Shown here: positions 1 through 64,000 of the stretch, piece by piece | How the letters are laid out: every line of letters starts with the position of its first letter | Numbering within the stretch: the stretch's first letter is position 1 | Assembly: GCF_025567045.1 (NCBI RefSeq) | Contig: NZ_JAOQJK010000002.1 | Coordinates: 473,901-537,900, forward strand | DNA: 64,000 nucleotides | Reading direction: 5' to 3' | Source of the DNA: Barnesiella propionica | GTDB lineage: Bacteria > Bacteroidota > Bacteroidia > Bacteroidales > Barnesiellaceae | Notes under the pieces: model-generated | The model's input: the letters and a program-made list of their open reading frames with translations, nothing else | Told to the model about the DNA's origin: nothing | The model's database searches: none | Position numbers and translations under genes: made by a program

Positions 1-224
1 CCAAAGATGCACGTAAAGCCGGCAAATCGGGAAAAGTTGTCATAAAATTCACGGTTGAAACGGATGGGAGAATTACCAACCCTGTTGTGGAACGTAGCAT
101 TTACCCCAGCTTAGATGCCGAAGCAATACGTTTCGTCAAACTTCTGCCAAAAATGAATCCTGCGATGCAAGGCAACACGCCTGTAAAATCAACATTCAGA
201 CTACCAATTAATTTCACACTATGA
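1..224 (+). CDS. TonB-family protein, C-terminal end (partial)
   Basis: Only the last 73 or so codons are in the window; the reading frame is open from position 3 to the TGA at 222-224. The residues fit the C-terminal TonB domain: a KVVIKFTVETDGRI strand, then a short helix (SLDAEAIRFVKLLP) and a closing strand ending in RLPINFTL. TonB C-terminal domains contact the TonB box of outer-membrane receptors to pass on energy from ExbBD. Its stop overlaps the next start by 4 bp (ATGA), so the two genes are probably translated together. The N-terminal part, including any membrane anchor or peptidase domain as in BlaR1-TonB fusions, lies outside the window. Confidence 0.8.
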   Translation, partial: KDARKAGKSGKVVIKFTVETDGRITNPVVERSIYPSLDAEAIRFVKLLPKMNPAMQGNTPVKSTFRLPINFTL

Positions 225-1708
225 AAACTACTCACCTACTAGCGACTATTATTATTGTATTATTGTCGGCCTGTTCAGGCGATAACAATAATAACCGCAC
301 AATATTTACCCCTATAACCTATTATTTTAACCCGGTAGGTAATGCTGTTTCCGTTGAAAATGGCTCTTCAATGATAGATTATTTACCTGATTTTATAAAC
401 TATCCAAATGATTTGGCAAAATATGGACTACGCGGACCGGTTTACTCTGTAGATATAAGCTCAATCCCGGCCAGCAAAGGCGATGGATGGTTTACGATGT
501 ACTATGACAAGAACGGTAATCTTGAAATCCAAAAATGGGGCATGAATGAAAATTTTCGATACGGAGAAAGCTACAATTTGGACTATACTGAAACCGGATA
601 TCTCCAGGATATGTACAGCACTCGCTCAAACCATCGGAACTCTGACCGGTACGCATATTCCGATGGAAAACTAATATACAGGATAAGAGGCGATTATTAC
701 CGAAAATATGATTGGGGAGTCAATAAAAGTGGAGAAACAGTGCCTCGCAAAGTCACTACTTATAAAAGAAATCCACAGTATATTCAAGGCCTTCCGGCTA
801 TCGACCTCACTTTTACAAATAGCGAACAAGATTATTCCGACTGGGAAATCGATTCTCTCACATATTGGATTCCATTTCTTTATGGCATGGTAACGGATAA
901 AGCCAAGAGCAAATGCCTATACACCGGTCCTTTGCTTTCAAGCATGGACACTGAATATACGTTAAGAAAAAATATGCATAAATATGACAAACTCTATGGC
1001 CATTCCGAATTTCATTATAATGAAAATAATGATTTGTCATCCTATGAGTTTGTTCTTCGTTCAGACCCTAACGATATATCAAAATATATATTAAAAAAAA
1101 GCCTCTATTTTTATTATCAATACGATGAATATGGTAATTGGACTGAGCGTAAAATTACAGGTACTGATGATGATACACCTTTTGAACTCAACACTTACCG
1201 CGAGATAATCTACTATTCCAAAGAAGATTTGGCTTCAATCAAGCGTGAAGAACAACAGATGATAAATAAGCCATTCAAGGGTTACTGGCAATATGAATTT
1301 CACAACGAAATGGATTATGACTATTATGAACTTTATATCAATTTCTACGACAAGGATATTGAGGCTTTTGGCCGAAGTAATACGTTAGGTTTTTTCAGAG
1401 TCTCAACTACTTCTCCTATCGTTATCGGCGAGATGACTACCGTTGATGAAATTACTGAAGCCAACATCAAGGGAAATGAGGCCGAAATAAAGTATATTTG
1501 TGGACGTACGGATGAAATACGCTCTGCAAAGCTGGTATTTAACCCCAAAGACAAAACTATAACATTTGTAGACGGAGAACTCATCGAAGAAAACACTAAG
1601 TTGGACTTCGATCCTAATGAATATCCATCCGACTTCGAATTCAACCGTCTTGAGCCGACAGAGCAAAAAATGTTCTACGTTCGTCGCATACCTATTCTTC
1701 AATACTAA
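221..1708 (+). CDS. Putative lipoprotein of unknown function
   Basis: 495 residues beginning with a lipoprotein signal: a charged start, a hydrophobic stretch and the lipobox LLSAC with Cys18, followed by an Asn-rich linker. The body is rich in Tyr, Asp and Asn and carries motifs such as YYDKNGNLEI and YDEYGNWTERKI. These resemble the short repeat units seen in many secreted Bacteroidales proteins, but no catalytic signature is visible. I do not recognise a family. The start overlaps the stop of the TonB-domain gene by 4 bp, suggesting co-expression and an envelope role. The three-fold Asn run after the lipobox is typical of exported lipoproteins of this group. Confidence 0.75.
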   Translation: MKTTHLLATIIIVLLSACSGDNNNNRTIFTPITYYFNPVGNAVSVENGSSMIDYLPDFINYPNDLAKYGLRGPVYSVDISSIPASKGDGWFTMYYDKNGNLEIQKWGMNENFRYGESYNLDYTETGYLQDMYSTRSNHRNSDRYAYSDGKLIYRIRGDYYRKYDWGVNKSGETVPRKVTTYKRNPQYIQGLPAIDLTFTNSEQDYSDWEIDSLTYWIPFLYGMVTDKAKSKCLYTGPLLSSMDTEYTLRKNMHKYDKLYGHSEFHYNENNDLSSYEFVLRSDPNDISKYILKKSLYFYYQYDEYGNWTERKITGTDDDTPFELNTYREIIYYSKEDLASIKREEQQMINKPFKGYWQYEFHNEMDYDYYELYINFYDKDIEAFGRSNTLGFFRVSTTSPIVIGEMTTVDEITEANIKGNEAEIKYICGRTDEIRSAKLVFNPKDKTITFVDGELIEENTKLDFDPNEYPSDFEFNRLEPTEQKMFYVRRIPILQY

Positions 1709-1739
1709 CAAATCAATAGAACTTTTTATATGCATTAAT

Positions 1740-1785
1740 AATCAAAGATGCGGTTTGGCTGTAATGGTAAACCGCATCTTTGATT
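1740..1785. terminator. Bidirectional hairpin terminator
   Basis: A perfect 17-bp inverted repeat (arms 1740-1756 and 1769-1785, 12-base loop) sits between the convergent lipoprotein gene and the HMA gene. There is no long T run on either side, so it is a hairpin in terminator position rather than a textbook intrinsic terminator. Confidence 0.6.
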
Positions 1786-1800
1786 CGAGATTCCACTTAC

Positions 1801-2118
1801 CTATTTCTTTTCTTTAATCGGCTGTGTTTCTATCTTTACAACTTTATATCCCAGTTTCTGTAAAGCTGCTTTTAATTGTTCTTCATCAGTCTTATCCGGA
1901 CGGTAAGTTATAATTACCGTCTGATTATCCAGACTCACTTCCAAATCTTTCACCCCCTTTTCATAAGCCATATTCTTCTCGATCTTTTGCTGGCAGGAAT
2001 GACAGCTCATCGTAACGGCAAAGCATACTTTCGTTTCATTTTTCGTATCTTTGGCATAGACACCCGAAACGATGACAAAATATAAAGCCAATACAGTCCA
2101 TAATTTTTTCATTTCCAT
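1801..2118 (-). CDS. Periplasmic heavy-metal-associated (HMA) domain protein
   Basis: 105 residues: a signal peptide (about residues 1-22, cleavage near VYA) followed by one HMA domain. The metal-binding loop is MSCHSC (Cys39, Cys42), with another Cys at 32. The rest follows the ferredoxin-like fold of copper chaperones (KDLEVSLDNQTVIITY, then KAALQKLGYKV). Family knowledge: such domains bind Cu(I) or similar soft metals. It is the last gene of a reverse-strand run, 25 bp after the TonB-dependent receptor, which suggests that it accepts metal taken up by, or senses metal near, that receptor. The metal itself cannot be read from the sequence. Confidence 0.85.
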   Translation of the reverse strand: MEMKKLWTVLALYFVIVSGVYAKDTKNETKVCFAVTMSCHSCQQKIEKNMAYEKGVKDLEVSLDNQTVIITYRPDKTDEEQLKAALQKLGYKVVKIETQPIKEKK

Positions 2119-2143
2119 CTTTATCTATTTTTAAATTAGCAAA

Positions 2144-4366
2144 TTAATATTTAGGTATATTCCAACGTATTCCAACATAAAATTTCGCACCATGCACCGG
2201 AGCATATATCATGGATGCATCAAAATGTGCCCCCCAGGGATTGGACGCATCTATAATCGGATTTTTCTGTTTATAATTAGTGAGATTTTCTCCTCCGGCA
2301 TAAACAGACCATGTTCTGAAATTTTTGGTTACTTGGGCATTCAGCAAAATATATGCTTTGTAATTTTTCTTCCAACGTAGAGACTCGTCTGCAACATTCA
2401 TATCAGGATCTGGCATTCTCCCGGGTCCATTAACCGCCGCGGTCAAATCAAACTGCCATTTTTTTAATCTTGTCTGATAAGAGGCAGTAGCCATTGCTTT
2501 ATAACGGCTGGTCAGCGGTTTCTCTCTTAAAACTCCGGAATACGTAGTTTTTACATCGGTAAACCTGAATGCACCGGTAAAAGTGAATCCCCTGAAAAAC
2601 GGATATGACATTTCTAACTGGGCACTCTGTGCATAAGACCGTCCCTCCAGATTATAGAAACGCACTTCATGAGCTTGTTCAAGATCTGCAACTACTTGTT
2701 TTATGAACCGGGTATAATACCAATCCAGATTTACAGACAAATTTTTTCCTCCAATTTCAAGATTAGAAGATAAGTTTGCCCCAAAATTCCAGGCTTCTTC
2801 CCAACGATTCAAATCTGGAGATATGACAAACTGGCGGTTACTTGCCAATAAATAACTGTTTTCCACCCATTCGTTCACTGGCCGGTAACCTTTTCCGGCA
2901 GAGGCTCTAAAGGTAAGAAACGGCGCAATATCATATTTAAGATGTAAACGTGGAGTAACAAAAAAACCATATATATTATGATAATCTCCCCGCAAACCTA
3001 ATAATACGACAAATTCATCATTTCTATTATAAGTATATTGCACATAAGCTCCCGGAGTACTCTCGGTCCTTCTCAGCCATGGAAATACACTTTCTTCGTT
3101 TATCTTTTCACCATATCGCTCCTTATAACCATCGTAATTGAAACTCAAACCGGAGCTAAAGTGATGTTGCCTGGTAAACTCCGTTTCATATAAAAGACTC
3201 GCATACATATTACCATGATTTACGTCATAGATACGATATCCGTATAAAGACCTTTGATCATGTATCGATCCGGAAAGAATAAGTGCAAAACTGGAGTTTT
3301 TCAGGGGATCCAATATATAACCGTTTTTCGTATAAATATTACCTCTCCATGTCTCTATATTCACTTTATACAATTCGGCAGACAAATCATCGTTGTGTCC
3401 GGACTCACCACTTATCCGATCTTCAAACATTCCATTTAAAACGGTCTGGGATATCCATTTATCAGATTTAAAATACCAACGATTCAACAAATTCACCTGC
3501 TCGGTTTTCGGCAAATCTAAAAAGCCGTCGTGATTTGAATCATGCCCCTGCTTATCATTCGAATAATGAACCATAAGCCCGACACCCAGATTTTCCCGGA
3601 TCATATAATTACCATCTCCGTTAAATTCAATACGCCCGTTATCTGCGGCAAAAAGATTGAGTGTAAGCGGATCAGAATTCTGAGGCTTCTTATATTCAAT
3701 ATTAATTTGTCCGGTCAATGCTTCATAACCGTTTTTTACCGAAGAAGTTCCCTTTGAAACCTGAATACTTTCCATCCAGGGTCCCGGAACATAATTTAAT
3801 CCGTACAAACCGGCGGCTCCCCTGAAGTGGGGAACTTGTTCCGTAAGCATCTGAACATATGTGCCCGAAAGTCCTAATAAACGTATTTGTCGCGCGCCGG
3901 TAACAGCATCGCTATAAGATACATCGACGGAAGGGTTTGTCGTAAAACTTTCGGCCAGATTACAGCAGGCAGCCCGGCCCAGCTCTTCCCGGTTTATTTT
4001 CTGAGTCTGTATAGTTTCCACGCGAGAATGTAACAAACCAACCGACCGATGAGTTACCACCACTTCTTCCAGAGCAGCTCCCCCGGACAGTATAATCTCT
4101 TCAAATTTACTATTTACTTTTATTTCGATCGTATCGGTATTATACCCGATGTAACTTACAATCAATTTAGTATCGGATGTGGCACGGGGTATGGAAAAAC
4201 GACCATCTTCACCAGAGACTCCCCCACTACTCTTTCCTATCCAGCGTAGATTGGCTCCGATTATAATTTCGCCGGAATTATCCTTCACTATTCCAGATAA
4301 TTCACCGGCATATAAAATACATGGACTTAGTATTATGAAAAATACAATTAAGAAATTTCTTAACAT
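2144..4366 (-). CDS. TonB-dependent outer-membrane receptor (putative metal receptor)
   Basis: 740 residues. A signal peptide (1-20) is followed by a carboxypeptidase-regulatory-like domain (about 22-105), then the plug domain (about 115-230, with VKNGYEALTGQINIEYK at its end) and a long beta-barrel ending in an aromatic-rich strand (KFYVGIRWNIPKY). This is a single-protein receptor: there is no SusD partner next to it, so it resembles siderophore, vitamin or metal receptors more than glycan SusC proteins. It lies between a Cys-rich exported protein upstream and an HMA protein downstream on the same strand, pointing to a metal, perhaps copper, as substrate. That is inference from context only. 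Confidence 0.88.
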   Translation of the reverse strand: MLRNFLIVFFIILSPCILYAGELSGIVKDNSGEIIIGANLRWIGKSSGGVSGEDGRFSIPRATSDTKLIVSYIGYNTDTIEIKVNSKFEEIILSGGAALEEVVVTHRSVGLLHSRVETIQTQKINREELGRAACCNLAESFTTNPSVDVSYSDAVTGARQIRLLGLSGTYVQMLTEQVPHFRGAAGLYGLNYVPGPWMESIQVSKGTSSVKNGYEALTGQINIEYKKPQNSDPLTLNLFAADNGRIEFNGDGNYMIRENLGVGLMVHYSNDKQGHDSNHDGFLDLPKTEQVNLLNRWYFKSDKWISQTVLNGMFEDRISGESGHNDDLSAELYKVNIETWRGNIYTKNGYILDPLKNSSFALILSGSIHDQRSLYGYRIYDVNHGNMYASLLYETEFTRQHHFSSGLSFNYDGYKERYGEKINEESVFPWLRRTESTPGAYVQYTYNRNDEFVVLLGLRGDYHNIYGFFVTPRLHLKYDIAPFLTFRASAGKGYRPVNEWVENSYLLASNRQFVISPDLNRWEEAWNFGANLSSNLEIGGKNLSVNLDWYYTRFIKQVVADLEQAHEVRFYNLEGRSYAQSAQLEMSYPFFRGFTFTGAFRFTDVKTTYSGVLREKPLTSRYKAMATASYQTRLKKWQFDLTAAVNGPGRMPDPDMNVADESLRWKKNYKAYILLNAQVTKNFRTWSVYAGGENLTNYKQKNPIIDASNPWGAHFDASMIYAPVHGAKFYVGIRWNIPKY

Positions 4367-4453
4367 AAATTTTAGTACTATTATTTTTTTGATTCAAACA
4401 TTAATTTATGAGCGGCAATAATTATCACCGACTTTCAAAAATTAAATTCGTTC

Positions 4454-4906
4454 TCAAATAATCAGTACCGAAATTTTAGAAAGTATGCCTCGTCCTCCTT
4501 TAACAACAGGAGAATTATCCGGAAAATCATAAATACAAGGGAGATATGGCAAAATATATTCGAGCAATATATTTACCGGTAAAGTAAATACCATATCGAA
4601 TGTAATATGCGGAACAGGCGAAGAATTCAGCAAAAACTGAAAAGACTCATAAGCAACAGAAACTAAACAGCAATCATCTTCCTGATACATATAGCAGAAG
4701 ACGGGATGATCCTCCTGTCCGCTGGCATCGCAGCATCCTTGCTGATGCTTTAGAGAAGTTTCCGACATCAGTACACTCCAAAATCCGTTCTCTTCGCATG
4801 TTTCACAACAATAGCTTACCTGACCGATACCTATTGTAGCTACCAATATCACACTCAGAACCAGCGACGTTATTATTTTGAAGAATAAAGATTTTGTTCC
4901 AATCAT
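4454..4906 (-). CDS. Cys-rich exported or membrane-anchored protein
   Basis: 150 residues with an N-terminal hydrophobic segment (about 7-29) and at least eight Cys in pairs afterwards: CCETC at 33-37, GCCD at 57-60, then CYMYQEDDCC at 71-80, plus one Cys near the C-terminus. Several His residues are interspersed. Such spacing suits metal binding or disulfides in the periplasm. It may belong with the small Cys-rich proteins often found upstream of metal TonB receptors in Bacteroidetes (for example the HYC_CC_PP group), but I cannot confirm membership. It is first in a three-gene reverse-strand cassette with the receptor and the HMA protein, 87 bp ahead of the receptor. Confidence 0.7.
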   Translation of the reverse strand: MIGTKSLFFKIITSLVLSVILVATIGIGQVSYCCETCEENGFWSVLMSETSLKHQQGCCDASGQEDHPVFCYMYQEDDCCLVSVAYESFQFLLNSSPVPHITFDMVFTLPVNILLEYILPYLPCIYDFPDNSPVVKGGRGILSKISVLII

Positions 4907-4912
4907 ACCGAT

Positions 4913-4921
4913 ACAAAAATA
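4913..4921 (-). promoter_or_regulatory. Bacteroidetes -7 box, TATTTTTGT
   Basis: On the reverse strand this matches TAnnTTTG and ends only 6 bases before the ATG of the Cys-rich protein, so the message would be nearly leaderless if this box is used. Confidence 0.45.
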
Positions 4922-4994
4922 CTACATTTTTTTTAATGCACATCGTTTTTACCGAAATTAGCATCATTCCTTTCGCAATACCAAAAGAATCGAG

Positions 4995-5003
4995 TATATT
5001 TGT
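4995..5003 (+). promoter_or_regulatory. Bacteroidetes -7 box, TATATTTGT
   Basis: Matches TAnnTTTG 24 bases before the ATG of the DUF3298 lipoprotein gene. The -33 region holds TTTC rather than a clean TTG. Confidence 0.55.
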
Positions 5004-5027
5004 ATTAAATAATCAACAATTAAAAAT

Positions 5028-5906
5028 ATGCGTAAGCCAAGTATCTATACATCGATTATTGCCTTTATAGCAGTGATGGCGGTTTCTTGCAATACTAAAA
5101 ATAAAAACGATCAGACGGAGCAAGACAGTATATCCACCGACACGGTACGGTATGGAGAATCCACAGTAGAGATCAATAAACATCTTTTGAATAAACCGGA
5201 ATATCCGGCTTGCGAATTTACCGCAACTATAAGCTATCCCGAAAAATACAAAAACGATTCTATCCTGAAAATAATACAGAAAAAATTCGTATCATCTTGT
5301 TTCGGAGACGAATATGTACAATATTCACCCACCGAAGCACTGAAACAGTTTTCAGATTCTTATATAAAAAAATACGACACGTTAGAAGATGATCTTAAAA
5401 AAGGAATCGAAGAAAACAAAGGAAAATACAATGCTGACGACTTTATCTGGCTGAACTATGTGTATTCCGTAAACGCTGCTCCCATTTTTAATAACAATCT
5501 ATTTACCTGTTATTTTGTACAACAATATGAATATACAGGCGGGGCACACGGAATGACTACAACCACATACGAAGTCATTAACTTGGAGAATGGCAACCCT
5601 CTGACACTGGAAGACATATTCAATTCACAAGATTTCGAAAAGGTGAATAAAGTAATCTTATCTCAACTGCTTAAAGACCTCAGGATAACATCTCCTGCCC
5701 AACTGGTAGATGCAGGCTTTTTTGACCCAGACGGTATTACGGCAACAGAGAACTTCTATATTGACAATACCGGCGTCGTGTGGTTATATAATCCCTATGA
5801 AATAGCCTGCTACGCAGTAGGTTCAGTAAAAATACCCGTTCCTTACAATACGCTAAAACCATATATTAAACCGGACAGCCCGGTCATGAATATGATTGAA
5901 AATTGA
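5028..5906 (+). CDS. DUF3298/RsiV-like domain lipoprotein
   Basis: 292 residues. A lipoprotein signal with lipobox AVSC (Cys21) is followed by a polar linker and then a DUF4163/DUF3298-type region: TCYFVQQYEYTGGAHGMT is the signature and LTLEDIF follows it closely. In the RsiV family the same fold forms the extracytoplasmic, lysozyme-binding part of an anti-sigma factor, but no cytoplasmic anti-sigma segment or sigma gene is present here, so this is an outer-envelope lipoprotein of unknown role. It precedes rsmG by 5 bp and may share its transcript. Confidence 0.82.
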   Translation: MRKPSIYTSIIAFIAVMAVSCNTKNKNDQTEQDSISTDTVRYGESTVEINKHLLNKPEYPACEFTATISYPEKYKNDSILKIIQKKFVSSCFGDEYVQYSPTEALKQFSDSYIKKYDTLEDDLKKGIEENKGKYNADDFIWLNYVYSVNAAPIFNNNLFTCYFVQQYEYTGGAHGMTTTTYEVINLENGNPLTLEDIFNSQDFEKVNKVILSQLLKDLRITSPAQLVDAGFFDPDGITATENFYIDNTGVVWLYNPYEIACYAVGSVKIPVPYNTLKPYIKPDSPVMNMIEN

Positions 5907-5911
5907 TTTTT

Positions 5912-6538
5912 ATGCAATATATCGAAAAATATTTTCCTAAACTTACTGCCAAACAGAAAGAACAATTCGCTGCTTTAGGCGACCTATACACCGATTGGAA
6001 TGCTAAGATAAATGTAATATCCCGTAAAGATATAGAGAACCTGTATCTTCATCATATACTACATTCTCTCGCTATTTCCAAAGTAATACAGTTTACCGAT
6101 CACTCCGATTTGTTGGATGTAGGGACCGGAGGAGGTTTCCCCGGTATTCCTTTAGCCATCATGTTTCCCGAATGTCATTTTCATTTGGTCGACAGAATTG
6201 GTAAAAAAATAACGGTAGCAACAGAAGTTGCCAACAGTACAGGACTAACGAATGTTACATTCCGCCATTGCGGAGTAGAAGAAGAAAAAGGTAAATTTGA
6301 CTTTATAATAAGCCGGGCCGTTATGCCGCTTCCCGATCTGTTGAAACTGGTACGAAAAAACATTAAATCGGAACAAAAGAATGCACTGCCCAACGGACTT
6401 ATTTGTTTAAAAGGAGGAAATCTTGAAGGAGAAATACAACCTGTAAGAAACAGTGCTATTGTTTTCGATTTGAAAAGCGATTTTTCAGAAGATTTCTTCG
6501 AAACTAAAAAGGCCATATATGTGCCTATCAGAATATAA
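5912..6538 (+). CDS. rsmG: 16S rRNA (guanine-527-N7)-methyltransferase
   Basis: 208 residues. The N-terminal helix region (QKEQFAALGDLYTDWNAKINVISRKD) is the RsmG signature, followed by the SAM-binding GTGGGFPGIPLAI loop and the FHLVDRIGKKI strand-helix that contacts the adenosine. RsmG methylates G527 of 16S rRNA in the 530 loop; its loss gives low-level streptomycin resistance in other bacteria. The longest frame opens with a TTG at 5903 inside the previous gene's stop; I chose the ATG at 5912 because homologues begin close to the YIEKYFP segment. It lies 5 bp after the DUF3298 gene and 21 bp before the hydrolase gene. Confidence 0.93.
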   Translation: MQYIEKYFPKLTAKQKEQFAALGDLYTDWNAKINVISRKDIENLYLHHILHSLAISKVIQFTDHSDLLDVGTGGGFPGIPLAIMFPECHFHLVDRIGKKITVATEVANSTGLTNVTFRHCGVEEEKGKFDFIISRAVMPLPDLLKLVRKNIKSEQKNALPNGLICLKGGNLEGEIQPVRNSAIVFDLKSDFSEDFFETKKAIYVPIRI

Positions 6539-6559
6539 TAACCCGATAATTGTTCCATT

Positions 6560-7201
6560 ATGAGAATTCAACGGTTGGAATTTAACATGTTTCCCGTTAA
6601 CAGTTATATTGTTTGGGACGATAAAACAGGTGAAAGTGCAATTATCGATGCAGGCTGTTATTATCCGAAAGAACAGGAAACTCTTCTGCAATTTATACAG
6701 GAAAATAAATTACAGGTGAAATATCTGTTAGCAACTCACTTACATTTAGACCATAATTTCGGAAACCCTTTTACAGCCCGTACTTTCCATGTTCCATTAG
6801 AAGCCGCCAGGGAAGATGAATTCCTTTTAGCAAACATGCCGGAACAGGCAAATATGTTCGGTATTTCACTACCCGAATCCCCGATTCCTATCGGAAAATA
6901 CATTAAGGAAGGAGATACATTTATGCTGGGAAATGAAAGTTTAAATGCATTACACGTACCAGGACACTCACCGGGCAGCATGGTCTTTTATGCACCAGAT
7001 TCCGGTTTTGTAATATCCGGGGATACCTTATTCATGTCAAGCATAGGACGTGCCGACTTACCCGGCGGTAATTATGAACAACTTGTAAAAGCAATTAACG
7101 ATAAAATAATGACATTACCATCCGATACGGTAGTCTATCCGGGACATGGTCCGGAAACAAACGTTTATCGCGAAAAAAATTACAATCCGTTTTTGCAGTA
7201 A
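6560..7201 (+). CDS. MBL-fold metallo-hydrolase (glyoxalase II-like)
   Basis: 213 residues with the metallo-beta-lactamase fold. The zinc motif reads THLHLDH, with further ligands in HVPGHSPGSM, SGDTLF and VYPGHGPET. This is the glyoxalase II/YcbL subgroup that hydrolyses thioesters, often S-lactoylglutathione-type or persulfide substrates. The sequence has no C-terminal substrate-binding helical domain as in GloB, so the YcbL-like single-domain type fits better. It is cytoplasmic (no signal peptide) and follows rsmG with a 21-bp gap, a probable operon. The substrate is unknown. Confidence 0.85.
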   Translation: MRIQRLEFNMFPVNSYIVWDDKTGESAIIDAGCYYPKEQETLLQFIQENKLQVKYLLATHLHLDHNFGNPFTARTFHVPLEAAREDEFLLANMPEQANMFGISLPESPIPIGKYIKEGDTFMLGNESLNALHVPGHSPGSMVFYAPDSGFVISGDTLFMSSIGRADLPGGNYEQLVKAINDKIMTLPSDTVVYPGHGPETNVYREKNYNPFLQ

Positions 7202-7370
7202 ATTATCAGTTCAGAAAATCGGAAAACAAAATCATTCAACAGCAGAAAAAAAGAGAATAAAATACCATAAAAGATATAGGATATTTTCTTTCCTTAATAG
7301 TTTTTTATGCCATAGAGCCTATTTAAGTCTATAAGATTTCACAAGGCTCCCGTAATAAAAAAGATATTTC

Positions 7371-8282
7371 ATGAAACAATTCTTCATTGCAATATTGATA
7401 ATCATATCGTCATCGGGACATGCCATTCAACCAGACAGGCAATATATAAGATATCCTCAAAATATGGGGCTTATTTATAAAGTATTAGACGTAAGAACAC
7501 CGGACAATTACAAAATAGAGACATGGTATTTTCCTGCACAAAAGATGCCGGATAAAAATTTTGGCAGCAACGAACTCCTGCCTTATAAAATTCAGGATAA
7601 GAAGAAACGTCCTACAATAATCATCAGTAACGGAGATTCCGGTAATATGTCTTATTACCAATTAATTTTAGCTATGCACTATACAGCAAGCGGATATAAT
7701 GTTGTAACTTTCGATTGGAGAGGATTTGGTACAAGCAGTGAATTTCCTATGGATCATAATTACTTTTGTTATACCGAAATGCTCACAGATTATAAGGCAG
7801 TAATCACAAGAGTAAGAGAAGAACCCGAAACTGATTCCAATAACATTTATCTTCTCGGCTGGTCAACAGGTGGTTATCTGTCAATGATTACAGCATATAA
7901 TAATCCATCAATAAAAGGATGTATTTTACGGGGTATCCCCTCTTCTTTTGAAGCTATTATTCCCATCATAAAAAATGAAACAGGAAAGAAAGATGAAAAT
8001 CTTTTAATACCAAAAGATTTTCCTGTCGGCAGTATGCCCCTTGCTATCGCTCCCCATTTTCACAAAGACATTATGCTCATAGTCGGTTCTGAGGATACCC
8101 GGACACCCGTGTCGATGTCTAAAGAAATATTTGATAAATTACCGGCTGACATCATTAAAGAGATATGGATCGCCCATGGAGCCAAACATGGAGGAAAATA
8201 TGCTCCGGAATTTATGTATCTAAACGATTTTATATCGAACACCACTCAGTTTTTACAAAAATCCCTATCAAATAATTTCTAA
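7371..8282 (+). CDS. Exported alpha/beta hydrolase
   Basis: 303 residues with a signal peptide (about 1-18, ending SGHA). The alpha/beta-hydrolase core shows an oxyanion region (IISNGDSGNMS), a strand-turn YNVVTFDWRGFGTSS, the nucleophile elbow GWSTGGY with the catalytic Ser, the acid strand IVGSEDTRTPV and a final His in HGAKHGG. The family covers esterases, lipases and peptidases, so no substrate can be given. It stands alone: 169 bp separate it from the hydrolase gene upstream and the next gene runs the other way. Confidence 0.82.
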   Translation: MKQFFIAILIIISSSGHAIQPDRQYIRYPQNMGLIYKVLDVRTPDNYKIETWYFPAQKMPDKNFGSNELLPYKIQDKKKRPTIIISNGDSGNMSYYQLILAMHYTASGYNVVTFDWRGFGTSSEFPMDHNYFCYTEMLTDYKAVITRVREEPETDSNNIYLLGWSTGGYLSMITAYNNPSIKGCILRGIPSSFEAIIPIIKNETGKKDENLLIPKDFPVGSMPLAIAPHFHKDIMLIVGSEDTRTPVSMSKEIFDKLPADIIKEIWIAHGAKHGGKYAPEFMYLNDFISNTTQFLQKSLSNNF

Positions 8283-8475
8283 TCAGAAAGGAAAATCCCC
8301 TTTCCGTTCGTCAGGGTATTTTTCATCTAAAGAGATACAAAATAAAAACTACATACTTCGAACATACAGTAAATTAAAGAAAAAATATATATCAATATAA
8401 CAAATTACCCAAAACATTGTCTTTTCCAATAAATAGAATCGCAATTACAACTGCCTCCAAGTTAAAAAAACGGCT

Positions 8476-9879
8476 TTATATATTTTCATCGAGATTATCT
8501 CTCAAAACTTCCTTTAAATTCTGCAACATATTCTTGGCATTGAGCAAATCATTCCTGTCATCTTCGGGAACCTTTTCCCATATAGACTCATCCATTGTCA
8601 AATCATCTATACGGCTTATAAATAGCTCCACCTTATCTTCTTGTTCCAGGTTATAATATATCATTATCAACTTGAACATATATTTTACCTGATATGGTTT
8701 TTTTTCAGACAACTGTTCGTAAAAAACAGCAGCATCTTCCCAACGCTCCTGTTTCATCCTCAAATCGGCAATAAGAGCTATGGTTTCTTCGTCATCACCG
8801 TCCAGTTCCAACGAACGGGATAAATGCATTTCAGCCAGATCGTCCAGTCCGTCCCGTAATTCCAGTTCTCCTAAAAAAGAAAAAGCTTCAGCATCATTTT
8901 CATCCAAACGAATGGTATTATGAAGATATTCTATTGCACTTGTAATATTTCCCATATCATAATAATTCGTAGCCAGCTGATAGCAAATATTAGGATTCGA
9001 TGGGTCCAATTCCAACGCAAGCAACAAATATTCAACAGCCTCATTGTTCTTTTCAAGTTTCATATAGCATTCCGCTATCAACTCGTATGCTACCGCTTTA
9101 TCTTTTATAATACCTGCAAATTCCTTAAATTGCTCTATAGCTTCGGGGTAACGCCCAGAATCATAAAAGCAATATCCTTTAAAAGAGATTATCGTCTCAT
9201 CATTCTCCTTGGTTGTCAGGGCAAAATCACAAGCTTCTATAGATTTATCATATTCTTTCTGCAAAGCATATATCTTAGCCATGCTGAACCAGTCTGCAGG
9301 AGAATAAGGATCTTTATCTATAAGCCTGTCATAAATAGCAAGTGCAGCTTCATAATCCAGCCTGTCTTCATGCACTAAAGCAAGTTCTCTTAACAACTCC
9401 CTGCTATCCGGTAAAACATCATCTGCATGATTTACAAACCGGACCAACTCGTCAAAACAGCTGTAATCAAGATAAAGATCCAATACTTCAAAGCATAATT
9501 CTATAGTCACATCATCACTTCTCAACAAGCTATCCAGTAACTTTTCTCCTTCATGTGATTCCCCGTTAATAAGAAGCAATTCCGCACGTATAAGAATCGC
9601 CTCCGTACTTTCACCGGGAACCGTATTAATTACTTTCTCAGCATCTTCCGGTCTGTCAAGACACAGCAAATAGCGGGCTTTTCTCAAACTGAGTTCCGAA
9701 TTGAAAGGATGCAGGGACAAACCATGTTCTACAACCTGCAAAGCTTCGGATATACGGTTATCCTCCTCATATTGCACCGCAATATCTTCCAGTTCGTCCG
9801 TATCGAAATACATACTTTTTCCATCCCTAAGCATCTGCTCATATCGGCCTAATAATTCTGCTTTATCTTTTTTTGACAT
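8476..9879 (-). CDS. Tetratricopeptide-repeat protein
   Basis: 467 residues made almost wholly of TPR-type helical repeats, for example YEAALAIYDRLIDKDPYSPADWFSMAKIY-like units with the A/Y/A/P pattern repeating about every 34 residues. It is strongly acidic and has no signal peptide, so it is probably a cytoplasmic scaffold. TPR proteins mediate protein contacts and this sequence shows no enzymatic module. It lies downstream of glnS on the same strand, but a terminator hairpin sits between them, so it is probably expressed from its own promoter or by read-through. Confidence 0.8.
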   Translation of the reverse strand: MSKKDKAELLGRYEQMLRDGKSMYFDTDELEDIAVQYEEDNRISEALQVVEHGLSLHPFNSELSLRKARYLLCLDRPEDAEKVINTVPGESTEAILIRAELLLINGESHEGEKLLDSLLRSDDVTIELCFEVLDLYLDYSCFDELVRFVNHADDVLPDSRELLRELALVHEDRLDYEAALAIYDRLIDKDPYSPADWFSMAKIYALQKEYDKSIEACDFALTTKENDETIISFKGYCFYDSGRYPEAIEQFKEFAGIIKDKAVAYELIAECYMKLEKNNEAVEYLLLALELDPSNPNICYQLATNYYDMGNITSAIEYLHNTIRLDENDAEAFSFLGELELRDGLDDLAEMHLSRSLELDGDDEETIALIADLRMKQERWEDAAVFYEQLSEKKPYQVKYMFKLIMIYYNLEQEDKVELFISRIDDLTMDESIWEKVPEDDRNDLLNAKNMLQNLKEVLRDNLDENI

Positions 9880-9903
9880 AACGAGTCGCTCTTATAAAAA
9901 CCC

Positions 9904-9947
9904 GAAACTGCCGGAATACCATTCAATAAACGGCTACCGGCAGTTTC
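9904..9947 (-). terminator. Intrinsic terminator of glnS
   Basis: An 11-bp perfect stem (arms 9904-9914 and 9937-9947), followed on the reverse strand by a T run (9896-9900), sits just after the glnS stop. Confidence 0.8.
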
Positions 9948-9965
9948 TTAGTATATCGGTTTTTC

Positions 9966-11672
9966 TTATTTATCTTTCAACTTTTCCCAGCTATCTTTCA
10001 ATGAAACGGTCCGGTTAAATACTAGCCTATCATTCTTCGAATCCTGATCGACACAGAAATATCCAATACGCTGGAACTGATAACGATTTCCTACTTTAGC
10101 CGTCTGCGCCAAATAGGGTTCTATCCGGCAATTCGTCACTACTTTTAAAGAATCCGGATTCAATAATTCACGAAAATCCTTATCTTTTTCCTCTGCTGGA
10201 TTTTCCACATTGAAAAGCCTGTCATACAAACGAACTTCCGCTTCCTGACTATATTCTGCCGAAACCCAATGCAACGTACCTTTTACCTTACGCATACTAC
10301 CGGGAAGTCCGCTACGTGTGTCCGGATCATATTCACAATATATTTCTTCTACTTCACCATCCGCATTCTTTTTACATCCGGTGCATTTTACAATATAAGC
10401 CGATTTTAAACGTACTTCCTGACCCGGTGTCATGCGGAAAAATTTCTTCGGGGGATTTTCCATAAAATCCTCTCGCTCGATATACAGCTCTTTCGTAAAA
10501 GGTATTTCATGAGTTCCCGAATCGGGATTTTCCGGATTATTCTCGGCGAACATTTGCTCAGTTTGCCCCTCAGGATAATTCGTTATTATCAACTTCACGG
10601 GATTTACTACTGCCGATACCCGGTCGGCCCGTTTATTCAAATCCTCACGAATACTATGTTCCAGTAAAGAAACACTTATAATCCCGTCATATTTTGTATA
10701 CCCTATCCTGTTAATAAAATTCTTGATTGATTCCGGAGTATATCCGCGACGACGTAAACCACATATAGTCGGCATGCGAGGATCGTCCCATCCAGAAACC
10801 AATCCTTCTTTTACCAGCTGCAACAATTTACGCTTGCTCATAACAGTATAAGTAAGATTCAGACGATTGAATTCCAATTGCCGGGGACAATAGGATTCAT
10901 CTGCCAGTTCTTTTACAAAATATTCATAAAGAGGACGATGAACTTCAAATTCAAGTGTACATATCGAATGGGTAACACCCTCAAAATAATCGGATTGTCC
11001 ATGTGCGAAATCATACATAGGATAAACATTCCAAGTATTGCCTGTACGGTGGTGAGGATATTTGATTATACGGTACATGATAGGATCACGAAAGTGCATA
11101 TTGGACGAGGCCATATCTATCTTGGCCCTTAACACCATTGTACCTTCGTCAAATTCACCTTTATTCATTCTCTCGAATAGATCGAGGTTTTCTTCTATGC
11201 AGCGGTTCCGGTACGGACTATTCACACCGGGCTGCGTAGGAGTACCTTTCTGTTTAGCGATCTCTTCAGAAGATTGTTCGTCGACATAAGCTTTCCCCTC
11301 TTTAATCATCCGAACAGCCAGTTCCCACAATTTGGGGAAATAATCCGAAGCATAATATAACCTGTCTCCCCAATCGAAACCAAGCCAATGAATATCCTCT
11401 TTTATCGAATCAATATACTCCACATCTTCTTTGACCGGATTCGTATCGTCAAAACGCAAATTACAGGTCCCTCCGAATTTCTCTGCGATACCAAAATCCA
11501 TACATACAGCTTTAGCATGTCCAATATGCAAATATCCGTTCGGTTCAGGCGGGAAGCGTGTATTAAGCCGTCCCCCGTTCTTCCCGGCCTTAAGATCGGC
11601 CTCAACAGCCTGTTCTATAAAATTCAAGCTTTTCTTTTCTTCGAAATCTTCTTTATTTTCTACCTGTGTCAT
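9966..11672 (-). CDS. glnS: Glutaminyl-tRNA synthetase
   Basis: 568 residues, similar in length to E. coli GlnRS. Class I signatures are present: PPEPNGYLHIGHAKA (HIGH motif, about 42-56) and VMSKRK (KMSKS-like). The C-terminal anticodon-binding beta-barrels are recognisable (EIYCEYDPDTRSGLPG and VKGTLHWVSA). It charges tRNA-Gln directly, so Gln-tRNA synthesis here need not depend on GatCAB. A -7 box lies 41 bp upstream and an intrinsic terminator directly after the stop, so the gene looks monocistronic. Confidence 0.97.
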   Translation of the reverse strand: MTQVENKEDFEEKKSLNFIEQAVEADLKAGKNGGRLNTRFPPEPNGYLHIGHAKAVCMDFGIAEKFGGTCNLRFDDTNPVKEDVEYIDSIKEDIHWLGFDWGDRLYYASDYFPKLWELAVRMIKEGKAYVDEQSSEEIAKQKGTPTQPGVNSPYRNRCIEENLDLFERMNKGEFDEGTMVLRAKIDMASSNMHFRDPIMYRIIKYPHHRTGNTWNVYPMYDFAHGQSDYFEGVTHSICTLEFEVHRPLYEYFVKELADESYCPRQLEFNRLNLTYTVMSKRKLLQLVKEGLVSGWDDPRMPTICGLRRRGYTPESIKNFINRIGYTKYDGIISVSLLEHSIREDLNKRADRVSAVVNPVKLIITNYPEGQTEQMFAENNPENPDSGTHEIPFTKELYIEREDFMENPPKKFFRMTPGQEVRLKSAYIVKCTGCKKNADGEVEEIYCEYDPDTRSGLPGSMRKVKGTLHWVSAEYSQEAEVRLYDRLFNVENPAEEKDKDFRELLNPDSLKVVTNCRIEPYLAQTAKVGNRYQFQRIGYFCVDQDSKNDRLVFNRTVSLKDSWEKLKDK

Positions 11673-11712
11673 ATATGTATTCTATATTGTATAGTACGTA
11701 CTATTTGAATTT

Positions 11713-11721
11713 ACAAAGATA
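11713..11721 (-). promoter_or_regulatory. glnS -7 box, TATCTTTGT
   Basis: Reverse-strand match to TAnnTTTG, 41 bases ahead of the glnS ATG. Confidence 0.6.
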
Positions 11722-11806
11722 GCTATAAAATCGAAAATTATCCTATATGCATTCAATTTTTATATAGAATGAATGACGTTATTAAGCCATTCAACAAAAT
11801 AATACG

Positions 11807-11815
11807 TATGTTTGT
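11807..11815 (+). promoter_or_regulatory. yjbQ -7 box, TATGTTTGT
   Basis: Matches TAnnTTTG, 29 bases ahead of the ATG at 11844. It lies inside the longer open frame that begins at 11769 and so argues against that upstream start. Confidence 0.55.
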
Positions 11816-11843
11816 ATTTACTATATCATTTAAACGAAATATT

Positions 11844-12251
11844 ATGGCCAGAACCTTCGATATTCAATTACCTCATTATCCCAGGGGGTATCATCTGATA
11901 ACACAGGAAATTATATCCCGGCTGCCCCGATTACCGGAACACGGCTTATTACTGGCATTTATCAAACATACTTCCGCGGCATTAACCCTTAACGAAAATG
12001 CAGACCCCGATGTCAGACATGATTTTACGACATTCTTTGACAAAATCGTACCGGACGGCATGACCGGATTCCGGCATACACTGGAAGGTCCCGATGATAT
12101 GAGCGCTCATATAAAGGCATCCTTGCTGGGTGCTTCTGTTATGATTCCTATAAAAGACTATAAATTAAACCTGGGAACATGGCAAGGAATCTACCTCTGT
12201 GAATTCCGGGATGGCGGAGACAAAAGAAAAATAAGCATTACCATCCTATAA
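11844..12251 (+). CDS. yjbQ: YjbQ/UPF0047-family protein
   Basis: 135 residues with the family signature IKHTSAALTLNENADPDVRHDF and a C-terminal QGIYLCEFRDGGDKRKI. Members form small trimers with a putative metal site, and E. coli YjbQ has weak thiamine-phosphate synthase activity; the physiological role is uncertain. The frame is open from 11769, but a -7 promoter box at 11807-11815 lies within that extension and the family begins at MARTFDIQLP, so the ATG at 11844 is chosen. It ends at a terminator hairpin facing the convergent gene. Confidence 0.87.
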   Translation: MARTFDIQLPHYPRGYHLITQEIISRLPRLPEHGLLLAFIKHTSAALTLNENADPDVRHDFTTFFDKIVPDGMTGFRHTLEGPDDMSAHIKASLLGASVMIPIKDYKLNLGTWQGIYLCEFRDGGDKRKISITIL

Positions 12252-12287
12252 AAAACGGATAGCATAAAATAATATACTATCCGTTTT
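12252..12287. terminator. Bidirectional terminator
   Basis: An 11-bp stem with A tract on one side and T tract on the other (arms 12252-12262, 12277-12287), just after the yjbQ stop and 18 bp before the stop of the convergent 122-residue gene. Confidence 0.75.
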
Positions 12288-12305
12288 CATAAACCGGAAT
12301 TCGTT

Positions 12306-12674
12306 TCAGATCCATCCCATATCGTTATAATACCGCATAAGTCTTTCAACAGCATACTGTAGATCCAAATGTAACTGATGGTTCATTTCATGTATACGTA
12401 TCCGGCCATGGGGATTCATCTTCTCCAATAAATATTCCGAAAAAAGCTCTTTATTCTTTTTTTCTCCCAACTTATTATTAAATCCGACAGTGATACTATC
12501 GGCATGTTTTACTACCGTACCGAGCAATACATGGCTTTCCTGTGACGGTCCGGCTTCTTGCTTAATGGCCACAACTTCATAATGGGTTCCGTCATCTATT
12601 GTCGCCGTACATGGCGGTACTACCGACTTAAACATTTCTCTTACCTCTTTATAGGCTTCATTTACTACTTCCAT
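12306..12674 (-). CDS. Conserved hypothetical protein, 122 residues
   Basis: I do not recognise the family. The protein is soluble, mixed alpha/beta, with a Cys in PPCTATIDDGTHYEV and a His-rich C-terminal part (RIRIHEMNHQLHLDLQ). It has no signal peptide or membrane segment. It lies 18 bp downstream of the Bax-inhibitor-1 gene on the same strand, so the two are probably co-transcribed. No function can be offered. Confidence 0.7.
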   Translation of the reverse strand: MEVVNEAYKEVREMFKSVVPPCTATIDDGTHYEVVAIKQEAGPSQESHVLLGTVVKHADSITVGFNNKLGEKKNKELFSEYLLEKMNPHGRIRIHEMNHQLHLDLQYAVERLMRYYNDMGWI

Positions 12675-12692
12675 ATCAATAATTATTTATAT

Positions 12693-13403
12693 TTACGAAC
12701 GTTTTCCACTCATTCCCAATAATAAAAAGAATATATTTATAAAATCGAGATAGAGTGTAAGTGCTCCCATCACACCTATCTTCATATAATTATTATCCAA
12801 ACTGCCACTCATCTCTCCTATTTGTTTTAATCTTTGCGTATCATAAGCAGTAAGACCTACAAAAATTAATACTCCTAAAAAAGAGATTACCCAGTAAACA
12901 GTACTATTGAACCAAATCATATTCACTACAAAAGCTATCAACAACCCGATTAGCCCCATACTCAGCAAATTTCCCATACGAGTCAGGTCACTTTTTGTAA
13001 AATATCCATAAACACTCATAATACCGAACATGAGGGCTGCGATAAATAAAGCGTATCCCACCGAAGCCGCCGTATAAACAGCCACGACCGACGATACGAC
13101 AACACCATTCAAAACCGAATAGAACAAGAACATGGAAATCGCAGTCGTCACGCTCATTTTCATGATATTGAACGAGAGGACGAATACAACTATCAACTCT
13201 GCTATAATAATACCGAAAAATAATCCTGAACTTTGAGTTATATATGCCAGCCAATTCTTATTGGAAAAAACAACCCAGGCAACAAGAGAGGTCATTACCA
13301 ACCCTAAAAACATCCATCGGTACACCCATATCATAAATTTTCTTTGATCCGCGGCCTGTGTACGGTCCGCAGTTGTTCCCATGCTATAATAATCTTTCTC
13401 CAT
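12693..13403 (-). CDS. Bax inhibitor-1/YccA-family membrane protein
   Basis: 236 residues with seven hydrophobic segments, starting after a polar N-terminus (about 27-47) and ending with LYLDFINIFFLLLGMSG, the conserved C-terminal motif of the family. FVGLTAYDTQRLKQIGEM before the last helices is the other signature. Bacterial members (YbhL, BsYetJ) are inner-membrane proteins; BsYetJ acts as a pH-dependent calcium leak channel, through paired Asp residues. One such Asp is in TAYDTQ here. It is followed at 18 bp by the hypothetical gene. Confidence 0.9.
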   Translation of the reverse strand: MEKDYYSMGTTADRTQAADQRKFMIWVYRWMFLGLVMTSLVAWVVFSNKNWLAYITQSSGLFFGIIIAELIVVFVLSFNIMKMSVTTAISMFLFYSVLNGVVVSSVVAVYTAASVGYALFIAALMFGIMSVYGYFTKSDLTRMGNLLSMGLIGLLIAFVVNMIWFNSTVYWVISFLGVLIFVGLTAYDTQRLKQIGEMSGSLDNNYMKIGVMGALTLYLDFINIFFLLLGMSGKRS

Positions 13404-13463
13404 AGACTTTTTCTTTTTGCCTTAAATACATTCCCGGTCCTATTTTTGTTCACCAGATTCAGC

Positions 13464-13498
13464 TTGTTTTACATCCGGTTTCTTTTTATTATCTTTGC
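13464..13498 (+). promoter_or_regulatory. mutS2 promoter
   Basis: A perfect -7 box TATCTTTGC (13490-13498) with TTG at 13464-13466, 23 bases upstream. The GTG start of mutS2 follows 25 bases after the box. Confidence 0.7.
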
Positions 13499-13523
13499 AC
13501 GTTATTTTAAAATTTGATTACCT

Positions 13524-16007
13524 GTGATATATCCGCAGAATTTCGAACAAAAAATAGGTTTTGACAAAGTCCGTCAATTAGTCAAGGAAAAATGTCTGAG
13601 TTCCCTGGGTACAGAACGTACCGATGAAATGAGCTTCCTGTTTGATTATGATTCCATTAAAAAATTATTATATCAAACAAACGAATTCGTCCGCATCCTG
13701 GATGAAGATGACGAATTTCCCGTAAACTATTTCTTTGATGTACGTCCGGCACTCAAACGTATACGGGTGGAAGGTACATATTTGACGGAGCAAGAACTAT
13801 TCGACCTGAGACGTTCTTTAGAGACGATACAAGCCATTGTCCGTTTCTTCAAAAACAACAAAGAGGGAGATGAAGAACCCATATATCCATATCTATCCGA
13901 ATTAGCCGGAGATGTGGCTGTATTTCCTCAACTGATATCGCGTATTGACAGTATCCTTGATAAATTCGGACGAGTAAAAGATAATGCATCTGCCGAACTG
14001 GCACACATACGCAATAGCATATCTTCTACCTTATCCGGCATTTCCCGCAATTTGAATTCTATTCTACGGGTAGCTCAAAGTGAAGGTTTTGTAGATAAGG
14101 ATGTAACACCTACTATGCGAGACGGACGCTTGGTCATCCCTGTTGCCCCATCATTCAAGCGAAAAATCAAAGGAATAGTCCATGATGAATCGGCCAGCGG
14201 TAAAACGGTGTTTATTGAACCTGCCGAAGTCGTAGAGGCGAATAATCGTGTACGTGAACTGGAAAGTGAGGAACGAAGGGAAATTATCCGTATACTTTCC
14301 GACTTTGCCGGGCTTCTCCGTCCGGAAGCCGATAAGATTATCTGTTCTTATGAGTTTATGGCCGAAATAGACTTTATCCGTGCCAAAGCATTATTTGCAA
14401 AAGAAACGAACAGCACATTACCCGTTTTTGAGAATTGCAGGCAGATAGACTGGTTTCACGCTATTCATCCTTTGTTATTCTTGTCCCTGCAAAAACAACA
14501 AAAGCAGGTAATACCTCTGGATATATCACTGGATGACAAGAACCGCATTTTACTGATATCAGGGCCTAATGCCGGAGGCAAATCTGTATGTCTAAAAACA
14601 GTCGGGTTACTCCAATACATGCTACAAAGCGGACTTCTTATCCCTGTATATGATAATTCACGCACCGGTATTTTCAGAGATATATTTATTGATATCGGGG
14701 ACGAACAGTCCATTGAAAACGATCTGAGTACTTATAGTTCTCATCTTACGAACATGAAATATTTCGTTCGTAATTGTAATGATTCCTCCATTCTGCTTAT
14801 CGACGAATTCGGAGGAGGAACGGAACCACAGATAGGAGGAGCTATAGCAGAAGCCCTGCTCGACCGGTTCAACAGGCGAAAATCGTACGGCGTAATCACT
14901 ACGCATTATCATAACCTGAAACATTTCGCGGAAGATACGGACGGTATCATTAACGGTGCAATGTTATATGACCGGCATTTAATGCAACCATTATTCAAAC
15001 TATCTATCGGAAATCCAGGTAGTTCTTTCGCCATAGAGATTGCCCGGAAAATAGGGCTTCCGGAAGATGTAATATCGGATGCCTCTCAAAAAGTAGGTTC
15101 CGATTATATCGACATGGACAAATATTTACAGGATATTGTAAGGGATAAACGCTACTGGGAAAGTAAACGGCAGGGTATACGGCAAAAAGAAAAGAAGCTG
15201 GAGGAGATAACAGAACGTTACGAAAATGATATAAAAGCTCTGGAAAAACAAAGAAAAGAGTGGATATTGCAAGCTAAATCTCAGGCAGAACATATTTTGT
15301 CCGAAGCGAACGCCCGCATAGAAAATACCATCCGGCAGATAAAAGAAGCACAGGCCGAAAAAGAAAAAACACGGGAAATACGCCGTCAACTGGACGAATT
15401 CAAAAACTCGGTGGGGAGTGAACAGATCATTACTACTGATGATAAAATAACGCGTAAAATACAAAAAATAAAGGAGCGGGAAGAAAAAAAGAAACAGCAG
15501 AGTAAACACAAAGAGAAAAAAATATTCAAACCCGAAGTTATTGAAATTGGTGATGCCGTAAGGTTAAAAGGACAAACATCCGTTGGTGAAGTTATAGCCG
15601 TCGATGACAAAGAGGTGCAGGTTGCTTTCGGAATGATCAAATCCACCGTAAAAGCAGAGAGACTTGAAAAAGTAAGCCGCAACCAGATAAAACGGGAAAA
15701 TAATACCAAAGCGACTTTTGTTAGTTCTCAAACTACCGAACACATGAGAGAAAAACAACTTAATTTCAGGCAAGAACTGGATGTAAGAGGAATGAGGGCG
15801 GACGAAGCATTGCAAGCCGTTACTTACTTTATTGACGATGCTATCCAGGTGAATAGCTCCCGTGTACGTATTTTACACGGAACAGGAACAGGAGCTTTAA
15901 GGCAGGCAATACGCCAGTATCTGCACACTCTCCCTGGAATAAGATCTTTCCGCGACGAACATGTACAATTCGGCGGGGCCGGAATAACAATTGTGGAATT
16001 AGACTGA
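13524..16007 (+). CDS. mutS2: Endonuclease MutS2 (ribosome rescue/recombination factor)
   Basis: 827 residues. It has a MutS core without the mismatch-recognition domain, the Walker A loop SGPNAGGKS (about 348-356), Walker B LLIDEFGGGTEP (about 421-432), a long coiled coil (about 515-650, rich in E/K/R/Q) and a C-terminal Smr domain (LDVRGMRADEA, then HGTGTGALRQAI). MutS2 proteins suppress homologous recombination in some bacteria and split collided ribosomes in others; the Smr domain is the nuclease part. The start is a GTG, matching the IYPQNFEQKIGFD start of homologues, preceded by a strong promoter. A terminator follows. Confidence 0.95.
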   Translation: MIYPQNFEQKIGFDKVRQLVKEKCLSSLGTERTDEMSFLFDYDSIKKLLYQTNEFVRILDEDDEFPVNYFFDVRPALKRIRVEGTYLTEQELFDLRRSLETIQAIVRFFKNNKEGDEEPIYPYLSELAGDVAVFPQLISRIDSILDKFGRVKDNASAELAHIRNSISSTLSGISRNLNSILRVAQSEGFVDKDVTPTMRDGRLVIPVAPSFKRKIKGIVHDESASGKTVFIEPAEVVEANNRVRELESEERREIIRILSDFAGLLRPEADKIICSYEFMAEIDFIRAKALFAKETNSTLPVFENCRQIDWFHAIHPLLFLSLQKQQKQVIPLDISLDDKNRILLISGPNAGGKSVCLKTVGLLQYMLQSGLLIPVYDNSRTGIFRDIFIDIGDEQSIENDLSTYSSHLTNMKYFVRNCNDSSILLIDEFGGGTEPQIGGAIAEALLDRFNRRKSYGVITTHYHNLKHFAEDTDGIINGAMLYDRHLMQPLFKLSIGNPGSSFAIEIARKIGLPEDVISDASQKVGSDYIDMDKYLQDIVRDKRYWESKRQGIRQKEKKLEEITERYENDIKALEKQRKEWILQAKSQAEHILSEANARIENTIRQIKEAQAEKEKTREIRRQLDEFKNSVGSEQIITTDDKITRKIQKIKEREEKKKQQSKHKEKKIFKPEVIEIGDAVRLKGQTSVGEVIAVDDKEVQVAFGMIKSTVKAERLEKVSRNQIKRENNTKATFVSSQTTEHMREKQLNFRQELDVRGMRADEALQAVTYFIDDAIQVNSSRVRILHGTGTGALRQAIRQYLHTLPGIRSFRDEHVQFGGAGITIVELD

Positions 16008-16023
16008 TATTATCCATATTACT

Positions 16024-16057
16024 AAAAAAATTCCGGTTGTCATTCCGGAATTTTTTT
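16024..16057 (+). terminator. mutS2 terminator
   Basis: Stem (arms 16029-16036 and 16045-16052, an 8-base loop) followed by a T7 run, 15 bases after the mutS2 stop. Confidence 0.85.
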
Positions 16058-16155
16058 CATTCATATATCCGGTTCACAGACACTTAAGGAATACCATTCT
16101 AAAATTCACTTAGAGAACTAAAACATAATCTAAATTCCAGCCAGAAATACGGCAA

Positions 16156-16857
16156 TCATAAATATTTATCTATGATATGCTTGTCATGAGAGTCCATTTT
16201 AAAAAAATTACGGACTATAACATACGCATCCATTTTACCGGCATCATACGGTTTTAAAAAAGCATTTATTTCGTCTTTTGAAAGAGAATCCGACAACCAC
16301 CGTTCTTCTTCACCAACCGGAATAATTACAGGCATTCGTTCCTGTGTATTATGTATATATGACGTTAAAGAATTGGCAGTCGTAGTTATAATAGAAAACG
16401 TATGCAAGAGATCTCCGGTCTTCGGATCTTCCCAAATATCATATATTCCAGCCATTGAAAATATATCCTCGTCCTTGAGAAATATATAATAAGGAATTTT
16501 ACTATTCCCTTCATGACGCCACTCAAAATATCCGGTAGAAGGAATCAGGCAACGATGGCGTTTCACAGGTTCACGAAAAGAAGGTTTTTCATATAATGTC
16601 TCCGCTTTGGCATTATAAGTCATCTTCCGTATTTCTTCGGCATCATTCCTCGTTTTTGTCCAGAAAGGGATTAATCCCCATTTAAACACTTGTATATTTT
16701 TATCTCCGGTAACGACAGGATAATCTGGATTGGTAAAAGCAGTGACATGGTAATTCTCCGTTATTTGCTCCTCATCCGAATCGGGCATAGCAAAGGAACG
16801 TTTATATCGTTCAGCCAGTTCTCTGGCTTTTTTATTCATAGAATTATGAAAGCACAT
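16156..16857 (-). CDS. SRAP-family abasic-site protein (YedK/HMCES type)
   Basis: 233 residues starting MCFHNS, where Cys2 becomes the N-terminal catalytic residue after Met removal. Other family motifs are present: the Asn in YNAKAETLYEKPSFR, the Glu in GYFEWRHEG and the His in HNTQERMPVII. Family knowledge: SRAP proteins cross-link covalently to abasic sites in single-stranded DNA and shield them during replication; in bacteria they are often tied to the SOS response. The gene stands alone. The Cys2 start fixes the translation start with high confidence. Confidence 0.9.
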   Translation of the reverse strand: MCFHNSMNKKARELAERYKRSFAMPDSDEEQITENYHVTAFTNPDYPVVTGDKNIQVFKWGLIPFWTKTRNDAEEIRKMTYNAKAETLYEKPSFREPVKRHRCLIPSTGYFEWRHEGNSKIPYYIFLKDEDIFSMAGIYDIWEDPKTGDLLHTFSIITTTANSLTSYIHNTQERMPVIIPVGEEERWLSDSLSKDEINAFLKPYDAGKMDAYVIVRNFFKMDSHDKHIIDKYL

Positions 16858-17070
16858 ATAATCTTTATTTAAGAAAATAACAAGTATCAGTAAGACCCGG
16901 TTTAATTCCGGCCTTTTATTTTTTTTTAAATACGGAATAATCTTTAACTACCCGATAAAATTACACTTTATTCAGGTCGAATACAATAAATATCTTTCGA
17001 ACTGGCTATAAATTTTATAAGCAAAAATAAAACTTCCTGATAATTTTTTATCTGAATAAAAGATTCTCAA

Positions 17071-17079
17071 TAAATTTGT
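17071..17079 (+). promoter_or_regulatory. Symporter gene -7 box, TAAATTTGT
   Basis: Matches TAnnTTTG, 22 bases ahead of the ATG at 17102. Confidence 0.6.
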
Positions 17080-17101
17080 AAACAAGATAATAACTATCTA
17101 T

Positions 17102-18265
17102 ATGAAAAAATTTAAACTTCCCTTGTTAGCTCAAGTCATTATTGCCATTTTAGCCGGAATTTTTTTCGGACAATTTATTCCTGTTTCTTTGGCTCGTATC
17201 TTCGTTACATTTAATAGTCTTTTCGGTAATTTCCTGACCTTTATCATTCCTCTTATTATTATCGGATTAGTTACTCCGGCTATAGCGGAACTGGGAAAAG
17301 GAGCCGGACGACTTCTTTTAATAACCGCTGTCATAGCATATGGTTCTACCCTGTTCTCCGGTTTCTTCACTTATTTCAACTGCGATTTTATATTTCCCAA
17401 AATATTACCGGAAAACACAGACCTCAATTCATCGTGGGGAACAGGAGACACATTATTAACTCCATTCTTTTCCATAGATATGCCGGCTGCCGTTCCGGTT
17501 ATGACAGCATTGCTATTATCTTTTTGTATCGGCCTGGGGCTATCGCTTATAAAAGGAAATACACTGAGACAAGCCTGTTTTGATTTCAGGGATATAATCA
17601 CTATCCTTATTGCCAAAGTGATTATTCCCCTATTGCCTTTACATATATTCGGCATTTTCCTGAATATGACGGTCAGCAGTTCGGTATTACCCATTATCTT
17701 GTTATTCCTGCGGGTTATAATAGTTATCTTTATACTCCATATAGCTTTACTTTTTATACAATTCCTCATGGCGGGCCTTATAGGAAAAAAGAATCCGTTC
17801 GGGTTACTAAAAAATATGCTGCCCGCATACGCCACCGCGCTGGGTACACAATCATCCGCTGCAACTATTCCTGTCACCTTGGCACAAACAAGAAAGAACG
17901 GAGTCAGTGAGAACATTGCAACATTTGTCATACCGTTATGTGCTACAATCCATTTATCAGGCAGTACGATGAAAATAGTAGCCTGTTCCATGGCCATCAT
18001 GATTATGAGCGGAATGCCCATAGATATATTCAATTACAGTGGTTTTATTATGATGCTGGGAATAACCATGATAGCTGCCCCGGGTGTGCCGGGAGGAGCT
18101 ATCATGGCGGCATTGGGGCTCTTAGAAAGCATGCTGGGTTTCGGAGAAACGACACAAGCACTTATGATCGCATTATATATTGCGATGGATAGTTTCGGAA
18201 CAGCCTGCAACGTTACCGGTGACGGAGCTATCGCAGTTATCGTGGATAAAATAGCCAGAAAATAA
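17102..18265 (+). CDS. Dicarboxylate/amino acid:cation symporter (DAACS)
   Basis: 387 residues, polytopic membrane protein. Family marks are the serine-rich hairpin ALGTQSSAATIPVTLAQTRKNGV, the following FVIPLCATIHLSGS and the C-terminal AMDSFGTACNVTGDGAIAVIVDK, which form the substrate and sodium sites in GltPh-type carriers. It should import glutamate, aspartate or C4-dicarboxylates with sodium or protons; the substrate cannot be told from sequence. It is somewhat shorter than E. coli GltP (437). The gene is convergent with the secreted protease gene and no terminator is visible in the 34-bp gap. Confidence 0.88.
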   Translation: MKKFKLPLLAQVIIAILAGIFFGQFIPVSLARIFVTFNSLFGNFLTFIIPLIIIGLVTPAIAELGKGAGRLLLITAVIAYGSTLFSGFFTYFNCDFIFPKILPENTDLNSSWGTGDTLLTPFFSIDMPAAVPVMTALLLSFCIGLGLSLIKGNTLRQACFDFRDIITILIAKVIIPLLPLHIFGIFLNMTVSSSVLPIILLFLRVIIVIFILHIALLFIQFLMAGLIGKKNPFGLLKNMLPAYATALGTQSSAATIPVTLAQTRKNGVSENIATFVIPLCATIHLSGSTMKIVACSMAIMIMSGMPIDIFNYSGFIMMLGITMIAAPGVPGGAIMAALGLLESMLGFGETTQALMIALYIAMDSFGTACNVTGDGAIAVIVDKIARK

Positions 18266-18299
18266 ATTATCAAAAAAACACAACCTTTTTCATATAGTT

Positions 18300-21248
18300 C
18301 TACTTTTTCAGTATAACCCTATATCCAAAAATTCCGGAAGACGAATAAATCTTTATAAAATATAAGCCATCGATAAAACCAGACATATCAATCTCATAAG
18401 GTTCTAATATATGTTTTCTCATCATTAAATGCCCTTCCATATTAAAGACTTCAACATCGCTTACAATCATATCATTTTTAACCGCAATATACACAATTGA
18501 ATTCGTTGGATTAGGATAAATTTTTATATCAGGATCCATTTCTATTTTCGGTGTTAAACTCGCAAGGCTAAATAAACTTGCCGGAGGAGCTAAAGATTTA
18601 TCGGAACACGGTACAATTTCCGCACGAAATGACACTCCTTTTTTAATATGTGTACCTGGGCCTAAAATGATTTGTTTATAGGCTTCCAGATGATAATCTC
18701 CAGAATTCAATATAAGGGAATCGACATCAATCGTCCCCAGTCCTACCTCTTTTAATACATTATTCTTTAGATTATCTTTTTCCACCAAATAACAAGGAGA
18801 TAAAGAAGAACCTTTATAAGAACCATCACAATCTGCAACAATTATTACTTCAGAATCGACTTTCCCTTCACCATTTACATTAAAACCAGTACCAGAAGTT
18901 GGAGCAATCCGTACACAATTTTTACCATAGTCCCATCTATTATATCTACCCGGGTAAGCTTTTATTTTTATCGTATGAACTCCTGGAGTAGTTAGCTTAA
19001 ATCCACGAAAACCTTTAGGTGTATAATATGTGCCCGGAACTATATCAGAATATTTAAATGTAGTCTTATATTTCTCTTCTTTTAAGAGTATTTTATCCAT
19101 CATAAATTGTAAAGCCCCTACACCTTCTTGTGGATAATAATTATAATTATATGCTGGAGAACAATATACATAGTAATCATAACAGCCCTGCTTAATATAT
19201 GAATGATCTTCAGTCACCATATCTATTTTTTCTTTAATCCAGACTGTATCTCCAAGAGCAAATTTTTTTCTATTTTGGTATAATTCGCTCGTAACTTTAA
19301 AACACTCAGACGGTATTTTATAATCAATATCAAGAACAGTCCAATTTTGTGTTTTTTTAATTACCGGATTTTCATATCCATTGGATTCCATATAAACTTC
19401 TAATGTAAATAAATACGATCCCTCTTGCGTAAGTGAAAACCTCTGATCGAGCAAATTAAAAAATGAAACAGAAGCTGTACGACTATCCAAAACTTTCGAA
19501 TACTTTGTATAACAATAAACAGAAGCAGTATCATCTTCAAAATAATAATGCCCTCTAATCCAATCGTCAGGAAATTTATTTACTTTAAATTTCCACATTA
19601 TATTCTCTCCTGCAACAGGTAAATTAGAAACTGCAGCTGATATTGTTAAATTATCATAAGTCCTCAATCTGTAATCATCTCCGCTATCATAATCACCAAA
19701 GTTCCTGCCAGAGATTGTAAACGTTAACTGCATTCTATCATCAGGAATTGAAGGATCTACAGGATCAGTATATACATATGACTCACTATCATTTATAAAT
19801 AAATAATTAGTCATAAAAGGCAGATCTTTAGCTGTAGAAAGTTTACTATACAAAGTCTGAAATAAGTCTTTATTGGAATTACAATTTACAGGAGTTTTAT
19901 ATCCGCCACGACATATCCCTATTACTTTATGATTATAATTAAATAAAGGTGAACCTGATGATCCCTCTTCTGCTTTAAAGCCTGCAGTAGAAAGCACTTC
20001 CCAATGATCATTTCCACTTATAAAGTTTCCATCATTCCATCCAACTGATTTGGCTGCTTTTTCACTCAAAAATACCTTCTTAACATCACCTTTAGGATGA
20101 TGAATCCCTACTAAAGGGCGCAAAGAATTGCCTGGTTCGATAAACAGTTCGGTAAAATCGTATCCGGCAAAAGCTACATCGTACTTAGATATATCTTTCA
20201 CCGTATTATTTAATTCCAAAAGAAGAATATCATTATTGCTGTAAGATAAATTATCTTTTCTTGATAAAATACTTGCTCCTAATGCCGATTTTGTCGTACT
20301 TTTGCTAATATCCGAACCGTCACTGTTGCAAGAGGTCGCTTCATGCCTGAAAAGAAAAAGCCAATTCTTTACATCCGATAATGTTCCGTTTTCATGCTCA
20401 TAACAATGATTTGCCGTAAAAAGAAACGGTTTTTTATTAAATACGTAATTATTCCCATCATTCACCAATACTCCGGAACATACTCCCCAATAATCGGAAT
20501 AGGAATGATCTCTTTCTAATATCAATACCGTCGATTTAACTTCAATATCAAATTTATTATCTTTCAAGCACGATGTATTAATATGGCATTGTGCAGAACC
20601 TTCGGAACTAAAAGGGCCTTTATATTCAATAAAACAATCACTAAATATATAGACTACTTTATTAATATATAACTGTGCTTTTTCCATATTGACCGGAGCC
20701 GTATATTCAACATATACACTATTACCATTTATATTTTGAGTTAAAAAGGTACTATCTATTCTATTATTCTCATCAGTAAACGATCCTAAAACCATAGATC
20801 TATCTTCATTATATATAAATAAGCTCCCTCCCTTGGGAATACAAAATTTACTGAAGATCAATTGATAACCCTTTGCTTTTTCAGATTCAAGTTTTAACAA
20901 CCATAATTTTTTTCCGTCATTAATTTCATATTCTTGCGCTAAATCAAAAAAGTCAATATCAACAACTACTTCTTTTCCATAATAAAACTGATTATAACAA
21001 CCGCTACACGAGTTTTTTATATCGTCTAATTCTTTTTTAATGTCATTAAGATCAAGATCTTTTATCTTATAAGACTCAACATATTTTTTCTCGGACTTAA
21101 TGCCTTTAAGCGATAATGAAGCGAAAAATGAATAAGGTTTTCCGCCATAACTAACTTGAGCCATTATATGACCCGGCAAAAGACAAATAAATAAAATTAA
21201 TAAATAGAATACTGATCTATTCATCATTGAAGCATAGTGTGATTTCAT
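18300..21248 (-). CDS. Secreted lysyl-endopeptidase-like serine protease, T9SS cargo
   Basis: About 982 residues. A signal peptide ending near HIMAQ is followed by a pro-region and a trypsin-like domain of the lysyl endopeptidase type: His in FTANHCYEH, Asp in NNDILLLELN and Ser in EEGSSGSPLF. Two or more beta-sandwich regions follow (PKD/Ig-like), and the last 80 or so residues are a type A sorting domain (KIYPNPTNS, then DGLYFIKIYSSSG). It should be secreted through the type IX system. The frame opens 13 codons earlier, at 21287; the ATG at 21248 is chosen because it gives a shorter signal-peptide n-region, and the ATGs at 21227 and 21224 are also possible. Confidence 0.85.
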   Translation of the reverse strand: MKSHYASMMNRSVFYLLILFICLLPGHIMAQVSYGGKPYSFFASLSLKGIKSEKKYVESYKIKDLDLNDIKKELDDIKNSCSGCYNQFYYGKEVVVDIDFFDLAQEYEINDGKKLWLLKLESEKAKGYQLIFSKFCIPKGGSLFIYNEDRSMVLGSFTDENNRIDSTFLTQNINGNSVYVEYTAPVNMEKAQLYINKVVYIFSDCFIEYKGPFSSEGSAQCHINTSCLKDNKFDIEVKSTVLILERDHSYSDYWGVCSGVLVNDGNNYVFNKKPFLFTANHCYEHENGTLSDVKNWLFLFRHEATSCNSDGSDISKSTTKSALGASILSRKDNLSYSNNDILLLELNNTVKDISKYDVAFAGYDFTELFIEPGNSLRPLVGIHHPKGDVKKVFLSEKAAKSVGWNDGNFISGNDHWEVLSTAGFKAEEGSSGSPLFNYNHKVIGICRGGYKTPVNCNSNKDLFQTLYSKLSTAKDLPFMTNYLFINDSESYVYTDPVDPSIPDDRMQLTFTISGRNFGDYDSGDDYRLRTYDNLTISAAVSNLPVAGENIMWKFKVNKFPDDWIRGHYYFEDDTASVYCYTKYSKVLDSRTASVSFFNLLDQRFSLTQEGSYLFTLEVYMESNGYENPVIKKTQNWTVLDIDYKIPSECFKVTSELYQNRKKFALGDTVWIKEKIDMVTEDHSYIKQGCYDYYVYCSPAYNYNYYPQEGVGALQFMMDKILLKEEKYKTTFKYSDIVPGTYYTPKGFRGFKLTTPGVHTIKIKAYPGRYNRWDYGKNCVRIAPTSGTGFNVNGEGKVDSEVIIVADCDGSYKGSSLSPCYLVEKDNLKNNVLKEVGLGTIDVDSLILNSGDYHLEAYKQIILGPGTHIKKGVSFRAEIVPCSDKSLAPPASLFSLASLTPKIEMDPDIKIYPNPTNSIVYIAVKNDMIVSDVEVFNMEGHLMMRKHILEPYEIDMSGFIDGLYFIKIYSSSGIFGYRVILKK

Positions 21249-21501
21249 AGTAATATGTGATAAATTATTTTTTGTAAACATAACCAATATTTTAATAAAT
21301 ACAAAAAATATGACTTAATTAATTTATCAATCAATATTTAAATTAATAAAATTATTATATATAAAATTTATATAATCTATAGATTTTAAAATATCAAAAT
21401 AATAAAGGTAAAATATTTTGGAGCCATTTTTCTATACACTTATTTTAGAGCCTGTAATTGGTTTGTAGATATACTATTCTTTAGGTTAAACCATTCGCTA
21501 A

Positions 21502-21527
21502 AATTGTTTTTCCTATGAAAAACAATT
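21502..21527 (+). promoter_or_regulatory. 11-bp palindrome overlapping a -33 element
   Basis: Perfect inverted repeat with arms 21502-21512 and 21517-21527 and a 4-base centre. The right arm overlaps the TTG of the promoter for the RNA below, so it is in the position of an operator. A hairpin in RNA coming from upstream is the alternative. Confidence 0.4.
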
Positions 21528-21556
21528 GCATATAGAAATAAATTACGTATTTTTGC
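21526..21556 (+). promoter_or_regulatory. Strong promoter of the structured RNA
   Basis: TTG at 21526-21528, a 19-bp spacer, then a perfect -7 box TATTTTTGC at 21548-21556. Transcription should begin a few bases later, at or just inside the first arm of the RNA structure. Confidence 0.75.
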
Positions 21557-21559
21557 ATC

Positions 21560-21690
21560 GTAAAACATTTGAGATGCGCAATTAAATGTGTCGAGTGAGA
21601 GGTAAAAACAGTTAGCCTCCGCCGATGCACATTTTATTTGTGTATCTCGTTCAAATGTTTTACACCCTAAAGAACGGCGGAGGCTCTATA
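21560..21690 (+). ncRNA. Candidate structured RNA, 6S-like rod or switching leader
   Basis: The region has no coding frame and is dense in base pairing. Fold 1 is a rod 104 nt long: 21560-21570 with 21653-21663 (11 bp), 21571-21577 with 21642-21648 (7 bp, one G-U), 21584-21590 with 21628-21634 (7 bp), 21591-21593 with 21623-21625, and 21599-21602 with 21616-21619, closed by a 13-nt loop. Fold 2 competes: 21614-21624 pairs with 21675-21685 (11 bp, GC-rich), with a hairpin 21624-21631/21639-21646. The 5' arm lies just where the promoter should start transcription. The rod with internal loops is reminiscent of 6S RNA, of which a Bacteroidetes class (6S-Flavo) is known. A leader for the gene at 21716 is the other reading. 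The class is unproven. Confidence 0.55.
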
Positions 21691-21715
21691 TATTTATTTG
21701 ATTAAAAACTATGTG

Positions 21716-22135
21716 ATGAGATTAAATTCACACATGAGACATTTATGTCATTATTCGTCGTTTAGTATAACATTACACCATATACGAAAGTTTATCCATA
21801 ACCATCATTATAGGAAACGATATCCCGGAATTTTAAAAAATACATTTGCAGACAAGTCTATAATTCATATGATTGAATTTTATAATGAGGAAAAAATGCA
21901 TTCTCTTATTCATTTCGATCATCATTCCTGTATAATATATGAAACAGAATTTATTCATCAAGTAATTTCATCACTACCTGAAGAAGAGCAAAAAATAATC
22001 ATACTTTTTCTCAATGGATATATTACTGAAGATATAGCTGATTTGTTGAAACTTCCCAACCACATTATTCAATTTAAACTTTACAGAATTCATAAGCAAT
22101 TTAAGAATAAATATCGCCCGCAAAAATCAAAATAG
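21716..22135 (+). CDS. Small protein with sigma-70 region-4-like helix-turn-helix
   Basis: 139 residues. The C-terminal part (about 78-135) reads like sigma region 4 of ECF factors: ISSLPEEEQKIIILFLNG, then TEDIADLLKLP and FKLYRIHKQFKNKY. The N-terminal 75 residues are basic and His-rich and show no region 2, so it is not a full sigma factor. It could be a regulator that meets RNA polymerase or DNA, or a remnant of an ECF gene. The longest frame starts with TTG at 21698; the ATG at 21716 is preferred. It sits 31 bp after the structured RNA and ends before a 17-bp hairpin. Confidence 0.6.
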   Translation: MRLNSHMRHLCHYSSFSITLHHIRKFIHNHHYRKRYPGILKNTFADKSIIHMIEFYNEEKMHSLIHFDHHSCIIYETEFIHQVISSLPEEEQKIIILFLNGYITEDIADLLKLPNHIIQFKLYRIHKQFKNKYRPQKSK

Positions 22136-22192
22136 GCGTAATAACATTTTATAATATTAAAATTCGTATACCCCGCAAGAATTATTGAAATT

Positions 22193-22235
22193 GTAGTTTG
22201 GTTCTGATTCCTCTACAAAATCAGAACCAAACTAC
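22193..22235 (+). terminator. 17-bp hairpin after the sigma-like gene
   Basis: Perfect arms 22193-22209 and 22219-22235 with a 9-base loop. The T-rich part (22251-22256) is not immediately adjacent, so the terminator call rests on stem length and position. Confidence 0.65.
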
Positions 22236-22295
22236 AGCTTTTGAAATAGTTTTTCCTTAGGTCCCTGAAACAAAAGTCAATAAAAGCTATAAAAT

Positions 22296-22325
22296 AAAGG
22301 CGTCAGCTTTTAACTGACGCCTTTT
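22296..22325 (-). terminator. tRNA-Cys terminator
   Basis: Stem with arms 22296-22306 and 22314-22324, flanked by A and T tracts, 10 bases past the 3' end of tRNA-Cys on the reverse strand. Confidence 0.75.
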
Positions 22326-22334
22326 AATAAATCG

Positions 22335-22405
22335 AGGTTCCTAGCAGATTCGAACTGCTGTAGACGGTTTTGCAGACCGGTGCCTAACCACTCGGCCAAG
22401 GAACC
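22335..22405 (-). tRNA. tRNA-Cys (anticodon GCA)
   Basis: A 71-nt cloverleaf on the reverse strand. The acceptor arms GGTTCCT and AGGAACC pair, the D-loop region CCGAGTGGTTAGGCA and the T-loop GTTCGAATC are standard, and the anticodon loop is CTGCAAA, reading GCA for Cys. The discriminator base is T, as usual in tRNA-Cys. The CCA end is not encoded. It has its own promoter and terminator. Confidence 0.95.
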
Positions 22406-22428
22406 ATTCTTTGGTTGTGATTGCGAGT

Positions 22429-22459
22429 GCAAAGGTAATGTATTTTTTTAATTCCGCAA
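22429..22459 (-). promoter_or_regulatory. tRNA-Cys promoter
   Basis: Reverse-strand TTG at 22457-22459, a 19-bp spacer and the -7 box TACCTTTGC at 22429-22437, placed 24 bases before the tRNA 5' end. A textbook Bacteroidetes promoter. Confidence 0.75.
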
Positions 22460-22461
22460 TA

Positions 22462-22659
22462 CTATTTCGTACTTTTTTCTTTTGGAATTATATATTCCTG
22501 TTTCCTTTCTTTGCAGGGAATATTACAACCCGAACAACAAGAACAAAGACCTTTATGTGACTTAGGTTTGCGTATCAATAAGATAACGCGCCGAACCACA
22601 TAGGCGGCGACCAAAACACCTATAATTATAATTATTATATTCTGTATATAAGGCGTCAT
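22462..22659 (-). CDS. FeoB-associated Cys-rich membrane protein
   Basis: 65 residues: one transmembrane helix (about 7-26) followed by a Cys cluster (LCSCCSGCNIPC) and a charged tail. Small single-span Cys-rich proteins of this kind are found beside feoB in many Bacteroidetes and Firmicutes and are thought to help ferrous iron transport, perhaps as an iron acceptor or a FeoC-like partner; the exact role is unknown. It is the last gene in the feo cluster and overlaps the upstream zincin-like gene by 4 bp. Confidence 0.85.
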   Translation of the reverse strand: MTPYIQNIIIIIIGVLVAAYVVRRVILLIRKPKSHKGLCSCCSGCNIPCKERKQEYIIPKEKSTK

Positions 22660-23297
22660 CTTAACTTCTCCATAAAATAAGTGGTTTTATTATCTATGTC
22701 ATCAACAGTTATAACGTCACGTCCTCTATATTGTTTGAAGTATCTCAGCAAGGTAATATCCCCAGTACAGGAAAGAATATGAAACATCAGCAGTACAATA
22801 CAAGACAGCCTTAACCATAAAGGCAGCGGAAATAAAATCAACAAACCTAACATTATACCCAACATATACAAAGGAGCTAATGCTACCCGACGAAATTTAA
22901 CATAATCTGCCGGAAAATCATGCGCAGCCGCATAGAACACAAATCGTTTCCATTGAGCTCCAAATCTTACATCGGCAGCACCTTCATTCTTATAAACGAT
23001 CCAATGCACAATCTCATGTGTGGGTATAAGAAAAATAATGCCGCACACAATAACTAACAAAAACAAAGCAAAGTCTATCCACACAGAAGGATTATTTATT
23101 GATAGTCCCAGCATATACCCCAAAGCTGCTGCTGAAATTATTATCAATAAAAAAGAAAAGAATATATTAAATACCTTATAAGGCTTATCTCTCATTGTAT
23201 AATTCATCATAAATTCTTTGATGTTATCAAAAGGAAGCTCTTCTATTATTTCATACCCTACTTCCTTATATTTACCGCCAATACTTTTATTTTCCAT
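22656..23297 (-). CDS. DUF3267 membrane protein with zincin HExxH motif
   Basis: 213 residues with about four transmembrane helices (two around 40-85, two around 140-180). Between them lies HEIVHWIVYKNEG, an HExxH motif as in intramembrane zincin-like proteases, followed by DVRFGAQWK. This is the DUF3267 pattern. Peptidase activity is assumed from the motif and not proven. It sits between feoB (9 bp upstream) and the FeoB-associated Cys-rich gene (4-bp overlap), so it is transcribed with iron-uptake genes; a link to iron handling is inference from position. Confidence 0.8.
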   Translation of the reverse strand: MENKSIGGKYKEVGYEIIEELPFDNIKEFMMNYTMRDKPYKVFNIFFSFLLIIISAAALGYMLGLSINNPSVWIDFALFLLVIVCGIIFLIPTHEIVHWIVYKNEGAADVRFGAQWKRFVFYAAAHDFPADYVKFRRVALAPLYMLGIMLGLLILFPLPLWLRLSCIVLLMFHILSCTGDITLLRYFKQYRGRDVITVDDIDNKTTYFMEKLR

Positions 23298-23306
23298 TTC
23301 CTTTAT

Positions 23307-25691
23307 TTATATAAATAACAAACACAATCTATAAACGATAAATGCAGCACCCCAGGCTATTCCTGTATTATATAATACCGAAAAGGCACCCCATTTCCAA
23401 CTGCCGGATTCCTGTATAATTGCAGCAACTGTGGCCAGACAAGGGAAATACAATAACACAAATACCATAAAGCTTAATGCAATAGCAGGAGTAAAATCCG
23501 GTTTTCCCGTATGAGGATTAGGTGCTGTAAGTTTCTGTGATAAATTAGCCGTATTATCCGGATCGTTTTCGGAATACAATACACCAATAGTACTTACGAT
23601 AAGTTCTTTAGCAGCGGTTCCCGAAACGAGGGCTATACTTACCTTCCAGTTAAACCCGAGCGGCTCAACCACCGGAGCGATAAAGCTTCCCACACGTCCC
23701 AGATAAGATTCCTGTTGTTGTGTTGCAATTTCTTTTTCTGTCAGTTCCCGTTCTCCGGCAGCTTCATGGCGCGGATAATAGCTCAGGAACCAAACGATAA
23801 TGGATGCAACCAATATAAGTCCTCCCATCTTTCTCAGATATTGTTCTGCTTTTCCCCACATATGCCTTAATGTCGCTTTTACCGTAGGCATACGGTAAGG
23901 GGGCAATTCCATTACAAATGGTGTTTCATCACGTTTAAAATGAAACTTACGCAATAATTTAGCCGAGACAACAGCTATAAGAATACCTAAAAGATACAAT
24001 CCCAAAAATACAACGCTGGCTCGTTTCGGGAAAAATGTGCCTACCAATAATATATAAATAGGCAGACGTGCACTACAGGACATGAACGGATTGATAAGCA
24101 TCGTAATCAAGCGGCTGCTGCGGCTTTCAATCGTACGGGTCGCCATGATAGCAGGAACATTACATCCGAATCCCATGATTAAAGGTATGAAGGATTTTCC
24201 GTGCAAACCGATGCGGTGCATAATCCTGTCCATAATAAAAGCGGCACGTGCCATATAGCCAGAATCTTCCATAAACGATATAAAAAAATAGAGAATAAGA
24301 ATATTGGGCAAAAAAACGATTACACCTCCTACTCCACCTAAAACGCCATCTACCAGCAAGTCCTTAAGCGAACCATCAGGCATAAAAGTCTGCACAAGAC
24401 CTGATAACCAGGACACCCCCGATTCTATCCAGTCCATCGGATATGCTCCCAGTTTAAATGTCGCTTCGAACATCAACCACATCAAAAATATAAAAATAGG
24501 AAAGCCGAACAACCGGTTGGTAACGAAAGCATCTATAATACGGGTAGTTTTCGCTTCTTCCTTATCACCCGGCTCGAAAGTCTCACGCAATGCGCCGGAA
24601 ACGAATCCGTATTTCTCATTTGCTATCGCCGTCTCGATATCCTCTTTCAAAGTCGATTCTATTCGTTTTACTTCTTTATCCCGTATGAATTTCCAATTCT
24701 CATAATCTTCCGACGGTTTAAGCATTTCTTTTACCTCACTATCACCTTCCATCAGCTTTATTGCCAGATAACGAGGAGAGAATTGTTTTGATATCCTGGC
24801 ATCGGATTTAAGGCTTTCTTTCAACACACTTATACCGGATTCTATCGTATTACCCAAATTAACGTGTACATGGCGTACCGTGGCATCCCGGCCTTCATAA
24901 ACATTTATAATCGTATCGAAAAGGTTATCCACCCCTTTACCCGTTCGTGACACCGTAGGTATGATAGGAATACCGATCATGCTTCCCAGATGTTTATAAT
25001 CCAGCTTACTTCCGCTTTGTTCCAACTCATCATACATATTCAATGCTATCACCATACGGTAATCCATGTCTATGAGTTCCGTTGTCAGATATAAGTTCCG
25101 TTCCAGATTGGATGCAACGACCACATTCACAATGACATCGGGAGTTTCATCTTTCAAATACCGGCGTACATACAACTCTTCAGGTGAATAAGCCGACAAC
25201 GAATAAGTTCCAGGCAGATCAAATATATTGAATTTATAATCTTTATAATAAAAATATCCTTTCTTGGCATCAACTGTCACTCCACTATAATTACCAACAT
25301 GCTCATGAGCACCCGAAGCCACATTAAACAACGAAGTTTTACCACAATTGGGATTCCCCACCAATGCTATATTAATCGTCCTGCTGCGTGAAGTAACAGC
25401 CTTTTCTATCAGATCGTTTTCATCTACAGAATAAGGCCGGTTCTCCGGCAATGTTTCTTCAGCTTCTTCAGCAGTCATTACTTCGATCATGGAGGCTTCA
25501 CTCCTGCGAAGCGAAACTTCATAATCCATAATTTTATATTTTATAGGGTCTTTCAGCGGAGCATTAAGTTCGACCGTAACGGTCTTGCCTTTTACAAATC
25601 CCATCTCAATTACCCGCTTACGAAAAGCACCATGTCCCAGCACCTTTATTATAACCGCTCTGTCGCCTGTCTGCAAATCGGATAAACGCAT
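23307..25691 (-). CDS. feoB: Ferrous iron transporter FeoAB fusion
   Basis: 794 residues. An N-terminal FeoA (SH3-like) domain (about 1-73, LQTGDRAVIIKVLG to RRSEASMIEV) is fused to FeoB. The G domain follows with G1 GNPNCGKTS, G3 DLPGTYS and G4 ALNMYDE, then a cytosolic helical region and the membrane part with two Gate regions (GFGCNVPAIMATR) and a C-terminal membrane region. It imports Fe(II) across the inner membrane with GTP hydrolysis. The FeoA fusion is common in Bacteroidetes. It heads a three-gene operon with the zincin-like and Cys-rich genes. A near-consensus -7 box (CATCTTTGC, reverse strand) lies just upstream. Confidence 0.95.
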   Translation of the reverse strand: MRLSDLQTGDRAVIIKVLGHGAFRKRVIEMGFVKGKTVTVELNAPLKDPIKYKIMDYEVSLRRSEASMIEVMTAEEAEETLPENRPYSVDENDLIEKAVTSRSRTINIALVGNPNCGKTSLFNVASGAHEHVGNYSGVTVDAKKGYFYYKDYKFNIFDLPGTYSLSAYSPEELYVRRYLKDETPDVIVNVVVASNLERNLYLTTELIDMDYRMVIALNMYDELEQSGSKLDYKHLGSMIGIPIIPTVSRTGKGVDNLFDTIINVYEGRDATVRHVHVNLGNTIESGISVLKESLKSDARISKQFSPRYLAIKLMEGDSEVKEMLKPSEDYENWKFIRDKEVKRIESTLKEDIETAIANEKYGFVSGALRETFEPGDKEEAKTTRIIDAFVTNRLFGFPIFIFLMWLMFEATFKLGAYPMDWIESGVSWLSGLVQTFMPDGSLKDLLVDGVLGGVGGVIVFLPNILILYFFISFMEDSGYMARAAFIMDRIMHRIGLHGKSFIPLIMGFGCNVPAIMATRTIESRSSRLITMLINPFMSCSARLPIYILLVGTFFPKRASVVFLGLYLLGILIAVVSAKLLRKFHFKRDETPFVMELPPYRMPTVKATLRHMWGKAEQYLRKMGGLILVASIIVWFLSYYPRHEAAGERELTEKEIATQQQESYLGRVGSFIAPVVEPLGFNWKVSIALVSGTAAKELIVSTIGVLYSENDPDNTANLSQKLTAPNPHTGKPDFTPAIALSFMVFVLLYFPCLATVAAIIQESGSWKWGAFSVLYNTGIAWGAAFIVYRLCLLFI

Positions 25692-25821
25692 AATCTAACT
25701 CTTATAGTAATGTATTTTTTTGCAAAGATGGTTATTTATTCTGATTCAACATAAAACAGCCACTATTATTATTTATACTGGATATAAATAATAATATTTA
25801 TTAACATATTAAATATTAATA

Positions 25822-25852
25822 ATAAAGGCGTTTCGTTCTGAAACGCCTTTAT
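25822..25852 (-). terminator. Terminator after the PurF-like gene
   Basis: A 13-bp stem (arms 25822-25834, 25840-25852) with a 5-base loop, 18 bases past the stop of the amidophosphoribosyltransferase gene. The reverse-strand side runs on into T-rich sequence. Confidence 0.75.
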
Positions 25853-25870
25853 ATGATTATCAGTTTTTTA

Positions 25871-27757
25871 TCATCTTTGGTTTACCGCACCTTCCATGTA
25901 ATTCACAAACGCCTGATTGACCAGTCTGTTTCCTCCCGGAGTAGGATAATCCCCGGAAAAATACCAGTCGCCAGGATGTCGCGGTATAGCTTTATGTAAT
26001 CCCTCTAATGTTTGATATATTATATCCACCCGGGCTTTCGTCCCGGCCGGTTTCAGCATTTGTGCTATTTTCAAAGAAATTTCTTCCTGTGTAAAAGGCG
26101 CATATAAATCTTTAACATAATTAACAATATCTTCTTTCGGCTTACACTCCTGTGCTTTAGACTTCCGATAAACTTCATTCAATAACGATGCCATATCTTT
26201 CTCCTGCAGTAATTCCACTATAGCCCGGAAAGCGATGAATTCCCCCATACGGGACATGTCAATACCGTAACAATCAGGAAACCGCACCTGAGGAGAAGAT
26301 GATACTATAATTATCTTTTTAGGATGTAATCGGTCCAATATCTTGATAATACTCTGTCTTAATGTCGTTCCTCTTACAATACTATCATCAATGACCACCA
26401 GATTGTCTATTCCCGGCCTTACCGTCCCATAAGTAATATCATATACATGAGCAGCCAGATCATCCCGTGTATCACCTTCAGCAATGAATGTCCGCAATTT
26501 GATGTCCTTTATAGCCACCTTTTCCGACCGCACCTTCATGTTCAAAATCCGTTCCAACTGTTCATCCGTAACAGAATCGCCCAGTTCTTTCAGCATTTTC
26601 TTTTTTTCCTGTACAAGATACTCGTCCAACCCTTCCAGCATACCATAGAAAGCCACCTCGGCCGTATTTGGTATAAAAGAAAATACCGTGTGCTCCAGAT
26701 CATAACCTATGCTTTTCAATATAGCCGGAACTAAAAGACGCCCCAATTCCTTCCGCTCTTTATAAATATCGGCATCACTTCCTCTGGAAAAATAGATACG
26801 CTCGAAAGAACATGCACTATAATTAAGAGGTGATTGTATCTGCGACAATTTTATTTCGCCCTGTTTCGTCACGATAAGGCTTTCACCGGGCTTCAATTCA
26901 TTCACACTCTCTATAGGAACATTCATAGTCGTTTGAATGACAGGACGCTCCGATGCTACGACAACAATTTCCTCATCGGTATAATAAAACGCCGGCCTTA
27001 TTCCTCTCGGATCCCGGTAAGAAAAAGCATCTCCGCTCCCCGTAATACCACAAATCACATATCCGCCGTCCCATATCGAAGAGGGTTTCTTCAGCATCCT
27101 GGCAATATCTATATTGTCTTCTATTTTCTTTGTCAGTTCCACGCTTCGATATCCGTCTGATTTATATTGATCATATAAACGCTGGTTTTCCATATCCAGA
27201 GCATGACCGATCTGTTCCAATATGATAAAGGTATCGGCATAATTACGGGGATGCTGTCCCTCACTGATTATATTGTTAAAAATTTCATCAACATTAGTCA
27301 TATTGAAATTTCCGCACAACAATAAATTACGGGAACGCCAGTTATTTCTGCGAAGAAACGGGTGTACATAAGAAAGACCGGATTTTCCGGTCGTACTGTA
27401 TCTCAAATGTCCCATATATACTTCTCCGGCAAACGGCAGAAATCTTGCTATCCATTCACAATCTTCTTCTGCATGAAGAACATTCTCTATCTGTTTTTTT
27501 ACATTACCGAATATCTCCTGTATGGCACCGGTTCCTATGGCTCTTTCCCTATAAATATATTCCCCGGCCGGTTCTGCATTCAATTTTACGCAAGCAAGTC
27601 CCGCTCCCTCCTGCCCCCGATTATGCTGCTTTTCCATTAAAAGATAAAGTTTATTTAAACCGTACAGGCAAGAACCGTACTTCTCCTGATAATACGAAAG
27701 CGGTTTTAACAACCTTATCATTGCGATACCACATTCGTGCTTAAGAATCTCTGTCAT
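25871..27757 (-). CDS. PurF-type amidophosphoribosyltransferase, long Bacteroidetes form
   Basis: 628 residues, well above the roughly 470-505 of classical PurF. The N-terminal glutaminase shows Cys9 in HECGIAMI after a short propeptide, then the class II amidotransferase features (NRGQEGAGLA, GHLRYSTTG). The phosphoribosyltransferase half carries the PRPP loop VVIDDSIVRGTTLR. An extra C-terminal 100 or so residues follow. Either it is the first enzyme of purine synthesis or a paralogue of it; Bacteroidetes genomes often carry more than one PurF-like gene. I give no symbol for that reason. It is monocistronic, with its own -7 box and terminator. Confidence 0.85.
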   Translation of the reverse strand: MTEILKHECGIAMIRLLKPLSYYQEKYGSCLYGLNKLYLLMEKQHNRGQEGAGLACVKLNAEPAGEYIYRERAIGTGAIQEIFGNVKKQIENVLHAEEDCEWIARFLPFAGEVYMGHLRYSTTGKSGLSYVHPFLRRNNWRSRNLLLCGNFNMTNVDEIFNNIISEGQHPRNYADTFIILEQIGHALDMENQRLYDQYKSDGYRSVELTKKIEDNIDIARMLKKPSSIWDGGYVICGITGSGDAFSYRDPRGIRPAFYYTDEEIVVVASERPVIQTTMNVPIESVNELKPGESLIVTKQGEIKLSQIQSPLNYSACSFERIYFSRGSDADIYKERKELGRLLVPAILKSIGYDLEHTVFSFIPNTAEVAFYGMLEGLDEYLVQEKKKMLKELGDSVTDEQLERILNMKVRSEKVAIKDIKLRTFIAEGDTRDDLAAHVYDITYGTVRPGIDNLVVIDDSIVRGTTLRQSIIKILDRLHPKKIIIVSSSPQVRFPDCYGIDMSRMGEFIAFRAIVELLQEKDMASLLNEVYRKSKAQECKPKEDIVNYVKDLYAPFTQEEISLKIAQMLKPAGTKARVDIIYQTLEGLHKAIPRHPGDWYFSGDYPTPGGNRLVNQAFVNYMEGAVNQR

Positions 27758-27786
27758 ACGCTGGGTTTTTATAATCTTAAAACTCT

Positions 27787-27795
27787 ACAAAAATA
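27787..27795 (-). promoter_or_regulatory. PurF-like gene -7 box, TATTTTTGT
   Basis: Reverse-strand match to TAnnTTTG, 30 bases ahead of the ATG. No clear TTG is seen at -33. Confidence 0.5.
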
Positions 27796-28086
27796 ACGGA
27801 TATTTTTATATCATAATTCATAATGTTTTTCTTTTTTCTTTGCTATACAAAGTTTAGAAAACTCAACTGCAGAAATCGTTTATACATACAACAGCTCTCT
27901 TTACATATATTCACTTTATCTGATGCAGAATTTCATATATGTTCACAGCATTAAAAGCTCCCTTTTATAAAAGGCACTTCACAAAGATATATTAATAAAC
28001 ACCTAATAACCATTCATTCGTATCAATATAAATTTATACAAAAGACGTATGCATTCTCATTATCTATATATACTATAAAATACCAA
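27796..28086. other. AT-rich intergenic stretch
   Basis: Between the PurF-like promoter and the glnN terminator I see no coding frame, RNA structure or repeat that I can support. Confidence 0.6.
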
Positions 28087-28122
28087 AGCGTAACGAAATC
28101 AGTTGAATTTATTCGTTACGCT
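28087..28122 (-). terminator. glnN terminator
   Basis: An 11-bp perfect stem (arms 28087-28097, 28112-28122), followed on the reverse strand by TTTGGTATTTT, 30 bases after the glnN stop. Confidence 0.75.
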
Positions 28123-28152
28123 CTTGTCCTTCCACTTTCTTATTTATATACT

Positions 28153-30342
28153 TTATCTGATAAACAACAATTCCCGGTATTTTGGTAATGGCCACATTTC
28201 ATTATCAACCATCAATTCCAGTTTGTCGATATGATACCTTATTTCGTCCATTAAAGGAGCGACTGTATCATGATAGGCTATAGCTTTTTCGCGTTCCGAT
28301 TCTATCTTATTGGCAACTTTACGGGCATCCACCATTTTTTGAACCTTTTCTTTTATCGCAATTAGATGTTTGGCTATTTTTTCTATTACTTCCATATCCT
28401 GATTTGCGATAATTTCACTCTTCTCGGCCGGAAACAAACTTTTAATTTTAAATACATTGTCCAGCAAAAGGGATTGATAACGGGTAGCAACAGGAACAAT
28501 ATGATTAATAGCCAGGTCACCCAGTACCCGGGCCTCTATTTGTATCTTTTTCGTATATATTTCCCATTTTACCTCATTACGGGCTTCCAGTTCCAAACGG
28601 GTAAAGACATTCACATCGGCAAACATTTTCACACTGTCGTCACTCAGATAACGGTCAAAAATCAAAGGAACGCTCGTCTCACAATCAAGACCTCTTTTTG
28701 CAGCTTCTTCTTTCCATTCTTCACTATAGCCGTTCCCGTCGAAGCAAATATTTTTAGAACCATTGATCAGGTCCTTCAGTACCATTAGAATAGCATCAAC
28801 CTGCTTATGTCCTGACTTGATTCTATCGTCCACTTCTTTTTTAAAATCCTGTAACTGGCTGGCTACTGCAGCGTTCAATGCGATCATAGCCGATGCACAA
28901 TTAGCAGAAGAACCTACAGCCCTGAATTCAAAGCGATTTCCGGTAAACGCAAATGGAGATGTGCGATTGCGGTCCGTATTATCTATCAAAATTTCCGGTA
29001 TCTGTGCTACATCGAGCTTGAGACCGAGTTTACCTGCCATATTCAGTGCATCTTCGGAAAAGCTCTCAGCCAGTTTACTTAATATCTCGCTTATCTGTTT
29101 TCCCATAAAAATAGATATAATGGCGGGAGGAGCTTCATTCGCTCCCAAACGATGAGCATTCGTAGCCGAAGAGATGCTGGCTTTTAATAAACCGTTATGT
29201 TTATGGACGGCTGCCATGACATTAACGACAAAAGTAATGAACTGAAGATTCTCCTCCGGAGTTTTTCCCGGTGCAAATAACAAAACACCTGTATCCGTAC
29301 CTAAAGACCAGTTATTATGCTTTCCCGAACCGTTCACTCCTTTAAACGGTTTTTCATGCAATAATACCCGGAAGTTATGACGACGTGCTACTTCTTTCAT
29401 AACAGACATTAACAACAAATTATGATCATTCGCCAGATTCGCTTCTTCAAAAATCGGCGCCAGCTCGAATTGATTAGGTGCAACTTCGTTATGTCTAGTT
29501 TTAGCCGGGATTCCCAATTTATGGCATTCGATTTCAAGATCACGCATAAAAGCTTCCACACGGGAAGGAATTGCCCCGAAATAATGGTCCTCCAACTGCT
29601 GGTTCTTCGCACTGTCGTGTCCCATAAGCGTACGTCCGGTCAATAACAAATCAGGACGGGCTGCATATAATGATTCATCTACCAAAAAATATTCTTGTTC
29701 CCAGCCCAGATAAGCGAACACCTTTTTTACATCAGGATCAAAATATCTGCAAACTGCAGCCGCGGCCTTGCCTACGCTGTTCAGTGCTTTCAGTAAAGGA
29801 GTTTTATAATCGAGCGACTCTCCTGTATAAGATATAAATATTGTAGGTATACATAATGTCTTATCCACAATAAAAGCAGGGGAAGAAATATCCCAAGCCG
29901 AATATCCTCTGGCTTCAAAAGTATTGCGTATACCCCCATTCGGAAAACTGGATGCATCAGGTTCCTGCTGGATGAGCAATTTTCCGCTAAAGGTTTCCAC
30001 AATTCCTCCCTTTCCATCGTGTTCAATAAAGGTATCATGTTTCTCAGCCGTACCATCGGTCAACGGATGAAACCAATGAGTATAATGAGTCGCTCCCATT
30101 TCCAACGCCCATTTTTTCATTCCGGCAGCTACGCTGTCTGCCAGATCCCGACTTAAAGGCGTGCCGTTATCGATAGCATTTACAAGAGCGTCATACGTTT
30201 TCTTAGGTAGATATTTAAACATTTTCTCCCGGTTGAAAACATTCCTGCTATAATATTCGGACGGCCTTTCCAGAGGTTCATCCACAATTACAGCTTTCCG
30301 GTTGTAAGCCTCTTTTACAGCTTTAAATCTCAAAGTTGACAT
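28153..30342 (-). CDS. glnN: Glutamine synthetase type III
   Basis: 729 residues, the size of GSIII and far longer than GSI. Family motifs include EVAPNQFELAPIFEEANLA, LHEKPFKGVNGSGKHNNWSLGT (the ATP/glutamate region), NAHRLGANEAPPAI and the long C-terminal extension. It makes glutamine from glutamate and ammonia with ATP, the main ammonia-assimilation step in many Bacteroidales. It lies 86 bp downstream of dapL on the same strand, which would join glutamine and lysine synthesis in one transcript if no promoter lies in the gap. Two copies of TTGTTAATT sit in that gap, a possible regulator site. Confidence 0.96.
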   Translation of the reverse strand: MSTLRFKAVKEAYNRKAVIVDEPLERPSEYYSRNVFNREKMFKYLPKKTYDALVNAIDNGTPLSRDLADSVAAGMKKWALEMGATHYTHWFHPLTDGTAEKHDTFIEHDGKGGIVETFSGKLLIQQEPDASSFPNGGIRNTFEARGYSAWDISSPAFIVDKTLCIPTIFISYTGESLDYKTPLLKALNSVGKAAAAVCRYFDPDVKKVFAYLGWEQEYFLVDESLYAARPDLLLTGRTLMGHDSAKNQQLEDHYFGAIPSRVEAFMRDLEIECHKLGIPAKTRHNEVAPNQFELAPIFEEANLANDHNLLLMSVMKEVARRHNFRVLLHEKPFKGVNGSGKHNNWSLGTDTGVLLFAPGKTPEENLQFITFVVNVMAAVHKHNGLLKASISSATNAHRLGANEAPPAIISIFMGKQISEILSKLAESFSEDALNMAGKLGLKLDVAQIPEILIDNTDRNRTSPFAFTGNRFEFRAVGSSANCASAMIALNAAVASQLQDFKKEVDDRIKSGHKQVDAILMVLKDLINGSKNICFDGNGYSEEWKEEAAKRGLDCETSVPLIFDRYLSDDSVKMFADVNVFTRLELEARNEVKWEIYTKKIQIEARVLGDLAINHIVPVATRYQSLLLDNVFKIKSLFPAEKSEIIANQDMEVIEKIAKHLIAIKEKVQKMVDARKVANKIESEREKAIAYHDTVAPLMDEIRYHIDKLELMVDNEMWPLPKYRELLFIR

Positions 30343-30428
30343 AATACCTAATAATTAGTTGTTAATTGTATGTTGTTAATTATCTTCTTTTATCATTTTA
30401 AAATTCGGGACCCAAGCCAGACAGATTC

Positions 30429-31661
30429 TCATATCATCCAATCCTTAAAACGCTCTACTGCTTCTAACGAATCTTCATATTTTCCGAAGGCTGTCAATCT
30501 CAAATATCCTTCTCCCGAGGGGCCGAAACCAACTCCCGGAGTACCTACAATGTGACGTTCAAAAAGTAGTCTGTCAAAAAACTTCCACGAAGATAATCCA
30601 TCGGGCGATTTTATCCAAATATATGGTGCATTAACACCTCCAAATACTTCCAGACCTATCTCCCGAAGATTTTCGGTTAGCACACGGGCATTTCTCATAT
30701 AATATTTTATCATATTGCGAACCTGTATTTTACCTATCGGAGAATAAACCGATTCGGCAGCTCGTTGCACCATATAAGCCGTCCCGTTGAACTTTGTACA
30801 CTGCCGGCGATTCCATAGATGATTAAGTGAAACAAGCTCACCCTTTAAACTCCGGCACTTCAGCTCTTCGGGAATAACCGTAAAACCACATCTTAATCCG
30901 GTAAAACCCGCTGTTTTAGAGAAACTGCGAAATTCTATTGCGATTTCTTTCGCACCTTTTATTTCATATATGCTATGAGGTACATCATCATCGGAAATAT
31001 AAGCCTCATATGCTGCATCGAACAAAATAAGGATTTCATTTTCCAATGCATAATTCACCCATTTTTTCAGTTCTTTACGGGATAACGCCATACCCGTGGG
31101 ATTATTCGGATAGCATAAATATATCACATCAGGTCTTTCTTCCGGTAATTCGGGAACAAACCGATTCTCGGCGGTGCAAGGTATATAAATGATATTGCTC
31201 CAATGTCCCGTAGAAGAAAAAGAACCTGCCCTTCCTCCCATTATATTCGTATCAATATAAACCGGATATACAGGATCGGTCACAGCAATACGGTTGTCCC
31301 GACTCAAAATATCTCCTATATTTCCTATATCACTTTTAGCTCCGTCACTAATAAATATTTCACCCGGATCTAAAATAACCCCTCTGGGTTCATAGTCATT
31401 TTTAACAATTGTCTCCCTGAGAAAATTATATCCCTGTTCAGGTCCGTAGCCCCGAAACGTTGATATATCTGCCATTTCATCCACAGACGTATGTAACGCT
31501 GATATAACTGATGTAGGCAACGGCAGAGACACATCCCCTACACCGAGTCTGATAATTTTCGATCCGGGATGAAGAAGATTAAAAGCATTCACCTTTTTCG
31601 CGATATCCGAAAAAAGGTAATCCTCCGATAAATTCAAAAAGTTCTCATTAATTAATGCCAT
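30429..31661 (-). CDS. dapL: LL-diaminopimelate aminotransferase
   Basis: 410 residues, fold type I aminotransferase. The PLP lysine is in SFSKTAGFTGLRCGF, with LCYPNNPTGMALS, LILFDAAYEAYIS and the C-terminal GVGFGPSGEGYLRLTAFG. Signature residues match DapL rather than a general aspartate aminotransferase. It converts tetrahydrodipicolinate directly to LL-diaminopimelate, bypassing the succinylase or acetylase steps. The adjacent dapF (11 bp upstream) turns that product into meso-diaminopimelate, which supports the call strongly. Confidence 0.96.
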   Translation of the reverse strand: MALINENFLNLSEDYLFSDIAKKVNAFNLLHPGSKIIRLGVGDVSLPLPTSVISALHTSVDEMADISTFRGYGPEQGYNFLRETIVKNDYEPRGVILDPGEIFISDGAKSDIGNIGDILSRDNRIAVTDPVYPVYIDTNIMGGRAGSFSSTGHWSNIIYIPCTAENRFVPELPEERPDVIYLCYPNNPTGMALSRKELKKWVNYALENEILILFDAAYEAYISDDDVPHSIYEIKGAKEIAIEFRSFSKTAGFTGLRCGFTVIPEELKCRSLKGELVSLNHLWNRRQCTKFNGTAYMVQRAAESVYSPIGKIQVRNMIKYYMRNARVLTENLREIGLEVFGGVNAPYIWIKSPDGLSSWKFFDRLLFERHIVGTPGVGFGPSGEGYLRLTAFGKYEDSLEAVERFKDWMI

Positions 31662-31672
31662 TCGTTTCCTCT

Positions 31673-32509
31673 TTATTCTAAATAATACTCGCCTTCAAAT
31701 ACAGTTACAGCATCTCCCGTCATATAAACATGATTATTATCGTCGTTCCATTCCACTTCAAGATCTCCGCCCGATAATTTTAAAACGGCTTTTCTATCCG
31801 TATAGCCGTTCATAACAGCGGCGACAAGACTGGCACACGCTCCCGTACCACATGCTAATGTTTCTCCGCTCCCTCTTTCCCAAACTCTCATACGCAAACA
31901 ATCCCGAGCGATAACTTTCACAAACTCGACATTTGTCCGCTCCGGAAACAATGGATGATGTTCCAGCACATTTCCTAACTTATGCAGATCATATCGTTCC
32001 AAATCATCCAAGAATATTACGGCATGTGGATTTCCCATAGATATACAAGACATTTTAACAAGCATTCCTTCTATATTTACCGGTTCTGACAAAACTGTTT
32101 TAGCGGAATATCTTACCGGAATATTTTCCGGTGAAAACACAGGAACTCCCATATCGACTCTTACACGTTCTACATGATTATCTTTTACATATAATGTCAA
32201 ATATTTTATTCCAGCCTTTGTTTCCAGAGAAATATAAGTTTTGTCGGTAAGCCCTTTGTCATATACATATTTGCCTATACAACGGGATGCATTCCCGCAC
32301 ATTTCTGCCTCGGAGCCATCAGCATTAAATATCCTCATACGAAAATCACACCCTTCAGACGGCAATATGACAACAAGCCCATCCGATCCTACTCCAAAAT
32401 GACGATTACTTATTTTTTTTGCCAGCTCCTCCGGACACTCCGGAACAAACTCCAGTCCATTTATATAGACATAATCATTACCTGCACCCTGCATTTTAGT
32501 GAACTTCAT
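31673..32509 (-). CDS. dapF: Diaminopimelate epimerase
   Basis: 278 residues with both active-site Cys: the first in EMCGNASRC and the second in ACGTGACAS, plus the start signature KMQGAGNDYVYING. It interconverts LL- and meso-diaminopimelate for lysine and peptidoglycan. The frame is open 25 codons further upstream, but a perfect -7 box (32571-32579, reverse strand) would start transcription close to or inside that extension, and the family starts at MKFTKMQGAGND, so the ATG at 32509 is used. First gene of a dapF-dapL-glnN run. Confidence 0.96.
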   Translation of the reverse strand: MKFTKMQGAGNDYVYINGLEFVPECPEELAKKISNRHFGVGSDGLVVILPSEGCDFRMRIFNADGSEAEMCGNASRCIGKYVYDKGLTDKTYISLETKAGIKYLTLYVKDNHVERVRVDMGVPVFSPENIPVRYSAKTVLSEPVNIEGMLVKMSCISMGNPHAVIFLDDLERYDLHKLGNVLEHHPLFPERTNVEFVKVIARDCLRMRVWERGSGETLACGTGACASLVAAVMNGYTDRKAVLKLSGGDLEVEWNDDNNHVYMTGDAVTVFEGEYYLE

Positions 32510-32570
32510 AATAAAATATCTTTTTGCTCTTCTTAATTTCAATAAAGCGTCTTTTTGTTTTATTTTTACC

Positions 32571-32579
32571 GCAAATATA
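32571..32579 (-). promoter_or_regulatory. dapF -7 box, TATATTTGC
   Basis: Perfect reverse-strand TAnnTTTGC, 61 bases before the chosen dapF ATG. It supports the shorter start. Confidence 0.65.
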
Positions 32580-32761
32580 AACAATACGATATTTATTAAA
32601 ACTGTTTTCTTGTTTAATTAATCTATAAAATTATATTTTTATATAAATAAAAAACAATTCAGATACAGTATATATATGCACAGTACATGCAGAACCTTTC
32701 ATGAAAAACTTTTTTTGAAAAGATTATCGTACAATATGAGGTAATAAGGTATATTTTTTAT

Positions 32762-32770
32762 TAACTTTGC
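32762..32770 (+). promoter_or_regulatory. carA -7 box, TAACTTTGC
   Basis: Perfect TAnnTTTGC directly abutting the upstream ATG at 32771. That ATG would lie before the transcription start, so translation must begin later, at 32840. Confidence 0.65.
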
Positions 32771-32839
32771 ATGGTTTTTACGATAGAAACCACCCAAATA
32801 GTCAATTTTACAAACTCACAACATATAATTCTATCGTAT

Positions 32840-33910
32840 ATGCAAAGAATCAAAAAGGCTTCTTTAATTCTGGACGATGGTACCGTATTGCTCGGAAAAT
32901 CTTTCGGCTATGAAAAATCAGTAGCGGGAGAAGTTGTTTTCAACACTGCCATGATGGGCTATCCGGAAAGCCTCACCGACCCTTCCTATTCAGGACAATT
33001 ACTCGTAACAACCTATCCCATTATCGGGAATTACGGTGTGCCTCCCCGACAAGAAAAAGAGTCGTTATCAAACTTTTACGAATCGGAAAAGATACATGCC
33101 GAAGCCATTATCGTTTCCGATTATTCTTTTGAATACAGTCACTGGAACGCAGACCGCAGTCTGGCTGACTGGCTGAAAGAAGAAAAAATAGTGGGTATAT
33201 ACGATATCGACACCCGGGAACTTACCAAAATTTTACGGGAACATGGTTCCATGAAAGGAAAAATAACTATCGAAGACGGAGAAGATATTGATTTTGTAGA
33301 TCCTAATCTTATTAACCTGGTAGAGAAAGTAAGCTGTAAAGAAGTAATCCGGTACGGAAACGGCAAGAAACAAGTGGTATTGGTAGATTGCGGAGTCAAG
33401 CACAATATCATCCGATGCCTGTTAAAACATGATACGACAGTCATACGCGTTCCTTGGGATTACAATTTCAATACGCTGGAATATGACGGTTTATTTATAT
33501 CCAATGGTCCCGGCAATCCAGACATGTGTACCGTCACAGTCAATCATATACGCGAAACTATGAACGGAAACAAACCCATATTCGGAATATGTATGGGTAA
33601 TCAACTTCTGGCTAAAGCAGGAGGAGCAAAAACCTATAAGCTTAAATACGGACATCGAAGCCATAACCAGCCTGTACGCCAAGTCGGAACGAACCGTTGT
33701 TTTATTACCTCTCAGAATCATGGATATGCTGTAGATAACAGCACATTAGGAACAGACTGGGAGCCTCTATTCATTAACATGAACGATGGTACTAACGAAG
33801 GGATACGGCATAAAACCAAACCTTATTTTTCCGCACAATTTCATCCGGAAGCCGCCAGCGGACCTACGGATACGGAATTTTTGTTCGAAGATTTTATCAA
33901 ATTACTATAA
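32840..33910 (+). CDS. carA: Carbamoyl-phosphate synthase, small subunit
   Basis: 356 residues. The N-terminal domain has LDDGTVLLGKSFG and NTAMMGYPESLTDPSY. The C-terminal class I glutaminase has the nucleophile in GICMGNQLLA and the His-Glu pair in FSAQFHPEA. It supplies ammonia from glutamine to CarB. The start is set at ATG 32840 (RIKKASLILDDG) because a perfect -7 box lies directly before the upstream ATG at 32771. It is followed 21 bp later by carB. The product feeds pyrimidine and arginine synthesis. Confidence 0.97.
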   Translation: MQRIKKASLILDDGTVLLGKSFGYEKSVAGEVVFNTAMMGYPESLTDPSYSGQLLVTTYPIIGNYGVPPRQEKESLSNFYESEKIHAEAIIVSDYSFEYSHWNADRSLADWLKEEKIVGIYDIDTRELTKILREHGSMKGKITIEDGEDIDFVDPNLINLVEKVSCKEVIRYGNGKKQVVLVDCGVKHNIIRCLLKHDTTVIRVPWDYNFNTLEYDGLFISNGPGNPDMCTVTVNHIRETMNGNKPIFGICMGNQLLAKAGGAKTYKLKYGHRSHNQPVRQVGTNRCFITSQNHGYAVDNSTLGTDWEPLFINMNDGTNEGIRHKTKPYFSAQFHPEAASGPTDTEFLFEDFIKLL

Positions 33911-33931
33911 ACCGTAAAATATAAGTAAGAA

Positions 33932-36900
33932 ATGAATCAGTCAGACAAAACAATAAAAAAAGTATTATTGTTAGGCTCCGGTGCTCTAAAAATCGGAGAA
34001 GCCGGTGAATTTGATTACTCCGGTTCCCAAGCTCTTAAAGCTCTTAAAGAAGAGGGCATCTTTACGGTTTTAATCAATCCGAATATCGCTACGGTACAAA
34101 CATCGGAAGGCGTTGCGGACAAAATATACTTTCTGCCTGTTACTCCATATTTTGTAGAACGTGTTATACAGAAAGAAAAACCGGACGGAATTTTACTGGC
34201 TTTCGGTGGACAAACCGCACTGAATTGCGGTGTAAGTCTCTACCAGTCCGGAATCTTAGAAAAATATAACCTAAAAGTACTCGGAACTCCGGTACAAGCC
34301 ATTATGGACACTGAAGACCGGGAACTATTCGTTAAAAAACTGGACGAGATAGATGTTAAAACCATTAAAAGTGTAGCGGTAAATTCTATTCCCGACGCTA
34401 AAAAAGCAGCAGCCGAACTGGGTTATCCTATCATTATCCGGGCAGCTTATGCATTAGGGGGATTAGGCAGCGGATTCTGTGATAACGAAGAAGAACTGGT
34501 CACAATGGCCGAGAAAGCATTATCTTTCTCCCCCCAGATACTGGTAGAAAAATCATTAAAGGGTTGGAAAGAAATCGAGTACGAAGTCGTAAGAGACCGT
34601 TTCGACAATTGTATTACCGTATGTAATATGGAGAACTTTGACCCTCTCGGTATCCATACCGGAGAAAGTATTGTCGTAGCACCTTCCCAGACTTTGACCA
34701 ACAGCGAATATCATAAATTGCGCGAGCTCGCAATACGAATTATCCGCCACATCGGTATCATAGGAGAATGTAACGTACAATACGCTTTTGATCCCAAATC
34801 GGAAGATTACCGGGTTATAGAAGTAAATGCACGATTAAGCCGTTCCTCCGCTCTTGCTTCCAAAGCAACAGGATATCCTCTTGCTTTCGTAGCGGCTAAG
34901 CTGGGATTGGGATATGGGCTGTTCGACCTTAAGAATTCCGTAACGAAAGATACATCCGCATTTTTCGAACCGGCACTTGACTATATTGTTTGTAAAATAC
35001 CTCGCTGGGATCTGGGTAAATTCCAAGGTGTAGACCGCGAATTGGGTTCAAGCATGAAATCCGTAGGGGAAGTAATGGCAATAGGCCGGACTTTTGAAGA
35101 GGCAATCCAGAAAGGCCTCCGCATGATAGGGCAAGGCATGCACGGATTCGTAGCCAACAAAGAACTCGTGATAAACGACATAGATAAAGCACTAAGGGAA
35201 CCGACCGACAAGCGCATTTTCGTAATTTCCAAAGCGTTCAGAAAAGGATATACGGTAGACCAGATCCATGAACTTACAAAAATCGACAAGTGGTTCCTGC
35301 AACGGTTACATAATATCATCGTTACTGTCAATCAACTGGAAGAATACTCCGATCTGGATAAAATTCCGTCGGACTTGTTGATTCAGGCCAAGAAACAGGG
35401 ATTCTCGGATTTTCAGATAGCACGTTCGGTTCTCAAAGAAAGAATGGATAATGATACGGAAAACTCCATACTTAAATTACGAAATATACGCAAAAAATAC
35501 GGCATTGTTCCCTGTGTAAAACAGATAGATACTTTGGCGGCCGAATATCCGGCTCAAACCAATTACCTGTATCTTACATATAACGGTAAATCCAATGACG
35601 TAAAATATCTGGGAGACCGCCGTTCCGTCGTCGTATTAGGTTCCGGCGCCTACCGGATAGGAAGTTCGGTAGAATTCGACTGGTGTAGCGTAAACGCCCT
35701 GAATACCATACGGAAAGAAGGCTGGCGTTCGGTCATGATTAACTATAACCCCGAAACCGTTTCTACCGATTATGACATGTGCGACCGACTTTACTTCGAC
35801 GAACTTACGTTCGAAAGAGTAATGGACATACTGGAACTGGAAAACCCGCACGGAGTTATATTATCTACCGGAGGGCAAATACCTAATAACCTGGCGACAC
35901 GCCTAGACGAACAAAAAGTAAGTATTCTGGGAACTACCGCGACAAGTATCGACAATGCAGAAGACAGACATAAATTCTCATCCATGCTGGACCGGCTGGG
36001 TATCGATCAGCCGCGCTGGAGAGAACTGACTTCTTTATCGGATATATATGAGTTTGTCGAAGAAGTAGGATATCCTGTCTTAGTAAGACCTTCGTATGTT
36101 CTATCGGGAGCCGCCATGAACGTATGTTCCAATAACACGGAACTGGAACAATTCCTGCAACTGGCAGCGAATGTGTCAAAAAAACATCCTGTAGTAGTTA
36201 GCGAGTTTATCCAGAATGCCAAAGAAATAGAAATGGATGCAGTCGCCAAAGACGGGGAAGTGTTATTATATGCCATATCGGAACATATCGAATTCGCCGG
36301 AGTCCATTCAGGAGATGCTACTATCCAATTCCCCCCGCAAAAACTTTATGTCGAAACTATGCGTAGGATAAAGAAGGTGGCCGGACAGATAGCCCAAGAG
36401 CTTAATATTTCCGGTCCGTTCAACATACAATTTCTGGCAAAAAACAACGATATAAAGGTTATCGAATGTAATCTCCGAGCATCCAGAAGTTTCCCGTTCG
36501 TTTCCAAAGTTTTAAAAATTAACTTTATAGAGCTGGCAACTAAAGTCATGATGGGATTGCCGGTGGAAAAACCGCATAAGAATGAGTTCGACCTTGACTA
36601 TGTAGGTATTAAAGCGTCTCAATTCTCATTCTCCCGCCTGCAAAAAGCAGACCCCGTATTAGGTGTCGATATGGCTTCTACCGGAGAAGTCGGTTGTTTG
36701 GGTTATGATACTTACGAGGCCATTCTGAAAGCTATGTTATCGGTAGGTTATAAAATACCGGAAAAAAATATACTTCTTTCGACAGGTACGGCAAAACAAA
36801 AAGCCGATATGTTGGATGCTGCCATGATGTTGCATAAAAAAGGCTACAATCTCTTTGCTACAGGCGGTACTCACCAATTCCTCAACGATAACGGAATACC

Positions 36901-37168
36901 CGCTACTAAAGTATATTGGCCCAACGAGGAGGATAAAACGCCACAGGCTCTGGAAATGCTTCACAATAAACAAATAGATCTGGTAGTAAATATTCCGAAA
37001 AATCTAACGCAAATGGAATTAAGCAACGGTTATAAGATACGACGGGCTGCTATCGATTTTAATATACCGTTACTGACCAACGCACGCCTTGCTTCGGCAT
37101 TTATTGGTGCTTTTTGCAGTATGGATATAGAAGACATACAAATAAAAAGCTGGGATGAATATAAATAA
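33932..37168 (+). CDS. carB: Carbamoyl-phosphate synthase, large subunit
   Basis: 1078 residues, full length. Two homologous ATP-grasp halves are clear: GSGALKIGEAGEFDYSG with AYALGGLGSGF in the first and GSGAYRIGSSVEFDW with SYVLSGAAM in the second, and a C-terminal MGS-like regulatory domain (GTAKQKADML, FATGGTHQFL). It makes carbamoyl phosphate from bicarbonate, ATP and ammonia passed from CarA. The second synthetase half aligns with the first in domain order. A strong terminator follows. Confidence 0.97.
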   Translation: MNQSDKTIKKVLLLGSGALKIGEAGEFDYSGSQALKALKEEGIFTVLINPNIATVQTSEGVADKIYFLPVTPYFVERVIQKEKPDGILLAFGGQTALNCGVSLYQSGILEKYNLKVLGTPVQAIMDTEDRELFVKKLDEIDVKTIKSVAVNSIPDAKKAAAELGYPIIIRAAYALGGLGSGFCDNEEELVTMAEKALSFSPQILVEKSLKGWKEIEYEVVRDRFDNCITVCNMENFDPLGIHTGESIVVAPSQTLTNSEYHKLRELAIRIIRHIGIIGECNVQYAFDPKSEDYRVIEVNARLSRSSALASKATGYPLAFVAAKLGLGYGLFDLKNSVTKDTSAFFEPALDYIVCKIPRWDLGKFQGVDRELGSSMKSVGEVMAIGRTFEEAIQKGLRMIGQGMHGFVANKELVINDIDKALREPTDKRIFVISKAFRKGYTVDQIHELTKIDKWFLQRLHNIIVTVNQLEEYSDLDKIPSDLLIQAKKQGFSDFQIARSVLKERMDNDTENSILKLRNIRKKYGIVPCVKQIDTLAAEYPAQTNYLYLTYNGKSNDVKYLGDRRSVVVLGSGAYRIGSSVEFDWCSVNALNTIRKEGWRSVMINYNPETVSTDYDMCDRLYFDELTFERVMDILELENPHGVILSTGGQIPNNLATRLDEQKVSILGTTATSIDNAEDRHKFSSMLDRLGIDQPRWRELTSLSDIYEFVEEVGYPVLVRPSYVLSGAAMNVCSNNTELEQFLQLAANVSKKHPVVVSEFIQNAKEIEMDAVAKDGEVLLYAISEHIEFAGVHSGDATIQFPPQKLYVETMRRIKKVAGQIAQELNISGPFNIQFLAKNNDIKVIECNLRASRSFPFVSKVLKINFIELATKVMMGLPVEKPHKNEFDLDYVGIKASQFSFSRLQKADPVLGVDMASTGEVGCLGYDTYEAILKAMLSVGYKIPEKNILLSTGTAKQKADMLDAAMMLHKKGYNLFATGGTHQFLNDNGIPATKVYWPNEEDKTPQALEMLHNKQIDLVVNIPKNLTQMELSNGYKIRRAAIDFNIPLLTNARLASAFIGAFCSMDIEDIQIKSWDEYK

Positions 37169-37187
37169 CTACAACTAACCAGATTAT

Positions 37188-37226
37188 AAAAACAAGCGGT
37201 CCGGAATTTCCGGACCGCTTGTTTTT
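37188..37226. terminator. Bidirectional terminator carB/ybaK
   Basis: A 17-bp perfect stem (arms 37188-37204, 37210-37226), A-tract on one side and T-tract on the other, between the convergent carB and ybaK genes. Confidence 0.85.
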
Positions 37227-37229
37227 ATA

Positions 37230-37706
37230 TTATTCGATAATATCTCCTGTTTGCGCACCGACAAAGAGAATAAGGTCATTCGGAGCGATTTTTATTTGCA
37301 ATCCTCTCACTCCTGCGCTAATATATATATAATCAAATGCTAAACACGTCTCCTGAATATATACCGGATAAGACTTTTTCATAGCTATAGGAGAACAACC
37401 TCCCCTGATATAGCCTGTAACGGGCAGCAATTCTTTCATCGCGATCATTTCGGCATTCTTATTCAAAGACAACTTAGCTGCCTTTTTCAGATCAACTTCT
37501 TTGTCACCCGGGATTACACAAACAAAAATACCATGCTTGTCTCCTCTTAATACCAAAGTCTTAAAAACCTGTGCTATATTTTCTCCCAACTGTTCAGCCA
37601 CATGTGTTGCGGCCAAATTATTCTCATCCACTTCATAAGGGATAAGCGCATAAGAAATTTTCTGTTTATCCAGCAACCTGGCCGCATTCGTTTTATTTAT
37701 CTTCAT
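37230..37706 (-). CDS. ybaK: YbaK-type aminoacyl-tRNA deacylase
   Basis: 158 residues of the YbaK/EbsC fold: KTNAARLLDKQKISY, FKTLVLRGDKHG, GCSPIAMKKSYPVYI and SAGVRGLQIKIAPNDLI. Family members clear Cys mischarged onto tRNA-Pro. It is the third gene of a reverse-strand run with gpmA and a SecB-like gene, but its function has no obvious tie to them. It is cytoplasmic and full length. Confidence 0.93.
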   Translation of the reverse strand: MKINKTNAARLLDKQKISYALIPYEVDENNLAATHVAEQLGENIAQVFKTLVLRGDKHGIFVCVIPGDKEVDLKKAAKLSLNKNAEMIAMKELLPVTGYIRGGCSPIAMKKSYPVYIQETCLAFDYIYISAGVRGLQIKIAPNDLILFVGAQTGDIIE

Positions 37707-37753
37707 AACGAATCTCTTTTTCGTTACAAATTTATAAATAAAATACGTTTACC

Positions 37754-38443
37754 TTATCCTAAATAATATTGTTTTACAACTTCCTCATCATCATTAAGTT
37801 CATAAATAAGAGGTTTGCCGGTAGGGATTTCTTCATTTATTATTTCTTCCGGGCTTAGTTTTCTCAACTGCATAACCAGCGCTCTCAAACTATTGCCATG
37901 TGCAGCGATAAGAATAGTTTTCTTTTTTTTAATTTCAGGCAAAATAAGAGTTTGCCAGCAAGGCAATACTCTTTTCACCGTATCTTCGAGAGACTCTCCA
38001 TGGGGAAGCTTATCAATAGGTACATTCGCATACATAGGATCATGAGCCGGAAAGCGAGGATCATCATCTGTAACCAAAGGCGGCCGTACATCATAACTCC
38101 GTCTCCATGTTTTTACCTGATCCAAGCCATACTGGTTCGCTACATCCGTTTTATTAAGACCTTGCAAAGCGCCATAATGCCGTTCGTTCAAACGCCAATC
38201 CTTTATAGTAGGAGTCCACAAAATATCCATTTCATCCGCGACAAGAAAGCGAGTTACAATAGCACGCTTCAATAATGAAGTAAAACTTATATCGGGTATG
38301 ATATTAAAACTTCTCAATAACTCACCCGCTCTTCTCGCCTCTTCCCGTCCTTGTTCAGATAATTCAACATCGGTCCAACCGGTAAATCTATTTTCCTGAT
38401 TCCACAGACTTTGTCCATGTCTCAATAAAATCAATTTATTCAT
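37754..38443 (-). CDS. gpmA: Phosphoglycerate mutase, 2,3-BPG dependent
   Basis: 229 residues with the active-site LLRHGQSLWNQENRFTGWTDVEL (phosphohistidine) and the second His in AAHGNSLRALV; the conserved R and E positions of the family (KRAIVT, LNERHYG) are present. It converts 3- to 2-phosphoglycerate in glycolysis. It lies 47 bp upstream of ybaK and 17 bp downstream of the SecB-like gene. Confidence 0.95.
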   Translation of the reverse strand: MNKLILLRHGQSLWNQENRFTGWTDVELSEQGREEARRAGELLRSFNIIPDISFTSLLKRAIVTRFLVADEMDILWTPTIKDWRLNERHYGALQGLNKTDVANQYGLDQVKTWRRSYDVRPPLVTDDDPRFPAHDPMYANVPIDKLPHGESLEDTVKRVLPCWQTLILPEIKKKKTILIAAHGNSLRALVMQLRKLSPEEIINEEIPTGKPLIYELNDDEEVVKQYYLG

Positions 38444-38460
38444 ATTCTTTACTTTATTAT

Positions 38461-38952
38461 CTATTCATATTTAAACCGGAAAATAGGAGAAACCGCATTA
38501 TTCTGCAAAACATCTCCTTTCATCGTGGCAATAACATGACTAATATTAATAATAGGCAACGGAAAATGGCTAAATACAGTTTTATCGGTACGTAACGTAA
38601 GCATTCCCCTTAAAGATCCCACTCCAACTCCCAACATAATACTTAATAGTTCCGAAGAAACAGAAACTTTCTGATGTTGAGCCTGGACATATTGGCTTAA
38701 ATTACAGACCCAATATAACAAGGCTATTTTATAATTTAGCAATTCTTCAGGGAAACCATCTTCCAAAACAACATATTGAACTCCCGTTACTAACTCAAGC
38801 AAATTCTCATGTAAATCGGGATATACGCTCACCGATAGATTTACGTGTACCGGTTCTCCTTTGTACTTCATCATTTTGCGGGGGGTAGCCCGGTATCTAT
38901 ATTCCAATTCATGTATATTATCCAACCGTAATTGCATCGATACTTTTTCCAT
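38461..38952 (-). CDS. SecB-like chaperone-fold protein (tentative)
   Basis: 163 residues, no signal peptide. The C-terminal half (ELLSIMLGVGVGSLRGMLTLRTDKTVFSHFPLPIINI) resembles the SecB-like proteins of Bacteroidetes and the SecB-like chaperones of toxin-antitoxin systems, where an RG-L-x-(K/R)T-x-G-T segment and PLPIINI recur. SecB holds preproteins unfolded for export. The match rests on a few motifs only; a conserved Bacteroidales hypothetical is the alternative. The frame is open 18 codons earlier; the ATG at 38952 (MEKVSMQLRL) is chosen. First gene of a run with gpmA and ybaK. Confidence 0.5.
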   Translation of the reverse strand: MEKVSMQLRLDNIHELEYRYRATPRKMMKYKGEPVHVNLSVSVYPDLHENLLELVTGVQYVVLEDGFPEELLNYKIALLYWVCNLSQYVQAQHQKVSVSSELLSIMLGVGVGSLRGMLTLRTDKTVFSHFPLPIINISHVIATMKGDVLQNNAVSPIFRFKYE

Positions 38953-39006
38953 ATAATCGTCTTTATACACAAAAACACTTCTACAAGCCAATTGTTTGCA
39001 AATCAA

Positions 39007-39349
39007 AAATCATAATAAGACGATAAACGGTTTGTCCTATTCTACTACATAAATTATTATTATCTGTATAAAACCATTTTTCTCCGGCATCACACGTACT
39101 TTATTTGAAAATTTACAATCATTCCATAACCATAAATCGAAAAACCGGATACTATACAAATATGATCGTATTCCTGCTCCTATTATTAAACTTTATATCT
39201 GGTATCTATTTCTGATTTTTTATTTATCACAAAATTTACATGGAATTTATATATTTTATATATACAATTTTTGGAGTTATAATTTGTTTTTTAATTATAA
39301 TATATATAGCTTCGTAAAATATTAATTACATTTTAATACTTTGCTTATT
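39007..39349. other. AT-rich intergenic region with divergent starts
   Basis: Between the SecB-like gene and the T9SS cargo gene. A -7-like box (ATACTTTGC, one mismatch from the consensus) lies at 39336-39344, just before the ATG at 39350. I see no other feature. Confidence 0.45.
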
Positions 39350-40339
39350 ATGAAAAAAATTACTCTTTTAATGTTCCTTTCCTGTATGGTATTTGTTTAT
39401 GGAGAGGAAGTACAAACACAGCTTCCGTGGGGAGCAACCTATAGTTATATCCAATTTACCTGTTATGGTGAATTTAATCGTTACATGTATCATTACATGT
39501 ATTTGTCTTCAGAAGAAGATAGTATCGGAGTCAATAACCTGCGGTATCACAAAGTCTATTACAAGCGCCAATCTCCTTCCAATATTGAAAAAGGTACTCC
39601 CTGTTACGCCATTCGCCAGGAAGGAGATAAAGTTTATGTATTAGGCGATCCTTGGGATAATATATCGGATAACCCGGGAGGAGCACCTGATATTCCTATG
39701 TTCCAAGATTATTATTATAATTATAATGAAGAAGATATTTGTAACGGAGAGTATCTTTTGTATGATTTCGGACTTAATGTAGGAGATACGATTCCCCATA
39801 ATATTATGTATTCAAGAATCAATGAAATAAAAGAAACATCCAATTCAAATATAAATTACCGGTTATTTATTAATGATTTTTATAATGATGATTTTTTATC
39901 CGGTATTGGTAAAACGAAGATTTGGTTTTTTAAGCCGATAACTCCTTATTGTACCTGTATCTGCGATGAAATGGATCTAAAGATGGAGTTAAACGGTGTT
40001 GTTTCCAAAGAAGGCAATTTACTTTATATCAGCAATACTCCTGATTATACCGATCCACTCATCTCACGGTTTAATAGTGTGGGATCTCAAAGAGATGATG
40101 CAGGAGAAATTACTATCGCACAATCATTAGCTAAGCAATTACTGGTTTCTTTCCCTGTCCTAAACCAAAGATCACAATTGAATATTTATGACATGCAGGG
40201 ACAATTAAGACTGTCCGAGGGTATTCAGACTGCAGAATCTTCCATAGTACTGGATATAGAAAAATTACAGGAAGGGAGTTATATTCTGCAAATGAACCTG
40301 AATAATAAATGGGTCAGTAAACAGTTTATTATTAAATAA
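39350..40339 (+). CDS. Secreted protein with T9SS type A sorting domain
   Basis: 329 residues. A signal peptide (about 1-20) precedes a Tyr- and Asn-rich body of unknown fold (GEFNRYMYHYMYL, FYNDDFLSGIGKTKIWFFKP) and the last 75 residues form a sorting domain (LNIYDMQGQLRLSEG, then EGSYILQMNLNN and SKQFIIK). This tail directs export by the type IX system and attachment to surface lipopolysaccharide. The role of the body is unknown. The open frame starts with TTG at 39341; ATG 39350 is preferred. The terminator at 40388 follows. Confidence 0.8.
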   Translation: MKKITLLMFLSCMVFVYGEEVQTQLPWGATYSYIQFTCYGEFNRYMYHYMYLSSEEDSIGVNNLRYHKVYYKRQSPSNIEKGTPCYAIRQEGDKVYVLGDPWDNISDNPGGAPDIPMFQDYYYNYNEEDICNGEYLLYDFGLNVGDTIPHNIMYSRINEIKETSNSNINYRLFINDFYNDDFLSGIGKTKIWFFKPITPYCTCICDEMDLKMELNGVVSKEGNLLYISNTPDYTDPLISRFNSVGSQRDDAGEITIAQSLAKQLLVSFPVLNQRSQLNIYDMQGQLRLSEGIQTAESSIVLDIEKLQEGSYILQMNLNNKWVSKQFIIK

Positions 40340-40387
40340 TATATTGTTATTCAATAAATAATTGGATATTAAAGCTTTCAAAAACAA

Positions 40388-40426
40388 AAAACAGGCTGTT
40401 TGATAATAATCGAAACAGCCTGTTTT
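40388..40426. terminator. Bidirectional terminator
   Basis: A 14-bp perfect stem (arms 40388-40401, 40413-40426) with A and T tracts, between the T9SS cargo gene and the convergent rho gene. Confidence 0.8.
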
Positions 40427-40443
40427 CTTAATATATCTGGAGT

Positions 40444-42459
40444 TTAATCATTCATCGACAATAAAAACTCTTCATTGGAAGATGTACGTTCCATTCTGTC
40501 TCTCATAAATTCCATTGCTTCGATAGAGTTCATATCGGACAAATAACGGCGTAATATCCACATGCGGTTCAGAGTGTCTTTATCAAGCAAGAGATCATCA
40601 CGACGCGTACTGGAAGCTGTAATATCCACAGCAGGAAAAATACGTTTATTTGATAACTTACGATCCAGTTGAAGTTCCATATTACCGGTTCCTTTAAATT
40701 CTTCAAAGATCACATCATCCATTTTAGAACCTGTTTCGGTCAATGCGGTTGCAATAATAGTCAGGCTACCTCCTCCTTCAATATTTCGGGCAGCACCAAA
40801 AAAACGTTTCGGCTTATGAAGGGCATTTGCGTCCACCCCACCGGATAATACCTTACCCGATGCCGGAGATACCGTATTATACGCACGCGCCAGACGAGTA
40901 ATGGAGTCTAATAAAATTACAACATCATGTCCGCATTCCACCATCCTTTTCGCCTTTTCAAGAACGATACTGGCCACTTTTACATGACGCTCGGCAGGCT
41001 CGTCAAAAGTAGAAGATATAACTTCGGCTTTCACACTGCGAGCCATATCTGTAACTTCCTCCGGTCGTTCATCGATAAGGAGTATAATCATAAAGACTTC
41101 AGGATGATTTTCCGATATAGCATTGGCTATATCCTTCAATAAGACAGTCTTACCAGTCTTAGGAGGCGCAACGATAAGCCCACGCTGCCCTTTCCCTATT
41201 GGCGAGAACATATCCACCACACGAGTAGAAAGGTTACAATATTTTCCGCTTGTCAAATCAAATTTCGAATCGGGGAAAAGAGGAGTCAAATGATCGAAAG
41301 GTACCCGGTCACGGACATATTCAGGCGTACGCCCGTTTATTTTTTCTACTTTTACCAGAGGAAAATATTTTTCTCCCTCTTTGGGAGGACGTATAGGTCC
41401 TTCTACAACATCACCGGTTTTAAGACCGAATAATTTTATTTGTGATTGTGACACATAAATATCATCCGGTGAAGTGAGATAATTATAATCTGATGATCGT
41501 AAGAAACCGTATCCATCGGGCATCATTTCCAATACCCCCATTCCGGTAAGTATACCCTCGAACTCAAAAGGCTTCTCGACTTGCTTGGGTTCAGGCTGCT
41601 GTATTTTTTCAACTGTTTGAGACGAAGATTGAACCTGGGGTTGTGGACGTTCTGAGTTTACAGAAGGATTATTTTTTTGGTTTCTGTCTCTGGGCACGAA
41701 ACGCTGACGCTCGCTCCTTGGGAAAAAAGACTGTAAACTAAGCGATGGTGCTGTACTCGGTGGTTGGGCAGAAGGATTAGAAATCTGTGCTTTCGGAGCC
41801 GACTGAAGGTTTTCTTCCTGAGGCTTCATCTCCGTTACCTTCTTTTCATTTTCCACAGTGATTTGAACAGGTTCTTTAATAGGAGTTTGAGGTTGTACCT
41901 GCGTTTTAACAGGTATATTATTCTTCGCAATACGTTTCCGTTTTTTCGTGTCTTGATCCTCCGCTACTATTTCTTCCGTAGCTTTCGGTTCTTCCCCATC
42001 CTCCTTAACTGAAATCTCGAGTGCTTCAAATAATTCTTCCACAGGTTCTTTTAACGCAGGATGAGAAATACGCGGTTTCTTAATCTCTTTTTCATTTTCC
42101 TTTACGGATTTTTCACCGTCGTCACTCTCTGATGTTTCGTTCTGCTTTTTAGATGTTACCGTTTTTTTCTTACCGGCAATCTTTTCCGGAATTTCATCTG
42201 TAACCGGAACATTTTCATTCTTTATTTCCTGTTGTTTTTCATCCTTCTTTTTCGCAGTTTTAGAAGTTGTCTTCTTTTTCTTTCCCTCACCGGATTGTGA
42301 AGCTACCTGAAGACTAGCCAGATTTATTGCTTGCTGATCGAGTATCTTATATACCAAATCTTCTTTTTCTAAAGAATCTGTTTTCTTAAGGCCCATTTCT
42401 TCCGCTATAACTTTCAAGTCGGATAAAAGTTTAGCATTTAATTCTAAAATATTATACAT
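40444..42459 (-). CDS. rho: Transcription termination factor Rho with long disordered insertion
   Basis: 671 residues, against about 420 in E. coli. The N-terminal Rho helix domain (about 1-50) is followed by an insertion of roughly 245 residues (about 55-300) dominated by K, E, P, Q, S and T with no predicted fold. Then come the RNA-binding cold-shock domain ([17 protein letters not shown]) and the RecA-like motor with Walker [21 protein letters not shown] and [15 protein letters not shown]. The insertion is typical of Bacteroidetes; in Bacteroides it has been linked to condensate formation and gut fitness. It has its own promoter with a long leader. Confidence 0.96.
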
Positions 42460-42609
42460 GAATTTTGATATGTAAATAATGCTATTAAACTATTTGCAAT
42501 ACACTGTCTGTACAAATTCACTGTAGAGACGGATATTGAAAAAGTAAATCAATTGGATTATTCTGAAAATAGGTATTCGTACACATGTATCTGTGCTATC
42601 GTTTACGTT

Positions 42610-42642
42610 GCAAATATACACTTGTTTTAGTTAGTAGAACAA
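42610..42642 (-). promoter_or_regulatory. rho promoter
   Basis: Reverse-strand TTG at 42640-42642 and perfect -7 box TATATTTGC at 42610-42618 with a 21-bp spacer. The leader to the rho ATG is then about 145 nt. Confidence 0.7.
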
Positions 42643-42671
42643 TAACTATTAAAATTATGTTTATCTATTAA

Positions 42672-44018
42672 CTATTTTTTACATTCTACTTCCAAAATTA
42701 GTTTTGTTTTATCCGTTATCCTAAAAACATCGGAACTTCTTTCCCCTATCAGCCATAGAATATTTTCGCCAGAACAAAGTAATAATGCAGATTCTTTTTC
42801 TAATAAAGAGAACTTACGGTCTGTAAAAAAATCACTTATCTTTTTCCTGCGTCCATTCATACCGAACGGCATAAAAGAATCTCCTGTCTCCCATTTTCTT
42901 ACGGTCAATGGATAAGATAATAAATCCGCATCGAAATAAGCATAGTTTTTATTTTTCTTAATAATGAAGTCCTTGTTAGTTATATACTTCATGTATAACT
43001 TCACCGGACCATTCCATTCGGCCATATCCCTGGTTATAGATTGCCCATCATTACATCTCTTCTCTTGTCCGTGCGGAGCAATAATCAAACGATTCCGGTC
43101 TGTTACCAGACGATATGAATCTGATAAAAAAATCCTGCCTGATATACCAGATACGTTTTCCAGAATAGAATCTACCTGACTGATGTTAAAACCATAATTT
43201 TTAAGGATCTCGAACAATAAGGTACGAGGCGAAGGCTGAGACATTAATTTTTCGGTATCTATAAAACATAAACCTTTATCCACAGTTACCACCTCATCTT
43301 TTTGTTCGTCTATAGCTGAGCGATACACTTTAGAAACCTCCTCCAGATTTTCCATCGTCCTGCTTAAAACGTCCTTTACAGCCGGATTTATTTCCTGCAA
43401 AAAAGGAATTAAATGCAATCTGATTCTATTTCGCAGATAAGTATCTTCTCTATTCGTACTATCGGTCACGTAATCGATCCCGTATTTTTTCAAATATACT
43501 TCTATTTCATTCCTGGAAAGACCTAACAACGGTCTTACTATATTTCCGTTCCGGGCATTAATCCCCGTAATACCTGCAATCCCCGTTCCTCTGATAAGAT
43601 TAAGAAACAAGGTCTCTATAGAGTCATCTTTGTGATGGGCAACGGCAATAGCTTGCGCCTTGTATTTTTCCCGGATTTTCTCAAACCAGTCATAACGTAA
43701 TTCCCTGCACGCCATTTCGACCGATATTTTATGTTCCTTCACATATCTTTCGGTATCAAAAGCTATCTCATCAAATACCACATTCTCAGCTATAGAACGC
43801 TCCAACGCAAAATTTCTGTCCCTGACCGACTCCTCTCCTCTCAATTGAAAATTGCAATGGCACGCAATACAAGTATATCCAAGCTTGTTTAAAATATGCA
43901 ACAATGCAACCGAATCGGCTCCCCCGCTCAATCCTACGACAACAGGGATATCCATATTCAATTGTAAATTTTTCCGGATAAATTCTCCTACACGTTTTTC
44001 AATACTGTCAATGTCCAT
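42672..44018 (-). CDS. tilS: tRNA(Ile)-lysidine synthetase
   Basis: 448 residues. The PP-loop is GLSGGADSVALLHIL, followed by CHCNFQLRGEES and VAHHKDDSIETLFLN. A C-terminal TilS domain ends the protein (KWETGDSFMPFGMNGRRKKISDFFTD). It changes C34 of tRNA-Ile2 (CAU) to lysidine so that it reads AUA. The frame is open 49 codons upstream; the reverse-strand -7 box TAAATTTGT at 44038-44046 lies within that extension, so the ATG at 44018 is chosen. The divergent promoter for pheS is close by. Confidence 0.94.
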   Translation of the reverse strand: MDIDSIEKRVGEFIRKNLQLNMDIPVVVGLSGGADSVALLHILNKLGYTCIACHCNFQLRGEESVRDRNFALERSIAENVVFDEIAFDTERYVKEHKISVEMACRELRYDWFEKIREKYKAQAIAVAHHKDDSIETLFLNLIRGTGIAGITGINARNGNIVRPLLGLSRNEIEVYLKKYGIDYVTDSTNREDTYLRNRIRLHLIPFLQEINPAVKDVLSRTMENLEEVSKVYRSAIDEQKDEVVTVDKGLCFIDTEKLMSQPSPRTLLFEILKNYGFNISQVDSILENVSGISGRIFLSDSYRLVTDRNRLIIAPHGQEKRCNDGQSITRDMAEWNGPVKLYMKYITNKDFIIKKNKNYAYFDADLLSYPLTVRKWETGDSFMPFGMNGRRKKISDFFTDRKFSLLEKESALLLCSGENILWLIGERSSDVFRITDKTKLILEVECKK

Positions 44019-44037
44019 CTGCTTTTCTTTCAACTTT

Positions 44038-44046
44038 ACAAATTTA
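44038..44046 (-). promoter_or_regulatory. tilS -7 box, TAAATTTGT
   Basis: Reverse-strand match to TAnnTTTG 20 bases before the tilS ATG at 44018. It supports that start. Confidence 0.6.
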
Positions 44047-44129
44047 AAGAAAAAATGCGAAGAGGGCAAAAGGAATACGATCACATAAAAATATTTATGC
44101 AAATGAGAAGATAAAGCCGTCATATTTAT

Positions 44130-44138
44130 TAAATTTGC
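44130..44138 (+). promoter_or_regulatory. pheS -7 box, TAAATTTGC
   Basis: Perfect TAnnTTTGC, 27 bases before the ATG at 44165. The in-frame TTG at 44135 lies inside this box and so cannot be the start. Confidence 0.7.
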
Positions 44139-44164
44139 ATCTGAATTTACTAAACGTAAGCGCA

Positions 44165-45184
44165 ATGATAGAAAAAATAAACCAGCTCAAAACCGAGATA
44201 GAAGAATTAAAAGTTTCAAAATCAGAAGATTTAGAAGCTCTCCGCATCAAATATCTCAGTAAAAAAGGAGAGGTTTCCCGACTTTTCAATGATTTTAGAA
44301 ATGTTGCAGCCGACCAAAAAAAAGAAGTTGGAAAACTTTTAAACGAATTAAAAGAAAAAGCAACGGCCCGCATCAACGAATTGAAAAATGAATTTGAAAA
44401 TAAAAATCAGGACGTTGTAAATATAGATTTGACACGTACATCATATCCCATCAAATTAGGAACACGCCACCCTATTTCACTGGTTAAAAATGAAATTTGC
44501 GAAATATTCGCACGTTTAGGATTTTCCATCGCAGAAGGTCCTGAGATAGAAGATGACTGGCATGTATTTTCGGCTCTTAATTTTGCAGAAGATCATCCGG
44601 CTCGGGATATGCAGGATACGTTCTTTATCCAGCGAAATCCGGATATTTTATTAAGAACACACACTTCGTCGGTACAAACACGGGTTATGGAGCACGCACA
44701 ACCTCCTATCCGTATTATATGCCCGGGAAGAGTATATCGCAACGAGGCTATATCTTACCGGGCTCACTGCTTTTTCCATCAGGTAGAAGCCCTTTATATT
44801 GACAAAAACGTATCATTTGCCGACCTGAAACAAGCATTACTCTACTTTGCAAAAGAGATGTTCGGCAACGATACCAAGATACGCCTCCGTCCATCATATT
44901 TCCCGTTTACCGAACCTTCGGCAGAAATGGATATTTCATGTAATTTGTGTGGCGGAAAAGGCTGTGCATTTTGTAAACATACGGGATGGGTGGAAATTCT
45001 GGGATGTGGAATGGTAGATCCTAACGTACTGGAGGCTTGCGGCATAGATAGTAAAATATATAGCGGATATGCTTTAGGTATGGGTATAGAACGTGTTACT
45101 AACCTGAAATATCAGGTAAAAGACCTGAGAATGTTCTCTGAGAACGACGTAAGATTCCTCGAAGAATTCGAATCGGCTCGCTAA
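44165..45184 (+). CDS. pheS: Phenylalanyl-tRNA synthetase, alpha subunit
   Basis: 339 residues. The N-terminal coiled coil (MIEKINQLKTEIEELKV) is followed by the class II catalytic core: motif 2 IRIICPGRVYRNEAISYRAH, the Phe-binding FHQVEALYID, and motif 3 YALGMGIERVTNLKYQV. A Cys-rich insert CNLCGGKGCAFCKHTGW is typical of many bacterial PheS. It charges tRNA-Phe together with PheT, which is not in this window. The start follows a perfect -7 box. A terminator follows the stop, so pheT is not its direct partner here. Confidence 0.96.
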   Translation: MIEKINQLKTEIEELKVSKSEDLEALRIKYLSKKGEVSRLFNDFRNVAADQKKEVGKLLNELKEKATARINELKNEFENKNQDVVNIDLTRTSYPIKLGTRHPISLVKNEICEIFARLGFSIAEGPEIEDDWHVFSALNFAEDHPARDMQDTFFIQRNPDILLRTHTSSVQTRVMEHAQPPIRIICPGRVYRNEAISYRAHCFFHQVEALYIDKNVSFADLKQALLYFAKEMFGNDTKIRLRPSYFPFTEPSAEMDISCNLCGGKGCAFCKHTGWVEILGCGMVDPNVLEACGIDSKIYSGYALGMGIERVTNLKYQVKDLRMFSENDVRFLEEFESAR

Positions 45185-45213
45185 TAAGCTCGGAAACATT
45201 TTACAAGATATTT

Positions 45214-45242
45214 AAGGAGCTTAAAAAATAAGCTCCTTTTTT
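45214..45242 (+). terminator. pheS terminator
   Basis: A 10-bp stem (arms 45214-45223, 45229-45238) followed by a T run, 30 bases after the pheS stop. Confidence 0.8.
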
Positions 45243-45254
45243 ATAAAAACAAGA

Positions 45255-45641
45255 ATGGACAAACTATTATATGTGATATTAGGAGGGGCTATAGGATCGG
45301 GATTCAGATATGGAGTATCTGTATGGATGCAATCGTTCTCCATATCTTTTCCATTCGCTATTCTCACTGTAAATGTTACCGGTTCCTTTTTCATAGGACT
45401 GTGTGGGGCCATAACAGAGATATTCCATGTCCCGTTATATGTAAAACTATTTTTATTTACAGGAATTTTCGGTGGGTTTACAACATTTTCCACATATACG
45501 CTGGACACATTACTGATCATAAAAGCGGGAGATTATAAAATGGCTCTTATAAACATATTAGCCAACAATATTTTAGGAATTATCGCCGTATTTTGCGGAT
45601 TTTTCATCGGGAAATACGGTATAAACTTAATAAAAGCATGA
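45255..45641 (+). CDS. crcB: Fluoride channel Fluc/CrcB
   Basis: 128 residues with four membrane helices. The conserved GGFTTFSTYTLDT (fluoride-lining region) and the N-terminal GGAIGSGFRYGVSVW are present. CrcB expels fluoride and usually forms a dimer. No fluoride riboswitch is visible in the short leader between the pheS terminator and the ATG. Its stop overlaps the nth start by 4 bp (ATGA), so the two are one transcription unit. Confidence 0.93.
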   Translation: MDKLLYVILGGAIGSGFRYGVSVWMQSFSISFPFAILTVNVTGSFFIGLCGAITEIFHVPLYVKLFLFTGIFGGFTTFSTYTLDTLLIIKAGDYKMALINILANNILGIIAVFCGFFIGKYGINLIKA

Positions 45642-46291
45642 AAACAAGTGAGCGTTACAAAGGGATAATAGAATGGTTCGAAAAAAATATGCCTGTTGCA
45701 GAAACAGAACTTCAATATAAAGACCCGTTCCAACTGTTGATCGCTGTCATCTTATCGGCTCAATGTACGGATAAGAGAATAAATATGATCACACCGGCTT
45801 TGTTTGAAGCATTTCCTACTCCGGAAGCTTTAGCGGCAAGTACTCCGGAAGAAGTTTTTAAATACATAAAAAGCGTTTCCTATCCCAATAATAAAGCAAA
45901 ACACTTGGTAGGTATGGCTCGCTGCTTACTTGAAGAATTCGGAGGTATAGTACCTTCGGACGTTAATGAATTACAGAAATTACCCGGAGTGGGACGGAAG
46001 ACAGCCAATGTCATAGCTTCTGTCGTATATAATAAAGAAGCTATGGCCGTAGATACGCATGTTTTCAGAGTATCCAACCGCATAGGACTTACCAATAATT
46101 CAAAGACACCATTGGAAACGGAAAAAACTCTGGTAAAAAATATCCCCGGGCCTTTACTCCCCATTGCACACCATTGGCTCATCTTACATGGGCGCTATGT
46201 GTGTACGGCACGCAAACCGAACTGTCTTGAATGCGGCATTCGGGAATTTTGTAAATTTTACAACAAACAGTATATCAATTCCGAGGAATAA
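45638..46291 (+). CDS. nth: Endonuclease III (DNA glycosylase/AP lyase)
   Basis: 217 residues. The HhH motif is LPGVGRKTANVI, the catalytic Asp lies in AVDTHVFRV, the catalytic Lys in SAQCTDKRIN, and the [4Fe-4S] Cys are in CTARKPNCLECGIREFC. It removes oxidised pyrimidines from DNA and cuts the abasic site. The longest frame starts at 45593 inside crcB; the ATG at 45638 is the family start and overlaps the crcB stop by 4 bp. Its 3' end overlaps the convergent manA gene by 17 bp. Confidence 0.95.
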   Translation: MKTSERYKGIIEWFEKNMPVAETELQYKDPFQLLIAVILSAQCTDKRINMITPALFEAFPTPEALAASTPEEVFKYIKSVSYPNNKAKHLVGMARCLLEEFGGIVPSDVNELQKLPGVGRKTANVIASVVYNKEAMAVDTHVFRVSNRIGLTNNSKTPLETEKTLVKNIPGPLLPIAHHWLILHGRYVCTARKPNCLECGIREFCKFYNKQYINSEE

Positions 46292-47258
46292 AACACTCCA
46301 GCAATTTAACCGAAGAATCGGTCTTTATCACCAACCAGTCAAGAGAAGCCGGAATCAAAACAGTTTCCCCCTGTGAGATGCTGAGCTTATATCCGTTATT
46401 ATCTTCTATTTCGGCTCTTCCTTCCATACAAATATAAATGACAAAAGAATCTTTCGAGGCAATATCGCATTTCATTTCTCCTGTAATATCCAGCAAATTA
46501 GTAGAAAAATAGGGACAAACTACTAATTTGACCGGAATATTTTCTTTAGGTTGGTAAACAGTTCTCAAATCATCATACAAATTATAATCTATGGCATCCT
46601 TAGCCAGTTGGGTATGTAATTCGCGTGTATTACCGTTGTTATCTTTACGACCATAATCGTAAATACGATAGGTAATATCAGACGTTTGTTGTATTTCTGC
46701 AATCAATAATCCCTTTCCTATGGCATGAATACGTCCTGCTGGCAGGAAAAATACATCACCGCTTTTCACCGGATGAAACTGTAATACATCCATTATCGTA
46801 TTATCCTCTACCCTTTTCACATACTCTTCAGGAGTAATTCGAGTCGAAAAACCCGAATATAACCCTGAACCCGGTTCTGCATTTATAACATACCACATTT
46901 CGGTCTTACCAAACGAATCATGTCTTACTTTGGCCAATTTATCATCGGGATGTACCTGTATGGATAAATCATCCTTCGCATCAATAAACTTGATAAGCAA
47001 AGGAAAGTTTTTCCCAAAACGGTCATACACGTGACGCCCCATAAAACCGCTCCCTCCTTCTTCTATTAGTTCAGTAAGCGTCTTACCTTTTTCTATACCG
47101 TTCGCAACAACCGATACGTGATTTTTTACCTGTGAAATTTCCCAGCTTTCACCCACATTTTCTTGGTTAACAACTTTATTTTTAAATTTTCCTATTTGGT
47201 TACCTCCCCAAATAACACTCTTAAAGATATCTTTAAATTTTAATGGGTACATGTTCAT
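46275..47258 (-). CDS. manA: Mannose-6-phosphate isomerase, class I
   Basis: About 327 residues. Zinc site motifs: QVHPDDKLA with the preceding KFIDAKDDLS, and LPAGRIHAIGKG. It interconverts fructose-6-phosphate and mannose-6-phosphate, feeding GDP-mannose for surface glycans. The frame opens at 47282, overlapping the previous gene's stop; the ATG at 47258 (MNMYPLKF) is used, and 47252 is equally possible. It follows the glycoside-hydrolase-like gene by 4 bp and its end overlaps nth by 17 bp. Confidence 0.92.
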   Translation of the reverse strand: MNMYPLKFKDIFKSVIWGGNQIGKFKNKVVNQENVGESWEISQVKNHVSVVANGIEKGKTLTELIEEGGSGFMGRHVYDRFGKNFPLLIKFIDAKDDLSIQVHPDDKLAKVRHDSFGKTEMWYVINAEPGSGLYSGFSTRITPEEYVKRVEDNTIMDVLQFHPVKSGDVFFLPAGRIHAIGKGLLIAEIQQTSDITYRIYDYGRKDNNGNTRELHTQLAKDAIDYNLYDDLRTVYQPKENIPVKLVVCPYFSTNLLDITGEMKCDIASKDSFVIYICMEGRAEIEDNNGYKLSISQGETVLIPASLDWLVIKTDSSVKLLECFIPRN

Positions 47259-47262
47259 AATA

Positions 47263-48753
47263 TTAATTTTGGGTTTTATCATATATCAAAAGCACTTTTT
47301 CAATTCCTTTATTTAAACCGGCAAGATAATAATATACAGGAGCACTTTCCTGGTTATAATTATTTATTGCAGTGACAGCAAAGCTCCGGTAAATTAACGA
47401 CGGAATATACAAAAACGTCTCATGAGAATTTCTAATCGCCACAATGTTCTCCGGTTTACGAATATCTACCGAATCATTACATGAAGCATAAACCACATAC
47501 TTTCTCGCCGATTTCACACGCTCCCACTCCAATTCAATCCCTCCGGCACTTTCAATGGCATTAAGATGAAAAGGAAATACATCCGAAGCCGAAGGCAATA
47601 TTCCCATCGGCGGAACCAAAGCAGGCATATCATATAAATCATACTTCAGTAAAGATTGTATTTGCTTGATATTTTGCATAATATGTTTCAGGCGGAAATG
47701 AGCCTGCCCTTTCGTACCAGCTATTCGGGAAAAACGTATCTGATTATCTATTTGGGATAAAGGCCAGTTTCCTTCCCTCTTGTCCAAACGATACGTACCC
47801 AACCCGGGTATTATTCCTCCCTTATAACAATTTGCCGCCCAATCATAAAGGAACGGATAAAAATTATGGTCGGCACTATACATCATAGGTACTATAAAAT
47901 CCTGTTTACCCTCACGTAACCAGCATTGTGGATCTTGATATACATATTCACAATTCCATCCGTTTGCTGGAAATCCCGGTAACGACCGGGCACGTCCCAA
48001 AGGCGAACTACTTACTCTTACAGCGGGAGAAATCGCTTTGATTGTATCATAAACCGATGATACAATACGATTTATATTTTCAGTACGCCACTTGATTAAA
48101 GATTGCCCTTCATCTGCCCATTTATGATAGGAATCTTTATCAGGGAACTTTGACGCATTTTCAGGATATCTGATATAATCCAGATGAATACCATCTACAT
48201 CATATTTTGTCACAATCTCTTTGGCGATAGACGACAAATACACTGCAGTTTGCGGATTACCCGGGTCAAGAAAATAATTATTCCCCATCCGTTTACATAA
48301 ATCCGGATAAACGGAAGCGACGGAAGCACCTTTCAATAAACGGACCTGTTTAACCGTACCCACTGGAATACATACCATCCAGGCATGAAACTCCAGTCCT
48401 CTTTCATGGCAAGCTTTAACTGCAAAATCAACCGGATCATAAGGCAATAGACCGCCGGCTTCCCCAGTAATTACAGAAGCACATGGTTCTATTGATGACG
48501 GATAAATAACTTCTCCCCTGAGCCGGACCTGGAAAAAAACCATATTGAAGTTCATAGAACGTATAAAGTCCAGCATTCCGCACAACTCTTTCTTTTGCTT
48601 CTCTACCTCTACTTTATTCCGTGCTACACGGGAAGGCCAGTCGAGTCCCCAGTTAGTAGTCAGCCATACAGCCCTTACCTCATATTTAGGAGAAGCTTGT
48701 AATATAAATACAGAAAAGATTAAGATATATAAAAACAGTAAACGCTTAATCAT
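47263..48753 (-). CDS. Glycosyl hydrolase-like 10 family protein (YngK type)
   Basis: 496 residues with a signal peptide (about 1-20). The core matches the GHL10 family: VRAVWLTTNWGLDWPS, GLEFHAWMV, VDGIHLDYIRYP, FIVPMMYSADHNF and GLGTYRLD. A C-terminal FN3-like domain follows (SAGGIELEWERVKSARKYVVYAS). The family has a TIM-barrel fold and is thought to act on cell-wall or exopolysaccharide; some members cut peptidoglycan glycan. It sits just before manA on the same strand. Confidence 0.87.
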   Translation of the reverse strand: MIKRLLFLYILIFSVFILQASPKYEVRAVWLTTNWGLDWPSRVARNKVEVEKQKKELCGMLDFIRSMNFNMVFFQVRLRGEVIYPSSIEPCASVITGEAGGLLPYDPVDFAVKACHERGLEFHAWMVCIPVGTVKQVRLLKGASVASVYPDLCKRMGNNYFLDPGNPQTAVYLSSIAKEIVTKYDVDGIHLDYIRYPENASKFPDKDSYHKWADEGQSLIKWRTENINRIVSSVYDTIKAISPAVRVSSSPLGRARSLPGFPANGWNCEYVYQDPQCWLREGKQDFIVPMMYSADHNFYPFLYDWAANCYKGGIIPGLGTYRLDKREGNWPLSQIDNQIRFSRIAGTKGQAHFRLKHIMQNIKQIQSLLKYDLYDMPALVPPMGILPSASDVFPFHLNAIESAGGIELEWERVKSARKYVVYASCNDSVDIRKPENIVAIRNSHETFLYIPSLIYRSFAVTAINNYNQESAPVYYYLAGLNKGIEKVLLIYDKTQN

Positions 48754-48905
48754 TTAATCATATGTTATCCAAAAAATTATTGACGAAGATACTTCAATTA
48801 TTCGGAAAACGAATATATTTTAAGCTTAAAACTCCACATATCAAGGCAATCTTTCAGAGACCCTGAAAAATAATAATTCAACCCCCTTTTATTTACAAAA
48901 AATAG

Positions 48906-48914
48906 TACCTTTGT
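48906..48914 (+). promoter_or_regulatory. TRIC gene -7 box, TACCTTTGT
   Basis: Matches TAnnTTTG, 16 bases before the ATG at 48931. Confidence 0.6.
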
Positions 48915-48930
48915 GCCATAAATTGAAAAT

Positions 48931-49554
48931 ATGAACAGCACTTTTGCAACCATACTTGAGATAGTGGGTACATTAGCTTTCGCGATCAGCGGAATACGCT
49001 TGGCATCCGCCAAACGGTTCGACTGGTTCGGAGCTTACGCTGTAGGATTGGTTACTGCTATCGGAGGTGGAACAACGAGAGATTTACTCCTTAATGCCAC
49101 TCCGTTCTGGATGATTAATGGCAGTTATCTGGCTGTTACGGCAATAGCTCTTGTATTTGTTGCTGTATTCCGGCGTTATCTCGTACACCTGGAAAATACA
49201 TTCTTTATATTCGACACCATAGGTTTGGCACTTTTTGTCGTAGTCGGAGTACAAAAAACTATTATGTTCGGTTTTCCTTATTGGGTAGCCATTGTTATGG
49301 GAACCATAACAGGATCGGTAGGTAGTATCATCAGAGATATTCTTATAAATGAAGAGCCATTGCTTTTCAGAAAAGATATATATGCCCTGGCTTGTGTCGC
49401 CGGCGGACTTGTTTTCTGGTTGTCGGAAGCATTGGGAATGGACAATATTATCACACAATCATTATGCGGCTGCAGTGTTATTATCGTGCGTTTACTGGCA
49501 GTCAAATATCATTGGTCTCTGCCATCACTCAAGGTGGACGACAATGAACGTTAA
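48931..49554 (+). CDS. TRIC-family (UPF0126/YicG) cation channel
   Basis: 207 residues, seven membrane helices in two repeats. Both repeats show the glycine-rich motif: AIGGGTTRDLLLN in the first and GSVGSIIRDILIN in the second, which is the double GGG/G-x-x-x-R-D signature of the family. Prokaryotic TRIC proteins are trimeric monovalent-cation channels. It starts the forward-strand run leading into gtrA and the glycosyltransferases. Confidence 0.9.
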   Translation: MNSTFATILEIVGTLAFAISGIRLASAKRFDWFGAYAVGLVTAIGGGTTRDLLLNATPFWMINGSYLAVTAIALVFVAVFRRYLVHLENTFFIFDTIGLALFVVVGVQKTIMFGFPYWVAIVMGTITGSVGSIIRDILINEEPLLFRKDIYALACVAGGLVFWLSEALGMDNIITQSLCGCSVIIVRLLAVKYHWSLPSLKVDDNER

Positions 49555-49567
49555 TCATTTCCTGAAT

Positions 49568-49978
49568 ATGAAAGAAAATTTATCACAAAAAATAGATAAA
49601 AAAACCGTTTTTCAATTCATTCGTTTTGCAATAGTGGGCCTTATTAACACTTCGGTTACACTGGTCGTTATCTTTATCCTACAAGAATTATTGCATATAC
49701 CATACACTACAGCTAATTTCGTAGGTTATATAGCCGGCGTTGTCAATAGCTTCTTTTGGAGCAAACTGTGGGTTTTTAAGAAAAATAATGGTAACTTTAT
49801 GCGCGAAGTATTATTTTTCTTTATAGCATTTGTTATATGTTATACCATACAATATATCTGCTTATTGATCATGGTAGAAAAATTGGAATTGAATAAACTG
49901 GTGGCTCAGCTATTGGGTATGATTGTATATACCGTTGCCAATTTTATATTAAACAGATGCATTACATTTAAAAAATAA
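49568..49978 (+). CDS. GtrA-family membrane protein
   Basis: About 136 residues with four membrane helices and the GtrA features FIRFAIVGLINTSVTLVV, FVGYIAGVVNSFFWSKLWVFKK and ANFILNRCITFKK. GtrA-like proteins are thought to flip lipid-linked sugars such as undecaprenyl-phosphate-glucose. The frame is open much further upstream inside the TRIC gene; the ATG at 49568 is chosen, and 49544 (11-bp overlap with TRIC and an AAGGTGG-like motif before it) is possible. It is followed 8 bp later by its usual partner, a GT2 gene. Confidence 0.85.
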   Translation: MKENLSQKIDKKTVFQFIRFAIVGLINTSVTLVVIFILQELLHIPYTTANFVGYIAGVVNSFFWSKLWVFKKNNGNFMREVLFFFIAFVICYTIQYICLLIMVEKLELNKLVAQLLGMIVYTVANFILNRCITFKK

Positions 49979-49986
49979 TTATCAGC

Positions 49987-50928
49987 ATGAACGTAAGCGT
50001 TGTCATTCCCTGCTATAATGAAGAAGATGTCCTTCCTGAATCTTATCGGCGTTTTACCCAGGTAATGAGTTCTACTTCCTATGAATACGAGCTTTTATTC
50101 GTAAACGACGGGAGCAAAGACCGTACAGAATCTCTCTTACTCTCGTTTGCCGAACAGGATAAGCATGTAAAAGTTCTTTCATTCTCCAGAAATTTCGGAC
50201 ACCAGAATGCGGTAACTGCCGGACTTCAACATTGTTCGGGAGACATTACCGTGATTATCGACGCGGATCTGCAAGATCCTCCCGAAGTAATTCCGCAAAT
50301 GATAGAAACATATCTGAGAGAAAAAAGCAACGTCGTGTACGCCGTACGTAATAAAAGAGAAGGCGAATCTTTCGGCAAACTGTTAACAGCTAAAGTATAT
50401 TACCGGATGCTCAACTATCTATCAGATTATACTTTTCCTGTAGATACCGGAGATTTCAGGTTGATTGACCGGAAAGTTCTAGATACATTCAAACGGTTTC
50501 CAGAAAAACATAAATACCTGAGAGGGCTTTTCAGCTGGATGGGATTTAAGCAGACCCCATTCTATTATGATCGTCATGAAAGAGCCGCAGGAAAGACAAA
50601 ATATTCCATTCGCAAAATGTTTGCTTTGGCTTCAATAGGAATATTCGGATTTTCAAAGAAACCGTTAAAACTAGCCATTTCTTTGGGAACCTTATCCATA
50701 TTTATAGCTATCATCATAGCATTATGGATATTCTATAATATATTTTTCTGTGCCGGTTCTGTAGTACCCGGTTGGGCTTCGACCATAATCACAATATTAT
50801 TTTTGGGAGGTATCCAGTTATTTACCATAGGAATATTAGGTGAATATATAGGAAACATATTTGATGAAACCAAAAACAGACCCGAATATATTATTGATAA
50901 AATGATAAATTTCGATACAGATAAGTAA
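49987..50928 (+). CDS. Polyprenyl-phosphate glycosyltransferase, GT2 (GtrB type)
   Basis: 313 residues: a cytosolic GT-A domain (VSVVIPCYNEEDVLPESY, nucleotide-binding VIIDADLQDPPE as the DXD region, VDTGDFRLIDRK) and two C-terminal membrane helices. This is the GtrB/DPM1 pattern that makes undecaprenyl-phosphate-linked sugars. The GtrA-like gene directly before it and the GT39 gene after it complete a flippase-synthase-transferase set for glycosylating a surface polymer. Confidence 0.9.
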   Translation: MNVSVVIPCYNEEDVLPESYRRFTQVMSSTSYEYELLFVNDGSKDRTESLLLSFAEQDKHVKVLSFSRNFGHQNAVTAGLQHCSGDITVIIDADLQDPPEVIPQMIETYLREKSNVVYAVRNKREGESFGKLLTAKVYYRMLNYLSDYTFPVDTGDFRLIDRKVLDTFKRFPEKHKYLRGLFSWMGFKQTPFYYDRHERAAGKTKYSIRKMFALASIGIFGFSKKPLKLAISLGTLSIFIAIIIALWIFYNIFFCAGSVVPGWASTIITILFLGGIQLFTIGILGEYIGNIFDETKNRPEYIIDKMINFDTDK

Positions 50929-51019
50929 TTTCAAAACTGGCAGTGAAGAAAAAAATATATAAGTTGATATAATACCAGCAGATTAATTATTATTTCGGAT
51001 CTGATTAAAAAGTAAAACT

Positions 51020-52726
51020 ATGAAGATTAGTTCTAAAGCCTTGCTTTTTCTTCTGTTAGCGTTTATTTGCATTTTAACCCTTATCCCATTTCTCGGGCTG
51101 ACGGACTTCCACACAAAAGGAGAACCCCGAGAAGCTATTGTAGCCGTATCGATGCTACAAACCGACAACTGGATACTACCCATAAATAATGGTGAAGACA
51201 TAGCTTACAAGCCTCCTTTTTTTCACTGGTGCATCGCCGCATTATCACTTCCTTGGGGAGAAGTAACAGAATATACATCTCGGCTTCCATCTGCTCTTGC
51301 TGCAATTATAATGACATTAGCATGCTTTCTTTTTTTCTCCAAACGTACACGGAACGATCTGGCATTCCTTTCTTCGCTACTGTTGATGTCTTCGTTCGAA
51401 ATACACCGTGCTGCAATGGCCAGCCGGGTAGATATGGTGTTGACACTATTTATAGTACTTGCGCTTTTCCAATTATATAAATGGACAGAAAAAGGACTAC
51501 GTGGTTTTCCGCTCTGGGCGACCGTTTTCATGGGACTAGCCACCCTGACAAAAGGCCCCGTAGGAATAATATTACCCTGTCTTGTAATTGGTGTTTATTT
51601 ATTGATACGCAAATTTCCTTTCTGGAAAATCACATATAAATTAATATTAACAGCGATAATCTCATTTATACTACCATTTTTATGGTACTATGCAGCCTAT
51701 CAACAGGGAGGCCAAACATTTATGAATTTGGTAATGGAAGAAAATTTCGGACGTTTTATGGGTAAAATGTCATACGAATCTCATGAAGAACCTGTAATTT
51801 ACTATATATACACAACATTAGCCGGTTTCCTTCCCTGGTCTTTACTGGTAATCATTTCTCTCTTTACTTATAAATATCATTTGCCTCACGGAAAAATATC
51901 CGGCTGGTGGACAAAAGTAAAAAATAAAATCACTGGAATGAATAATGTGAGGTTATTCAGTTTACTTTCTTTCATATTGATTCTTTTATTCTATTGCATA
52001 CCCAAAAGTAAACGCACGGTTTATATTATGCCCGTTTATCCTTTCCTGGCATATTTTCTTGCAGAATACATGATTTTCCTTCTAAAGAATAAACAAAAAG
52101 TATGGCGTATTTTCAGCATTATTCTGGTAAGTTTAACCGCCTTATTACTGTTCTTATTTATTTCTTTAAAATTCGGATGGCTTACACCGTTATTTGCAGG
52201 AACATCTTTATCATACTACATACAGGCATTTAATACTCCGTGGGATTTTCTAAGCATTTCTGCCATAATCATCATGATTATGTTACTATATGAAATGTAT
52301 AAAAGTAAAAGAGACTTGTCTCTTAACAACCGGTATCTTTATGCGACAGTTGCATTATTTTTCGGTATACAATTAACATTAGATTCTACAATACTACCTT
52401 CGGCTCTGAATGCAAAATCCATGAGACCTTTTGCTCAGGAAATTAAAAATATAATTCCCGAAGGTAAAATTTATGCTTATGTTTCTACACCAATGCTGCG
52501 TTTTTATATTATCAACTTCTATAATGACAACCGGGTTGCATCGTTCGAACATGAAAAACCCCAAAAAGGTTACCTTGTCGTAGGCGAAAATGATTATAAC
52601 GGCCACATTACTTCAACGTATCCGGATTATCAATTTAAACAAATATTGAAAAGCAACCGGAAAGGGAACGATGTAAAAGACATTATTTATCTATATAAAT
52701 TTGAGAAAAATACAGAAAACAAATAA
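51020..52726 (+). CDS. GT39/ArnT-like integral-membrane glycosyltransferase
   Basis: 568 residues with about 11-13 membrane helices. The N-terminal periplasmic loop has the ArnT/PMT marks: TKGEPREAIVAVSML, then YKPPFFHWCIA. This family moves a sugar from undecaprenyl phosphate to lipid A or protein. It lies 91 bp after the GT2 gene in the same direction, so it probably uses the lipid-linked sugar made there. A terminator follows. The acceptor is unknown. Confidence 0.87.
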   Translation: MKISSKALLFLLLAFICILTLIPFLGLTDFHTKGEPREAIVAVSMLQTDNWILPINNGEDIAYKPPFFHWCIAALSLPWGEVTEYTSRLPSALAAIIMTLACFLFFSKRTRNDLAFLSSLLLMSSFEIHRAAMASRVDMVLTLFIVLALFQLYKWTEKGLRGFPLWATVFMGLATLTKGPVGIILPCLVIGVYLLIRKFPFWKITYKLILTAIISFILPFLWYYAAYQQGGQTFMNLVMEENFGRFMGKMSYESHEEPVIYYIYTTLAGFLPWSLLVIISLFTYKYHLPHGKISGWWTKVKNKITGMNNVRLFSLLSFILILLFYCIPKSKRTVYIMPVYPFLAYFLAEYMIFLLKNKQKVWRIFSIILVSLTALLLFLFISLKFGWLTPLFAGTSLSYYIQAFNTPWDFLSISAIIIMIMLLYEMYKSKRDLSLNNRYLYATVALFFGIQLTLDSTILPSALNAKSMRPFAQEIKNIIPEGKIYAYVSTPMLRFYIINFYNDNRVASFEHEKPQKGYLVVGENDYNGHITSTYPDYQFKQILKSNRKGNDVKDIIYLYKFEKNTENK

Positions 52727-52743
52727 ATTATAATCTCATAATC

Positions 52744-52780
52744 AACAATAAAGGAGACCCGTAAGGCCTCCTTTATTGTT
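52744..52780. terminator. Bidirectional terminator
   Basis: A 13-bp perfect stem (arms 52744-52756, 52768-52780), between the GT39 gene and the convergent ridA gene. Confidence 0.8.
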
Positions 52781-52789
52781 ATGACATAT

Positions 52790-53167
52790 TCAGTCTTTAC
52801 ACGCTATTAATTCAATTTCAACCAAGACATCCTTAGGCAATTGCCTGACTGCTATGCATGAACGGGCCGGATGATTGGTAAAATACTCAGAATAAATCGT
52901 ATTGAAAGCAGCAAAATCTTCCATATTCTTCAAGAAACAAGTCGTTTTTATCACATGGCCGAATGACATCCCAGCAGCTTGTAATATGGCAGATAAATTC
53001 TGCATAACTTGAATTGTCTGCCCCTTTATATTTGTCGCATCAACATTCCCGGTAACAGGATCTATAGGAATTTGTCCTGATGTATATAACATATTACCGC
53101 ACAAAATAGCCTGCGAATACGGACCTATAGATTCAGGAGCCTGTTGGATATAAATCTTCTGTAACAT
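52790..53167 (-). CDS. ridA: RidA-family reactive-imine deaminase
   Basis: 125 residues of the RidA/YjgF fold: PESIGPYSQAILCGNMLYTSGQIPI with the following DPVTGNV, and the active-site Arg in RSCIAVRQLPKDVLVEIELIA. RidA hydrolyses 2-aminoacrylate-type imines from PLP enzymes. The frame starts six codons earlier; the ATG at 53167 (MLQKIYIQQAPES) is the family start. It is alone on its strand. Confidence 0.92.
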   Translation of the reverse strand: MLQKIYIQQAPESIGPYSQAILCGNMLYTSGQIPIDPVTGNVDATNIKGQTIQVMQNLSAILQAAGMSFGHVIKTTCFLKNMEDFAAFNTIYSEYFTNHPARSCIAVRQLPKDVLVEIELIACKD

Positions 53168-53415
53168 AAGCTTATATTTAAACATTAATCAATTATACAA
53201 ATCTACATAAAAAAAGGTTCCGACTAAATTTGGAATACTCATAAATATACCTAAAAATAACACTTATCTTCTCTTTTTTAGAAAAAACCGGACATCTTTT
53301 TACATAAATAATATGAACATATCTTTTTTCATTCTGTTATCATAAAGTAGGATTCTGACTGCAAAAGAAAAAAATGTCTTAATGAAGACAAGTGAAATTA
53401 AAATCCCCGGACTAT

Positions 53416-54642
53416 ATGAGCAAAATAAAAATAAAGGATGTATTTATAATTTTTGGCGAAGAGTACAAAAAAGCCCGCAAACTCATAGACGAAAATATAA
53501 GCAAAGCCGAAATACTTGAAAAAACAGGCTGCACTGTGGCAGTGAATAGAGCTAATCTTGAAATAAACGAAGGTGAATTTTTTGTTATTATGGGATTATC
53601 AGGCAGCGGAAAATCTACTCTCTTAAGATGTATCAACCGGCTCATACGTCCTACCTACGGAGAAGTACTGATAGACGGTAAGAATATAACACGATTAAAA
53701 GATAAAGAATTACTCGAAATACGGCGAAAAAAACTTTCCATGGTATTTCAGCATTTCGGTTTACTTCCCCATCGCAGTGTACTTAGCAATGTGGCTTTTG
53801 GACTCGAGCTACAAGGCATTTCTTCAAAGAAACGAATGAAAAAAGCACAAGAAAGCATAGAGCTGGTAGGACTGAAAGGTTATGAAGAACAAAAGGTAAG
53901 TGAACTATCGGGGGGTATGCAACAACGGGTAGGATTGGCAAGAGCACTTGCTAATAATCCCGAAGTTTTATTGATGGATGAAGCTTTTTCTGCTCTTGAC
54001 CCGCTCATCAGAGAGCAGATGCAGGATGAACTTCTGGCCTTGCAAAACAAAATGAAGAAAACAATAGTATTCATTACACACGATCTCGATGAAGCAATTA
54101 AACTGGGAGACAGAATAGCCATAATGAAAGACGGTGAAGTAGTACAAATTGGAACTCCCGAAGAAATACTGACAAATCCGGCTAATAATTACGTAACTAA
54201 ATTTACCGAAAATGTCGACCGAAGCAGAGTGGTGACTGCCGGCTCTATCATGATAAAAAAACCGGTAACCATAAGAGCTGATCGCGAAGGGCCTGAAGCT
54301 GTAATACGAAAAATGAGAGAGAAGAATCTGTTCGTATTACCAGTTATAGACTCTAACCACCAACTTCTGGGAGAAATAAGATTAAAAGATGTGATGAAAC
54401 TGAGAAAAGAAGGAAAAAAAGACCTCAAGTCCATTATTATATGCAACATACCATCGGTACTCGAATGCGCTACCGTAGAAGACATGCTACCCTTATTACC
54501 TCAAATACGGCAGGTTATTCCGGTTGTCAGTGAGAACAATCAATTACTGGGTGTAGTATCACCATCTTCCGTCATTATTGAAATGACAGGTAAAGATAAA
54601 GGAGAGATCAAACAAATCGTACAAAATGCTATAGACTTATGA
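53416..54642 (+). CDS. proV: Glycine betaine/proline ABC transporter, ATPase
   Basis: 408 residues. Walker A GLSGSGKST (60-68), signature LSGGMQQRVGLARAL and Walker B LLMDEAFSALD are intact, and a CBS-domain pair forms the C-terminal third, as in OpuA/ProV, where it senses ionic strength. The long N-terminal helix (FGEEYKKARKLIDENISKAEIL) is also the ProV type. A GTG eight codons upstream is possible; ATG 53416 is preferred. Overlaps proW by 4 bp. Osmoprotectant uptake under salt stress is the expected role. Confidence 0.93.
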   Translation: MSKIKIKDVFIIFGEEYKKARKLIDENISKAEILEKTGCTVAVNRANLEINEGEFFVIMGLSGSGKSTLLRCINRLIRPTYGEVLIDGKNITRLKDKELLEIRRKKLSMVFQHFGLLPHRSVLSNVAFGLELQGISSKKRMKKAQESIELVGLKGYEEQKVSELSGGMQQRVGLARALANNPEVLLMDEAFSALDPLIREQMQDELLALQNKMKKTIVFITHDLDEAIKLGDRIAIMKDGEVVQIGTPEEILTNPANNYVTKFTENVDRSRVVTAGSIMIKKPVTIRADREGPEAVIRKMREKNLFVLPVIDSNHQLLGEIRLKDVMKLRKEGKKDLKSIIICNIPSVLECATVEDMLPLLPQIRQVIPVVSENNQLLGVVSPSSVIIEMTGKDKGEIKQIVQNAIDL

Positions 54643-55460
54643 TAAAAATAGATATAGGAAAATATATTGAAATAGCTATAAACTGGCTCACAGACCATTG
54701 GACTCCATTCTTCGATGCCATCGACAACGGTGTAGGAAACTTTATAGATGCTTTGCAACAAGGTTTAGCCTGGATCCCGTTTTACATAATTATTATTGCC
54801 ATTGCTGCACTAGCATGGTTCAAAGCCGGTAAAGGAATAGGCATATTTACTTTATTAGGATTACTGCTTATCTATGCCATGGGATTCTGGGATTCTACAA
54901 TGGTAACTTTAGCCCTCGTACTCTCATCTACCATCATAGCACTTATATTAGGCATTCCCTTGGGAATATGGTGTGCTGAAAATAAAAAAACCGAAAAAAT
55001 AGTTCATCCCATACTGGACCTGATGCAAACAATGCCTGCCTTCGTATATCTTATACCGGCCGTACTGTTTTTCGGACTGGGAAATGTACCCGGTGCATTT
55101 GCGACTGTTATATTTGCAATGCCTCCTGTCGTACGGCTAACGACTTTAGGTGTTAAGCAAGTACCCCAAGACATAATCGAAGCAAGTCGGTCATTCGGAG
55201 CAACAAAAAGACAAATGTTATTTAAGGTACAACTGCCACTGGCTTTGCCAACTATTATGACAGGCATAAACCAAACTATCATGATGTCCTTATCAATGGT
55301 AGTAATCGCAGCAATGATTTCTGCCGGAGGATTAGGTGAAATAGTTTTAAAAGGAATTACGCAGATGAAAATAGGCCTGGGATTTGAAGGAGGGCTGGCT
55401 GTCGTTATCCTGGCTATCATTCTCGACCGTATTACACAAGGCTTTGTATCACGTAAATAA
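54639..55460 (+). CDS. proW: Glycine betaine/proline ABC transporter, permease
   Basis: 273 residues, about six membrane helices. The EAA loop reads DIIEASRSFGATKRQMLFKVQLPLALPTIM-like (from about position 55168), which contacts the ATPase. The N-terminal amphipathic region resembles ProW/OpuAB. Overlaps proV by 4 bp and precedes proX by 6 bp, so the three form one operon. Confidence 0.93.
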   Translation: MIKIDIGKYIEIAINWLTDHWTPFFDAIDNGVGNFIDALQQGLAWIPFYIIIIAIAALAWFKAGKGIGIFTLLGLLLIYAMGFWDSTMVTLALVLSSTIIALILGIPLGIWCAENKKTEKIVHPILDLMQTMPAFVYLIPAVLFFGLGNVPGAFATVIFAMPPVVRLTTLGVKQVPQDIIEASRSFGATKRQMLFKVQLPLALPTIMTGINQTIMMSLSMVVIAAMISAGGLGEIVLKGITQMKIGLGFEGGLAVVILAIILDRITQGFVSRK

Positions 55461-55466
55461 AAAAAC

Positions 55467-56318
55467 ATGAAATACTTGATATACATAAACATTCTTTTAA
55501 TTATAACAGTAACAGCTGGTTGTTCCGCAAAAGAAAAAAATTCTAAAGAAATATCCATTGCATACCCTAACTGGTCCGAAGGGATCGCCTTAAGTTACCT
55601 GGCAAAAAATATTTTAGAAGAACAAGGATATAAAGTAACCATGCAAAATGCAGACATTGCTCCTATTTTCGTTTCCATGGCTCGTGGAAAAACCGACGTT
55701 TTTATGGACACTTGGTTACCGGTAACCCATAAAGATTATATGAATCAATATGGAGAAAAATTGGACATAATAGGAAAATCATATAATAATGCACGCATCG
55801 GTTTGGTCGTACCCACCTATGTTAGCATAAATTCTATCGAAGAACTTAACAAAAATCATAATCAGTTTTCAGGAGAAATTATCGGCATTGATGCTGGAGC
55901 CGGTATCATGAAATCGACCATTCAAGCTATTGCCGATTATCCTCTGGATATTGAACTGAGATCTTCCAGCGGAACCGCCATGACAGCTTTGCTGAAAAAA
56001 GCAACTGATGCAAAAAAATGGATTGTAATTACCGGATGGCAGCCTCATTGGATGTTCTCCGTATTCGATCTAAAATTCTTGGACGATCCTAAAAAATCAT
56101 TCGGAGAGGCCGAAAGTATATTTACTATCTCAAGAAAAGGATTTTTTGCAGATGATCCTTTCGCCGGTAATTTCTTTTCTAACCTAAAACTAAACGACGA
56201 GCAATTAAGCTCATTACTCAACTATTTCAATACCATCTCTGATGAAACGGAAGCCGCAAATAAATGGATAGACGAAAACAGAGAACTCGTTGATTCGTGG
56301 ATATCCGGTAAACAATAA
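55467..56318 (+). CDS. proX: Glycine betaine/proline-binding lipoprotein
   Basis: 283 residues with a lipoprotein signal (TAGC, Cys19). The OpuAC fold is indicated by SIAYPNWSEGIALSY, ARGKTDVFMDTWLPVTHKDY and GWQPHWMFSVFDLKFL; the Trp residues form the cage around the quaternary amine. It delivers substrate to ProW. Completes a full proVWX set. Confidence 0.92.
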   Translation: MKYLIYINILLIITVTAGCSAKEKNSKEISIAYPNWSEGIALSYLAKNILEEQGYKVTMQNADIAPIFVSMARGKTDVFMDTWLPVTHKDYMNQYGEKLDIIGKSYNNARIGLVVPTYVSINSIEELNKNHNQFSGEIIGIDAGAGIMKSTIQAIADYPLDIELRSSSGTAMTALLKKATDAKKWIVITGWQPHWMFSVFDLKFLDDPKKSFGEAESIFTISRKGFFADDPFAGNFFSNLKLNDEQLSSLLNYFNTISDETEAANKWIDENRELVDSWISGKQ

Positions 56319-56379
56319 AATATTTTGTAAATAACAAAAAGATCAACGGATTTTCCTGGTTTGAAAATGGTATTGCCAA

Positions 56380-56499
56380 ATGAAAGAAATACCTTTTAAC
56401 CTCGAAATAGCATTGAAAAGCAAAAAGACCGAATACAAAAAAAGCATTAGCCCCCAGGAGAAAACCCGTTTAGCTCGAAAGAAACGTAGAAAGTCGTAA
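56380..56499 (+). CDS. Possible small basic protein, 39 residues
   Basis: ATG at 56380, TAA at 56497-56499. The product starts MKEIPFNLEIA and ends RLARKKRRKS, with 14 Lys or Arg in 39 residues. It lies 61 bp after proX on the same strand. Small basic ORFs can be real or chance; no homologue was recognised. It is not long enough to decide on sequence alone. Confidence 0.3.
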   Translation: MKEIPFNLEIALKSKKTEYKKSISPQEKTRLARKKRRKS

Positions 56500-56541
56500 T
56501 GCACAATTGAACAAAAAATAATAACTATATCAGATATTAAT

Positions 56542-57270
56542 ATGAATTTAGAAGAAGTTTTAAATTACCGCCGTTCAGTACGAGTGTTTGATAAAGAAAA
56601 ACAAATAGATCCGGAAAAAGTAAAACATTGCCTGGAACTGGCAACATTAGCTCCCAATAGTTCAAATATGCAATTATGGGAATTTTATCAAATTATAAAA
56701 CCCGAATTATTAGCAAAGATATCAAAGGCCTGCCTCGACCAAACTGCTACAGCTACAGCCTCAGAAATCGTCGTTTTTGTTACACGTCAGGATTTATATA
56801 AAAAAAGAGCAAAGTTTGTACTTGAATTTGAAAGAGAGAATATTAAACGAAACAGTCCGAAAGAACGCCAAGAAAAACGTATTAAAGACAGAGAGCTCTA
56901 CTATGGAAAGTTGATGCCGTTTATTTATGCCAGATTTTTCGGTTTACTAGGCTTTTTAAGAATTATATTGGCAAAAATTATCGGACTTTTCCGCCCTATT
57001 ATTCGGGAAGTATCCGAAAATGATATGCGTGTCGTAGTACATAAGTCTTGCGCACTTGCCGCACAAACATTTATGATTGCTATGGCAAACGAAGGATATG
57101 ATACTTGTCCTCTGGAAGGTTTTGACAGTAAACAAATTAAAAAGCTATTAAAACTACCTCATCGTTCCGGAGTGAATATGGTAATAGCCTGTGGCATCCG
57201 AGACGGAAATAAAGGAATCTGGGGCGAACGGGGGAGAGTTCCATTCAGTGAAGTTTATCATAGAATCTAA
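56542..57270 (+). CDS. Nitroreductase-family flavoprotein
   Basis: 242 residues with the FMN-binding motif RRSVRVFDKEKQIDPEKVKHCLELATLAPNSSNMQLWEF-type N-terminus (in pieces: RRSVRVFDKEK, LAPNSSNMQLWEF) and C-terminal CPLEGFDSKQIKKLL. Such enzymes reduce nitroaromatics, quinones or flavins with NAD(P)H. It lies 222 bp after proX and may be separate from it. The substrate is unknown. Confidence 0.85.
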   Translation: MNLEEVLNYRRSVRVFDKEKQIDPEKVKHCLELATLAPNSSNMQLWEFYQIIKPELLAKISKACLDQTATATASEIVVFVTRQDLYKKRAKFVLEFERENIKRNSPKERQEKRIKDRELYYGKLMPFIYARFFGLLGFLRIILAKIIGLFRPIIREVSENDMRVVVHKSCALAAQTFMIAMANEGYDTCPLEGFDSKQIKKLLKLPHRSGVNMVIACGIRDGNKGIWGERGRVPFSEVYHRI

Positions 57271-57368
57271 TTGCTTCAAATGTAAACATTCCCTAATCAT
57301 ATATTCAAAAACACATATAACATATCCTCGGCATATACAAATAAATATACTACTAAAAATCAGATAAC

Positions 57369-59135
57369 CTAACGCTGTTTTTTCCTTGTCTTCATAGGAC
57401 TCAACAGTATCATAGCTAACAATAGTATTCCAACAAAAAAACCAATGCCGAAAATAGAATACACTATTCTATTTTCCAGCTTATTTATTTTAAAATATCT
57501 AGGCTCTGTATACAGGATCTTCCCTCTTCCGAAAGTCTTATACCTCGGTAACTCATATTTTTTTATAAATTCATAATATTCTTCATTGATAAGTTTATAA
57601 CGCTCTAAAAATAAGCTTTCGTTCTCTCCGTCCAACATATAAGGATAGCCTTCACTAAAAACATGTTTACGTAAAGGAAGATAATATATCATTCCTGTAA
57701 ACATGTCTTCATATTTTTTCTTACTTAACATACTAATAAATGGATATAAATCAAATTTATCTTCACCGAAGGGGGAGTCACGAAAACCGAAAGCATATGC
57801 AGAATCACCCATTTGTTCGAATGCAACATCCCATTTCCCATTTTGTATAGGAGGAGCAACCTCTATAGAAAAATAATTCAAGGTTATATTATTAATTAAG
57901 ACATTCGCTATTTTACCAGGGAAAGTTCTATTTAAATAAGCTCCACAATTATCATTCAAATAGTCATCAAGCAGGAAAGCATGTCTGAAATTCATAATAA
58001 TCAAAGACTTATTTGCCTTTTTGGATTTGATAGTATTTATAATATTCGTGGCCATTATACTATCATACATTTTTTCAGCATATGGATTTACCAAAATATC
58101 CGAACTGGTAAAACACACATTTATACGAACACTGTCCTTTTGATTTAAATAATAAACCCTTTTTAAAAAGTCAAACCAACTTGTACGATTCCAAAGAGGA
58201 TGCAGAGTCTGATTTTTCATTAAAAAGCCGGACAATGCTTTTTCCATAAGTGAATCATTAGAATATGTTGTAGAAGTATAAGCTTGGTAATCTTTTATTC
58301 GATCTGCACGTCCTTGTTCTGTAAAAATAGTTCCTATATCAGAAAAACGTTCGTCTTTTATAATATTATAAATCATATCCCATTGCGTATATTCATTATG
58401 AAATCTCTCGCAAAGAATGACATGATCATATTTTTTGAACAAGTCAAATATATAATCATTAATATCCTGCCGGTTATGTTGTAAATATTGGGTATATTTA
58501 GTTACAGCGGACGAAGAAGGACGAGGAGCATAATATTCTATTTCAGCAGATTTGGCTAAATCCGGATTAGTTAAATAGGTATTAGCTATTCTGGAAAAGA
58601 AACCAAGAACCAATATTATCATATATAAAATCAATAACTTATAACGTTCTTTTTTACTAATAAAAGAAACAGATCTAATGATTTTAATTTTAAATATCTT
58701 TTTACGAAAAAACAAAAGTAAAAATAAAATTATAAGAAATATAAAAAATAAAATAATATAAAAAAGAGAATATGAATGAAATATATTGTTCGCATTTAAC
58801 ACATATGGCAATAAATTATATAGGAATAAACTGATAACCAATAAAAAACCTGGAATACTAGTAAAAACATCTCTCAAAGCAAACCTTACAAATTTATTTT
58901 TATTTTCTATCGAGGATTTTAATCTAATACCCAAAAATTTTTGACCTAATGTACACATCCAAAAGAAATGGCATATAACCTCATAGATCATCCAAACAGA
59001 CAACCACCCCCACAAGAACGGAAGATAAAAAAATCCGGATATACAAAAACTCAATATACAGAAAAGATAAAGACTAAAAGATAAGTCTATTATAATTCCT
59101 AAAATCCTCTGAATAGCAAATGTGATTTTTTTCAT
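57369..59135 (-). CDS. RDD-domain membrane protein fused to EreA/ChaN-like domain
   Basis: 588 residues. The N-terminal 120 residues are an RDD domain (two or three helices, with CTLGQKFLGIRLKSS and FALRDVF). Further helices follow (about 120-190), then a soluble part (about 215-545) and a last membrane helix (about 555-575). The soluble part has VILCERFHNEYTQWDMIYNII, then FTEQGRADR and SLIIMNFRHAFLL, the acidic and His pattern of the EreA/ChaN/TraB-like superfamily. Function is unknown; the fold assignment is from motifs. Several Tyr- and Asn-rich parts suggest an exported orientation. The gene stands alone on its strand. Confidence 0.65.
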   Translation of the reverse strand: MKKITFAIQRILGIIIDLSFSLYLFCILSFCISGFFYLPFLWGWLSVWMIYEVICHFFWMCTLGQKFLGIRLKSSIENKNKFVRFALRDVFTSIPGFLLVISLFLYNLLPYVLNANNIFHSYSLFYIILFFIFLIILFLLLFFRKKIFKIKIIRSVSFISKKERYKLLILYMIILVLGFFSRIANTYLTNPDLAKSAEIEYYAPRPSSSAVTKYTQYLQHNRQDINDYIFDLFKKYDHVILCERFHNEYTQWDMIYNIIKDERFSDIGTIFTEQGRADRIKDYQAYTSTTYSNDSLMEKALSGFLMKNQTLHPLWNRTSWFDFLKRVYYLNQKDSVRINVCFTSSDILVNPYAEKMYDSIMATNIINTIKSKKANKSLIIMNFRHAFLLDDYLNDNCGAYLNRTFPGKIANVLINNITLNYFSIEVAPPIQNGKWDVAFEQMGDSAYAFGFRDSPFGEDKFDLYPFISMLSKKKYEDMFTGMIYYLPLRKHVFSEGYPYMLDGENESLFLERYKLINEEYYEFIKKYELPRYKTFGRGKILYTEPRYFKINKLENRIVYSIFGIGFFVGILLLAMILLSPMKTRKKQR

Positions 59136-59320
59136 TATGTATTTACTATATGCACTATTATTTATTTTACAACTTATCAGGGTAGATTCTAATATTCAAT
59201 AAATTTTTAAGCAATATACAATTAATAATTTATAGGTATGACTTACTATTACCATACAAGCCATAACATTAACACAAAATAAAGCCGTTTAACAAATCAT
59301 ATTATTTACGGTCTGATATT

Positions 59321-59360
59321 AAAAAGACACCGGTTATAATAATATAACGATGTCTTTTTT
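59321..59360 (-). terminator. Terminator after the pirin gene
   Basis: A 9-bp outer stem (59321-59329, 59351-59359) with an inner pairing (TTATA/TATAA), 20 bases past the pirin stop on the reverse strand. Confidence 0.65.
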
Positions 59361-59379
59361 CTCTATATAAACATTTTAA

Positions 59380-60087
59380 TCACAAAATAGGTACTTCCAT
59401 CAGCAAAAGTTTAGCTTTCTTCAATACTTTAATCTGTATTTGCTTTGTTTCATAAAGACCGATACCATCCCGCCGGGAAAGAATCGCATCCCCTATCGCT
59501 ATTTCACCTTCCAAAACAAATAAATATATACCCGTATTATCTTTATGTAACGTATAATCTATAATTTTACCGGCATCAAAATCTCCCATAGAGAACCAGG
59601 CATCCTGGTCTATCGAGGCTGGTGCATCACCATCAGGAGATATAAACAAAGCCCACTGATTAGGAAGCAAAAGTTCCCGTATATCATAATCATTATATTT
59701 GGGCCGATTATTTTTGTGTTTCGGTATTACCCATATCTGTAAAAACTCTACAGGCTCCGTCTGACTATGATTTTTTTCACTATGAAGTATGCCTGTTCCG
59801 GCACTCATAACCTGAATCTCCCCCACTGTTATTACCTTTTGATTACTTTCACTATCGCCATGCCTTAAATGTCCCTTTAAAGGTATCGACACTATTTCCA
59901 TATTCTCGTGAGGATGAGTATCGAATCCCGTACCCGGAGCTACTTTGTCATCATTAAGTACGCGTAATGCGCCAAAACTCATCCGATGAGGATTATAATA
60001 ATTGGCAAAACTAAATGTATGATGCGTATCAAGCCATCCGTGATTAGCATGTCCCCGGCTTTCAGCCTTATCTATAATAGATTTCAT
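59380..60087 (-). CDS. Pirin-family cupin
   Basis: 235 residues, two cupin halves. The N-terminal metal site is in GFDTHPHENMEIVSIPLKG and HSEKNHS, with RGHANHGWLDTHHTFSFANY at the start. Bacterial pirins are Fe-dependent and some have quercetinase activity; the physiological role is unsettled. It is monocistronic. Signature His residues are all present. Confidence 0.9.
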   Translation of the reverse strand: MKSIIDKAESRGHANHGWLDTHHTFSFANYYNPHRMSFGALRVLNDDKVAPGTGFDTHPHENMEIVSIPLKGHLRHGDSESNQKVITVGEIQVMSAGTGILHSEKNHSQTEPVEFLQIWVIPKHKNNRPKYNDYDIRELLLPNQWALFISPDGDAPASIDQDAWFSMGDFDAGKIIDYTLHKDNTGIYLFVLEGEIAIGDAILSRRDGIGLYETKQIQIKVLKKAKLLLMEVPIL

Positions 60088-60194
60088 AACACTACAATAT
60101 TTTATTGTTATTAATTAAAAACATCTGCATGGAAGGAAAGTTCTGTTCTTCCTTATCGAAAACGCTCAAATCAATCCCATAAAGAAATTATTAG

Positions 60195-60203
60195 TAAATT
60201 TGC
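60195..60203 (+). promoter_or_regulatory. PHP gene -7 box, TAAATTTGC
   Basis: Perfect TAnnTTTGC, 18 bases ahead of the ATG at 60222. Confidence 0.65.
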
Positions 60204-60221
60204 ACATCAAAATACATAAAT

Positions 60222-60949
60222 ATGATAACACCCAAATTAGATATTCATACGCATAGCATAGTAAGCGGACATGCATTCAGTACCCTGCAGGAAATGGCTA
60301 AAACAGCATCGGAAAAAGGACTGGAACTATTAGGTGTCACCGAACACGCTCCAAGTATACCGGGTACTTGCAGTCTAATCTACTTCAGAAATTTACACGT
60401 TGTCCCTCGAAAAATGTACGGAATAGAGCTTTTACTAGGTTCTGAATTGAATATTACAGATTATAAAGGATCCATAGATATGGATGAAAATCATTTAAAA
60501 ATGCTTGATGTAAGAATTGCAGGAATTCATTCTTTATGTTATACTCCGGGTAGCATAGAACAAAACACACAAGCAATCATTGGAGCAATAAGTAATTCTT
60601 ATATAGATATAATAAGTCACCCAGGCAATGGAACAGTTCCATTACTATATGAACCTATCGTACTTGCTGCAAAAAAATACGGAACTCTTCTTGAAATAAA
60701 TAACAGTTCGCTAAATCCCTTACGACATAAAGAATGCGCGAAATATAACAATTTGCAAATATTACATCTATGTAAAAATATGAAGTTCCTGTTATACTAG
60801 GCAGTGACGCACATATATCTTTTGATATAGCCCGATATGACTTTATACCCGAACTGCTACAAATGTCAGAGTTTCCAGACAAACTTATTATCAATGATAA
60901 AATAGATACTTTCAGAAAAATTATTCATCGCAACAGAAAATATCAATAA
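60222..60949 (+). pseudogene. PHP-domain phosphoesterase (YcdX type), broken by a one-base frameshift
   Basis: The first frame gives 192 residues with PHP motifs: DIHTHS, TEHAPSIPG, GSELNI, IAGIHSL, SHPGN and LEINNSS, then ends early at 60800. The next 171 bases continue the protein in another frame: YEVPVILGSDAHISFDIARYD, ending at TAA 60947-60949. The shift falls in the A5 run at 60774-60778; one more A would restore ...LCKKYEVPV. The truncated product lacks the SDAH metal ligands and would be inactive. Either a real mutation or an assembly error in a short homopolymer. Its end overlaps the next, convergent gene by 7 bp. Confidence 0.85.
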
Positions 60950-61668
60950 CTCAACGTCCATTTAGTCAGCAATCTGATATCATTAAAGAACATATATATC
61001 CTACGAATAACCCCGGGATTAACCTCCGGCAAATAAACCATGTGCCTATCTTTCTTCAGACAAAGAAGAAATACACGTCCGTTTTTAAGAAATATCTTAA
61101 AACATCCGTTCTTTCTCTCCGCATTCAAATAAATGATATCATCATAAGCAATACGATCTCCTGAGCCATCTTCAAACTCCATATAATCATCCAAATATGT
61201 AATATGATGCTGCATTTTATAAGGACGGAGCTTCTCCATAATCTTAAATTTACTTATCGGCGATGCATGTTTTACAAAATATTTTATCATCCAATCACTT
61301 AACTTATCCCGAAATGTTATATCGCGTAAAAAATATATCTCTCTATATAAATAAGTATATATATTTTCATGCGTTTTATTTATTATCGTAAAAAGCTGCA
61401 CCTCATTATTATTTGAAGTAGTAGAAAAGACTAAACGAATTTTAGGCGATAATTCCAAAAACAAAAAATTATCAGACCGAGCAATAGAATCAACAAAAGC
61501 ATAAGGAATATATCTTTTACTAAAAGAAGAAGTCGAAATAAAAGTAAAACCATTTTTTTTAAATTCGAAATGATGCAGATATTTATATGGCATTAATGCA
61601 TCAGAAATAGAGATTCTATACTTTTCCGATTTTATTCCTTTTTGATATAAACAAATCGAGTTTGTCAT
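60943..61668 (-). CDS. Protein of unknown function, 241 residues
   Basis: I do not recognise it. It is soluble, Tyr-, Phe- and Ile-rich, with two halves of similar flavour: the C-terminal part (ITYLDDYMEFEDGSGDRIAYDDIIYLNAERKNGCFKIFLKNGRVFLLCL) reads like a small beta-rich domain, perhaps related to bacterial PH or LytTR-like folds, but that is a guess. No signal peptide or membrane helix. Convergent with and overlapping the PHP gene by 7 bp. Confidence 0.6.
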   Translation of the reverse strand: MTNSICLYQKGIKSEKYRISISDALMPYKYLHHFEFKKNGFTFISTSSFSKRYIPYAFVDSIARSDNFLFLELSPKIRLVFSTTSNNNEVQLFTIINKTHENIYTYLYREIYFLRDITFRDKLSDWMIKYFVKHASPISKFKIMEKLRPYKMQHHITYLDDYMEFEDGSGDRIAYDDIIYLNAERKNGCFKIFLKNGRVFLLCLKKDRHMVYLPEVNPGVIRRIYMFFNDIRLLTKWTLSY

Positions 61669-62011
61669 TTATTCGATTTTAGCACTGATTATTAATAAAT
61701 TATTTTATATCACAAAATTATATTAGAATTCTGTTTTTTACTACCACTTTTTAGCTCAAAATATACACCAATTGGTCCAAAGTTCACTATAAAATTCACA
61801 TTAAATGATTTATTAAAGTTAATACAAAATATCAGCACATAACCTAAAAACAAAATAATACACTGATAATAAATATATTATAAAAACAAATAAACAAACA
61901 AATGATATAATATACGTTAAATAAATAAACTCCATTGAACAATTCAGCTCAACACAACATACCTCTAATAAAAAGAATCATGACAGATTGAATATTTTAA
62001 AAATCATATTT
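61669..62011. other. AT-rich intergenic region
   Basis: Between the unknown gene and the AraC regulator. A 10-bp palindrome ACCAATTGGT (61767-61776) is the only structure noted. No clear -7 box was found. Confidence 0.4.
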
Positions 62012-62863
62012 ATGAATCGGAAAGAATGCGAACTTTATCATTGCGAATATAAAAACATTTTGGAAAAAGAATTTAATTATTTGCAATATGAAAAAGGAAG
62101 AGAAGTTATATTCCCCTCCGATAAAACACAACACATTATGGCCTTTGTTCTTAAAGGAGAAATGACAATAACCTACGAAAAACAACCATCTGTAGAAGCT
62201 TATTCTCCCCAAGTATTCGTAGTGCCGAAGAGATCTACAATAAAAATAAAGGTAAGTGAAAAAACGGACTCATTAATATTTTACATGCGTTTTACCGAAT
62301 TAAATGGCTTTTGTGATAAATTTAACATAAAAGATATAATTCAGGACCCCGATTTCTTATGGATGTTCAAGACATTAGAAATGAAAGAACCACTTTCAAA
62401 ATATATTGATTACCTCTCTTATATAACCAAAAACGAATTCTGCCAATATTTTAATAACACACATAAAAAAGTTATCGGAAGCATCTTTTTTTCATTCTAT
62501 ACCCATGATGAATTATTACAATTATTTTATCCCATTAATGCCAAAGAAGAATATTTCAAACTGTTGGTCTTAAAAAATTACTCACATGTTAAAAACTTAC
62601 GTGATTTTGCAGAAAAAACAGGATGCAGCCTTTCTACCTTTAAAAGAAGATTCTCCGAGAGTTTCGGAATGCCCGCACATCGTTGGTTACAAATACGTAA
62701 ATCCAGTGCAATAAAAGAAGATTTAAAAAACCACACCACAAACTTTCAAGAAATATCCGAAAGATACGGCTTCCCCTCACAAAAACACTTGTATAATTTC
62801 TGTGTCAGGCATTTAGGAGGCAGTCCCAGTTCAATAAGAAACGGAACCGAAAATACCAACTAA
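62012..62863 (+). CDS. AraC-family transcriptional regulator
   Basis: 283 residues. The N-terminal half is a cupin-like sensor (KTQHIMAFVLKGEMTITY, VEAYSPQVFVVPKRSTIKI) and the C-terminal half has the AraC double helix-turn-helix (LRDFAEKTGCSLSTFKRRFSESFGMPAHRWLQIRK and ISERYGFPSQKHLYNF). The TTG eight codons upstream is less likely than the ATG at 62012. The effector and targets are unknown. It comes before an ECF sigma gene, and the pair may regulate surface genes elsewhere. Confidence 0.9.
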   Translation: MNRKECELYHCEYKNILEKEFNYLQYEKGREVIFPSDKTQHIMAFVLKGEMTITYEKQPSVEAYSPQVFVVPKRSTIKIKVSEKTDSLIFYMRFTELNGFCDKFNIKDIIQDPDFLWMFKTLEMKEPLSKYIDYLSYITKNEFCQYFNNTHKKVIGSIFFSFYTHDELLQLFYPINAKEEYFKLLVLKNYSHVKNLRDFAEKTGCSLSTFKRRFSESFGMPAHRWLQIRKSSAIKEDLKNHTTNFQEISERYGFPSQKHLYNFCVRHLGGSPSSIRNGTENTN

Positions 62864-62916
62864 TAGTAAAAAATTCATAACTTTAAAAAGAATTTAAAAG
62901 AACACCTTATAAGATT

Positions 62917-62947
62917 TTGATTATTAAACTTTTTTCCATAAGTTTGT
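62917..62947 (+). promoter_or_regulatory. ECF sigma gene promoter
   Basis: TTG at 62917-62919, a 19-bp spacer and the -7 box TAAGTTTGT at 62939-62947, leaving a leader of about 110 nt. Two small hairpins lie in it (TTGCCTT/AAGGCAA and CCCTT/AAGGG). Confidence 0.65.
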
Positions 62948-63065
62948 TCTATAATTTAGTTGCCTTACAAGGCAAAATAATATTCTTTAACAAATAAAAC
63001 CATCCCTTTAAGAAGGGTATACTTTGGTTATTTTTAAATTACAAATCACTACAAACTCACTAACT

Positions 63066-63551
63066 ATGAACAATATAAATACCGAATTCGGAAAAATCAC
63101 TACTTACTTATACCATTATGCCCTATATTTGACACAAAACAAAGAAGCAGCAGAAGATTTGGTACAAGATACCGCTCTTAACGCTGTCAGCAATCAGGAA
63201 AAATTTGAAAACGGAACAAATTTTAAAGCATGGACATCTAAGATCATGCATAACATATTTGTAAATGACTATAGAAAAAAAGCTGTCAGAAGAGCTGTTA
63301 TATGTGAAGCTGATTCCTTACAAGTTGCATCTACCGACTCAGGACCCGGAGAAAACTTAGATATTCAAATCATTAATAATGCTATTAAAAATTTACCTCT
63401 AAAACAACGTTCCATTTGTAAATTATTGATCACAGGTTCCAAATACGAGGATATCGCCATAACCATGAATATGCCTTTAGGATCTGTAAAAAGCCAAATA
63501 TTCCTTATTCGTAAGAAATTAAATCACCAATTACGAGAATTAAGAGATTAA
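63066..63551 (+). CDS. RNA polymerase sigma factor, ECF subfamily
   Basis: 161 residues with region 2 (YLYHYALYLTQNKEAAEDLVQDTALNA; FKAWTSKIMHNIFVNDYRKK) and region 4 (IKNLPLKQRSICKLLITGSKYEDIAITMNMPLGSVKSQIFLIRKKL). ECF factors are usually held by an anti-sigma factor; none is adjacent, so its partner is elsewhere or absent. The ATG at 63066 is used rather than the upstream in-frame start at 63024. A terminator follows. Confidence 0.92.
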   Translation: MNNINTEFGKITTYLYHYALYLTQNKEAAEDLVQDTALNAVSNQEKFENGTNFKAWTSKIMHNIFVNDYRKKAVRRAVICEADSLQVASTDSGPGENLDIQIINNAIKNLPLKQRSICKLLITGSKYEDIAITMNMPLGSVKSQIFLIRKKLNHQLRELRD

Positions 63552-63566
63552 TACAGCATACACTAT

Positions 63567-63606
63567 AAAATAAGCCGGAATTACTTACAATTCCGGCTTA
63601 TTTTTA
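63567..63606 (+). terminator. ECF sigma gene terminator
   Basis: A 16-bp stem (arms 63567-63582, 63589-63604) with A and T tracts, 16 bases past the stop. Confidence 0.85.
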
Positions 63607-63660
63607 CTACCCACTTGAAATAATAACGATTATTTCCCTTACCGCATGTTTATATTCAAA

Positions 63661-63860
63661 CATCGGGGATTCCCGGGGCTTCGAGGGACTGACGGTAACG
63701 TAACCGGGTTGACTGGGAAGGGGCTGTACGGGATTGTGGGGAGAGGTAATTCTTCAGGGATGAAGTGGTATGGATAATAGTATGGTAGTGGTATGGGTGT
63801 GAGTGTGGTATGGGTGTGGGTATTGGGTATTGATCTGATGTTCTTGGTCTGTACATATAA
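63661..63860 (+). other. G-rich and GT-rich non-coding tract beside the rRNA operon
   Basis: The forward strand holds five runs of three or more G within 36 bases (63706-63708, 63715-63717, 63720-63723, 63730-63732, 63738-63741), a G-quadruplex-type pattern, then a GT-rich low-complexity segment with repeated TGGTATGG and TGGGTGTG units (about 63762-63830). Composition is unlike the AT-rich surroundings. It lies past the 3' end of the 5S terminator on the reverse strand. The open frame across it on the reverse strand is low complexity and overlaps the terminator, so it is not called a gene. Confidence 0.5.
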
Positions 63861-63863
63861 AAC

Positions 63864-63911
63864 AGGAGCCTGATCTTCCGGGGGTCATCTCCCCCTTCCG
63901 ACAAGGCTCCT
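63864..63911 (-). terminator. rRNA operon terminator
   Basis: Outer stem 63864-63870 with 63905-63911 and an inner GGGGG/CCCCC stem; on the reverse strand it is followed by GTTTTATATG, just after the 5S gene. Confidence 0.75.
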
Positions 63912-63917
63912 TTATGT

Positions 63918-64000
63918 GGCGGCTACCTACTCTCCCACTTTGCGCAGTACCATCGGCGTGACGAGGCTTAACTTCTCTGTTCGGTATGGGAAGAGGTGGG
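63918..64000 (-). rRNA. rrf: 5S rRNA, 3' part (partial)
   Basis: The reverse strand shows typical 5S blocks: CCGAACAGAGAAGTTAAGCC, then GATGGTACTGC, GTGGGAGAGTAGGT and the 3' end GTAGCCGCC. About 83 of roughly 110 nt are present; the 5' end and the 23S and 16S genes lie beyond the right edge, reading towards lower coordinates. Confidence 0.93.

Follow-up and report, generated by a model that had tools for sequence, protein, structure and literature searches.

The window analysed here is a stretch of 64,000 nucleotides (nt) from the genome of Barnesiella propionica (contig NZ_JAOQJK010000002.1, positions 473,901 to 537,900), in which a promoter, a highly structured leader and a gene for a short sigma-factor-like protein lie one behind the other, as listed below.

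21502 to 21527, no strand assigned: candidate operator, a perfect 11-bp inverted repeat (AATTGTTTTTC/GAAAAACAATT) with a 4-nt spacer, overlapping the -33 box (inverted-repeat search; putative function)
21526 to 21556, plus strand: Bacteroidetes-type promoter TTG-N19-TATTTTTGC (exact pattern match)
21560 to 21663, plus strand: rod-shaped fold (state 1), which starts at the predicted transcription start and lies within the best match in the window of the covariance model R3 described below (folding)
21614 to 21624, plus strand: 5' arm of helix B, AGCCTCCGCCG, of which 21615 to 21624 are also paired in the upper stems of the rod
21675 to 21685, plus strand: 3' arm of helix B, CGGCGGAGGCT, terminator-like in most relatives and here followed by CTATATATTTATTT
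21716 to 22135, plus strand: gene for a 139-aa protein with sigma-70 region 4 only (Pfam, ECF profile matches, AlphaFold2/Foldseek)

On the minus strand, 18300 to 21287 encodes a 995-aa protein with a match to a trypsin-like peptidase and a Por secretion C-terminal sorting domain. A perfect 18-bp hairpin (TGTAGTTTGGTTCTGATT/AATCAGAACCAAACTACA, 22192-22236), noticed by eye 3' of the sigma4-like gene, is perhaps the terminator of that gene. By its FeoB, which reaches 77% identity, the host is closest to Barnesiella and Coprobacter; a conserved position of the element beside FeoB/tRNA-Cys was considered and rejected, as the Barnesiella loci have tRNA-Cys there, but no trace of the element by blastn. 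A first-pass annotation of this DNA had described the promoter as perfect, and it is indeed present as TTG-N19-TATTTTTGC at 21526-21556, with the start of the RNA predicted at about 21557-21561. The strict promoter pattern has 2 matches in the 64 kb against 0.40 expected (at least two occurred in 8 of 100 shuffles), the second being located on the minus strand at 22459-22429, immediately upstream of the tRNA-Cys gene. The inverted repeat at 21502-21527 resembles the binding site of a dimeric regulator, which would act on the adjoining promoter as its operator.

The rod comprises the first 104 nt of the predicted RNA (21560-21663), as had been noted before, and its outer arms (21560-21572/21651-21663) form 13 bp without a flaw. 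The minimum free energy (MFE) of 21561-21700 is -43.2 kcal/mol, with a z-score of -4.9, and none of 200 shuffled sequences folded as low. The alternative pairing that the annotation had also pointed out, 21614-21624 with 21675-21685, is likewise real, with 11 bp and no mismatch; we call it helix B, and forcing it in the window costs 11.8 kcal/mol. The arms follow each other in the order A-B-A'-B', as had been stated, and the two helices cannot coexist as nested folds. This order had been read as either a pseudoknot or a mutually exclusive switch, of which the switch is the better reading, since the linker of about 11 nt would be short for the height of the rod; on the same consideration of linker length a simultaneous pseudoknot is unlikely, and the computed energies are compatible with it. 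The leader had further been described as about 130 nt without a coding frame. In fact it holds a 26-codon ATG frame (21625-21705), and what stands of that description is that the frame is not conserved as a leader peptide: in the relative L115, introduced below, there is no ATG at this position and, by our own reading, the conserved GGCGGAGGC is read in another frame. In P0002, a protein 71% identical to the window protein, the small frame of the leader is fused to the protein, and our own comparison finds its 23 leader residues identical to those of the window, hence more conserved than the protein itself. Despite this identity we rejected the leader peptide, as L115 does not keep the frame intact over the conserved GGCGGAGGC; the conserved short ORF that marks leader-peptide attenuators is not present.

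The ATG of the downstream gene lies 31 nt after the 3' arm of helix B. Its product matches the Pfam family Sigma70_r4_2 slightly under the gathering score (22.9 bits versus a cut-off of 25.7), and residues 18-132 align to positions 58-166 of the 175 positions of the ECF profile PRK12522 with 25.5 bits, versus a cut-off of 217. The protein does not qualify as an ECF sigma factor, as Pfam reports region 4 only and about 58 N-terminal profile positions are missing; by its sequence it looks like an N-truncated one. AlphaFold2 gave a low-quality model (mean pLDDT 55, below 50 for residues 1-63) that is confident in the C-terminal part only, and the top Foldseek matches are sigma region 4 with E-values of 0.028 and worse, none of the Foldseek matches reaching 0.001; we have therefore used only the region-4 fold of the model. 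A protein search with the window protein returned two relatives at an E-value of 0.001, 99% and 71% identical. Adding the Coprobacter secundus sequence extended the search to a set of distantly related short proteins and brought the total at an E-value of 1 to 16. A scan of the genome contigs with the window protein found nothing, and a search of 393 genomes of the order gave three ECF-type matches at an E-value of 1e-6.

To which class of RNA such a leader belongs had been left as a choice between a 6S-like RNA and a new leader element, with a search of Rfam including 6S-Flavo proposed as the check. No Rfam 15 family lies over the element at its gathering score or at an E-value of 0.1 or less in the window and 15 related loci, phage type included. 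The best sub-threshold match over the window element is mir-2566 (21 bits versus a cut-off of 86, E 0.31), and a mir-1252 match in L275 (E 0.069) falls outside the element. 6S RNA has a large central bubble that mimics an open promoter. For a 6S-type RNA that binds RNA polymerase one could cite that a perfect promoter has its start site at the foot of a rod of about 104 nt, as well as the linkage to sigma-like genes; but the predicted folds have only small internal loops and no large central bubble, helix B has no counterpart in 6S RNA, and RF01685 (6S-Flavo) gives no match in 21300-21900 at an E-value of 10. This model exceeded its cut-off in none of 14 related genomes, and thus the hosts' own 6S RNA was likewise not located. 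With covariance-model support in neither the window nor its relatives, we reject the 6S reading as highly improbable; the leader half of the proposal is supported by the ORF spacing of 24-44 nt given below and the lack of an Rfam match.

Through covariance-model and pattern searches we have assembled 50 copies of the element including that of the window, 46 of them distinct, of which 5 precede ECF sigma genes, 15 precede short sigma4-like or helix-turn-helix-like genes (hereafter sigma4-type leaders), and 30 come from phage-type loci. With the window RNA as its only sequence, the model R1 found one relative in the 393 genomes of the order, L115, with 41 bits, in the genome to which the Coprobacter secundus locus L011 also belongs. 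About 32 nt after the helix B 3' arm of L115, an ORF starts that encodes 139 aa with sigma region 4. Another candidate from this search, L116, was taken as a chance hairpin. A two-sequence model (R2), run with filters off on 20 loci encoding sigma-like matches, then revealed five ECF sigma genes in Coprobacter relatives that are immediately preceded by this architecture, one in each of the five genomes covered for that family, the weakest copy (L231, E 0.45) being accepted on inspection. One of these loci (L242, genome G074) has a stop codon within the matching part of its ECF frame, through either a sequencing error or pseudogene formation. By sequence likeness, a rubrerythrin-like gene adjoins the ECF gene in all five loci and a PerR-like gene comes next in four, the exception being L240; in L238 the best NCBIfam matches are rubrerythrin and PerR, both below the curated cut-offs. 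For B. thetaiotaomicron, PMC12596196 assigns PerR (BT0215) and rubrerythrin (BT0216) to a single regulon.

A third model, R3, was built from the five ECF leaders only, with the window excluded. Within the window it scored highest at 21556-21691 (28.8 bits, E 5.9e-5), well ahead of a second match with 14.7 bits, and it also recovered L115. At an E-value of 0.01, R3 had matches in 14 of the 393 genomes, comprising the five training genomes, four accepted on inspection (G289, G397, G343 and G102) and five rejected (G157, G083, G075, G360 and G331). With laxer filters and E-values up to 1, 16 of 22 chosen genomes matched, which added copies in seven of nine Barnesiella-family genomes, all with promoter, rod and helix B arms. 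These seven were accepted on inspection of those features and of the ORF, several at weak E-values (G009 5.7e-5, G012 0.014, G013 0.054, G014 0.12, G015 0.39, G010 0.55 and G008 0.81); an ORF of 113-120 aa was called behind six of them and none behind L267. L269, L277 and L279 were rejected as family members, four duplicates (L283, L290, L300 and L306) were dropped from the distinct set, and the census leaves out opposite-strand matches of known copies as well as about ten further weak matches.

The association with a following gene is close. An ORF of at least 100 codons starts 24-44 nt after the 3' arm in 18 of the 19 gene-leading genome copies besides the window, and a same-strand gene lies directly downstream in 19 of all 20, L267 being the exception in both counts, as well as in the viral copies L291 and L302. 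When ten of the short proteins were compared with Pfam, sigma region 4 was seen in six (clearly over the cut-off in two, level with it in one and under it in three), and not in L259 and three Barnesiella-group proteins, so the label sigma4-like is backed by Pfam for only part of the leaders. The Barnesiella-group short genes (six of the seven, L267 left out of the table) are under purifying selection: of six pairs, four give a dN/dS of 0.09-0.18 and two are saturated. Four accepted copies in G289 (L249, L258, L262 and L263) each consist of the RNA and a short gene, which suggests a local expansion; the neighbours of L249 are presumably a DUF3990-like gene and a small HTH gene. One might take the window copy for a degenerate leftover, an attenuator before a decaying sigma pseudogene, given that its protein is N-truncated and its T run lost. 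Yet in P0002, 71% identical to the window protein, the frame is intact over its full length, and two copies in G289 have a dN/dS of 0.32, which together with the low values in the Barnesiella group leaves this reading only a slight chance. On the 5' side, TANNTTTG abuts the element in 45 of the 50 copies, a count in which TTTG, but not TA, was part of the search pattern behind the 27 viral copies. A TTG is located 18-22 nt before the -7 box in only 17 of 46 copies, so the -33 box is not general to the family.

As two copies lay in phage-like loci, we have searched viral contigs for the rod base, using the pattern TTTG-N4-6-TCTYACYTAC-N66-95-GTARGTRAGA, which does not demand helix B, the T run or the promoter TA and would miss phage copies with another rod base. 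It matched 27 stretches, all of which have TA-N2-TTTG and a helix B of 7-14 bp; a T run of at least four follows in 22 of the 23 distinct viral copies. Another pattern, GCCTCCGCC-N45-75-GGCGGAGGC, hit 95 stretches in viral contigs, which were taken uninspected for GC-rich chance matches. By blastn, the window region has no match among plasmids and phages, while one viral copy matched 22 phage records (ten named Bacteroides phage p00 and six named jmh.._hp) and four plasmid records. Bacteroides phage p00 is, we take it, the hankyphage. Its copy (BK010646.1, 40532-40663; L307, 2169-2300) lies, on the opposite strand, between the genes of a diversity-generating retroelement (DGR) and a small hypothetical gene that is followed by thymidylate synthase. 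The adjoining DGR genes encode a reverse transcriptase and what PV107404.1 names Avd; the element converges on the gene next to the reverse transcriptase. Across the 30 phage-type loci, duplicates included, a reverse-transcriptase-type neighbour is present in 16 (Pfam was run on one), and 19 have in common a divergent gene of about 80 codons that is helix-turn-helix-like by sub-threshold matches only. A lipoprotein-like gene stands behind the element in L291, L300, L306 and L302, three of which are identical at the element; two of these proteins gave no Pfam match, and no relatives of the short proteins were found in the viral contigs.

These phage copies bear on an alternative in which the locus would exist to make the RNA, a noncoding transcript of about 130 nt that has a promoter and a terminator to itself and acts in trans, the genes behind some copies being expressed through read-through. 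No gene stands behind the p00 copy or behind the element in two inspected p00 relatives, and 19 of the 23 distinct viral copies have no ORF of at least 100 codons starting within 120 nt; these gene-less copies are the main argument for a trans RNA, and the T runs in nearly all viral copies agree with it. So does the rod base like TCTYACYTRC that is common to phage copies and Coprobacter- and Barnesiella-group leaders, a likeness partly built into the searches, since TCTYACYTAC was a requirement of the viral pattern and is also present in R3. The narrow 24-44 nt spacing to ECF genes, short genes and two lipoprotein-like genes speaks against it, as does the more frequent lack of a T run in sigma4-type leaders. 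We regard a purely trans-acting product as rather unlikely, bearing in mind that trans action and an attenuator are compatible.

The covariation of both folds, which had been set as a check on the first reading, is borne out across the family. In each copy the gapless rod base and helix B were picked as the best complementarity and pair by construction, hence it is the cross-class and shuffle controls that carry weight. A copy's own arms paired better than arms from another class in 89 of 90 comparisons for the rod base and 82 of 90 for helix B, and shuffled partners reached the own score in 9 and 5 of 2300 trials, respectively. In 45 of the 46 distinct copies (L275 dropped), columns 1 and 4-10 of helix B each show at least two Watson-Crick pair types, and across classes pairing is kept through U-A to C-G, C-G to G-C and G-C to A-U changes. 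Furthermore, when 20 of the 26 distinct phage-type copies (L250, L291, L295, L296, L302 and L304 left out) are aligned with MAFFT on sequence alone, 94.8% of the cells pair and 10 of 24 pairs change on both sides; the covariation score was reached by none of 500 shuffles, and sliding the partner by 1-3 columns lowered pairing to 37-47%. The count of further pair types was reached by 8 of 500 shuffles in this 24-pair alignment, and by 362 of 500 for helix B together with a third helix, P3, expected in state 2. For P3, own arms won 58 of 90 cross comparisons and 466 of 2300 shuffles reached the own score; within phages 75% of its cells pair and three of eight pairs change on both sides, and the window allows only a few pairs. 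P3 is thus suggestive in phages and weak overall. The family and its two folds, on the other hand, are well supported. Might the palindrome instead be conserved as DNA, as an operator pair or an invertible or mobile repeat? Its perfect 13-bp inverted arms and the several copies in G289 and in phages would suit such a role, but the element keeps a fixed place and orientation after TANNTTTG, its T runs are confined to one strand, it is present in a single copy in the window, and both of two mutually incompatible helices covary, so that we give a DNA-level role very little credence.

The energetics are uniform. Helix B is absent from the MFE fold in all 46 distinct copies, the MFE structures inspected being rods, and its imposition takes 4.8-31.6 kcal/mol (median 14.1). 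Folded by itself, with the 5' strand left out, the 3' half adopts helix B in 41 of 46, which is how one would expect a switch to behave if it were operated by a holder of the 5' strand. A T run of at least four follows helix B in 36 of 46 copies, namely 5 of 5 ECF leaders, 25 of 26 phage-type copies and 6 of 15 sigma4-type leaders, the window and L115 being among the nine sigma4-type leaders without one.

The two folds, their covariation, the position of the promoter, the gene association and the energetics were all computed; transcription, termination by helix B, the direction of the switch and its signal we infer. Our preferred interpretation, which we hold to be probable by a modest measure, is a bistable leader of the terminator/antiterminator type, in which the 5' strand of the rod decides whether a terminator-like hairpin forms. 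The base of the rod would be where transcription starts. The 5' and 3' strands would be paired with each other in state 1, locking the arm AGCCTCCGCCG inside the rod, and the polymerase would read on; in state 2, with the 5' strand unavailable, AGCCTCCGCCG would pair with the downstream CGGCGGAGGCT, and helix B, together with the T run of most relatives, would act like an intrinsic terminator and stop transcription of the sigma or sigma4-like gene. As state 1 locks the helix B arm and state 2 frees it, the 5' strand of about 50 nt would serve as the antiterminator, and a factor capturing or displacing it would turn the downstream gene off. The window copy, missing the T run, is probably a leaky terminator, with high read-through or a changed output. 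The evidence supports the proposal of a new leader element that would control the region-4-like gene downstream. Several points count against an attenuator: attenuation in cis leaves the 19 viral copies with no nearby ORF unexplained, the T run is missing in the window, L115 and the other sigma4-type leaders that make up the nine, and P3 is weak. In addition, the rod would be complete before the 3' arm of helix B is made, so that without a trigger helix B should rarely form, which counts against the switch as well.

A broader and more tentative idea, to which we attach about as little probability as to the trans-acting product, is that of a portable RNA switch common to Bacteroidales and their phages, in which host copies would gate sigma or sigma4-like regulators, phage copies would flip the host switch in trans, and the short sigma4-like proteins would be dedicated RNA partners and not sigma factors. 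The trans effect might come about through pairing with the 5' strand of the host leader or through titration of a common rod-binding factor; in many phage copies the rod base is like that of the Coprobacter- and Barnesiella-group leaders. A concrete question follows: can RNA from a phage reset the switch of its host via a common sequence? Apart from this, the work describes a family of RNAs to which no Rfam 15 model corresponds and whose two incompatible folds both covary. The family ties together ECF sigma genes beside rubrerythrin, short proteins with region-4- or helix-turn-helix-like ends, and gut phages such as the hankyphage. No report of this RNA was found in the literature searched. 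We conclude that it is a new family of probable attenuator-type leaders with an unusual host-phage distribution, new relative to Rfam 15 and that literature, with the Bacteroides-2 motif, which has no Rfam number in Table 1 of PMC2864571 and its consensus in an additional file, standing outside the comparison.

Among known systems, the terminator/antiterminator attenuators, such as those of trp, the T-box and the transcriptional riboswitches, come closest, having in common with the element a promoter, a leader, two mutually exclusive helices (both covarying here), a T run in most copies and a gene. They differ in that the antiterminator here is a near-complete rod from about +1, with no conserved leader peptide, no known ligand or tRNA site, and many phage copies without a gene behind. 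6S and 6S-Flavo RNAs resemble the element as rods of about 105 nt from their own promoter, whereas the element is unmatched by RF01685, has a competing 3' helix and leads sigma-like genes. The put antitermination RNAs of HK022 are likewise structured RNAs at the very start of a transcript with a link to phages, but here the structure competes with a terminator-like helix. Finally, the DGR template RNA of the hankyphage, as described in PMC6199706 and PMC12135933, comes from the same phage neighbourhood; its template repeat is annotated about 2 kb from the element on the other strand, and the listed neighbours of the chromosomal leaders include no reverse transcriptase.
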